Below are positions 1-36,441 of a DNA stretch of 36,441 bases, piece after piece (the stretch's first letter is position 1; each line of letters starts with the position of its first letter). This stretch comes from Comamonadaceae bacterium. GTDB lineage: Bacteria > Pseudomonadota > Gammaproteobacteria > Burkholderiales > Burkholderiaceae_C. The DNA is taken from the NCBI GenBank assembly GCA_030602185.1, contig JAUWAE010000006.1, positions 1-36,441 on the forward strand, given 5' to 3'. The notes beneath the pieces were generated by a model. It made no database searches. It saw only the letters and a list, made by a program, of their open reading frames with translations, and had not been told where the DNA came from. Both the position numbers and the translations under genes were made by a program.

Positions 1-347
1 CGATCGACATCCTGGGCCTGAGCAACGGCGCACGCAGCGGCCTGACCGGTTTCGTGGCCGGGCTGGCGCGCAGCGGCATTGCGGCGCAGGGCGTGACCAT
101 CAACAACCTGTTGCCGGGCAAGTTCGACACCGACCGCCTGCGCGCCACCCAGGTGGGGGCGGCCCAGAAGAGCGGTCAGCCGCTGGACGCGGTGCGAGCG
201 GCGCAGGTCGCGCAGATCCCGGCCAGGCGTTTCGGCACCCCGCAGGAGTTCGGCGCGATCTGCGCCTTCCTGTGCAGCGTGCACGCGGGCTACCTCACGG
301 GGCAGAACATCTTGCCCGATGGCGGGCTGTACCCCGGGACCTACTGA
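1..347 (+). CDS. Short-chain dehydrogenase/reductase, C-terminal part (5' end outside window)
   Basis: The reading frame is open from the left edge (first full codon at base 3) and ends at TGA 345-347, so about 114 C-terminal residues are present. The end has the typical SDR pattern: an asparagine-rich NNLLPG loop after the central strand, a helix with RRFGTPQEFG, and a closing LTGQNILPDGG strand-turn. SDR enzymes are NAD(P)-dependent oxidoreductases of the Rossmann type; FabG-like ketoreductase is the nearest general label and the substrate cannot be told. An oddity is the segment LSNGARSGLTG: aligned with classical SDRs, the catalytic YxxxK positions appear to be S and R. The cofactor-binding half lies outside the window. 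Confidence 0.85.
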   Translation, partial: IDILGLSNGARSGLTGFVAGLARSGIAAQGVTINNLLPGKFDTDRLRATQVGAAQKSGQPLDAVRAAQVAQIPARRFGTPQEFGAICAFLCSVHAGYLTGQNILPDGGLYPGTY

Positions 348-363
348 GCGACTGAAATCGCGT

Positions 364-398
364 ACACTTTTTGTTACCTAAAAGGGAGGAAAAAGTGT
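364..398 (+). promoter_or_regulatory. Hairpin enclosing the Shine-Dalgarno and start of the leader ORF
   Basis: ACACTTTTT (364-372) is the exact reverse complement of AAAAAGTGT (390-398), giving a 9-base-pair stem around a 17-base loop. The loop carries a strong Shine-Dalgarno, GGGAGG (384-389). The GTG start at 395-397 lies inside the 3' arm. If transcribed, the stem would hold the start codon of the small ORF in a duplex. The stem is A/U-rich, so it could be opened by ribosomes, temperature or a ligand. The function is inferred; only the sequence symmetry is seen. No convincing sigma70 promoter was found just upstream. Confidence 0.5.
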
Positions 399-484
399 GG
401 CCAGCACCAGTGTTTGACGTGCCTGCGGGCGATACACCGAAGTCTGCAGGGGGTGCCCCTGTGACCGTGCTGCCCGCACTGTGA
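395..484 (+). CDS. Possible 29-residue leader peptide, coupled to the next gene
   Basis: GTG at 395 follows GGGAGG by five bases and opens a 29-codon frame ending in TGA 482-484. The product starts MWPAPVFDVPAG and is rich in Pro, Ala and Val, with no membrane segment or known motif. Its stop overlaps the GTG start of the next gene (GTGA, 481-484). That downstream GTG has no good ribosome site of its own, so the small ORF is a plausible translational-coupling leader. It could instead be a non-coding accident beside a real start that I mis-assign. The case for it is the strong ribosome site plus the exact 4-base overlap. Confidence 0.45.
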   Translation: MWPAPVFDVPAGDTPKSAGGAPVTVLPAL

Positions 485-1758
485 GCGCCAACGCGCCCCT
501 TCCGGGTGACACCCTGGTGGTGCTTGGCCCCGGCCTCGATCCTGATATCGCGCGGGCGTGCGATGCCCCATTGGGCGCTGAACGGGTGTTCGTGCCACTG
601 GATGGCAACTGCTCCGAGGACGTCTTGGCCGCTTGGTGCCGAGCTGCGGACGAGGTCTGGTTGCGTGCCGACCGGCTGCCGAACGACACCGTGTCCCCGC
701 GCCTTGAGGCCTTTCGCCTGCACAGCATACCCCCCGAGCTGGGCGAAAGTGACAGCCTCCTGCACGCCCCCGAGCTGGGCATGTTGCGCCATTGGCAACT
801 TTCTTCGGCCGGCAGGTGGGAGTCTGTCCGCCAGGTCGATTCCGCCCGCCAGCTGGTATCGCACCGCGAACACGAAGAACGCACCCGTTTCCTGCACGCG
901 GTGCGTCGGTGTGTGGGAGACGCTCCAGATTCGCCCGTCGAGGCGTGGCGAACGCTGGCGCAGGGCTGCCGGCGTGAAGCCGGGCGCATCGAGGCGGCCA
1001 TCGGCCGTTGGCTGGCGCTGGCATTTGTCGTCACCGTGCTGAGTGGCATGGGTCTGCAGGCCGTGTCGATGTTGGGGCTCAATCTGCCGATGGCGGTGGT
1101 GTACGCGCTGTTTTTCATGCTGGTGGGCACGCTCTATGCTTGGGTCAAGGGCGCGAGGGCCAACGCCCGTCAGTTGGGGTATCGGCTGCTGGCCGATGCC
1201 ATGGAGATCCAGGCCGTGTGGCGCCAGGCCGGGCTCAAGGCGGTGGTGGCTGGGCAGTTCCTCATCTGGCATGGGCAGCGGCTGCAGTGGGTCCGGAACC
1301 TCCTGCGACCGCTGTCGCGCCCACTCGAGGTGCCCCGCCTTCGCACGCCGCGCGAGGTGCTGCTCCAGTGGGTCCCCCAACTGCTGACGCAACACCGAGA
1401 GGCCCTGGCGCATCAGGAGCGGCGGCATCGCATGTTCCAGCGCGCGGTCTGGATGTGTTATGGCGTGAGTGCAGCGCTGACGCTGGCCACGGTCCTTGGT
1501 TATCTCGCGGGCGGACAGTGGGCCTGGTGGTGGGGTGCGGGGCTCGGTGTCTCGTCGACCTTGGGCACCTTGCTGCTGATTTTCCGGGGCACCCTCGCCT
1601 ACTCGGAAAACGCCGCCATTCATGCCCATGTGGTGCACGTGCTCGAGCGGGCACGGACCTTGCTGGAAGAAGAGTTGCCGGTCCACGAGTACGACGAATT
1701 GCTGCTCGATGTAGGGCGCGAGTGTCTGCAGGCAGCGGCAGACCGTGCCATGGGTTGA
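481..1758 (+). CDS. Predicted 4-TM membrane protein, possible SLOG-like N-terminus (first gene of cassette)
   Basis: This is a 425-residue protein from GTG 481. Residues 10-62 look like a short alpha/beta nucleotide-binding-type fold (TLVVLG, then RVFVPLD, then DEVWL as strands). Hydrophobic segments lie near 177-197, 203-222, 322-343 and 348-369, so the protein should have four membrane spans with both ends on the same side. Between the hairpins is a soluble stretch with YRLLADAMEIQ and VWRQAGL followed by LQWVRNLLRP; the tail has LLLDVGRECL. From memory these match the conserved parts of bacterial SLOG-domain proteins with four membrane helices, where similar LAExxRVQxxWRxAGL and WIRxALR strings occur. 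SLOG/SLATT-type proteins have been proposed as nucleotide-sensing membrane effectors in conflict systems. The N-terminus here is shorter than a usual SLOG domain, so that part is uncertain. Function unknown. Confidence 0.7.
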   Translation: MSANAPLPGDTLVVLGPGLDPDIARACDAPLGAERVFVPLDGNCSEDVLAAWCRAADEVWLRADRLPNDTVSPRLEAFRLHSIPPELGESDSLLHAPELGMLRHWQLSSAGRWESVRQVDSARQLVSHREHEERTRFLHAVRRCVGDAPDSPVEAWRTLAQGCRREAGRIEAAIGRWLALAFVVTVLSGMGLQAVSMLGLNLPMAVVYALFFMLVGTLYAWVKGARANARQLGYRLLADAMEIQAVWRQAGLKAVVAGQFLIWHGQRLQWVRNLLRPLSRPLEVPRLRTPREVLLQWVPQLLTQHREALAHQERRHRMFQRAVWMCYGVSAALTLATVLGYLAGGQWAWWWGAGLGVSSTLGTLLLIFRGTLAYSENAAIHAHVVHVLERARTLLEEELPVHEYDELLLDVGRECLQAAADRAMG

Positions 1759-1780
1759 TGACGCTGCGGGGAGTCTAGAA

Positions 1781-2557
1781 ATGCTGAAACCGAAGACGCG
1801 CTACAGGTGGTGGTTGCTCGGGCTGCTCTGGCCGGTGGCTGCAGGGGTTTCTGCCAATTCCTGTATCGTCAGGCAGGCAGACTTGGACTTTCTGGAGCTT
1901 GCGGCTGGTCGGCCCCAGCCCATCACGGGCAAGGACAACGCCATGCTGTCTCCCTGCGAGGGCCGGGTCAAGGACACTGCGGCCAGCCCCGTCAAGGTGG
2001 TCGTGTCCCGTGCGCCCGGTCTGACCGAGAAGGTGTCGGTGAAAGCCGGTCAGCAGCTGGCACAGGTGGTGGGCAAGCCGCTGGTCAACCTGGCCGCAGC
2101 CGAAGGGCCGGCGGCGGCACTGTGGAAGGTGGTCACCAGTGCCCGCCCCACCCGCGCCGGCTCCCGCAAGTTCGATGACCTTTCCGGTCTGGTGCTGGAA
2201 GGCAACGTGCTGGCCGGCGCGCCGCTGGTACTGCCACTGACCTTGTTCGGCTGGGACCCGGTGCAGCCGGTGGAGGTTCGTGTCCAGGGATTGCCAGCGC
2301 GCCGTCAGCAGCCGGTCAACGGCCTGCTGCGCCTGCAGGTGCCTGAAACGCCGGACCTGGATATCGAGCTGCAGCAGGGTGGTCTGGTCGCGCACCTGCA
2401 GTCGGTGGCGGAATCGGAATACGCCGGGCTGGCCGTTGCCAGGGCCACGATCCGCAACGACCCCGACCCCGCCTTCCGCCCGGAACGCGAAACCCTCCTG
2501 TTTTGGCAAATGGACCTGAAACTCAACGCGGTGTCATCCCATGCATCCGATCGCTAA
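1781..2557 (+). CDS. Unrecognised exported protein (second gene of cassette)
   Basis: The product has 258 residues from ATG 1781. That start has GGGGAG nine bases upstream and gives a clean Sec signal peptide: MLKPKTRYR, a WWLLGLLW core, then a likely cut after GVSA at residue 25. The frame stays open to 1745, but that would bury the signal and overlap the previous gene. The mature part begins NSC and has a second Cys near residue 57 (SPCEGR), so a disulfide is possible. The rest alternates short hydrophobic strands, suggesting a beta-sandwich; I see no catalytic motif and do not recognise the family. It lies 22 bases after the 4-TM gene and overlaps the metalloprotease gene by 17 bases, so it is very likely co-expressed and acts in the periplasm. 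Confidence 0.7.
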   Translation: MLKPKTRYRWWLLGLLWPVAAGVSANSCIVRQADLDFLELAAGRPQPITGKDNAMLSPCEGRVKDTAASPVKVVVSRAPGLTEKVSVKAGQQLAQVVGKPLVNLAAAEGPAAALWKVVTSARPTRAGSRKFDDLSGLVLEGNVLAGAPLVLPLTLFGWDPVQPVEVRVQGLPARRQQPVNGLLRLQVPETPDLDIELQQGGLVAHLQSVAESEYAGLAVARATIRNDPDPAFRPERETLLFWQMDLKLNAVSSHASDR

Positions 2558-3926
2558 AACCCTGCTGTGTGCGGCATTGGCCATGGGCCTCGCCGGTTGT
2601 GTGACCACCTCGCCGTTGCTGCAGCAGCTCGGCGTGGCGCCCCAGGACCCTCAGACCCTGGCTCCAGGGGCAGCTGCTGCCCAGGCTGCAGCAACGTCGC
2701 CTGTGGCCCCCTCGGCGACGCCGTCCGAGGCAGTCCAGAGCAAACCCTTTGACACGCAGGCCGCGGTGCTTGATCTGACCAAGACCGACGGCAAGGTGTG
2801 TGCGGCCACGTCCGATGCCGGCTTGTTGGGTAACGCCTCCGTCATGCTTCGGCTCGGGGCTGTATTGGGGGCCACATATGCGGCCAACGACCTGACCGAT
2901 GGCAAATACCAGGCGCAACTGGACCAGCTCAAGCCCGCGCTCAAGCAGCTCTCCATGAACGTGCTGTGGTTGCCCGTCGAGGCGGAATCCCTGCTGGGTG
3001 ACGTGTTTTTCAAGGCCAACGGTTACACGGTGGCCACGCCCACCAGCAAGAACCAGAAGGCGGTTGCCCAGGAAATCGTCCAGGCCTTCGGCGACATGAA
3101 GGACTATGCCCGCACAGAGCTGCAATCGCCTCTGGATTACCGATTGACGTTCGTCAGGGTTGAAGCGGGTGAGCGGTCCATGCACATGTTGCCCGGGGGG
3201 CATTTGATCGTGCCGATGGCCGTGGTGGACATGCTGGTGGGCCAGCGCGATGCGGTTCATCGTGCCGAGCTCATCCGGTTCATGCTGGCGCACGAAATGT
3301 CGCACGCCTTGCGGCGCCACACCACCAAGATGGCTCAGGTCAACCTGGTGGACGGGTTGCTGGTGGCCGACAAACTGCGCGTCCTGCTCAAGGAGCGCAG
3401 CGGCCAGATGTCGATGTTGGCCAATCCGTCCAATCTGGGGCGCTTGTTCGAGTTTTCCACCGATACGCTGGGCACCATGGTGGGCAGTGTCTGCGCCACT
3501 CGCCGATGGTTCAACGAACTGGAGAAGAACCAGGAACTGGAGGCCGACGTGTGCGGTGCCAAGTTGCTGCACGAAGCTGGACGGGGGCAGACGGGGGTGG
3601 TCATCGACCCCCTGCGCGCCATGGTCCGTTACGACGAGATGAAGTCGCGCCAGGGCAAAGGGCGCGGGCACGCCCATGGACACCAGAGCGGTGTTGCCAA
3701 CGGTGCACAGCCGTTGTTCGGCTGTTACGAGCCCGCCTCCCACCCCGAGCTGGACGATCGCCGCGCCAACCTCGAGGCGTACTGGCGCGCCCTCAACCCA
3801 GGGTATACGCCCACCGTGGCGGTTGGTCCGGGACCGGGCGCAAGGCCCCAATCGGCGGCTGACAAGCCGGGTCGCTCTGGCAAGCCCGAGGCGCGAGGTG
3901 CGGCTCGCAGGGTGGTGGTGGAATGA
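2541..3926 (+). CDS. M48-type zinc metalloprotease, predicted lipoprotein (third gene of cassette)
   Basis: The product has 461 residues from ATG 2541. The start gives a lipoprotein signal with lipobox LAGC, Cys at residue 20. The zinc motif HEMSH is at residues 251-255 within MLAHEMSHALRRH, and the third ligand is probably Glu332 in ELEAD, the arrangement of M48 (HtpX/Oma1/BepA-like) peptidases. Near the end HPELDDRRANLEAYW matches the usual C-terminal M48 signature (HPxxxxRxxxL). A proline/alanine-rich linker (about 40-68) would tether the domain to the membrane, and a His/Gly-rich loop (about 373-383) is unusual. Predicted role: membrane-anchored periplasmic protease. Its stop overlaps the next start (ATGA, 3923-3926), so it is translationally coupled to the CHASE2 protein, a plausible partner or target. 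Confidence 0.85.
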   Translation: MHPIAKTLLCAALAMGLAGCVTTSPLLQQLGVAPQDPQTLAPGAAAAQAAATSPVAPSATPSEAVQSKPFDTQAAVLDLTKTDGKVCAATSDAGLLGNASVMLRLGAVLGATYAANDLTDGKYQAQLDQLKPALKQLSMNVLWLPVEAESLLGDVFFKANGYTVATPTSKNQKAVAQEIVQAFGDMKDYARTELQSPLDYRLTFVRVEAGERSMHMLPGGHLIVPMAVVDMLVGQRDAVHRAELIRFMLAHEMSHALRRHTTKMAQVNLVDGLLVADKLRVLLKERSGQMSMLANPSNLGRLFEFSTDTLGTMVGSVCATRRWFNELEKNQELEADVCGAKLLHEAGRGQTGVVIDPLRAMVRYDEMKSRQGKGRGHAHGHQSGVANGAQPLFGCYEPASHPELDDRRANLEAYWRALNPGYTPTVAVGPGPGARPQSAADKPGRSGKPEARGAARRVVVE

Positions 3927-5722
3927 CGCCTTCCTCCAGCGCCAACTGGTCGCCGCCGGGGTGGCGAACCTTTCAGGTGGTGCTGTCGTGTTTCGTTGTG
4001 TCCTGTCTGCTCAGTTGGGCCACGCAACTGCCAGAGCGGCACCTGGGGGAGTCCCTGGATACGCTGATCCAGGGGGCTCTGTTCAACTCGGTTGCACCCG
4101 CCTTTGAGGAGTGTGTTGCGACAGATTCGCAGAACGTGCCCTGTATCAAACAGGTCGCGATCACGTCGCAGGACCACGAAACCGAGTTCCAGCGGCGATC
4201 GCCGTTGTCCCCTCAGCCCTTGACCCGGTTCATTGAGGCATTGCGCGTGGCGGCCGAGGCCGGCCAGGGCCCGGTCTTGCTGGCCGTCGACCTGGACTTG
4301 GCCCCTGTGGACGAGGCGGACCGCGTGGCCCGTCAGCCGCTGGTCGAGGCCCTGGTGGGGCTGGCGCGTCATATCCCTGTCGTGCTGGTTTGCCCCCAGA
4401 ACTACCACTTGGGTGAACCGACGCCACTGGAGTCGGCGTTTGTCGAAGAACTGTCGGTACGGGCTCCCCCGGATGTGGACCGACCCGCCGGTCTGCGGTT
4501 TGCCGGTGCCACACTCGATGGCTTCGGCCTGTATTACGACCAGGTCCATGCGCCTCTGGGGGCTGTGGCAGCGCGGTGGTGGCGCGCCGCCCGAGAACCG
4601 CACAACCAGCCGTTACGCGCAAGCCTCCAGAGCCAGAACCCTTGCGACGCAGAGTCCGTGGCGCGTGAGCACGAGCGCGACATGCCGGTGATGATCCGGC
4701 CAACCTCGGTGGAGCGGATCGCGTTTGGTGCAAAGGAGGACTGGGTGTCCGAGACGGCGCACCGCATCGTGCTGCTGGGGGGCGCCTATGGAACGGAAGA
4801 TGTGTTCCGCCTGCGTGGGGTGGACCAGCCCCAGTACGGGGTCACCCTTCACCACTGGATATTGGCCGATGAGCTCCGTCCACGGCCTGAGCCCAGCAAC
4901 ACCTTCAAGAACGTGGTGGACATTGTCGTGGGAGCGCTTGCTGGGGTGATGCTAGGTTTTTTGTGGGCGGCTACCCAGCGTTACCGCGACAGCTTTTCCC
5001 GCCACCTGGGCCTGTATGCTGCCTTTTTGGTCATGGCGACGGCAGTGCCCGTACTGTTGCTCTACGCGTCGGTGGAGTTGGCCCACTACGGCATCACCCT
5101 CAGTACCGCGGCCATGGTCATTTCGGCCCTGTTCGATGCGTTCCAGACCACCAAAACCGATGACGACGATGCCCGCTCCTTGGGTGGTACATCCAGCCAG
5201 TGGGTGGTCGCCCAAGCCCGAGCGAGCCGTGTGCGGCAGTGGGCATGGCGCCGGGGGCTGCCGGGCGCAGGCCTGCTTGCGTTAGCTGCAGTGACGCTGG
5301 GCGTGTTTCACGTCGTAGCCGAGGGCTACCTGTTGATGGGCCTGACCCTGCTCCTTGGTGCCTGTTTTTCCGCACTGATGTGGCTTATGTCCTCAGTGGG
5401 TGAACCCCGTCCCGAGACTGGTAACTCGGCCTTGGGTGCATGGCACCACCAATGGAGAGCACAGGCTGGTGAAGCAGGTGCCCCATCTGGTCAGGGTGAC
5501 CAAGGTGCATGGCGACGTGCCGATCGGGTGGCGTACGTCCTGTGGCAGTGCGCGAAAGTTTTTGTGGTGCTGTATGCATGCACCGAGTTCGGGCGTCCCA
5601 GGGAAGACTGGAACTTCTGGCCCCTATGGCACTTGCTGGCCTTTGGACTGGGGTGCCTGGCTTTGGATGCACTTCTGCTTCGCAAGTCTTTGCTCCCAGT
5701 CCAGACTGTGACGGCGGCCTAA
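3923..5722 (+). CDS. CHASE2-domain membrane protein without output domain (fourth gene of cassette)
   Basis: The product has 599 residues from ATG 3923. A first membrane segment (about 16-33) leads into an extracytoplasmic CHASE2-like domain (about 38-325). Landmarks are VLLAVDLDLAP, RHIPVVLVCP, RIVLLGGAYGTEDVF and YGVTLHHWILADEL, the last corresponding to the GVEVHANxLxxLL string usual at the end of CHASE2. Then come hydrophobic segments near 330-350, 362-405, 449-491 and two more towards the C-terminus (about 525-592). CHASE2 domains normally sense extracellular signals for adenylate cyclases, histidine kinases or protein kinases. Here no cyclase, kinase, GGDEF or HAMP domain follows, only membrane segments joined by a short acidic linker (TDDDDARS) and a hydrophilic stretch near 494-520. 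Signalling would have to pass to a separate protein, perhaps the cassette's 4-TM protein or protease. TAA at 5720-5722. Confidence 0.8.
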   Translation: MTPSSSANWSPPGWRTFQVVLSCFVVSCLLSWATQLPERHLGESLDTLIQGALFNSVAPAFEECVATDSQNVPCIKQVAITSQDHETEFQRRSPLSPQPLTRFIEALRVAAEAGQGPVLLAVDLDLAPVDEADRVARQPLVEALVGLARHIPVVLVCPQNYHLGEPTPLESAFVEELSVRAPPDVDRPAGLRFAGATLDGFGLYYDQVHAPLGAVAARWWRAAREPHNQPLRASLQSQNPCDAESVAREHERDMPVMIRPTSVERIAFGAKEDWVSETAHRIVLLGGAYGTEDVFRLRGVDQPQYGVTLHHWILADELRPRPEPSNTFKNVVDIVVGALAGVMLGFLWAATQRYRDSFSRHLGLYAAFLVMATAVPVLLLYASVELAHYGITLSTAAMVISALFDAFQTTKTDDDDARSLGGTSSQWVVAQARASRVRQWAWRRGLPGAGLLALAAVTLGVFHVVAEGYLLMGLTLLLGACFSALMWLMSSVGEPRPETGNSALGAWHHQWRAQAGEAGAPSGQGDQGAWRRADRVAYVLWQCAKVFVVLYACTEFGRPREDWNFWPLWHLLAFGLGCLALDALLLRKSLLPVQTVTAA

Positions 5723-5725
5723 TCG

Positions 5726-6670
5726 TCAGGCGCGGCTCCTGGCGCGGGCCGACGACACCACGATCCCCAGCGCGATCAGGGCAAACGCCAGGCCGTGGAA
5801 TCCCTGGGGCGGTTCGCCCAGAAACGCCGCCGACATCAAGGCCGCGAACAAGGGCGTCAGGTTGCTGAAGAACGACGCCACCGTGGGCCCGGCCCGCTGC
5901 ACGCCGCTGCCCCAGCAGCGGTATGCCAGCACCGACGGCCCCAGCGCCACGAACAGCAGCACCGCCGCCAGTGACCAGCTCCACTGGATGGCCGTGCCGG
6001 CGCTGCCCTGGCTGCCCAGCCACCACCATTCCCCAGCGGTCAGCGCCGCGGCCGAGCACAGCCCCAGCGCGGTTTGCGCCAGCAAAAACGCGGCCCAGTC
6101 GTCGCGGATAGCGGCCGGTTCGTCGCGCCGGGTCAGCAGCCAGCTGTAGCAGGCCCACACGAAAGCGGCCAGCAGCATCCAGCCGTCACCGGGCACGAAG
6201 CGCAGCCGTCCCAGCTGGTGCCAGTCACCTTGGGTCAGCACCACCAGCACGCCCGACAGCGACAACAATGAACCCACCACGGCGCGCCCCCGGACCGGCG
6301 CCCCAAAAAACAGCCGGCCCACCACCAGCATCCACACCGGCATGCTGGACGCGACCAGCGTGACGTTGATGGGAGTGGACGTTTTGAGGGCCAGGTACTG
6401 CAGCATGTTGTAGCTGGCGATCGACAGCAGCCCGAGCAGCGCGAAGCGGCGCCAGTGGCCCCACAAGGGGCTGCCGCGACGCAGCACCCAGCCCGCCATC
6501 GGCAGCAAGATCAACAGCACCAGTGTCCAACGCAGGAAATTGAAGGTGACGGGTGGGATCCAGGGCGCGGCCACGCGCCCGACGACGGCATTGCCGGCCC
6601 ACATCAGGGGTGGGATCAGCAGCAGCAGGGCGGTGGAGGGAGACAGGGGCGGATGGCTCGAAGACGACAT
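5726..6670 (-). CDS. EamA/DMT-family transporter
   Basis: The product has 314 residues and about ten hydrophobic segments in two EamA repeats. It starts MSSSSHPPLSPS, and the first membrane segment contains PPLMWAGNAVVGR, a hallmark of this family; the second repeat ends FFSNLTPLFAALMSAAFLGEPP, typical of EamA exporters. The drug/metabolite transporter superfamily moves small metabolites or amino acids across the inner membrane, usually outward; the substrate cannot be predicted. The frame is open further upstream, but the extra 81 residues are not family-like, so ATG 6668-6670 was chosen. It converges on the CHASE2 gene with only three bases between stop codons, which marks the right border of the cassette. 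Confidence 0.9.
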   Translation of the reverse strand: MSSSSHPPLSPSTALLLLIPPLMWAGNAVVGRVAAPWIPPVTFNFLRWTLVLLILLPMAGWVLRRGSPLWGHWRRFALLGLLSIASYNMLQYLALKTSTPINVTLVASSMPVWMLVVGRLFFGAPVRGRAVVGSLLSLSGVLVVLTQGDWHQLGRLRFVPGDGWMLLAAFVWACYSWLLTRRDEPAAIRDDWAAFLLAQTALGLCSAAALTAGEWWWLGSQGSAGTAIQWSWSLAAVLLFVALGPSVLAYRCWGSGVQRAGPTVASFFSNLTPLFAALMSAAFLGEPPQGFHGLAFALIALGIVVSSARARSRA

Positions 6671-6773
6671 CCGGCCAAATGTACCAAGGTCTGCGGGGTT
6701 GGGTGGGCGCTCGCCCGCCCATGGGCCGCTTTCATGGCACGATGGCGGCTTTATACATCCCAGGAGACGAGGA

Positions 6774-7769
6774 ATGAGCCAGATTGCCAGCCGCGCCGTG
6801 CGCATCGACCAGCCGGGCGGCCCCGAGCAAATGCACCTGAAGGACGTGACCGTGGGCGATCCCGGCCCCGGTGAAGTGCGCATCCGCCACCACGCCATCG
6901 GTCTGAATTTCATCGATGTGTACCAGCGCAGTGGCCTCTACACCCTGCCGATGCCCTTGCAGCTCGGCATGGAGGGTGCTGGTGTGGTGGAGGCGGTGGG
7001 CGAGGGCGTGACCCACCTGCGGGTGGGCGACCGCGCCGCGTATGCCGCCAACCCGCCTGGCAGCTATTGCGACGTGCGCGTGATGCCGGCCATGAACGTG
7101 TGCCGCTTGCCCGATGCGATTTCCTTCGAGGAAGGCGCGGCGATGATGCTCAAGGGCTTGACGGCGCAGTACCTGCTCAAGCACTGCAAGCCGGTCGAAG
7201 GCCTGCAGCCTGGCGATTTCGTGCTGTTCCACGCCGCCGCCGGCGGGGTGGGCCTGATCGTCTGCCAGTGGGCGCGTGCGCTGGGGCTGCAACTGATCGG
7301 CACCGCAGGCTCCGACGCCAAATGCGAACTCGCCCGGGCCAACGGTGCGGCCCATGTCATCAACTACGCCACCGAAGACTTTGCGGCCCGGGTCAAGGCC
7401 ATCACCGGTGGCAAGGGCGTGAAGGTGGTGTACGACTCTGTGGGCAAGGACACCTGGGACAAGTCGCTCGATTGCCTGGCGCCGTTCGGCCTCATGGTGA
7501 CGTTTGGCAACGCCTCGGGCCCGGTACCGCCGTTTGCGCCGGCCCTGTTGGCGGCCAAAGGGTCGATCTACGTCACCCGCCAGACGCTGTTCTCCCACAT
7601 CACCAGCCGCGAACGCACCCAGGCCATGGCCGACGACCTGTTTGGTGCGGTGACTTCGGGGCAGGTGAAGATCCACGTGGAGCAGCGCTACCCGCTGGCC
7701 GAGGTGCAGCAAGCCCACCGCGACCTGGAGGCCCGCAAGACCACCGGATCGACGGTGCTGATCCCCTGA
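6774..7769 (+). CDS. NADPH:quinone oxidoreductase (zinc-independent MDR family)
   Basis: The product has 331 residues from ATG 6774, preceded by AGGAG and GAGGA. The N-terminal GroES-like half has GPGEVRIRHHAIGLNFIDVY and GMEGAGVV; the cofactor half has the AAAGGVG dinucleotide loop and later VVYDSVGKDTW. These are signatures of quinone reductase (Qor) in the medium-chain dehydrogenase superfamily; the zinc-binding cysteines of alcohol dehydrogenases are absent. It would reduce quinones or alpha,beta-unsaturated carbonyls with NADPH in the cytoplasm. The frame is open further upstream, overlapping the divergent transporter gene, but the ribosome site supports 6774. Divergent from the EamA gene across about 100 bases. 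Confidence 0.93.
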   Translation: MSQIASRAVRIDQPGGPEQMHLKDVTVGDPGPGEVRIRHHAIGLNFIDVYQRSGLYTLPMPLQLGMEGAGVVEAVGEGVTHLRVGDRAAYAANPPGSYCDVRVMPAMNVCRLPDAISFEEGAAMMLKGLTAQYLLKHCKPVEGLQPGDFVLFHAAAGGVGLIVCQWARALGLQLIGTAGSDAKCELARANGAAHVINYATEDFAARVKAITGGKGVKVVYDSVGKDTWDKSLDCLAPFGLMVTFGNASGPVPPFAPALLAAKGSIYVTRQTLFSHITSRERTQAMADDLFGAVTSGQVKIHVEQRYPLAEVQQAHRDLEARKTTGSTVLIP

Positions 7770-7790
7770 ATTCGTGGGGCCCCGGTGGTG

Positions 7791-8219
7791 TCAGCGCCCC
7801 GGGGGGCGCTCGCACCAGTAACTGACTTCGTTCGACCGCAGCGGCTCGCGCACCACCTGCAAACCGGTGAAGCCGTGCAGCCCCTGCGCTGCGGTGTGGG
7901 TGTAGCTGGCCTGGTGGATCAGAAATGGCTGATCGGCAAATACCGCGTAGGTGCGCACCTGCACCCCCGCGCCGGGCTCGGGCGGCAGGCGATTGACCAC
8001 TTCGAACGTGAACGATGAGCCTTCCACCAGCGGTGGCACGTCGTCCGTGTGGCGGCTCGGGGCCACCGTGAAGCTGCGGGTGGCACCCGCATAGGCCAGG
8101 TGGCAGGTCACCGGTTGGGCCCAGAGGCTCGGGGTGGCCAGCAACGCGCCCACGACCAAACCACAGGCGGCCAAGCGCGTGATGAGGAGGCGGGCTGGGG
8201 ATGTGGACGCGTCATGCAT
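7791..8219 (-). CDS. Hypothetical exported protein
   Basis: The product has 142 residues with a Sec signal peptide: hydrophobic core LAACGLVVGALLA and a likely cut after SLWA near residue 35. The mature part is small (about 107 residues), beta-rich, and has one Cys at each end (TCHLAY and SYWCERP), which could form a disulfide joining the termini. I do not recognise a named family; similar small periplasmic proteins sit beside lspA in Comamonadaceae as far as I recall. It is 66 bases downstream of lspA on the same strand and may belong to the ribF-ileS-lspA transcript. It converges on the quinone oxidoreductase gene. Confidence 0.75.
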   Translation of the reverse strand: MHDASTSPARLLITRLAACGLVVGALLATPSLWAQPVTCHLAYAGATRSFTVAPSRHTDDVPPLVEGSSFTFEVVNRLPPEPGAGVQVRTYAVFADQPFLIHQASYTHTAAQGLHGFTGLQVVREPLRSNEVSYWCERPPGR

Positions 8220-8285
8220 GGTGAATCTGCATCTTACCGCGGCGTACCGTCCGCTTCCTGACGTTGTCCTGGCGCCCGAGCGGTG

Positions 8286-8795
8286 TCAGCGGGCGCGTCG
8301 CACCCGCAGGATCTCGTCGAGGATCAGCCCGACGGCACCGGCGGTGATGGCCGCATCCGCCAGGTTGAACGCCGGAAAATGCCCGCCGGGGAACAGCGGC
8401 GAGAGGAAACGCCAGTGGAAATCCAGCATGTCCACCACGTAGCCATGCAGCAGGCGGTCCACCACATTGCCCACGGCCCCACCCAGCAGGCAGCTCAGCG
8501 AGAAGGCGAACAGCTTCTGGCCGTGGTGCGAGCGAAGCATCCAGAGGATGAAGGCGGCCGCCCCCAGCCCCACGGCGGTGAAAAACCAGCGCTGCCAGCC
8601 GCCCGCGTTGGCCAGGAACGAGAACGCGGCGCCGGTGTTGTGCACCCGCACGATGTTGAAGAACGAGGTGACGTAGGTGCCTTCGCCTGGGCGGTAGTAG
8701 CCCAGGATCAGCACCTTGGTGAACTGGTCGGCCAGCAGGATGGCGAACGCCAGCCCGAGCCAGACCAGCATCCCTTTGGACGAGGCTTTGCCCAT
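8286..8795 (-). CDS. lspA: Lipoprotein signal peptidase II
   Basis: The product has 169 residues, the usual length for LspA, with four membrane spans. The catalytic aspartates are Asp113 in GNVVDRL and Asp147 in FNLADAAI, and the conserved [17 protein letters not shown] segment follows the first periplasmic loop. The enzyme removes the signal peptide from diacylglyceryl-modified prolipoproteins in the inner membrane; clients in this window would include the M48 lipoprotein and the MltF-like lipoprotein. It starts 12 bases after the ileS stop, so it is co-transcribed with ileS, the classic proteobacterial arrangement. Confidence 0.97.
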
Positions 8796-8807
8796 GTCCG
8801 CGCAACC

Positions 8808-11723
8808 TCAGGCCACGGCGCGGGCTTCACCCGCACCGTGCAGGTTGCTGGTGCAGCGGCCGCACAGTTCGGGGTGGGCCGGGTCGTGGCCCACGTCGTC
8901 GCGCCAGTGCCAGCAGCGGCCGCACTTGGTGGCGCCAGAAGGCGTCACCTGCACGGCCAGCTCGCTGCCCTGCTGCAGCGTCACGGCCGACACGATGAGC
9001 ACGAACTTCAGGTCGTCGCCCAGGCTTTGCAGCAGCGCGAAGTCTTCCGCGGCCACCGTGAGCGCCACGTTGGCCTGCAGGGACGAGCCCACCTGGCCGG
9101 CGGTGCGCACGTCTTCGATCGCCTTGTTCACCACCGCCCGGATCTCCAGCACCCGCCCCCACTTGGCCAGCAGCGCCTCGTTGGGCGTGCCGAGGTTCAG
9201 GTAGGTTTCGGTGAAGATGCTCGGCGAGCCGTTGGCCGGTGTGCCGATCAGCGCCCAGGCCTCTTCGGCGGTGAAGCTCAGGAAGGGCGCCATCCAGCGC
9301 AGCATGGCGTGGGTGATCTGGTGCAGCGCGGTTTGCGCCGAACGCCGGGCCAGGCTCTTGGGGGCCGTGGTGTACAGGCGGTCCTTCAGCACGTCGAGGT
9401 AGAAGGCGCCGAGGTCTTCGGAGCAGTACACCTGCAGCTTGGCCACCACCGGGTGGAACTCGTACACGTGGTAGTGGGCCAGCACCTCGGCCTGGAAAGC
9501 AGCCGCGCGGCTCAGGGCGTAGCGGTCGATCTCCAGCATCTGCTCCAGGGGCACGGCGTCCTGCGCCGGGTCGAAGTCGCTGATGTTGGCCAGCAAAAAG
9601 CGCAGTGTGTTGCGGATGCGGCGGTAGGCATCCACCACCCGGGCCAGGATCTTGTCGTCGATGCCGAGGTCACCCGAATAGTCGGTGGCGGCCACCCACA
9701 GGCGGATGATCTCGGCGCCCATCTTGGAGCTGACCTGCTGCGGGGCCACCACGTTGCCCACGCTCTTGCTCATCTTGCGGCCCTGGCCGTCCACGGTGAA
9801 GCCGTGGGTCAGCAGCCCTTTGTACGGCGCGCGGTCGTACATGGCGCAGGCGGTGAGCAGCGAGCTGTGGAACCAGCCGCGGTGCTGGTCGTGGCCTTCC
9901 AGGTACAGGTCGGCCTCGGGGCCGCTGTCGTGGCCGCTGCCGGCGTGGCTGCCCTTGAGCACGGTGGTGTGCGTGGTGCCGGAGTCGAACCACACCTCCA
10001 GGATGTCGGTGCTCTTGGTGTAGCTGCCGGCGTCAGCGGTGTCGCCCAGGCGGGCCAGGATGTCGGCCACGCCCAGCTGGCTCCAGGCCTCGATACCACC
10101 CTGTTCCACCACCTCGGCGGCCAGGTCGATGATCTCGGGCGTGCGCGGGTGCGGCTCGCCGCTGTCTACGTGCAGCAGGAAGGGCAGGGGCACCCCCCAC
10201 GAACGCTGCCGGCTGATGCACCAGTCGGGCCGGTTGGCGATCATGTCGCGCAGGCGGGCACGGCCGTTTTCGGGGTAGAAGCTGGTGTGCTCGATGGCTT
10301 CCAGCGCGAGCTGGCGCAGCGTCTTGGCGGCCTTGTCCTTGGTGAAGATGCCTTCGCCCTCGTCCATGCGCACGAACCATTGCGCGGCGGCGCGGTAGAT
10401 CACCGGCGTCTTGTGGCGCCAGCAGTGCGGGTAGCTGTGGGTGATGGTTTCGGTGGCGAACAGGCGGCCGTGCTCGCGCAGCGTATCGATGATGACGGGT
10501 GCGGCCTTCCAGATGTTCTGGCCGCCGAAGAGCGGCAGCGCCTCTTCGTACTGGCCGTTGCCCTGCACCGGGTTGAGGATGTCGTCGTACTTCAACCCAT
10601 GCGCGACGCAGGAGTTGAAGTCGTCCACGCCGTAGGCGGGCGCGGAGTGCACGATGCCGGTGCCGTCGTCGGCGGTGGCGTAGTCCGCCAGGTAGATGGG
10701 GCTGAGGCGGTCGTAGCCCGCATGCACGTGCGCCAGCGGGTGTTTGAAGTGGATCATCTCCAGCGCGCGGCCTTGGGCAGTAGCCAGCACGGTGCCTTCC
10801 AGCTGGTAGCGTTCAAGGCACTTTTCCACCAGCGATTCGGCCAGCACCAGCAGGCCGCGCGGGGTGTCCACCAGCGCGTAGGTCAGCTCGGGGTTGAGGT
10901 TGAGTGCCTGGTTGGCGGGGATGGTCCAGGCCGTGGTGGTCCAGATCACCACGAACATCGGCTTGCTTTCCAGGCCAGCCGTGTCGGCGTGCGGCAGACC
11001 GCTCTGGCCGAAGAAGGCGTGCAGCAGTTTGGCCGGTTCGGCGCACAGAAAGCCCACGTCCAGCGTCTGGCTCTTCTTGTCCTGGTACTCGATCTCGAAC
11101 TCGGCCAGCGAGGAGCCGCAGTCGAAGCACCAGTACACGGGCTTCAAGCCCCGGTACACGAAGCCGCGCTCCATCACGCGCTTGAAGGCGCGGATCTCGT
11201 TGGCTTCGGTGGCAAAGGCCATGGTTTTGTAGGGGTTGTCCCACTGGCCCAGCACGCCCAGGCGCTTGAAGTCGGCCATTTGCTGCGCGATCTGCTCGGT
11301 GGCAAAGGCACGGGCCTTGGCCTGCATCTGGTCGCGGCTCAGGTTGCGGCCGTGCAGCTTCTCGATCGCGTTTTCGATCGGCAGGCCGTGGCAGTCCCAG
11401 CCCGGGATGTACTGCGCGTCAAACCCCGCCAGCTGGCGCGCCTTGACGATCATGTCTTTCAGCACCTTGTTGACGGCGTGGCCGATGTGGATCTGGCCGT
11501 TGGCGTAGGGCGGGCCGTCGTGCAGGATGAACTTGGGCGCGCCTTTGCGGGCGTCGCGCAGGCGCTGGTAGATGCCCTGGTCCTCCCACTGCTGTGTCCA
11601 GCCCGGCTCACGCTGGGGGAGGTTGCCGCGCATGGGAAAGGGGGTGTCGGGCAGGTTCAGGGTGGAGCTGAAATCGGTGCCCGCGTTGGCGGTCGTGGCG
11701 GCGTTGGCTTTGGCGTCGGACAT
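8808..11723 (-). CDS. ileS: Isoleucyl-tRNA synthetase
   Basis: The product has 971 residues. It is a class I synthetase that charges tRNA-Ile and edits valine. The HIGH motif is at residues 79-82 in [12 protein letters not shown] and the KMSKS loop is near residue 650 in [10 protein letters not shown]. The editing domain (CP1) has [16 protein letters not shown] and the TAPAYG-like [11 protein letters not shown]. The C-terminal zinc finger has CGRCWHW and then CGRC. The first 20 residues are an Ala/Thr-rich extension that is not conserved in the family, so the start is the least certain part. The gene sits between ribF (53 bases upstream) and lspA (12 bases downstream) on the minus strand. No T-box leader is expected or seen. 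Confidence 0.98.
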
Positions 11724-11776
11724 GGTGTTTGGTGTGATGCGACGGGCTTCGCGCGTCGGCGCAACGCGGGAAGGTA

Positions 11777-12835
11777 TCAGGTGCGGTTGCGGGTGGCGAA
11801 CCAGGCACGCGCGTCGTGGCAGTCCTGGGCAATGCCACGCGTCAGGGCGTCGAGGCTGTCGTACTTCAGTTCGTCGTGCAGTTTGTGCAGCAGCTCCACC
11901 CGGATGATTTTACCGTAGGCCTCTCCGGGCGTCGGGGCGTGTGCCAGGGCGCGCTGCACTCGATCGGGCCACGCCAGGCAATGGGTTTCGAGCAGCACCC
12001 GCCCGCCGTTGACGTCGTCCGGATTCAGCGACGGCCGCACGCCCAGGTTGGCCACACCCGGCAGCGGTGGGGCGTCGGGGGTTGGGTCCAGCCCGTGCAC
12101 CTGCACCGCAAAAATGCCGCTGGCCGCCGGTTTCCAGTGGGTGAAACGCAGGTTGAGCGTCCGAAAGCCATCGCCCGCGCCGTTGGTGCTGGCGCCCAGG
12201 GAGCGGCCCAGCTTGCGCCCGTGCACCACGTGGCCGCTGATGCTGTAGGGCCGCCCGAGCAATGCAGCCACGTCGTCCATGCGGCCTTCGCCGAGGGCGT
12301 CGCGCACGGCCGAGCTGGACACGCGCAGGCCATGCACCTCGTAGCTCATCATGCGCGCCACGTCAAAGCCGAGCCGGGCGCCGGCCGCGTCCAGCATCGC
12401 ATAGTCGCCCTGGCGCTGGGCGCCAAAACGGAAATCGTCGCCCACCAGCACGTACTTCACGCCCAGCGCACGCACCAGCACCTCGTCGATGAAGCCCTGC
12501 GCCGGCAGGCTGGCCAGGGCTTCGTCGAACGGGAGGATCACGCACTGGTCCACCCCACAGGCGCGCAGTTCGTGCAGTTTGTCGCGCAGCGTGGCGATGC
12601 GGGCCGGCGCCAGCTCGGGTTTGTGGAACTTGGCGGCAAAGTAGTCGCGCGGGTGAGGCTCGAAGGTCAGGGCGCAGCTGGGCACGCCGCGGTGCCGGGC
12701 TTCATTGGTCAGCAGGGCCAGCATGGCCTGGTGGCCACGGTGTACGCCGTCGAAGTTGCCAATGGTCAGGGCGCAACCGGCCCGGGGCTCAGAGGCGTGG
12801 CGCAGCAGGTTGTTCAGGCCTTGAATGATCTTCAT
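11777..12835 (-). CDS. ribF: Bifunctional riboflavin kinase / FAD synthetase
   Basis: The product has 352 residues. The N-terminal FAD synthetase half carries [13 protein letters not shown], a nucleotidylyltransferase motif, then [17 protein letters not shown] and [11 protein letters not shown]. The C-terminal riboflavin kinase half carries [20 protein letters not shown] and [10 protein letters not shown]. The enzyme makes FMN and then FAD from riboflavin in the cytoplasm. It is first in the ribF-ileS-lspA cluster. It is divergent from the HNH gene across 136 bases, so the promoters of both should lie there; a TATATT at 12861-12866 and a TTGACA at 12865-12870 are present but without well-spaced partners. 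Confidence 0.96.
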
Positions 12836-12971
12836 GCGACGAGTTGAAACGAAAGCGCGCTATATTGACACAAGTTCATGCATCCGCCCGGCCGCTTTTG
12901 CCATGGTGTCCGGGCAGGACGAATTCCTGTGGTTCGGTGCCCCACCGGGGCGTAACGCGCGGAGGTCGGTC

Positions 12972-13529
12972 TTGAAGGTGTTGAAGCTGTCGGCGCAGGG
13001 TTTGCCGCAATCGTGGATCAGCCTGGAAGAGGCGGTGCTCCACTACGCGGCCGACGAGGTGCGCTGGGAAATCGGGCAGCGGGTCGCGGTGTTCCGGGGT
13101 GGGCACAACGCGGTCACGGGGCGCCAGTCGGTGATCGAGGTCAACTCCATCATCGGGACCAAGGGCGTGCCCAACATCAACCCCTTCGACCTGAAGCCGT
13201 CGCTGAGCAACGCGAAACTGTTCGCCCGCGACCGCAACCTCTGTGCCTACTGCGGTCGCGGCTTCCACGAGGAAGACCTGACGCGGGAGCACATTGTGCC
13301 GCTGGCGCAACGGGGGCGCGACACCTGGATGAACGTCGTGACCGCCTGCCGCTCGTGCAACCACCGCAAGGCCAACCGCACGCCAGAGCAGGCCCACATG
13401 CCACTGCTGTACGCCCCCTATGTGCCCAGCCTGTGGGAAGACTTCATCCTGCGCAACCGCCGCATCCTGGCCGACCAGATGGAGTTCCTGATGGCGCACC
13501 TGCCCAAGAGTTCGCGCCTGCACGGTTGA
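12972..13529 (+). CDS. HNH endonuclease-family protein (TTG start)
   Basis: The product has 185 residues from TTG 12972, chosen because GGAGGT at 12961-12966 lies five bases upstream and the protein then begins MKVLKLSAQGLPQSW, matching relatives I recall; ATG codons further upstream (12825, 12834, 12903) lack ribosome sites. The C-terminal half is a zinc-type HNH domain: Cys91xxCys94, REHIVP with His107, Asn121, Cys126xxCys129 and His131. Such domains cut or bind DNA, but this stand-alone chromosomal protein is widespread in Burkholderiales and has no restriction partner nearby. The N-terminal 80 residues have no named fold. Its role is unknown; a DNA repair or housekeeping function is as likely as a defence one. 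Confidence 0.85.
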   Translation: MKVLKLSAQGLPQSWISLEEAVLHYAADEVRWEIGQRVAVFRGGHNAVTGRQSVIEVNSIIGTKGVPNINPFDLKPSLSNAKLFARDRNLCAYCGRGFHEEDLTREHIVPLAQRGRDTWMNVVTACRSCNHRKANRTPEQAHMPLLYAPYVPSLWEDFILRNRRILADQMEFLMAHLPKSSRLHG

Positions 13530-13642
13530 GGTGCGTGGAGGCGGGCGCCAGGCCGCGCAGACTGCTGGAACTGCTACCATCTTTCGCGGAGGGGGCGTTC
13601 CGCTGGCAGTCCTGCCATCCGCTCCCGCGCCGAGGAGTCCGC

Positions 13643-15784
13643 ATGAACGAGCCACACACCGCCCACCGCTGGCGTTTCTTCCGCTCTGGCGGGTTTGACC
13701 AGGTCCGCATCGACCAGCCCGATGACCTGCTCCACCTGGCCGAGCTGGACCAGAAGCTCTGGGCCGTGCTGGCCTGTCCCACGTCGGGTCTCGAGTTCGA
13801 CAGCCGCACCTTGCAGCTGATCGATGCCGATGGCGATGGCCGAATCCGCGTGCCGGAGTTGCTGGCCGCGGTGCGCTGGGTGTGCGAGCGGCTGGCCGAT
13901 CCGGCGCTGTTGTTTCAGCCGGGTGACGCACTGGCGCTGGACGCGATACGGGCGGACGGTGAGGAGGGGGCGCGCTGGCGGGCTGCCGCGCGGCAGGTGC
14001 TGGTGCGCCTGGGCCGGCCGCAAGACACGGAACTGACCGTGGCCGACTTCGCCGATCCGGCCCGGCTGTTCATGCCCACCGAGCCCAATGGCGACGGGGT
14101 GGTGCCGGCCGAGCTGGCGCCCGACGAGGCCGTGGCCGCCCTCATCGGGCACGTGGTGACCACCCAAGGTGCCACGACCGACCGCAGCGGACAGCCCGGT
14201 GCGACACGCGACAACCTCGACGCCTTCCTCGCCGCGGCCCGCCAGGTGCGTGAATGGCAGGCGCAGGCCGAAACCGATGACAGCGGCCTGATGGCCTGGG
14301 GCGAGCGCACGCCCGCTGCCCTGGCCGCCTTCGACGCCGTCCAGGCCAAGGTGCAGGACTATTACACCCGCTGCCGGCTTGCCGCCTTTGACGACCGCGC
14401 CACCGAAGCGCTCAACCCGCCCGACAGCCGCTACGCGGAGCTTTCCGCCCAGCCCTTGGGCGAGAACGACGATGCCGTCGCCGGGCTGCCCCTGGCGCGG
14501 GTGGCGCCCGACGCTGCGTTACCGCTGCTCACCGGGCTCAACCCGGCCTGGCAGGCGCGCATCGCGGCTTTGCGCACCGAGGTGGTGGCCCCCATGCTCG
14601 GCGACCGTGAGCAACTCACGCTGGACGAATGGCAGGGGCTGGCGGACCGTTTCAGCGCTTACCGGGCCTGGCTGGCGGCCCGCCCGGACACGCCCGTGGC
14701 CGACTTGCCTGCCGACACCCTGAGGGCGCTCCTGGCCAGCGATGCCCCGGACCGCCTGGCAGCGCTGATCGAGCAGGACCGCGCCGCCGATGCCAGTGCC
14801 GACGCCATCGACGCGCTGGAGCGCCTGGTGCGCCTGCGGCGCGACCTCGTTCCGCTGCTGCGCAACTTTGTCAACCTGAGCGACTTTTACGGCCAGCAGC
14901 GACCGGCCATCTTCCAGGCCGGCACGCTCTACATCGACCAGCGCAGCTGCGAGCTTTGCCTGCGCGTGGCCGACATGGGGCGCCATGCCGCGCTGGCGGC
15001 GCTGTCGGGGGCCTACCTCATCTACTGCCAGTGCGTGCGGCAGGGCGAGCCGCCCATGACCATCGTGGCGGCCCTGACCGGGGGCGACACCGACGACATG
15101 ATGGTGCCGGGCCGCAACGGCGTGTTCTACGACCGCGAGGGCCGCGACTGGCATGCCAGTGTCGTCAAGGTCGTGGAAGCCCCGGTCAGCGTGCGGCAGG
15201 CGTTCTGGTCGCCATACAAGCGCGTGGCCCGACTGATCGGGCAGCAGGTGCAGAAGTTTGCGGCGGCGCGTGACAAAGAGGTGGAGGCCAAATCGGCCGC
15301 CGGGGTGGCCAACGCCGGTGCCAAGGCCGAGGCACCACCGCCCGATGCCAAGGCGCAGGCGTTCGACATCGCCCGGTTCGCGGGCATTTTTGCGGCCATC
15401 GGCTTGGCACTGGGGGCGCTGGGGACCGCGCTGGCCGCGGTGATCACCGGTTTCCTGGCCCTGCCGGCGTGGCAAATGCCGCTGGTGGTGCTGGGCCTGA
15501 TGTTGCTGATTTCGGGCCCGTCGATGTTGCTGGCCTGGCTCAAGCTGCGCCAGCGCAACCTGGGCCCGCTGCTGGACGCCAACGGCTGGGCTGTCAACAT
15601 CCGTGCGCGCATCAACCTCCCGTTCGGCGCCTCGCTCACCGGGGTGGCCGCCTTGCCTGCGGGATCGCAGCGGTCGTTGCAGGATCCGTACGCCGACAAG
15701 TCGAGCCCCTGGCCTTGGTGGGGTTTGCTGGCGGTACTGCTGGCGGGTCTTTACTGGGCCTGGCGACAAGGTTGGTTGGCCTGA
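13643..15784 (+). CDS. Large unrecognised membrane protein with an EF-hand loop
   Basis: The product has 713 residues from ATG 13643 (GAGGAG nine bases upstream). A canonical 12-residue EF-hand loop lies at residues 61-72, DADGDGRIRVPE, with Asp at positions 1, 3 and 5 and Glu at 12. A second, weaker loop occurs near EPNGDGVVPAE. A long alpha-helical soluble region follows, with NFVNLSDFYGQQRPAIF and YIDQRSCELCLRVADM in the middle and a strongly patterned GRNGVFYDREGRDW segment. Hydrophobic segments near 577-597, 612-633 and 693-708 anchor the C-terminal end in the membrane; an Ala/Lys-rich linker precedes them. I do not recognise a named family. A calcium- or other cation-responsive inner-membrane protein is inferred from the EF-hand only. 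It is monocistronic, with the HNH gene 113 bases upstream. Confidence 0.82.
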   Translation: MNEPHTAHRWRFFRSGGFDQVRIDQPDDLLHLAELDQKLWAVLACPTSGLEFDSRTLQLIDADGDGRIRVPELLAAVRWVCERLADPALLFQPGDALALDAIRADGEEGARWRAAARQVLVRLGRPQDTELTVADFADPARLFMPTEPNGDGVVPAELAPDEAVAALIGHVVTTQGATTDRSGQPGATRDNLDAFLAAARQVREWQAQAETDDSGLMAWGERTPAALAAFDAVQAKVQDYYTRCRLAAFDDRATEALNPPDSRYAELSAQPLGENDDAVAGLPLARVAPDAALPLLTGLNPAWQARIAALRTEVVAPMLGDREQLTLDEWQGLADRFSAYRAWLAARPDTPVADLPADTLRALLASDAPDRLAALIEQDRAADASADAIDALERLVRLRRDLVPLLRNFVNLSDFYGQQRPAIFQAGTLYIDQRSCELCLRVADMGRHAALAALSGAYLIYCQCVRQGEPPMTIVAALTGGDTDDMMVPGRNGVFYDREGRDWHASVVKVVEAPVSVRQAFWSPYKRVARLIGQQVQKFAAARDKEVEAKSAAGVANAGAKAEAPPPDAKAQAFDIARFAGIFAAIGLALGALGTALAAVITGFLALPAWQMPLVVLGLMLLISGPSMLLAWLKLRQRNLGPLLDANGWAVNIRARINLPFGASLTGVAALPAGSQRSLQDPYADKSSPWPWWGLLAVLLAGLYWAWRQGWLA

Positions 15785-15796
15785 GGCCAACCAACC
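15770..15796. terminator. Perfect 12-bp hairpin on the stop codon, between convergent genes
   Basis: GGTTGGTTGGCC (15770-15781) and GGCCAACCAACC (15785-15796) are exact reverse complements. The three-base loop TGA is the stop codon of the preceding gene. The stem is GC-rich and there is no T-run on either strand, so it is not a textbook intrinsic terminator. Its position between two convergent genes suggests bidirectional termination or 3'-end protection of both transcripts. Confidence 0.6.
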
Positions 15797-15805
15797 CCCC
15801 CCGTT

Positions 15806-16921
15806 TCAGGCAAACACGCCCGCCGTGTCCTGCATGCGGGCCGACACCTCGCCCAGGTGGTGCAAGGTGTCGCCCCAGGTCATCTCCAGCTGGGTCAACG
15901 TCTTGAAGTAGTGGCTGACGATGTACTCGTCGGTCACGCCGATGCCGCCGTGCAGCTGCACCGCCTGCTGGCCCACGAAGCGCAGGCTCTGGCCCAGTTG
16001 CACCTTGGCGCGTGCCAGGGCCTGGCGACGTTCCTCGGTAGGGGTGTTGAGCTTGAGGCTGGCGTAGTAGCTCATGCTGCGGGCCAGCTCCAGCTGCATC
16101 TTCATGTCGGCGATGCGGTGGCGCAGGGCCTGGAAGCTGGAGATCGGCACGCCGAACTGCTTGCGGGTGTTCAGGTAGTCGGCGGTCACGGCCACGGTCT
16201 GGTCCATCACGCCGATGGCGTAGGCGCAGCTGGCGGCGATGCCGATGTCGGCGGCGTGTTCCAGCGCGGTCTGCCCGTCGCGGGTCACGAGTTGTGCCGG
16301 GGAGTCGTTGAAACTCACCTCGGCGGCACGGCCGCCGTCCTGCGTCAGGTAGCCGCTGGCCTGGCTCCCTGCCGCACCGTTGGCCACCAGGAACAGCGCC
16401 AGGCCCTGGTCGGTCTGGGCGGGGACCAGCCAGGCATCGGCCTCGTCGCCGGCCGGTACCACGCTCTTGCGACCGCTCAGCACCCAACCCGCGCCCTGGG
16501 GGGTGGCGCGGGTGTGGGCCGCGCCCAGGGTGTAGCGCAGGCCGCGTTCCTGGTGGGCCAGCACCACCAGCGCCTCGCCCGAAGCGATGCGGGGCAGCCA
16601 TTCGGCCTGCAGGTCTGCGCCAGCGTAGCCGCCCAGCACGCCCGAGGCCACCAGCGTCTGCGCCAGCGGCTCCAGCACGATGCCGCGGCCCAGCTCTTCC
16701 ATCACCACCATGCCTTCCACCGGGCCCATGCCCAGGCCGCCGTGGTCGTCGGCCACGTAGAGGCCGCACAGGCCCAGTTCGGCCAGTTCGTTGTAAGCGG
16801 CGCGGTCAAAGCCGCCCGCGGCCACGACGGTCTTGCGGCGCTCGAAGCCGTAGCCCTTGTCCACCCAGCGGCGCACGGCATCGCGCAGTTGCACCTGGTC
16901 GTCGGAAAAATCGAAATCCAT
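15806..16921 (-). CDS. Acyl-CoA dehydrogenase, PimD-like small subunit
   Basis: The product has 371 residues from ATG 16919-16921, with GAGGAG ending seven bases upstream; a TTG five codons earlier is less likely. It has the acyl-CoA dehydrogenase fold: N-terminal helices (MDFDFSDDQVQLRDAV), a degenerate middle beta domain, and the C-terminal flavin-binding part with RKQFGVPISSFQALRHRIADM and QLHGGIGVTDEY. The arginine-glutamine pair (RKQFG) and QxHGG are FAD contacts in the family. Neither of the two usual catalytic-glutamate sites is obvious here, so it may be the non-catalytic partner of the neighbouring dehydrogenase, as in PimC/PimD pairs that oxidise dicarboxylyl-CoAs such as pimeloyl-CoA. 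The partner gene lies 11 bases upstream in the same operon. The substrate is inferred by similarity only. Confidence 0.85.
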   Translation of the reverse strand: MDFDFSDDQVQLRDAVRRWVDKGYGFERRKTVVAAGGFDRAAYNELAELGLCGLYVADDHGGLGMGPVEGMVVMEELGRGIVLEPLAQTLVASGVLGGYAGADLQAEWLPRIASGEALVVLAHQERGLRYTLGAAHTRATPQGAGWVLSGRKSVVPAGDEADAWLVPAQTDQGLALFLVANGAAGSQASGYLTQDGGRAAEVSFNDSPAQLVTRDGQTALEHAADIGIAASCAYAIGVMDQTVAVTADYLNTRKQFGVPISSFQALRHRIADMKMQLELARSMSYYASLKLNTPTEERRQALARAKVQLGQSLRFVGQQAVQLHGGIGVTDEYIVSHYFKTLTQLEMTWGDTLHHLGEVSARMQDTAGVFA

Positions 16922-16932
16922 GTGTGTTCTCC

Positions 16933-18114
16933 TCAACCCAGCACGGTCTGCGCCACGATGTTGCGCTGGACCTCGTTGCTGCCACCGTAGATGGTGGTCT
17001 TGCGCGTGTTGAAATAATTGGCCGCCAGCGGCGCGTTGGCCACCACACCGCCGGGGAAGTCGCCCTGCCAGCCGGCGTCCATGGCCTCGAAGATGAAGGG
17101 CAGGCTGAAGGGGCCGGCGGCCTGCATCATCAGCTCGGTGTAGCGTTGCTGGATCTCGCTGCCCTTGATCTTCAGCAGGCCGGCAATGTCCAGGCTCTGC
17201 TTGCCCGACTTTTCGGCCGACAGCACGCGCAGCACCAGCATTTCCAGAGCCACGATGTCCACCTCCAGCAGCGCGATCTGGTCGCGGAAACGCAGGTCGT
17301 CGTACACGCCCTCGGTCTTTGCGATGCGCTTGAGGCGCTCCAGCTCCCGCTTGGCGCGGTTCACGTCGGCGATGTTGGTGCGCTCGTGGCTCAGCAGGTG
17401 CTTGGCGTAGGTCCAGCCCTGGTTTTCCTGGCCGATCAGGTTCTCAGCCGGCACCTTCACGTTGTCGAACCAGACCTCGTTGACCTCGCACTCGCCGTCC
17501 AGCAGCTTGATGGGGCGCACCGTGACGCCGGGGCTCTTCATGTCGATCAGCAGGAAGCTGATGCCGGTCTGCGGCTTGCCTTCGGTGCTGGTGCGCACCA
17601 GGCAGAAAATCCAGTCGCCGTACTGGCCCAGCGTGGTCCAGGTTTTCTGGCCGTTGACGATGTAGTGGTCGCCCACGCGCTCGGCGCGGGTCTTTAGGCT
17701 GGCCAGGTCGGAGCCCGAACCGGGCTCGCTGTAGCCCTGGCTCCACCACACCTCGCCGCTGGCGATGCCGGGCAGGAAACGCTGCTGCTGCTCGGCGTTG
17801 CCAAAGGCCATGATGACCGGGGCCACCATCACCGGCCCAAAGGGCACGATGCGCGGCGCGCCGGCCAGCGCACATTCTTCTTCGAACAGGTGCTTTTGCA
17901 CCGCGTTCCAGCCCGGTCCACCGAACTGCTTCGGCCAGCCGTAGCCCAGCCAGCCTTTGCTGCCCAGTATCTTGGCCCAGCGCTGCATGTCGTCGCGCGT
18001 CAGGCGCTGGGCGTTGTGCACTTTCTGGGCAATGTCCTCGGGCAGGTTCGCCCGTACCCAGGTGCGGATCTCGTCGCGGAACGCCAGTTCTTCTGGCGTG
18101 AAGGCCAAATCCAT
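16933..18114 (-). CDS. Acyl-CoA dehydrogenase, PimC-like large subunit
   Basis: The product has 393 residues from ATG 18114, with AGGAGA eight bases upstream. The family motifs are clear: YSEPGSGSDLASLKTRA, NGQKTWTT, the flavin-binding middle, and TIYGGSNEVQRNIVAQ at the end. In medium-chain enzymes the catalytic Glu precedes the GG-like turn (YEGT); here that position is Gly. A Glu at residue 244, in LLSHERTNIAD, lies where isovaleryl- and long-chain dehydrogenases carry their base, so this subunit is probably the active one. The reaction is FAD-dependent alpha,beta-dehydrogenation of an acyl-CoA, passing electrons to ETF. It is the first gene of a two-gene operon with the small subunit, and the pair resembles the pimeloyl-CoA dehydrogenase pair PimC/PimD. 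Confidence 0.88.
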   Translation of the reverse strand: MDLAFTPEELAFRDEIRTWVRANLPEDIAQKVHNAQRLTRDDMQRWAKILGSKGWLGYGWPKQFGGPGWNAVQKHLFEEECALAGAPRIVPFGPVMVAPVIMAFGNAEQQQRFLPGIASGEVWWSQGYSEPGSGSDLASLKTRAERVGDHYIVNGQKTWTTLGQYGDWIFCLVRTSTEGKPQTGISFLLIDMKSPGVTVRPIKLLDGECEVNEVWFDNVKVPAENLIGQENQGWTYAKHLLSHERTNIADVNRAKRELERLKRIAKTEGVYDDLRFRDQIALLEVDIVALEMLVLRVLSAEKSGKQSLDIAGLLKIKGSEIQQRYTELMMQAAGPFSLPFIFEAMDAGWQGDFPGGVVANAPLAANYFNTRKTTIYGGSNEVQRNIVAQTVLG

Positions 18115-18218
18115 GGGGTCTGTCTCCTATGATGGATGCGTCAGCCTATGTTTTAGCACGCTCGTTCGATTCTGCTTGTCCGGGCGGTGACAGCCAGGGC
18201 CGGCGTGGGGTATCCGGT

Positions 18219-18884
18219 TCAGGCGCCGGCGCGTTCCAGCCGTGCTTCCAGTGCCTGCACGCGGGCTTCCAGCGCGTCGACGCGCGCCATCAGGGCTTCC
18301 AGTGCCGCATGGTGGCCTGTGCCGGCCTCAGAGGTGGCAGGTGCGGCCAGCATGGTGGCATCCACCGGCCCGCACAGCAGGTGCGCCCAACGTGACTCGC
18401 GGGCCCCTGGCTGCCGGGGCAGCTTGACCACCAGCGGGCCGCCTTTGTCGGCCGAGCGCTCCTGCAACTCCTCCAGAAAGGCCTCCACCGAAGCAATGTC
18501 CAGAAACTTGTACCAGCGCTCGGTGTTCAGGCGCAGTTCTCCGGCCGTCTGTGGGCCGCGCAGCATCAGCATGCCCAGCAGCACCGCCGCCTGCTCGGGC
18601 ACCCCCAGCCCGCGCTGGGCGTTGTGTTCGTAGCGGGTGGCGCGCCCGCCCTGGGTTTCGAACACCAGCGAGCGGCCGCGCAGGCCGTCGAGTGCCTCGG
18701 CAATCTCGTGCTCGCTCAGGTTCATCACCGGCTCGCGGGCCGACTTCTGGTTGCAACCCGTCTGCAGGCTGTTGAGCGTGAGCGGGTAGCTGTCGGGAAC
18801 GGTGCGGGCTTTTTCCATCAGCGTGCCCAGCACACGGGCTTCGGCTGCGGTCAGCGGGGTGTCTGCAAAGGGGGGCTGGGTCAT
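18219..18884 (-). CDS. yceH: YceH family protein (DUF480/UPF0502)
   Basis: The product has 221 residues from ATG 18882-18884. It begins with [30 protein letters not shown] and continues [12 protein letters not shown], the signature of the YceH family, which folds as two winged-helix domains. A C-terminal coiled coil (about 190-217) has a clear heptad pattern, [19 protein letters not shown]. The function of the family is not settled. The frame is open upstream, through the divergent purN gene, and was trimmed at the conserved start. Only 15 bases separate its start from that of purN, so each promoter must lie inside the other gene or overlap it. Confidence 0.92.
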
Positions 18885-18899
18885 TACACTTCCGGGCTT

Positions 18900-19508
18900 A
18901 TGTCTCAAACAGAACAGAAGAGCATTGTCGTGCTGATTTCGGGCCAGGGCTCGAACATGCAGGCCATTGTGCGCGCCGCGCGGGAGCGTCAGTGGGACAA
19001 GCGTTGGGGTGCCCGCGTGGTGGGGGTTGTGAGCAACCGCCCCGAATCGGCCGGCCTGCTGTGGGCACGCGAGCAGGGCCTCGCCACTGCGGCCGTGGAC
19101 CACAAGGCCTACGACGGTCGGGAGGTGTTCGATGCGGCGCTGATGCAGGCCGTGGACGGGCTGGCCCCCAACAAGTGGCCCGATCTGGTGGTGCTGGCGG
19201 GTTTCATGCGCATCCTCACGCCGGGTTTCGTGGCGCACTACGCCGGGCGGCTGGTCAACATCCACCCTTCATTGCTGCCGGCGTTTCCCGGGCTGCACAC
19301 CCACCGGCGCGCCATCGAGGCGGGTTGCCGCTTCGCCGGCGCCACGGTGCACCGCGTCACGGCCGAGCTCGACCACGGCGAGTACCTGGAGCAGGCCGTG
19401 GTGCCGGTGTTGCCCGACGACACGGCCGACTCCCTGGCCGCGCGGGTGCTCACCCAGGAGCACCTGATTTACCCACGGGCCATCGAGCGCTTGCTGGCGG
19501 GCCTGTGA
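18900..19508 (+). CDS. purN: Phosphoribosylglycinamide formyltransferase (GAR transformylase)
   Basis: The product has 202 residues from ATG 18900. It begins with the [15 protein letters not shown] nucleotide-binding segment. The catalytic triad is visible as Asn120 and His122 in [12 protein letters not shown] and Asp158 in ELDHGEY. PurN transfers a formyl group from 10-formyltetrahydrofolate to GAR in the third step of purine synthesis, in the cytoplasm. The start has little Shine-Dalgarno sequence. It is divergent from yceH with a 15-base gap and converges on yqaA with a 12-base gap filled by a hairpin. Confidence 0.96.
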
Positions 19509-19523
19509 CCCCTGGCGGGGTCA
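19506..19523. terminator. Hairpin whose ends are the stop codons of two convergent genes
   Basis: TGACCCC (19506-19512) pairs exactly with GGGGTCA (19517-19523) around a TGGC loop. The first three bases are the purN stop and the last three, read on the minus strand, are the stop of the YqaA-like gene. No T-run follows on either side. It could act as a shared weak terminator or an mRNA 3' end stabiliser for both strands. Confidence 0.45.
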
Positions 19524-20105
19524 GCGCAGGGCGTAGATCGCGCCGCCCAGCGCCACCAGCGCCACGGTGGCCCAGCCCAGCCGGTCGATGTGCTTGTGCA
19601 GCTCGGCCTCCATGCGGGCGCCGCCCCAGCGCATGAGGGCTGCCACCAGGAAGAAGCGCGCCCCGCGCCCCACCAGCGAGGCCAGTGCAAAGGGCAGCAG
19701 CGCCATCGACAGCACCCCCGCCGCAACGGTGAACACCTTGTAGGGAATGGGCGAAAAACCCGCGATGAACACCGCCAGCACGCCCCACTGGCCAAACCAG
19801 GCCAGCGCTTGCTGGTAACCCGACCAGTAGCGAGGTTGCTCCATCAGCCACGGCTCCACCATGCCGAAGGCGTAGGCGCCAATCGCATAGCCGAGCAAAC
19901 CGCCCAGCACCGAGGTGAGCGTGGTGATCCAGGCGAAGCGCCACGCCCGTTGCGGCTGGGCCAGGCACATGGGCGCCAGCATCACGTCGGGCGGGATGGG
20001 GAAGAACGACGATTCGGCAAAGCTCATGCCGCCGAGGTACCACGGCGCGTGGCGGTGTCGCGCCCAGCGCATGGCGCGTTCGTACAGGGGCGCAAACAGC
20101 TTCAT
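19521..20105 (-). CDS. yqaA: YqaA-type DedA-family membrane protein
   Basis: The product has 194 residues from ATG 20103-20105, starting MKLFAPLYERAMRWARHR. It has hydrophobic segments typical of the SNARE-associated/DedA superfamily and the family's re-entrant motifs: FAESSFFPIPPDVMLAP and AGFSPIPYKVFTVAAGV, each with a conserved proline. DedA relatives act in lipid carrier recycling or membrane homeostasis; the exact substrate of YqaA is unknown. The gene follows prfC by four bases on the same strand, so the two are co-transcribed. Confidence 0.88.
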   Translation of the reverse strand: MKLFAPLYERAMRWARHRHAPWYLGGMSFAESSFFPIPPDVMLAPMCLAQPQRAWRFAWITTLTSVLGGLLGYAIGAYAFGMVEPWLMEQPRYWSGYQQALAWFGQWGVLAVFIAGFSPIPYKVFTVAAGVLSMALLPFALASLVGRGARFFLVAALMRWGGARMEAELHKHIDRLGWATVALVALGGAIYALR

Positions 20106-20109
20106 GGGT

Positions 20110-21729
20110 TCATACCGCCTTGTGGAACACCAGCCCCGCGTGCTCGCGCATGGCATGGAACTGGATCTTGGGCCAGTTGGCCTCTACCGCGCGCAGGGTG
20201 GCGTTGTGGTCCACCAGAATGGTCGGTGCGTCCACCGCGTCCCACGCCATGCGGTGAATGTTGGCGTCGATGAAGCGCTTGAGTTCCACCTCGCCGCCGT
20301 TCTCGGGCGGGCAGGTCACCCAGCGCGCCACCTGGTAGGGGCTGTGGGTGATGCGCGCCTTCACGCCGTATTCGGTCTCCAGCCGGTGCTGCACCACCTC
20401 GAACTGCAGCTGGCCCACGGCACCCAGCATCAGCACGCTGCCGGCCATGGGGCGGAACACCTGTATCGCGCCTTCTTCGCCCAGCTGCGTCAGGCCGGCC
20501 TTGAGCTGCTTGGTGCGCAGCGGGTCGGCCACTTCCACGCTGCGGATGATTTCCGGCGCGAAAAAGGGCAGGCCAGTGAACTGCAGCGCCTCGCCTTCGG
20601 TCAGCGTGTCGCCCAGTTGTAGCACGCCGTGGTTGGGGATACCGATGATGTCGCCGGCATAGGCCTCGTCCAGCAGCTCGCGGCGTTGGCTCAGGAAGCT
20701 CACCACCGTGTTGGGCCGCAGCTCCTTGCCGCTGCGCACCACCTTCAGCTTCATGCCGCGCTCGAAGTGGCCCGAGGCGCAGCGCACGAAGGCAATGCGG
20801 TCACGGTGCGCCGGGTCCATGTTGGCCTGGATCTTGAATACCACGCCACTGAACTTGGGTTCGGTGGGCTCCACCACCCGCTGGATGGCGGGTTTGGGGC
20901 CCGGCGGGGGCGCCAGATCGACCAGCGCGTCCAGCACCTCGCGCACGCCAAAGTTGTTGATGGCCGAGCCGAACAGCATCGGGGTCTGCTTGCCGGCGAG
21001 GAATTCCGATTCGTCAAACGCCGGGCTGGCGCCTTCCACCAGTTCCAGCTCGTCCTTGGCCTGCTGCCATTCCAGGCCAAAGCGCTTGGCGGTTTCGGGG
21101 TTGTCCTGCCCGGCCAGCACCTCCTCGTCGCCGCCCACGCGGTCGGCACCGGCGTCGAACACCCGCATCTGGTCGGAGCGGCGGTCGTACACGCCGTGGA
21201 ACAGCTTGCCCATGCCCACCGGCCAGGTGAAGGGCACCACCGTCATGCCCAGCTCGCGCTCAATCTCGTCCATCACGTCCAGCGGGGCCTGCACCTCGCG
21301 GTCCATCTTGTTGACGAAGGTCAGGATGGGCGTGTTGCGGGCGCGGCACACCTGCAGCAGGCGGCGGGTCTGCGGCTCCACGCCGTTGGCCGCGTCGATC
21401 ACCATGAGCGCCGCGTCCACGGCGGTCAGCACACGGTAGGTGTCTTCCGAGAAGTCCTGGTGGCCGGGCGTGTCCAGCAGGTTGATCACGCAGTCGCGGT
21501 ACTCCATCTGCATCACCGACGAGGCCACCGAAATGCCGCGCTGCTTCTCGATCTCCATCCAGTCGGAGGTGGCGTGGCGCGCGGCCTTGCGCGCCTTGAC
21601 CGAGCCGGCGATGTTGATGGCGCCCGAAAACAGCAGCAGCTTCTCGGTCAGGGTGGTTTTGCCCGCGTCGGGGTGGGAGATGATGGCAAAAGTGCGGCGG
21701 CGCCGCACTTCGGAAACGATGTCAGACAT
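20110..21729 (-). CDS. prfC: Peptide chain release factor 3
   Basis: The product has 539 residues, close to the 529 of E. coli RF3. It is a translational GTPase: G1 SHPDAGKTTLTEK, G2/switch near RGISVASSVMQM, G3 DTPGHQDFSEDTYR, G4 NKMDRE. After the G domain the RF3-specific FKIQANMDPAHRDRIAFVR and RSGKELRPN segments identify it against EF-G or LepA. RF3 speeds the release of RF1/RF2 from ribosomes after termination. It is divergent from the RNA methyltransferase gene across 48 bases and is followed by the YqaA-like gene. Confidence 0.97.
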   Translation of the reverse strand: MSDIVSEVRRRRTFAIISHPDAGKTTLTEKLLLFSGAINIAGSVKARKAARHATSDWMEIEKQRGISVASSVMQMEYRDCVINLLDTPGHQDFSEDTYRVLTAVDAALMVIDAANGVEPQTRRLLQVCRARNTPILTFVNKMDREVQAPLDVMDEIERELGMTVVPFTWPVGMGKLFHGVYDRRSDQMRVFDAGADRVGGDEEVLAGQDNPETAKRFGLEWQQAKDELELVEGASPAFDESEFLAGKQTPMLFGSAINNFGVREVLDALVDLAPPPGPKPAIQRVVEPTEPKFSGVVFKIQANMDPAHRDRIAFVRCASGHFERGMKLKVVRSGKELRPNTVVSFLSQRRELLDEAYAGDIIGIPNHGVLQLGDTLTEGEALQFTGLPFFAPEIIRSVEVADPLRTKQLKAGLTQLGEEGAIQVFRPMAGSVLMLGAVGQLQFEVVQHRLETEYGVKARITHSPYQVARWVTCPPENGGEVELKRFIDANIHRMAWDAVDAPTILVDHNATLRAVEANWPKIQFHAMREHAGLVFHKAV

Positions 21730-21777
21730 GGGCCGGGATTATCCCGCACCCGCCACCTGATCACCGACAATCGCACC

Positions 21778-22860
21778 ATGCACCCCAACGCCCTGCAGGA
21801 ACTCGGCGCCACCCTGATGGCGCGCGTCAAAACCTTTGAACACCCCGCCGACGCCACCGTGGCGCAGTTTTTCCGTGAACATCCCAAACTGGGCGCGCGC
21901 GACCGCCACCAGCTGTCGGAACAGGTGTTCACCGCCTTGCGGGCCGAGCCCTTGCCCGACTGGTTGGCCCGCCAGCTGCAGGACGAACTGGGCGACGGCG
22001 CCCGTGATCTGACACTGGCGCTTCAGCAACCCGCCCCGCTCGATGTGCGCGTGAACCTGCTCAAGGCCAAGCGGCCCGCTGTGCTGCAGCAGCTGCGTGA
22101 GGCGGGCCTGGCCGCGACCGAAACCCCGTACTCCCCGTGGGGCCTGCGGCTCGAAGGCAAGCCGTCGCTGCACGCCCTGCCGGCCTTTAAAGACGGCTGG
22201 CTGGAAGTGCAGGACGAAGGCTCGCAACTGCTTGCCCTGCTGCTGGAGCCGCGCCGCAACGACACCGTGGTGGACTTCTGCGCCGGCGCCGGCGGCAAGA
22301 CGCTGGCCCTGGGCGCCATGATGCGCAACCAGGGCCGGCTGTACGCCTTCGACACCTCGGCCCACCGGCTGGACGCGCTCAAGCCCCGGCTGGCGCGCAG
22401 CGGCATCACCGAGGTGCAGACCCTGGCGCTGGCGCACGAGCGCGACGCCCGGCTGCAACGCATGGCGGGCAAGGTGGACCGGGTGCTGGTGGATGCGCCG
22501 TGCTCCGGCCTGGGCACGCTGCGCCGCAGCCCCGACCTCAAATGGCGGCAGACGCCCAAAACCGTGGCGGCCATGGGCGAGGTGCAGTGCAGCATCCTTG
22601 CCGAGGCGGCCAAGCTGGTGAAACCCGGCGGCCGGCTGGTCTATGCCACCTGCAGCCTGTTGCGCGAAGAAGACGAGACGGTGGCCGACGCCTTCGGCGC
22701 CGCCCACCGTGATTTCGTGCCGCTCGATGCGGCCGAGGTGCTCACCCATGCCGGGGTACACGGCGCGAATTCGCTCTGCCGGGCTGGATATTTGCGCCTG
22801 TGGCCCCATCTGCACCAGACCGACGGTTTTTTTGCGGCAGTCTGGCAGCGGCGCGCTTGA
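21778..22860 (+). CDS. RsmB/NOP-family RNA (cytosine-5) methyltransferase
   Basis: The product has 360 residues from ATG 21778. An N-terminal helical region of about 60 residues resembles a reduced NusB-like part. The Rossmann methyltransferase domain has VVDFCAGAGGKTLALGAMM for AdoMet binding. The two family cysteines are Cys242 in VDAPCSGLGTLRRSPDLKW and Cys292 in LVYATCSLLREE; in this family the second is the nucleophile and the first helps release the product. It would make m5C in RNA, probably rRNA. It is shorter than E. coli RsmB (429), so I do not assign rsmB firmly. An open frame continues far upstream, antisense to prfC, and was trimmed at the first sensible ATG. Confidence 0.88.
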   Translation: MHPNALQELGATLMARVKTFEHPADATVAQFFREHPKLGARDRHQLSEQVFTALRAEPLPDWLARQLQDELGDGARDLTLALQQPAPLDVRVNLLKAKRPAVLQQLREAGLAATETPYSPWGLRLEGKPSLHALPAFKDGWLEVQDEGSQLLALLLEPRRNDTVVDFCAGAGGKTLALGAMMRNQGRLYAFDTSAHRLDALKPRLARSGITEVQTLALAHERDARLQRMAGKVDRVLVDAPCSGLGTLRRSPDLKWRQTPKTVAAMGEVQCSILAEAAKLVKPGGRLVYATCSLLREEDETVADAFGAAHRDFVPLDAAEVLTHAGVHGANSLCRAGYLRLWPHLHQTDGFFAAVWQRRA

Positions 22861-22896
22861 CGCGCCTGCCGTCCGACCGGGGTGCTCGGAAAAGAT

Positions 22897-22925
22897 TTGG
22901 CGATTTGGCGCCCCCCACCTAAAAT
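22897..22925 (+). promoter_or_regulatory. Candidate sigma70 promoter for the desaturase gene
   Basis: TTGGCG (22897-22902) and TAAAAT (22920-22925) are separated by 17 bases, giving a start of transcription near 22932, upstream of every candidate start codon of the desaturase. The -10 box is good; the -35 box keeps only TTG. The preceding gene ends at 22860 and no other promoter-like pair is visible in the gap. Confidence 0.45.
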
Positions 22926-22994
22926 CCGAAGGTTTTCCCCCGGCCCGCGCCCAGGCTCCGGGACGGGGTGGATGTGCCTTTTGTGAAAGTGTGT

Positions 22995-24209
22995 ATGGCA
23001 TTGCTTGAATCGGGCTTGAACGGCCTGCTGACCCTCCTGTCCGACGGACTGACCGGTGCCGCGTGGTGGCAGGTGCTCATCGTGGCCCTGGTGATGACCC
23101 ACATCACCATCGTCAGTGTCACCCTCTTTTTGCACCGCCACCAGGCGCACCGCGCACTGGACCTGCACCCGGCGGTGTCTCACTTCTTCCGCTTCTGGCT
23201 GTGGATGACCACCGGCATGCTCACCAAGGAGTGGGCCGCCATCCACCGCAAACACCACGCCAAGTGCGAGCAAGACGGCGACCCTCACAGCCCGCAGGTG
23301 TTCGGCATCAAGAAGGTGTTCTGGGAAGGCGCTGAGCTGTACCGCGCCGAGGCCAAGAACCGCGAAACGATCGAACGCTTTGGCCATGGTACCCCGGACG
23401 ACTGGATCGAGCGCAACCTCTACACCAAGCACTCCCGCCTGGGCGTGAGCCTGATGCTCATCCTCGACGTGGCGCTGTTTGGTGCCCTGGGCCTGGCGGT
23501 GTGGGCGCTGCAGATGGTCTGGATCCCGTTCTGGGCCGCCGGCGTCATCAACGGCATCGGCCACTACTGGGGTTACCGCAACTTCGAGGCCACCGACGCC
23601 AGCACCAACGTGTTCCCCTGGGGCATCATCGTGGGCGGCGAGGAGTTGCACAACAACCACCACACCTACCCCACGTCGGCCAAGTTCTCGGTCAAGCCCT
23701 ACGAGTTCGACATCGGCTGGGTGTACATCAGCGTACTGGCCAAATTCGGTCTGGCCAAACCCAAGAAGACACCGCCCAAGCTGGCGTTCGGTGACGTGAA
23801 GCCGGTAGCCGACGAGAAAACGCTCGAGGCCATCATTGCCAACCGCTACGAAGTGATGGCCGGCTACGCGCGCCAGATGCGCGCGACCGTCCAGGCCGAG
23901 GTCGAGGCCTTGAAGGCCAAGCGGGCCGACGTGTCTTTGCTGGAGGCCGCGCGCCGCTGGCTGCACCGCGACGACGACAAGGTGCCCGCCAAGTACAAGG
24001 CCAAGGTCGAGCAGGCCCGGGCTCAGCACCCCACGCTGGCCAAGATGCACGCGATGCGCGAAGAGTTGCGTCAGCTCTGGTCCAACACCTCGCTCACGCG
24101 CGAGCAGCTCGCCAAGGACCTGCAGGCCTGGTGTCACCGTGCAGAAGAAAGCGGCATCGCCGCGTTGCGCGACTACTCGGTGCGCCTGCGCGCCCTGCGC
24201 GCCGCCTGA
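22995..24209 (+). CDS. Membrane fatty acid desaturase (delta-9 acyl-lipid/acyl-CoA type) with C-terminal extension
   Basis: The product has 404 residues from ATG 22995; GTG 22968 would add nine residues and neither start has a strong ribosome site. The three histidine clusters of non-haem diiron desaturases are present: HRHQAH (47-52), HRKHH (84-88) and HNNHH (219-223). Hydrophobic spans lie near 25-45, 65-78, 152-172 and 175-190. The enzyme would introduce a double bond into membrane fatty acyl chains using oxygen and reduced carrier, at the inner membrane. Residues from about 270 to 404 form a helical, charged extension not needed for catalysis; its end (LAKDLQAWCHRAEESGI and then YSVRLRAL) resembles part of ISL3-type transposases. 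Convergent with the potassium-channel gene; a GCCGCC/GGCGGC inverted repeat spans the stop. Confidence 0.92.
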   Translation: MALLESGLNGLLTLLSDGLTGAAWWQVLIVALVMTHITIVSVTLFLHRHQAHRALDLHPAVSHFFRFWLWMTTGMLTKEWAAIHRKHHAKCEQDGDPHSPQVFGIKKVFWEGAELYRAEAKNRETIERFGHGTPDDWIERNLYTKHSRLGVSLMLILDVALFGALGLAVWALQMVWIPFWAAGVINGIGHYWGYRNFEATDASTNVFPWGIIVGGEELHNNHHTYPTSAKFSVKPYEFDIGWVYISVLAKFGLAKPKKTPPKLAFGDVKPVADEKTLEAIIANRYEVMAGYARQMRATVQAEVEALKAKRADVSLLEAARRWLHRDDDKVPAKYKAKVEQARAQHPTLAKMHAMREELRQLWSNTSLTREQLAKDLQAWCHRAEESGIAALRDYSVRLRALRAA

Positions 24210-24227
24210 GTCGCGGCGGCTTGGGGT

Positions 24228-24926
24228 TCAGCGGCTGGACGAAAAGGCCGCGAACTTCTCCACCTTGCGTGTCGGGCCCGAAACGATCAGCAGGTCGCCG
24301 GGCAGGATCACGGTGTCGGGTTTGGCGTGGCGGAAATCCTCGTTGGCGCGTTTGACGCCGACGACCGTCACCCCGAAGCGCTCGCGCACCGATGACTCGG
24401 CCAGGGACCGGTTCTGGGCTGGCAACGGTGCGCGGATCTTGGCGATGGCAAAGCCGTCGTCGAACTCGATGTAATCCATCATCCGCCCGGTGATCAGGTG
24501 AGCGACGCGTTCGCCCATGTCGGCCTCCGGGTAGACCACGTGGTGGGCGCCGATGCGCTGGGCGATCTGGCCGTGTTCGGTGGTGAGCGCCTTCACCCAG
24601 ATGTCCTTGATCCCGAGTTCCGACAGCGCCATCACCGTCATGAGGCTGGCGGCCAAATCGGTGCCGATGCCGACGATGGCGTGCGTGAAGTCGGCGGCGC
24701 CCAGCTGACGCAGGATCTGGACATTGGTGCCGTCGGCCTGTACCGCGTGCGTGAGCCGGTCGGCCCAGAGCTGCACCGGGTCCTCCTCGGCGTCGATCCC
24801 CATGACATCGTGGCCCAGCCGCATGAGCGATTGCGCCACGGCACCGCCGAAGCGGCCCAGGCCGATCACGATCACGCTGTCGCTCTGGGAAAACGCGAAC
24901 TGCTCGGTGAACAATTTACCCAACAA
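24228..24926 (-). CDS. ktrA: Potassium channel/transporter regulatory subunit (RCK, TrkA/KtrA type)
   Basis: The product has 232 residues from TTG 24924-24926, supported by GAGGAG seven bases upstream. The TrkA-N domain has VIVIGLGRFGGAVAQSL, the NAD/ATP-binding GxGxxG, and an acidic MGIDAEEDP at the second strand. The TrkA-C domain occupies about residues 140-225 (IRAPLP, then VVGVKR, then ILPGDLLIVSG). One RCK unit rather than two and the small size point to KtrA rather than TrkA of enteric bacteria. It gates the membrane subunit according to bound nucleotide. Its start overlaps the end of the membrane subunit gene by 11 bases. Confidence 0.92.
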   Translation of the reverse strand: MLGKLFTEQFAFSQSDSVIVIGLGRFGGAVAQSLMRLGHDVMGIDAEEDPVQLWADRLTHAVQADGTNVQILRQLGAADFTHAIVGIGTDLAASLMTVMALSELGIKDIWVKALTTEHGQIAQRIGAHHVVYPEADMGERVAHLITGRMMDYIEFDDGFAIAKIRAPLPAQNRSLAESSVRERFGVTVVGVKRANEDFRHAKPDTVILPGDLLIVSGPTRKVEKFAAFSSSR

Positions 24927-26250
24927 TTGGATGCTCCTCGGGGTAGCGGTAGGGCATGCGGCGCTCGCCGAGCGCCAGTGAAGCGGCCAGGGTGATGGTG
25001 CCCACCCGGCCCACGTACATCAGCAGTGTCAGCATCAGCTGACCCGATGGGGGCAGATCGGCGGTGATGCCAGTCGACAGCCCCACCGTGCCGAAAGCCG
25101 ACACCACTTCGAAAATCACCTGGTCGGTGGGCAGGCTGGTGCCCCGCAGCAAGACGAGCGTGCCCAGCACCACCATGCTGCTGCCCAGCACCAGCACGGT
25201 GATGGCCTGGCGTTGTGCAGCGCTGGAGATCCGCCGACCGAAGGCCTCGGTGTCGGGACGCCCGCGGACCTCGGCCACCACCAGCAGCGCCAGCACCAGG
25301 AAGGTGCCGACCTTCACGCCGCCGGCGGTACCTGCACTGCCGCCGCCAATGAACATCAGAAAGTAGTGCAGCGCCCAGCTTTCATGGCTCAAGGCCCCGA
25401 TGTCGAGGCTGTTGAAGCCGGCCGTGCGGGCCGATACCGAGACGAACGCCGCGTTCAGCGCCTTGTCCGCCCAGGCCAGTGGCCCCAGTGTGCCGGGGTT
25501 GCTCCATTCGAACCAGAGGGTGCAGACAAAGCCCATGGTGAGCAACAAGGCCGTGCCCGACAGGGTCAGTTTGGTGTGCAGCGACCAGTGGTGGGGGTCG
25601 TTCATGCGGGTGCGGATGTCGTGGATCACCGGGAACCCCAGCCCGCCGATGACGATGGCGAACATGACCGGTGTGAGGATCCAGCCATCGGTCTGGTAGC
25701 CCGTGAGTCCGTCGGCGTGCAGAGCGAAGCCGGCGTTGTTGAACGCTGACACGGCATGGAACACCCCCGACCACATCGCGTCGTCCAGCGGCAGGCCGTG
25801 TCCGGTGTGCAGGCGCAAGGTCAGCCAGGTCGCGATGGCGGTCTGGCAGACCAGTGTGACGGTGAACACCAGTTTGGCCACGCTGGTCACGTCGCCCAGT
25901 CCGATGACGTGGGTTTCTGCCTGGGTGATGAGCCGGGTGCGCAGCCGCAGCGACCGGTTGACCAGCAGCCCCAGCAAGGTGGCTGCCGTCATCATGCCAA
26001 AGCCGCCGAGCTGGAACAGACCGAGGATGATGCCCTGGCCGAGCGGGCTCCAGTAGGTGCCCGTGTCCACCACCACCAGGCCGGTCACACAGACCGCCGA
26101 GACCGCGGTGAAGAATGCCACCAGCGCCGGTGCCGAGGCCGATGCGCCCTCGGCACGCGCCTCGGGCAGCATGAGCAGCCCGGTGCCCACCATGATCGCC
26201 AGCAGGAAAGCGAGCGCCACGGTGCGCGTCGGGTGCAGCAGGGTTTTCAT
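24916..26250 (-). CDS. ktrB: Potassium uptake membrane subunit (Trk/Ktr family)
   Basis: The product has 444 residues with eight or more membrane spans arranged as four pore repeats. The P-loop regions are visible in order: AVSAVCVTGLVVVDTG, HAVSAFNNAGFAL, VSVSARTAGFNSLD and VSAFGTVGLSTG, each with the filter glycine. FIGGGSAGTAGGVKVGTF is a further hallmark. It imports K+ (with Na+ coupling in KtrB types) and works with the RCK subunit encoded immediately downstream, overlapping by 11 bases. A TAGAAT (minus strand, 26275-26280) lies 25 bases upstream and may be the -10 of its own promoter just after the rpmG terminator; the matching -35 is poor. Confidence 0.93.
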   Translation of the reverse strand: MKTLLHPTRTVALAFLLAIMVGTGLLMLPEARAEGASASAPALVAFFTAVSAVCVTGLVVVDTGTYWSPLGQGIILGLFQLGGFGMMTAATLLGLLVNRSLRLRTRLITQAETHVIGLGDVTSVAKLVFTVTLVCQTAIATWLTLRLHTGHGLPLDDAMWSGVFHAVSAFNNAGFALHADGLTGYQTDGWILTPVMFAIVIGGLGFPVIHDIRTRMNDPHHWSLHTKLTLSGTALLLTMGFVCTLWFEWSNPGTLGPLAWADKALNAAFVSVSARTAGFNSLDIGALSHESWALHYFLMFIGGGSAGTAGGVKVGTFLVLALLVVAEVRGRPDTEAFGRRISSAAQRQAITVLVLGSSMVVLGTLVLLRGTSLPTDQVIFEVVSAFGTVGLSTGITADLPPSGQLMLTLLMYVGRVGTITLAASLALGERRMPYRYPEEHPIVG

Positions 26251-26298
26251 GGGGGTGTGGCGCCGGTTGGGCGGATTCTATGCGATCGCCCCAGCCAT

Positions 26299-26324
26299 AA
26301 AAAAACCGCTGGAGGCCAGCGGTT
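26299..26324 (-). terminator. Rho-independent terminator of rpmB-rpmG
   Basis: Read on the minus strand, AACCGCTGG pairs with CCAGCGGTT (26316-26324 with 26304-26312) around a three-base CCT loop, followed directly by a T-run (plus-strand A's at 26299-26305). A nine-base-pair stem with a T-tail about 30 bases beyond the rpmG stop is a textbook intrinsic terminator. It separates the ribosomal protein operon from the potassium uptake genes on the same strand. Confidence 0.9.
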
Positions 26325-26354
26325 CTTCGGGACAGGAAACGGCCAGGTCGTCGC

Positions 26355-26525
26355 TCACTTGAGCTTGATTTCCTTGTACTCGACGTGCTTGCGAGCCTTG
26401 GGATCAAACTTCATGATCGCCATTTTCTCGGGCATCGTCTTCTTGTTCTTGGTCGTGGTGTAGAAGTGACCGGTGCCGGCAGTGGATTCCAGCTTGATCT
26501 TTTCGCGTCCGCCTTTGGTTGCCAT
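26355..26525 (-). CDS. rpmG: Ribosomal protein bL33
   Basis: The product has 56 residues from ATG 26523-26525, stop at 26355-26357. It begins [15 protein letters not shown] and contains [16 protein letters not shown] and ends [11 protein letters not shown], typical of L33 of the large ribosomal subunit. This version lacks the CxxC zinc pairs, the cysteine-free form usual in proteobacteria. A good ribosome site (AAGGAG, seven bases upstream) precedes it. It is the second gene of the rpmB-rpmG operon, 17 bases after rpmB, and ends at a strong terminator. Confidence 0.97.
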
Positions 26526-26542
26526 GGTGCAGCTCCTTTAAC

Positions 26543-26779
26543 TCATTCAGCCTGACCACGTGCGCGCAGGTCGGCGAGCACAGCGTCGATACCGTTCTTG
26601 TCGATCAGGCGCAGAGCGGCGCCGGAGACGCGCAGACGAACCCAGCGGTTCTCGCTCTCGACCCAGAAACGGCGGGATTGCAGGTTCGGCAGGAACCGGC
26701 GCTTGGTTTTGTTGTTGGCGTGGGACACATTGTTCCCGACCATGGGCTTCTTGCCCGTGACTTCACATACGCGTGCCAT
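26543..26779 (-). CDS. rpmB: Ribosomal protein bL28
   Basis: The product has 78 residues from ATG 26777-26779, the E. coli length. It begins [15 protein letters not shown], followed by [18 protein letters not shown], the L28 signature, and ends in the helical segment [18 protein letters not shown]. It is part of the large ribosomal subunit. The frame is open 13 codons further upstream, but the conserved start and GGAG eight bases before it settle the choice. It is transcribed with rpmG from a strong promoter that overlaps the end of trxB, leaving a leader of about 150 bases. Confidence 0.97.
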
Positions 26780-26937
26780 GAGGACACTCCAGTAAAAATT
26801 AACGGCTGTTCGCCGCACCTCGCCCCTGTCCTGTGTTGTGCCGCCTGCCCCACGACCTTCTCAGGCGGTGTGGACGGCTCCGGCTCGGGGGCGGTGATAT
26901 TGCCAAGCGCATGCAAGCACACGCCATGCAATCTAGC

Positions 26938-27983
<1,046 letters not shown>

Positions 27984-28003
27984 TTAAGCTAGGCGTTGTT
28001 GCC

Positions 28004-30439
28004 ATGACGTATTCCCTCAATACCCTCAATCACGACGCGGCCCATGCCGCCCCGAGCGGGCTACGGCGGTTTGCCCAGGAAATCTCGCTGGTGGTGGGGG
28101 CCGCGCTGCTGCTGTTCTGGTTGATCGCGATGGTCAGCCACGACCTGTCCGACGCGGCTTGGTCCACCACGGGCGCGGGTGCAGCGCGCGCCAACTGGGG
28201 CGGGGTGGTCGGTGCCTGGGTGTCCGATCTGTCGTATTACCTGTTTGGCATGTCTGTCTGGTGGGTGGTGCTGGGCGCTGGCCGGGCCTGGCTGGCGGCG
28301 CTGGCCCGCTGGCTGCGCGGTGGCGCTGCGGCAGAGGCCGACGTGGTGCCTTGGTGGCAGACGTCGGCGCGGCAGCGGGTCTGGTTCTGGGCGGGGCTGG
28401 TGGTGCTGCTGTGTGCCAGTACCGTGCTGGAGTGGGGCCGCTTGCACCGGTGGGACGCGTTGCTGCCCGGCGGGGCCGGCGGCGTGCTGGGGGCCATGCT
28501 CGGTCCCTGGGCGGTGCGTTGGCTGGGGTTCACCGGCTCGGCGCTGGTGGCCTTGACCCTGCTGGTGCTGGCCCTGGCTGGGGTGTTCCGCTTCCGCTGG
28601 GGTGAACTGGCCGAGGCCTGCGGTCGCACGCTCGACCTGTGGTTCGAGAGCCGGCGCGAGCGCCGGGAGGCCGACGAAGACGTGCGCATCGGCCAGCAGG
28701 CGGCGCGCGAACGCGAGCGCGACGAGGCGGCCTATACCCACGATCACCCGGCCCATGAGCCTTTCTTGGCGCAGGCACCGGCCGACGAGTACCCGGCGGG
28801 CGATGCCGAGGCGCCGCGGCCCCGTGCGCCGCGGCCCCGTGCGCCGCGTGCCGCGGCGGCCAAGGCGGTGCAGATCGAGCCGACGCTGGCCGAGGTGCCG
28901 CCGAGCACCCGCGTCGTCAAGGAACGGCAGAAGCCGCTGTTCGCCGAAATGCCCGACTCCAAGCTGCCGCAGATCGACCTGCTGGACGCGGCCGGCAAGC
29001 AGCAGGCCACCGTGGCGCCCGAAACGCTCGAGATGACGAGCCGCCTGATCGAGAAAAAGCTGCGCGACTTTGGCGTGGAGGTGCAGGTGGTGGCGGCACA
29101 GCCCGGGCCGGTGATCACCCGCTACGAGATCGAACCGGCCACGGGTGTGAAGGGCTCGCAGATCGTCAACCTCGCCAAGGACCTGGCGCGCTCGCTGTCG
29201 CTGGTGAGCATCCGCGTCATCGAGACCATCCCCGGCAAGAACCTGATGGCGCTGGAACTGCCCAACGCCAAGCGCCAGACCATCAAGCTCAGCGAGATCC
29301 TGGGCTCACAGGTGTACCACGACGCCAAGAGCCTGCTGACCATGGGCCTGGGCAAGGACATCGCCGGCCACCCCATCGTGGCCGACCTGGCCAAGATGCC
29401 GCACTGCCTGGTGGCGGGCACCACCGGCTCGGGCAAGTCGGTAGGCATCAACGCCATGATCCTGAGCCTGCTCTACAAGGCCGACGCCAAGGACGTGCGC
29501 CTGCTGTTGATCGACCCCAAGATGCTGGAGCTGAGCGTGTACGAAGGCATTCCGCACCTGCTGGCCCCGGTGGTGACCGATATGAAGCAGGCGGCCAATG
29601 GCCTGAACTGGTGCGTGGGCGAGATGGAGAAACGCTACCGCCTGATGAGCAAGGTGGGCGTGCGCAACCTGGCCGGCTACAACGCCAAGATCGACGAGGC
29701 CGCAGCGCGCGGCGAGTCCATCGGCAACCCGTTCAGCCTCACGCCCGAGCAGCCCGAACCGCTGGAGCGGCTGCCCTACATCGTGGTGGTGATCGACGAA
29801 CTGGCCGACCTGATGATGGTGGTGGGCAAGAAGATCGAGGAGCTGATCGCCCGCCTGGCGCAGAAGGCGCGCGCGGCCGGCATCCACCTCATCCTCGCCA
29901 CCCAGCGTCCCTCGGTGGACGTGATCACCGGCCTGATCAAGGCCAACGTGCCGACCCGCATCGCCTTCCAGGTGTCGAGCAAGATCGACTCGCGCACCAT
30001 CCTCGACCAGATGGGCGCCGAGGCCCTGCTCGGCATGGGCGACATGCTCTACCTGCCGCCGGGCAGCGGGCTGCCGGTGCGGGTGCATGGCGCCTTCGTC
30101 GCCGACGAGGAAGTGCACAAGGTGGTCGAGCACCTCAAGAAGATGGGGCCGCCGGATTACGTCGAAGGCATCCTCTCCGCGGCCGAGGACGACATGGAAG
30201 CCGCGCTGGGCGGGGGCGGCGGCGAGGGCGGCGACGAGGCCGATCCGCTCTACGACCAGGCGGTCGAAGTCGTCATCAAGACCCGCCGGCCGTCGATCTC
30301 CCTGGTGCAGCGCCACCTGCGCATCGGCTACAACCGCGCCGCACGCCTGATCGAACAGATGGAGCGCGCCGGACTGGTGAGCGCCATGGGCAGCAACGGC
30401 AACCGTGAAGTGATCGTTCCGCCCAAGGAGGGCGACTGA
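28004..30439 (+). CDS. ftsK: DNA translocase FtsK
   Basis: The product has 811 residues from ATG 28004. The N-terminal membrane part has spans near 25-45, 72-100, 125-145 and 160-200. A charged, Pro/Ala/Arg-rich linker (about 205-310) includes three copies of a five-residue unit (APRPR type). The motor domain follows: Walker [11 protein letters not shown] near residue 472, Walker [15 protein letters not shown], then [21 protein letters not shown]. The C-terminal gamma winged helix (about 742-811) has [30 protein letters not shown], which reads KOPS sites and activates XerCD. FtsK pumps DNA at the septum during division. The N-terminal part resembles Comamonadaceae and the last 100 residues Rhodocyclaceae, which may mark a joint inside the gene. 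Confidence 0.96.
28811..28850 (+). repeat. 15-bp tandem repeat in the FtsK linker
   Basis: GCGCCGCGGCCCCGT occurs twice without interruption (28811-28825 and 28826-28840), followed by a partial third copy (28841-28850). It encodes [14 protein letters not shown] in the flexible linker. Being a multiple of three, changes in copy number would lengthen or shorten the linker without a frameshift. Confidence 0.85.
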
Positions 30440-30440
30440 G

Positions 30441-31091
30441 ATGTTTCTTCCTAGACGCGCGGCACTCGCTCGCCTGGCGGGCTGTGCCGTGCTGGCCGTG
30501 GCCACGATGCTCCCTGCGGGCGGCGCGCTGGCGGCCGACGGCATCGCCCAGCTGCGGCGCTTTGTCGCCGAGATCCGCCATGCGCAGGGCGAGTTCGAAC
30601 AGACCGTGCATTCGACTTCCGGGCGCAAGCCGCAACAGGCCAGCGGGCAGTTCGCCTTCTCGCGCCCGGGGCGCTTCCGCTGGAGCTACGAGACCCCTTA
30701 CCAGCAGCTGCTGGTGGGCGACGGCGAGCGCCTGTGGTCCTGGGACCGCGACCTCGCCCAGGTCACCGTGCGGCCGCTGGGCGATGCGCTCGGCAGCACG
30801 CCGGCCGCGGTGCTGGTCGGCAGCAGCGATTTCGAGTCCGCCTTCGAACTCTCCGACGGCGGCGCCTCCGACGGCCTCGCCTGGGTGGTGGCGCGCCCGC
30901 GCCAGGCCGACAGCGGCTTCGAGTCGATGCGCCTGGGCCTGGCCGACGGAACGCTGCGGCGCATGGAGATGCGCGACAGCTTCGGCCAGAACACGGTGAT
31001 CGTATTCACCCGCCTGGCCGCGGTCGGCGCCATAGATCCGCAGTTGTTCCGCTTCACGCCGCCGCCCGGGGCCGACGTGATCGGCCAGTGA
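30441..31091 (+). CDS. lolA: Outer-membrane lipoprotein carrier protein
   Basis: The product has 216 residues from ATG 30441, one base after the ftsK stop, with AAGGAGG inside the ftsK end as its ribosome site. The signal peptide ends at GGALA (cut near residue 31). The mature protein has the LolA pattern: AEIRHAQGEFEQTV, then PGRFRWSYETPYQQLLVGDGERLWSWDRDLAQVTVRPL, and the C-terminal LFRFTPPPGADVI. LolA carries lipoproteins through the periplasm from LolCDE to LolB. The ftsK-lolA-rarA order is widespread in betaproteobacteria. Confidence 0.95.
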   Translation: MFLPRRAALARLAGCAVLAVATMLPAGGALAADGIAQLRRFVAEIRHAQGEFEQTVHSTSGRKPQQASGQFAFSRPGRFRWSYETPYQQLLVGDGERLWSWDRDLAQVTVRPLGDALGSTPAAVLVGSSDFESAFELSDGGASDGLAWVVARPRQADSGFESMRLGLADGTLRRMEMRDSFGQNTVIVFTRLAAVGAIDPQLFRFTPPPGADVIGQ

Positions 31092-31104
31092 CGCCGGCAC
31101 GACG

Positions 31105-32451
31105 ATGAGCGACCTGTTCGACGCGCTGGAGCCGCCGCGCGTACCCCTGGCCGAACGGCTGCGTCCGAAGACGCTCGACGAGGTGGCCGGTCAGCAGCAC
31201 CTGCTGGGGCCGGGCAAGCCGCTGCGCCTCGCCTTCGAATCCGGCAAGCCGCACTCGATGATCCTGTGGGGGCCGCCGGGCGTGGGCAAGACCACGCTGG
31301 CGCGGCTGATGGCGCAGGGTTTCAACGCGGAGTTCGTTGCGCTCTCGGCGGTGTTCTCCGGCGTCAAGGAGATCCGCGAGGCGATTGCCCAGGCGCAGGC
31401 CGCCAAGGCGCGCGGGCGCCACACCATCCTCTTCGTCGACGAGGTGCACCGCTTCAACAAGGCCCAGCAGGACGCCTTCCTGCCCTTCGTGGAGCAGGGG
31501 CTGGTGACCTTCATCGGCGCCACCACCGAGAACCCGTCCTTCGAGGTCAATTCCGCGCTGCTGTCGCGGGCCGCGGTGTACGTGCTCGAATCACTGGACG
31601 CCGAGGCGATGCGCGGGCTGTTCGAGCGCGCACGTGCAGCCGCCTGCGAGGAACTGCCCTTCGACGATGACGCGCGCGACCGCCTGGTCGGCTTTGCCGA
31701 TGGCGACGCGCGCCGGCTGATGAACCTGGTCGAACAGCTCCAGGTGGCGGCCGAGACCGCCGGGGTCGATACCGTTTCCGCGGACTTCGTCGACCAGGCG
31801 CTGTCGCGCAACCTGCGTCGCTTCGACAAGGGCGGCGAGGCCTTCTACGACCAGATCTCGGCGCTGCACAAGTCGGTGCGCGGCTCGCACCCGGACGCCG
31901 CGCTGTACTGGCTGTGCCGCATGCTGGACGGCGGCGCCGATCCGCATTACCTGGGGCGGCGGCTGGTGCGCATGGCGGTGGAGGACATCGGCCTGGCCGA
32001 TCCGCGCGCGCTGGAGATCGCGCTCAATGCCTGCACCACCTACGAGCGCCTGGGCTCACCCGAAGGCGAGCTCGCGCTGGCGCAGGCCACGGTGTTCCTG
32101 GCCAGCGCGGCCAAGTCCAACGCGGTGTACAAGGCCTATAATGCCGCCCGTGCCTTCGTGGCCGCCGACGAATCGCGTCCGGTGCCCTTGCACCTGCGCA
32201 ATGCGCCGACCCGGCTGATGAAGGAACTGGGCTACGGCAAGGCCTACCGCTACGCACATGACGAACCCGAAGCCTACGCCGCGGGTGAGAGCTACCTGCC
32301 CGAGGGCATGGCCGAGCCCGGCTGGTACCGGCCGACCCCGCGCGGGCTGGAGGCGCGGATTGCCGAAAAGCTCGCGAGGCTGCGCGAACTGGATGCCGCT
32401 GCGGGCGAGCCGTCCGGTGAGGACGGGCCGCCGTCGCGACGCAGTCGTTGA
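31105..32451 (+). CDS. rarA: Replication-associated recombination protein A (AAA+ ATPase)
   Basis: The product has 448 residues from ATG 31105. It has RPKTLDEVAGQQHLLG at the N-terminus, Walker A ILWGPPGVGKTTLA, Walker B HTILFVDEVHRFNKAQQD, and sensor 1 VTFIGATTENPSFEVN. The C-terminal half has SALHKSVRGSHPDAALYWL and RRLVRMAVEDIGLADPRAL, which mark the RarA/MgsA/WRNIP1 family rather than RuvB. It acts at stalled replication forks and interacts with SSB. It follows lolA by 13 bases and is probably in the same transcript. Confidence 0.96.
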   Translation: MSDLFDALEPPRVPLAERLRPKTLDEVAGQQHLLGPGKPLRLAFESGKPHSMILWGPPGVGKTTLARLMAQGFNAEFVALSAVFSGVKEIREAIAQAQAAKARGRHTILFVDEVHRFNKAQQDAFLPFVEQGLVTFIGATTENPSFEVNSALLSRAAVYVLESLDAEAMRGLFERARAAACEELPFDDDARDRLVGFADGDARRLMNLVEQLQVAAETAGVDTVSADFVDQALSRNLRRFDKGGEAFYDQISALHKSVRGSHPDAALYWLCRMLDGGADPHYLGRRLVRMAVEDIGLADPRALEIALNACTTYERLGSPEGELALAQATVFLASAAKSNAVYKAYNAARAFVAADESRPVPLHLRNAPTRLMKELGYGKAYRYAHDEPEAYAAGESYLPEGMAEPGWYRPTPRGLEARIAEKLARLRELDAAAGEPSGEDGPPSRRSR

Positions 32452-32467
32452 GGCAGGGGCGGGCGTG

Positions 32468-32731
32468 TCAGTGCTGCAGGGGATGGTCGGCCATGAAGCG
32501 TGCGCAGAGGTTGCGCGCCTGTTCGGCCTTTTCCAGATCGCCGCGCTCGGTGGCGCGCTCGATCAGGTCGAGCATGTAGTTGGTCAGCAGCAGCACCCCT
32601 TCGGGGGTCTGCACCAGTCCGCAGGCCATCTGCGCGGCCGCGGCGTCGGGGATGTCTTCATGTTCGGCGATCAGTGCCACTTCGTCTTCGGTAAGATCGC
32701 AGTAATCGAGGCAGTCCCGGATAGATAGCAT
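32468..32731 (-). CDS. Small conserved hypothetical protein (87 residues)
   Basis: The protein is acidic and helical, from ATG 32729-32731 with a very good GGAGGAG ribosome site. It begins MLSIRDCLDYCDLTEDEV and ends ARFMADHPLQH; no signal peptide, membrane span or metal site is visible apart from two cysteines (CLDYC) and a later Cys pair further along. I recall similar proteins next to serS or rarA in Thauera/Azoarcus but no assigned function. It lies convergent to rarA (16 bases apart) and divergent from serS. Confidence 0.75.
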   Translation of the reverse strand: MLSIRDCLDYCDLTEDEVALIAEHEDIPDAAAAQMACGLVQTPEGVLLLTNYMLDLIERATERGDLEKAEQARNLCARFMADHPLQH

Positions 32732-32905
32732 CTGTTTCTCCTCCTGTTCTCTGGGGCCGTCTGCGCGGCTTGCTCAACATCTTAAGCCTATGTGATCGGG
32801 AGCCGTTTGCAAGAAATGTTTCGCCATGCAATGTGATGCAAGCGATTGTTTTGTTTAATTAAATTTGTGCTGTGCGACATAAGTTCCCGTGCTGTGGAAA
32901 GGCTT

Positions 32906-32934
32906 TGCAAGCATGGGGATGGCGTACGATATTC
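32906..32934 (+). promoter_or_regulatory. Candidate sigma70 promoter for serS
   Basis: The gap 32732-32996 (265 bases) is the longest non-coding stretch in the window and is distinctly A/T-rich between about 32810 and 32885. In it, TTGCAA (32906-32911) and GATATT (32929-32934) are 17 bases apart and would start transcription near 32941, about 55 bases before serS. Several TGCAA repeats (for example near 32807, 32826, 32837 and 32907) lie in the gap. The boxes are moderate matches, so this is tentative. Nothing else definite is seen in the gap. Confidence 0.4.
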
Positions 32935-32969
32935 AGAGCCGGCTTCAGCTCCCGGCGCCATGTCGATGA

Positions 32970-34289
<1,320 letters not shown>

Positions 34290-34302
34290 CCGCGCCACGC
34301 GC

Positions 34303-35685
34303 TCAGTCGTTGCGGCTCAGTCTCAGGCCGCGCGGCTGCAGCGGCGGCACGTAAGGCGGTTCGATGCGGGTGAGGATGTCGTAGTAGTTGCGGATGTTCT
34401 CGGTCATGATCACCGCTTCGCCGCCGCGTGCCGCACCCGCCTTGAGGCGCGCAGCGTATTCCGGGCGGGAGAGCAGCGGCAGCACCGTCTTCAGGCCCCA
34501 CCACGAGGTGTGGTCGCGCTTCATGGTGCGTGCGATCGCCCGGGCGCCGCGCAGGTGGCCCATGCCCAGGTTGTAGGCGGCGGTCGCCATCCAGGTGCGG
34601 TCGGGTTCCTCGACCTCGTCGGGCAACTGGTCGCGCAGCATCGCCAGATAGCGCGCGCCGCCCAGGATGCTGTCGCGCGGCTCCAAGCGGTCGCGCACCC
34701 CGAGACGGTCAGCGGTCTCGACGGTCAGCATCATCATGCCGCGCACCCCGGTGCGCGAGGTGGCCAGCGGGTCCCACTGCGATTCCTGATAGGCCAGTGC
34801 CGCCAGCAGGCGCCAGTCGATACCCGTGCGTGTCTGGGCTTCCTGAAAGTGCGGCCGGTAGAGCGGCAGGCGCTCGCGGACGCGGCTGAGGAAACCGTTG
34901 ATGTCCGAGTTGCGCAGGCGGCGTACATGGCCGAAGTAGCGGTCGGCCACGCGCGCCAGCTGGCCGCTCTCGCTCGTCCCGGCGAGAAATGACTCCACCT
35001 CGCCGGCCAGCGGGTCAGCCGGTTCCAGCGGCAGCGCCCAGGCGATGTGCGACTTCAGCGGGAGGTCCCAGGCTACCGTGAGTTCGGGAAAGACACGCTG
35101 GGCGATGGCGAAGTGCAGCCGGTCGGTCGCCACCAGATCCAGTTTGCCCTCCGCAGCCTGCTCCAGCAGGGCCTGGTCGCCGTCGGCCACCGGTACATGC
35201 AGGTTGAGCCCGGGGACGCGCTTGCGCAGGCGTTCGAGCTTGTCGACCGGTAGCGAGCCCCGCCGCGCCGACACCATGCGCCCCGTCAGTTCGGCCTCGC
35301 TGCGGATCGTCCCGCGCTCCGCGCGTCCGACCAGCACGTAGTCCACCTCGCGCAGTGACGCCGACCAGCGCAGCGGCAGAAGATCGTTACGTGCCAGCCC
35401 CGCGGCCGCCAGGTGCGCTTCACCGTCGATGACCGCGCGCAGCATCTGCGTCACGTCCGGATAGACGATGAAGCTCACCGGCACCTGCAACTGCTCGCCC
35501 AGTTCCAGCAGGAGATCGTGCTCGAAGCCGGAGCTGCCTTCCTCGTCCTGGCGGAAGGAGATGGCGTCGTGACGGGTCGCCACGCGCAGTTCGCCCAGCG
35601 TGCGGAAGTCCGGGATGCGCGGCGCATCCGCGGGGGTGCAGCCCGCGAGCAGGGCTATAAGCAGGATCAGGATCGGCAGTCGCAC
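34303..35685 (-). CDS. mltF: Membrane-bound lytic murein transglycosylase F-like lipoprotein
   Basis: The product has 460 residues from GTG 35683-35685, chosen because it gives a compact lipoprotein signal (VRLPILILLIALLAGC; Cys at residue 16). A TTG further up would add 19 residues and bury the signal. An N-terminal solute-binding-protein (SBP_bac_3) domain runs from about 28 to 255 (GELRVATRHDA onward). A lytic transglycosylase domain runs from about 270 to 420, with the catalytic Glu in LAALAYQESQWDPLATS and then TGVRGMMMLT and TAAYNLGMGHLRGARAI. It would cut peptidoglycan glycan strands with 1,6-anhydro product from the outer-membrane inner face. It is a single-gene unit on the minus strand. 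Confidence 0.9.
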   Translation of the reverse strand: MRLPILILLIALLAGCTPADAPRIPDFRTLGELRVATRHDAISFRQDEEGSSGFEHDLLLELGEQLQVPVSFIVYPDVTQMLRAVIDGEAHLAAAGLARNDLLPLRWSASLREVDYVLVGRAERGTIRSEAELTGRMVSARRGSLPVDKLERLRKRVPGLNLHVPVADGDQALLEQAAEGKLDLVATDRLHFAIAQRVFPELTVAWDLPLKSHIAWALPLEPADPLAGEVESFLAGTSESGQLARVADRYFGHVRRLRNSDINGFLSRVRERLPLYRPHFQEAQTRTGIDWRLLAALAYQESQWDPLATSRTGVRGMMMLTVETADRLGVRDRLEPRDSILGGARYLAMLRDQLPDEVEEPDRTWMATAAYNLGMGHLRGARAIARTMKRDHTSWWGLKTVLPLLSRPEYAARLKAGAARGGEAVIMTENIRNYYDILTRIEPPYVPPLQPRGLRLSRND

Positions 35686-35802
35686 AGGCTCTATCCGAAT
35701 GTCGGGCGACGCGATTGTCTGTGAGCGTGCGGATCCGGGCAACCGCGTAAGTCAAATTTAGACGGCGGTAGCGTGTCGCGACGGGCACTTGTGCGCAGGC
35801 AG

Positions 35803-35811
35803 TGCTATATT
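35803..35811 (+). promoter_or_regulatory. Candidate extended -10 promoter of the AhpD-like gene
   Basis: TGCTATATT (35803-35811) has the TGn extension directly before a TATATT box, which can replace a -35 element. No -35 match is found at 16-18 bases. Transcription would start near 35818, within the inverted repeat described next. Confidence 0.5.
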
Positions 35812-35814
35812 AGC

Positions 35815-35837
35815 GAGCTCTAAATTAAGGAGAGCTC
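35815..35837 (+). promoter_or_regulatory. Inverted repeat over the start of transcription and ribosome site
   Basis: GAGCTCT (35815-35821) and AGAGCTC (35831-35837) are exact reverse complements around a nine-base AAATTAAGG loop. The AAGGAG ribosome site runs from the loop into the right arm, ending a few bases before ATG 35841. It could be an operator for a dimeric repressor at the promoter, or an mRNA fold that masks the ribosome site; the sequence alone does not decide. Confidence 0.4.
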
Positions 35838-35840
35838 CTC

Positions 35841-36212
35841 ATGTCCGGCAAGTCCTTCGTGCAGATCACCAACGACGTTTCCAAAGCCCTTGAGGCCTTG
35901 CGTGCCGAGGCGCCCGAAACCATGCAGGGTTTCGGCGCCATGGCCAAGGGAGCGCTCAAGGAAGGTGCGGTCTCGGCCCTGCACAAGGAGCTGATCGCGC
36001 TCGCCATCGGCGTGGCCTCCCGTTGCGACGCCTGCATCGGCTTCCACGTCAAGGCGCTGATCCGCCTCGGGGTGACCCGCGAGCAACTGATGGAAACCCT
36101 GGCCGTGTGCGCCTACATGGGCGGCGGCCCCACCCTGATGTACGCGGCCGAAGCAGTGCGCGCCTACGAAGAACTGCTGCCGCGTACCGCCAAGGCCAGC
36201 GCGACCGCCTGA
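35841..36212 (+). CDS. AhpD-like carboxymuconolactone decarboxylase family protein
   Basis: The product has 123 residues from ATG 35841. The CxxC pair is Cys62 and Cys65 in SRCDACIGFHV with His69, the AhpD-type redox site, set in an all-helical fold (KELIALAIGVA before it, LGVTREQLMETLAVCAYMGGGP after it). Proteins of this family are peroxidase-linked disulfide reductases or small decarboxylases; with the intact CxxC-xxx-H motif, a redox role is more likely. The gene stands alone between mltF and tRNA-Ser, with its own promoter and an inverted repeat at its start. Confidence 0.9.
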   Translation: MSGKSFVQITNDVSKALEALRAEAPETMQGFGAMAKGALKEGAVSALHKELIALAIGVASRCDACIGFHVKALIRLGVTREQLMETLAVCAYMGGGPTLMYAAEAVRAYEELLPRTAKASATA

Positions 36213-36237
36213 GGCAGATGAAGGTGTTGCGGGGCTG

Positions 36238-36266
36238 GTGCAATTCGCCGAGCTTGTGCGTATAAT
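36238..36266 (+). promoter_or_regulatory. Promoter of tRNA-Ser
   Basis: A perfect TATAAT lies at 36261-36266, with GTGCAA (36238-36243) 17 bases upstream as a weak -35. The bases after the -10 box are GC-rich (GCGCCC), the discriminator typical of stable RNA promoters under stringent control. The box lies 36 bases before the tRNA. Confidence 0.65.
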
Positions 36267-36272
36267 GCGCCC

Positions 36273-36297
36273 TCCCGCAAATGCAGCATGTGCGGGA
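36273..36297 (+). ncRNA. Hairpin in the 5' leader of the tRNA-Ser precursor
   Basis: TCCCGCA (36273-36279) pairs with TGCGGGA (36291-36297) around an 11-base loop, five bases upstream of the mature tRNA end. It lies downstream of the predicted transcription start, so it should be part of the precursor removed by RNase P. It is a short element inferred from complementarity only. Confidence 0.4.
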
Positions 36298-36301
36298 AAG
36301 C

Positions 36302-36394
36302 GGAGAGGTACCGAAGCGGTCATAACGGCGCCGACTCGAAATCGGATGGTCAGGGAAACCTGGCACGGGGGTTCGAATCCCCCCCTCTCCGCCA
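36302..36394 (+). tRNA. serU: tRNA-Ser (anticodon CGA)
   Basis: The acceptor stem GGAGAGG (36302-36308) pairs with CCTCTCC (36384-36390), followed by discriminator G and an encoded CCA (36392-36394). The anticodon CGA is at 36337-36339 in a CTCGAAA loop and reads UCG. A long variable arm and the GGTTCGAATCC T-arm confirm a class II serine tRNA of 93 bases. It lies downstream of the AhpD-like gene, with its own promoter. The remaining 47 bases to the window edge hold a TTGACG that may belong to a following gene, and no clear terminator. Confidence 0.97.
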
Positions 36395-36441
36395 GCAGTA
36401 AAAAAAGCTTTGAAAAAGGCTTGACGAAGCGAAATTGGCTG

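Follow-up and report, generated by a model that had tools for sequence, protein, structure and literature searches.

A DesA-type membrane fatty acid desaturase whose C-terminal tail is probably a captured insertion domain of ISL3-type transposases

The desA gene in a 36,441-nucleotide stretch of DNA from a Comamonadaceae bacterium (contig JAUWAE010000006.1; the whole stretch will be referred to as the window) raises the question of why a membrane-bound enzyme of lipid metabolism should end in a helical segment reminiscent of a transposase. A sequence-only reading of the window had claimed that the last 130 residues are not part of the diiron desaturase fold, that the terminal segment is ISL3-like and that a domesticated piece of a transposase may have been fused to the enzyme, perhaps as a bundle of interaction helices; the segment in question (23805-24209) comprises residues 271–404 and the stop codon. 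Sequence comparisons and predicted structures suggest as best explanation that the window gene encodes an ordinary DesA-type membrane fatty acid desaturase with a captured ISL3 insertion domain as its C-terminus.

The window protein matched the NCBIfam model NF049918 (DesA_fam_desat) with 648.9 bits against a cut-off of 400, covering profile positions 1–383 of 385. Upstream of the ATG start, an in-frame GTG is found at position 22968. A Pfam scan placed PF00487 at residues 24–227, and solved stearoyl-CoA desaturase (SCD) structures fitted the AF2 model of the protein (59-sequence alignment, mean pLDDT 88.3, pTM 0.78) at residues 20–294 with Z of 18.4–19.0. Roughly the last 110–125 residues thus lie outside the diiron core, which bears out the first of the earlier claims. 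All three histidine boxes are present (Table 1), and H47, H52, H84, H87, H88, H219, H222 and H223 showed no variation across the 59-row alignment; in a weighted set the first-box histidines reached a frequency of 0.98 in DesA and 1.00 in viral homologues. The gene lies in a conserved setting, as the same neighbours recur around it: of 72 loci with enough sequence upstream, 69 have a gene there that we take to be rsmB, in the orientation of desA, and a gene that is presumably trxB follows downstream in 54 of 66. The minus strand has an open frame of 498 residues across most of desA (window 22641-24137); it is unlikely to be a gene, long antisense frames being frequent in the GC-rich window.

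Table 1: Features of the desA locus, with positions in the window.
Feature	Residues	Position	Strand	Evidence or remark
presumed rsmB, upstream neighbour of desA		21778..22860	+	conserved position
desA-family fatty acid desaturase gene, 404 aa		22995..24209	+	ATG start; translation, ORF list
Membrane diiron desaturase core	1-258	22995..23768	+	PF00487, SCD match; most viral homologues cover about residues 27-258 and stop there
First histidine box HRHQAH	47-52	23133..23150	+	alignment
Second histidine box HRKHH	84-88	23244..23258	+	alignment; invariant in viral homologues
Third histidine box HNNHH	219-223	23649..23663	+	alignment; invariant in viral homologues
Linker, then the start of helix 274-282	259-278	23769..23828	+	without ISL3 match; NF049919 and PF01610 start at 279-280
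ISL3-type alpha-helical insertion domain (tail)	~279-404	23829..24206	+	NF049919, PF01610, hhalign, AF2 helices
NRYE, where transposases have D(2)H	283-286	23841..23852	+	both motif residues replaced
WC..AE.SGI..L..Y...LR	379-399	24129..24191	+	conserved in DesA tails and nearest ISL3 subgroup

The tail itself was recognised by NF049919, named 'DesA/ISL3 alpha bundle tail', at residues 279–400 (129 bits, cut-off 30) and by PF01610 (DDE_Tnp_ISL3) at residues 280–395 (E 2.6e-10, 41 bits, cut-off 23), where it covers only profile positions 79–190 of 240. The equivalog model for complete ISL3 transposases, NF033550, gave 34 bits and thus stayed below its cut-off of 180. Since the name of NF049919 states the relation between DesA and ISL3, the identity of the tail is already known to NCBI curators and is not new; what is added here are the anatomy of the insertion domain, its lost D(2)H motif and a viral group without the tail. 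An independent HMM, built from DesA tails alone and scored against 15 ISL3 transposases, reached 67.3 bits with the best of them and at least 36 bits with ten, whereas the remaining five (10.0 to 15.8 bits), including the ISL3 transposase of the window's own genome (10.2 bits), were close to noise. The maxima of the controls were 5.8 bits for 50 column shuffles, 2.6 for reversed transposases and 9.3 for 50 sets of shuffled transposases. Profile-profile comparison of the DesA tail with ISL3 by hhalign was significant, with a probability of 99.2% and an E-value of 1.1e-19 over 121 columns. The terminal segment noticed in the sequence-only reading is indeed ISL3-like, its WC..AE.SGI..L...S..L falling within the best-conserved part of DesA tails and the nearest ISL3 transposases.

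Which piece of the transposase this is can be read from the alignment, which opens at the strand VVYD with the D(2)H motif and closes midway through the last insertion helix, ahead of the catalytic Glu. The matched ISL3 stretch is flanked by the second Asp and the Glu, the DDE residues themselves lying outside it, and the tail is on this alignment the alpha-helical insertion domain of an ISL3 DDE transposase. Helices of the DesA tail were predicted by AF2 at residues 284-308, 314-319, 332-344, 346-363, 369-385 and 389-399. For comparison, the ISL3 transposase L273 was modelled with middling confidence (pLDDT 71.0, pTM 0.60) from five sequences, none of them common to the DesA alignment, and its insertion domain showed helices at 230-252, 257-270, 273-276, 279-291, 293-310, 314-330 and 334-355. 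Compared by order and length, the two independent models agree in helix order, and three consecutive pairs (DesA 332-344, 346-363 and 369-385; ISL3 279-291, 293-310 and 314-330) have equal lengths of 13, 18 and 17 residues. The first two insertion helices differ in length, the second comprising 6 residues in DesA versus 14 in ISL3, and the C-terminus of DesA falls approximately halfway along the last ISL3 insertion helix. The best solved match of the ISL3 model was the ISCth4 transposase (PDB 6xg8, E 4.6e-5); fold searches with the DesA tail (Foldseek, VIA-align) yielded generic bundles only, with no transposase among the matches listed. The proposed domesticated transposase piece is hence supported, and can be narrowed to the helical insertion domain, with the direction of transfer judged separately below.

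At the D(2)H positions the window protein carries N and E, and neither the DDE triad nor D(2)H is present. The Asp of this motif was found in 41 of 41 ISL3 sequences versus none of 114 distinct DesA, the His in 41 of 41 versus one of 114; among 42 representative DesA tails, the Asp occurred in none and the His in three. By contrast, the hydrophobic and glycine core of the insertion domain was retained: L323, L358, W362, W379 and A383 as well as S386, G387, L391, F/Y394 and L398 recur both in DesA tails and in the 10 sequences of the nearest ISL3 subgroup. Basic residues of that subgroup are lost in DesA at positions 297, 299, 310, 314 and 327, whereas 293, 325, 355 and 399 are basic in both and 284, 296 and 321 are newly basic in DesA. 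The zinc ribbon and helix-turn-helix (HTH) models PF14690 and PF13542, which both matched the ISL3 transposases L150 and L159, found no match in the window protein. The tail is also more variable than the core, with a mean majority frequency of 0.68 versus 0.80. Since the fold-defining residues were kept while D(2)H and several basic positions were lost, the tail looks exapted for its fold; at the level of sequence, the pattern is that of a fold preserved after the DNA chemistry had been given up.

In the cellular DesA examined, the tail is a constant part of the enzyme. Searching 398 genomes of the window's phylum, all 61 matches to NF049918 over the cut-off extended to profile positions 383–385 of 385, the next-best match below the cut-off scoring 110.6 bits; among 369 genomes of the class, 180 contained a match over the cut-off, and all matches listed extended to 383–385. 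All 165 ORFs from cellular or plasmid loci with a strong core match (137 distinct) carry the tail, and when the 30 that came from loci retrieved by the tail model itself are left out, the count is 135 of 135. Residue 394 or beyond was reached in all 80 nearest named loci among the matches listed, which were obtained with six search patterns, two of them within the tail. The tail is consequently conserved in close desaturases, a point on which the earlier suggestion of a fused piece depended. Several candidates for a tail-less cellular DesA were examined and rejected. Three genomes of the class had matches below the cut-off, and their genes, a split one in G526, a piece at a contig edge in G700 and one with stops in G571, still matched at tail positions, and two partial plasmid copies were broken genes, one from Caballeronia (L476) with a clear tail match and one from Burkholderia ubonensis plasmid pATCC31433 (L477) with a weak match at residues 377–399 (E 0.07). 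Six distant desaturases whose NF049918 match ended at positions 346–366 were considered as possible intermediates, but had no tail match. Two diverged DesA paralogues, present as second copies in G294 (L160) and G213 (L161), had no PF01610 match; their tails were still positive for NF049919, with 82 and 65 bits. As side observations, the desA gene of G526 is split by approximately 2.3 kb (L473, G526:C1:1035734-1036042, and L470, 1038385-1039242), the profile matches overlapping slightly at the break (98–103) as an insertion would give, and an IS21-type istB gene lies close to the L477 remnant. One locus titled Akkermansia muciniphila (L068, a MAG) encodes a DesA 70% identical to that of the window and is probably mis-titled or derived from a mixed bin.

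A different picture was obtained for viruses. Searching IMG/VR with the window protein gave at least 599 relatives, the best 80 of which matched mostly over about residues 26–265, and a second scan starting from a viral protein yielded 80 more loci overlapping the first set (L192-L271 and L311-L390, e.g., L222:1489-2190). A strong core match was found in 160 viral ORFs, of which L360 and L337 were dropped as cut or incomplete; the remaining 158 (110 distinct), all with their stop in view, were without the tail in every case, the stop following 0 to 13 residues after the core match. Because some tblastn matches of viral contigs ran on to residues 265–300, past the viral stops, the downstream stretches were searched for a decayed tail; none was found in 159 stretches, tblastn giving no match at E 1 and the HMM at most a noise-level 6.0 bits. 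Core identity of the viral proteins to DesA was 48–65% compared to 24–37% for eight tail-less cellular desaturases, and the nine histidines checked were all invariant in the viral set. Within the aligned core and at the thresholds used, conservation in DesA coincides with rarity in the viral set at just two positions, 57 and 89, and the reverse holds for 57, 199 and 227; the viral N-terminus is shorter. In named phages of INPHARED, the window protein had no match at E 1e-5. Twenty proteins of five viral loci, the desaturase of L353 included, were scanned against PHROGs, 13 of them receiving a family and seven none; the matches include both subunits of ribonucleotide reductase (L369) and an HNH endonuclease (L343).

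Phylogenetically, the viral sequences form one clade (100/99). Free trees placed the outgroup within DesA, which would mean that the viruses lost the tail; the outgroup branch, however, is very long. Holding DesA together was not rejected, with p-AU values of 0.61 for a set of 71 rows, where it raised the likelihood, and 0.31 for a set of 38 rows with mostly viral outgroups. In neither set did any of the 200 bootstrap trees have DesA as one side of a branch, again with a very long outgroup branch. Seventy further loci with more distant viral desaturases were also without a tail match. Some of these desaturases occur as neighbouring copies within one phage contig, two in L395 (105-905, 1474-2256) and three in L402 (159-941, 1438-2238, 2205-2990); five copies in each of two viruses have been reported (PMC7300359). 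A further viral contig contains an ISL3 ORF (L465:1501-2502) with about ten KVI repeats, a 9-base tandem, before KRMAYGY, and with part of the core missing.

As the viral enzymes combine a similar core and intact histidine ligands with the absence of the tail, the tail is probably not involved in the diiron chemistry and dispensable for catalysis, the activity of the viral enzymes being a prediction. Likewise, with D(2)H and several basic residues gone, work on DNA appears unlikely. Insertion domains of other transposases serve in the control of multimerisation, in binding partner proteins and in DNA contact (PMC7780238), and on the strength of these roles an interaction or control module is judged the most likely function; the interaction bundle of the sequence-only reading is plausible. 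The tail would form a helical module in the cytosol, joining the enzyme with itself or with a partner, such as an electron donor, a lipid enzyme or a regulator, and this tethering would tune activity or stability of DesA; it would act outside the chemistry and without binding DNA, and phage enzymes with a similar core would be expected to function without it. The cytosolic placement follows from the usual topology of the family, and both termini of the desaturase of Pseudomonas sp. AMS8 are thought to be cytosolic (PMC5863719). Taken together, we assign a probability of about 0.62 to the reading in which the tail has its origin in ISL3 transposases, has the boundaries given in Table 1 and plays an interaction or control role on the cytosolic side. 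The role taken alone is a tentative proposal by analogy, to which we would give slightly less than even odds. More speculative still, and in our estimation rather doubtful, is the idea that the ISL3 insertion domain became the built-in assembly or control part of DesA and was then fixed in cells, so that a tail-free phage enzyme could desaturate host membranes outside that control. Viral enzymes might, on the other hand, have other partners or substrates. A C-terminus acting as an LAA-like degradation tag was considered and set aside, as the last three residues vary (ARA in 22, AHA in 17 and RYA in 10 of 114).

The best rival to an interaction or control module, though an unlikely one, is that the tail attaches to the surface of the membrane or to anionic head groups of phospholipids, in which case a basic bundle made for DNA phosphates would have been re-used for the substrate of DesA. 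Its net charge is indeed positive, with a median of +6 and values from −1 to +11 across 114 DesA, the basic positions 293, 325, 355 and 399 were kept from the nearest ISL3 subgroup, and DesA of P. aeruginosa acts on intact phospholipids (PMC10634369). Nevertheless, the closest ISL3 relatives are more basic still (+8 to +13 in the seven computed), five basic positions of the nearest subgroup were given up, and viral homologues with a similar core do without the tail altogether. A positive net charge is moreover common on the cytosolic face of membrane proteins.

Where the tail came from was addressed by an unrooted domain tree (139 columns) in which 37 DesA tails were combined with 33 ISL3 insertion domains. 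The DesA tails fell on one side of a branch (support 100/98) and adjoined seven ISL3 transposases (97/93; L272, L273, L274, L275, L280, L285 and L156) from Burkholderia cenocepacia, Vibrio pelagius, one genome of the window's class and four viral contigs. ISKox3 (L283) belongs to the other group of the tree, as does the one ISL3 ORF without stops found elsewhere in the window's genome (contig C105, 468 aa). We consider the tail most likely an old piece of a transposase and infer from these comparisons a single capture in the direction from ISL3 transposase to desaturase, since ISL3 is phyletically wider than DesA in the searches made. ISL3 transposases are present on plasmids of Cyanobacteriota and Bacillota (the Bacillota one near noise with the tail HMM), and the NF049919 tail model matched in control genomes of Corynebacterium and Methanosarcina; DesA above the cut-off was found in none of 14 control genomes, and the ten plasmid records with at least 80% DesA coverage were all Pseudomonadota by organism name. 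Genome searches for DesA covered the phylum and class of the window and, beyond Pseudomonadota, plasmids, the 14 controls and the nearest-loci matches listed. Because the tree is unrooted and the genomes were those of one phylum and class, the direction of capture rests on partial phyletic evidence. The opposite course, in which a desaturase was the donor of the domain to ISL3, or a third protein its donor to both, draws on that same tree, where DesA tails and ISL3 each form one side of a branch, and on the slight survey of DesA outside Pseudomonadota; against the wider distribution of ISL3 it appears improbable. A third carrier was sought among the listed matches to PF01610 and NF049919 in the 398 genomes of the phylum, and all of these, judged by match range and frame length, were DesA tails, ISL3 transposases or fragments, with no other fusion among them.

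Even less probable is that the tail still binds nucleic acid, which would make DesA a membrane protein touching DNA. Its net basic charge and its ancestry in an insertion domain, which in other transposases touches DNA (PMC7780238), would agree with such a function, but 113 of 114 DesA lack the His of D(2)H and all 114 the Asp, basic residues specific to the nearest subgroup have disappeared, and neither HTH nor zinc ribbon was carried along. That the likeness reflects nothing but generic helix composition without homology can practically be dismissed, because, although both proteins are helical bundles and the fold-search matches of the tail are generic, the profile-profile E-value of 1.1e-19, controls at noise level that do not recreate the ISL3 match, a common sequence motif and three helices of equal length all speak against it.

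The probably captured insertion domain belongs to a common desaturase of beta- and gammaproteobacteria, and the remaining interest lies in its function and in the tail-less viral group, with which the role of the tail becomes directly testable by swapping or removing it. If the proposal is true, the cell and virus enzymes represent a natural experiment on a captured insertion domain in an enzyme unrelated to DNA. The capture of DNA-binding or catalytic domains of transposases by their hosts is well known. For an insertion domain alone captured by a membrane enzyme of lipid metabolism, no example was found among the best matches in the open-licence literature, and the same search of open-licence papers returned no paper on the DesA-ISL3 relation among its best matches. 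The word 'transposase' does not occur in the main text of PMC5863719, nor do 'tail' and 'transposase' in that of PMC10634369.

Among known systems, the window protein is nearest to the DesA enzymes covered by NF049918 and NF049919, which it matches over its full length with nothing that sets it apart. The enzymes of P. aeruginosa and Pseudomonas sp. AMS8 (PMC5863719) are of the same kind, the activity of the window protein being predicted; phospholipid delta-9 desaturation is stated for P. aeruginosa DesA (PMC10634369), and a C-terminal extension of the AMS8 enzyme, Val253-Ala394, was missing from the template and left out of its model (PMC5863719). Virus-encoded desaturases (vFAD) with conserved histidine boxes have been described, some of their clades without microbial members (PMC7300359), and they resemble the viral clade reported here in being phage-borne and in their histidine boxes; the absence of the host tail from the viral form is not mentioned in section 9 of that paper. 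ISL3 DDE transposases share with the DesA tail the helix order of the insertion domain and the motif W...A..SG...L..F...L, whereas DesA, unlike them, has no zinc ribbon, HTH, RNase H core, DDE triad or D(2)H. In ISCth4, a member of the IS256 family, the corresponding alpha-helical insertion domain, which bears a C/DxxH motif, is flanked within the RNase H core by a strand on one side and a helix on the other (PMC7780238). ISCth4 is the best solved match of the ISL3 model, but it is absent among the matches listed for the DesA model.
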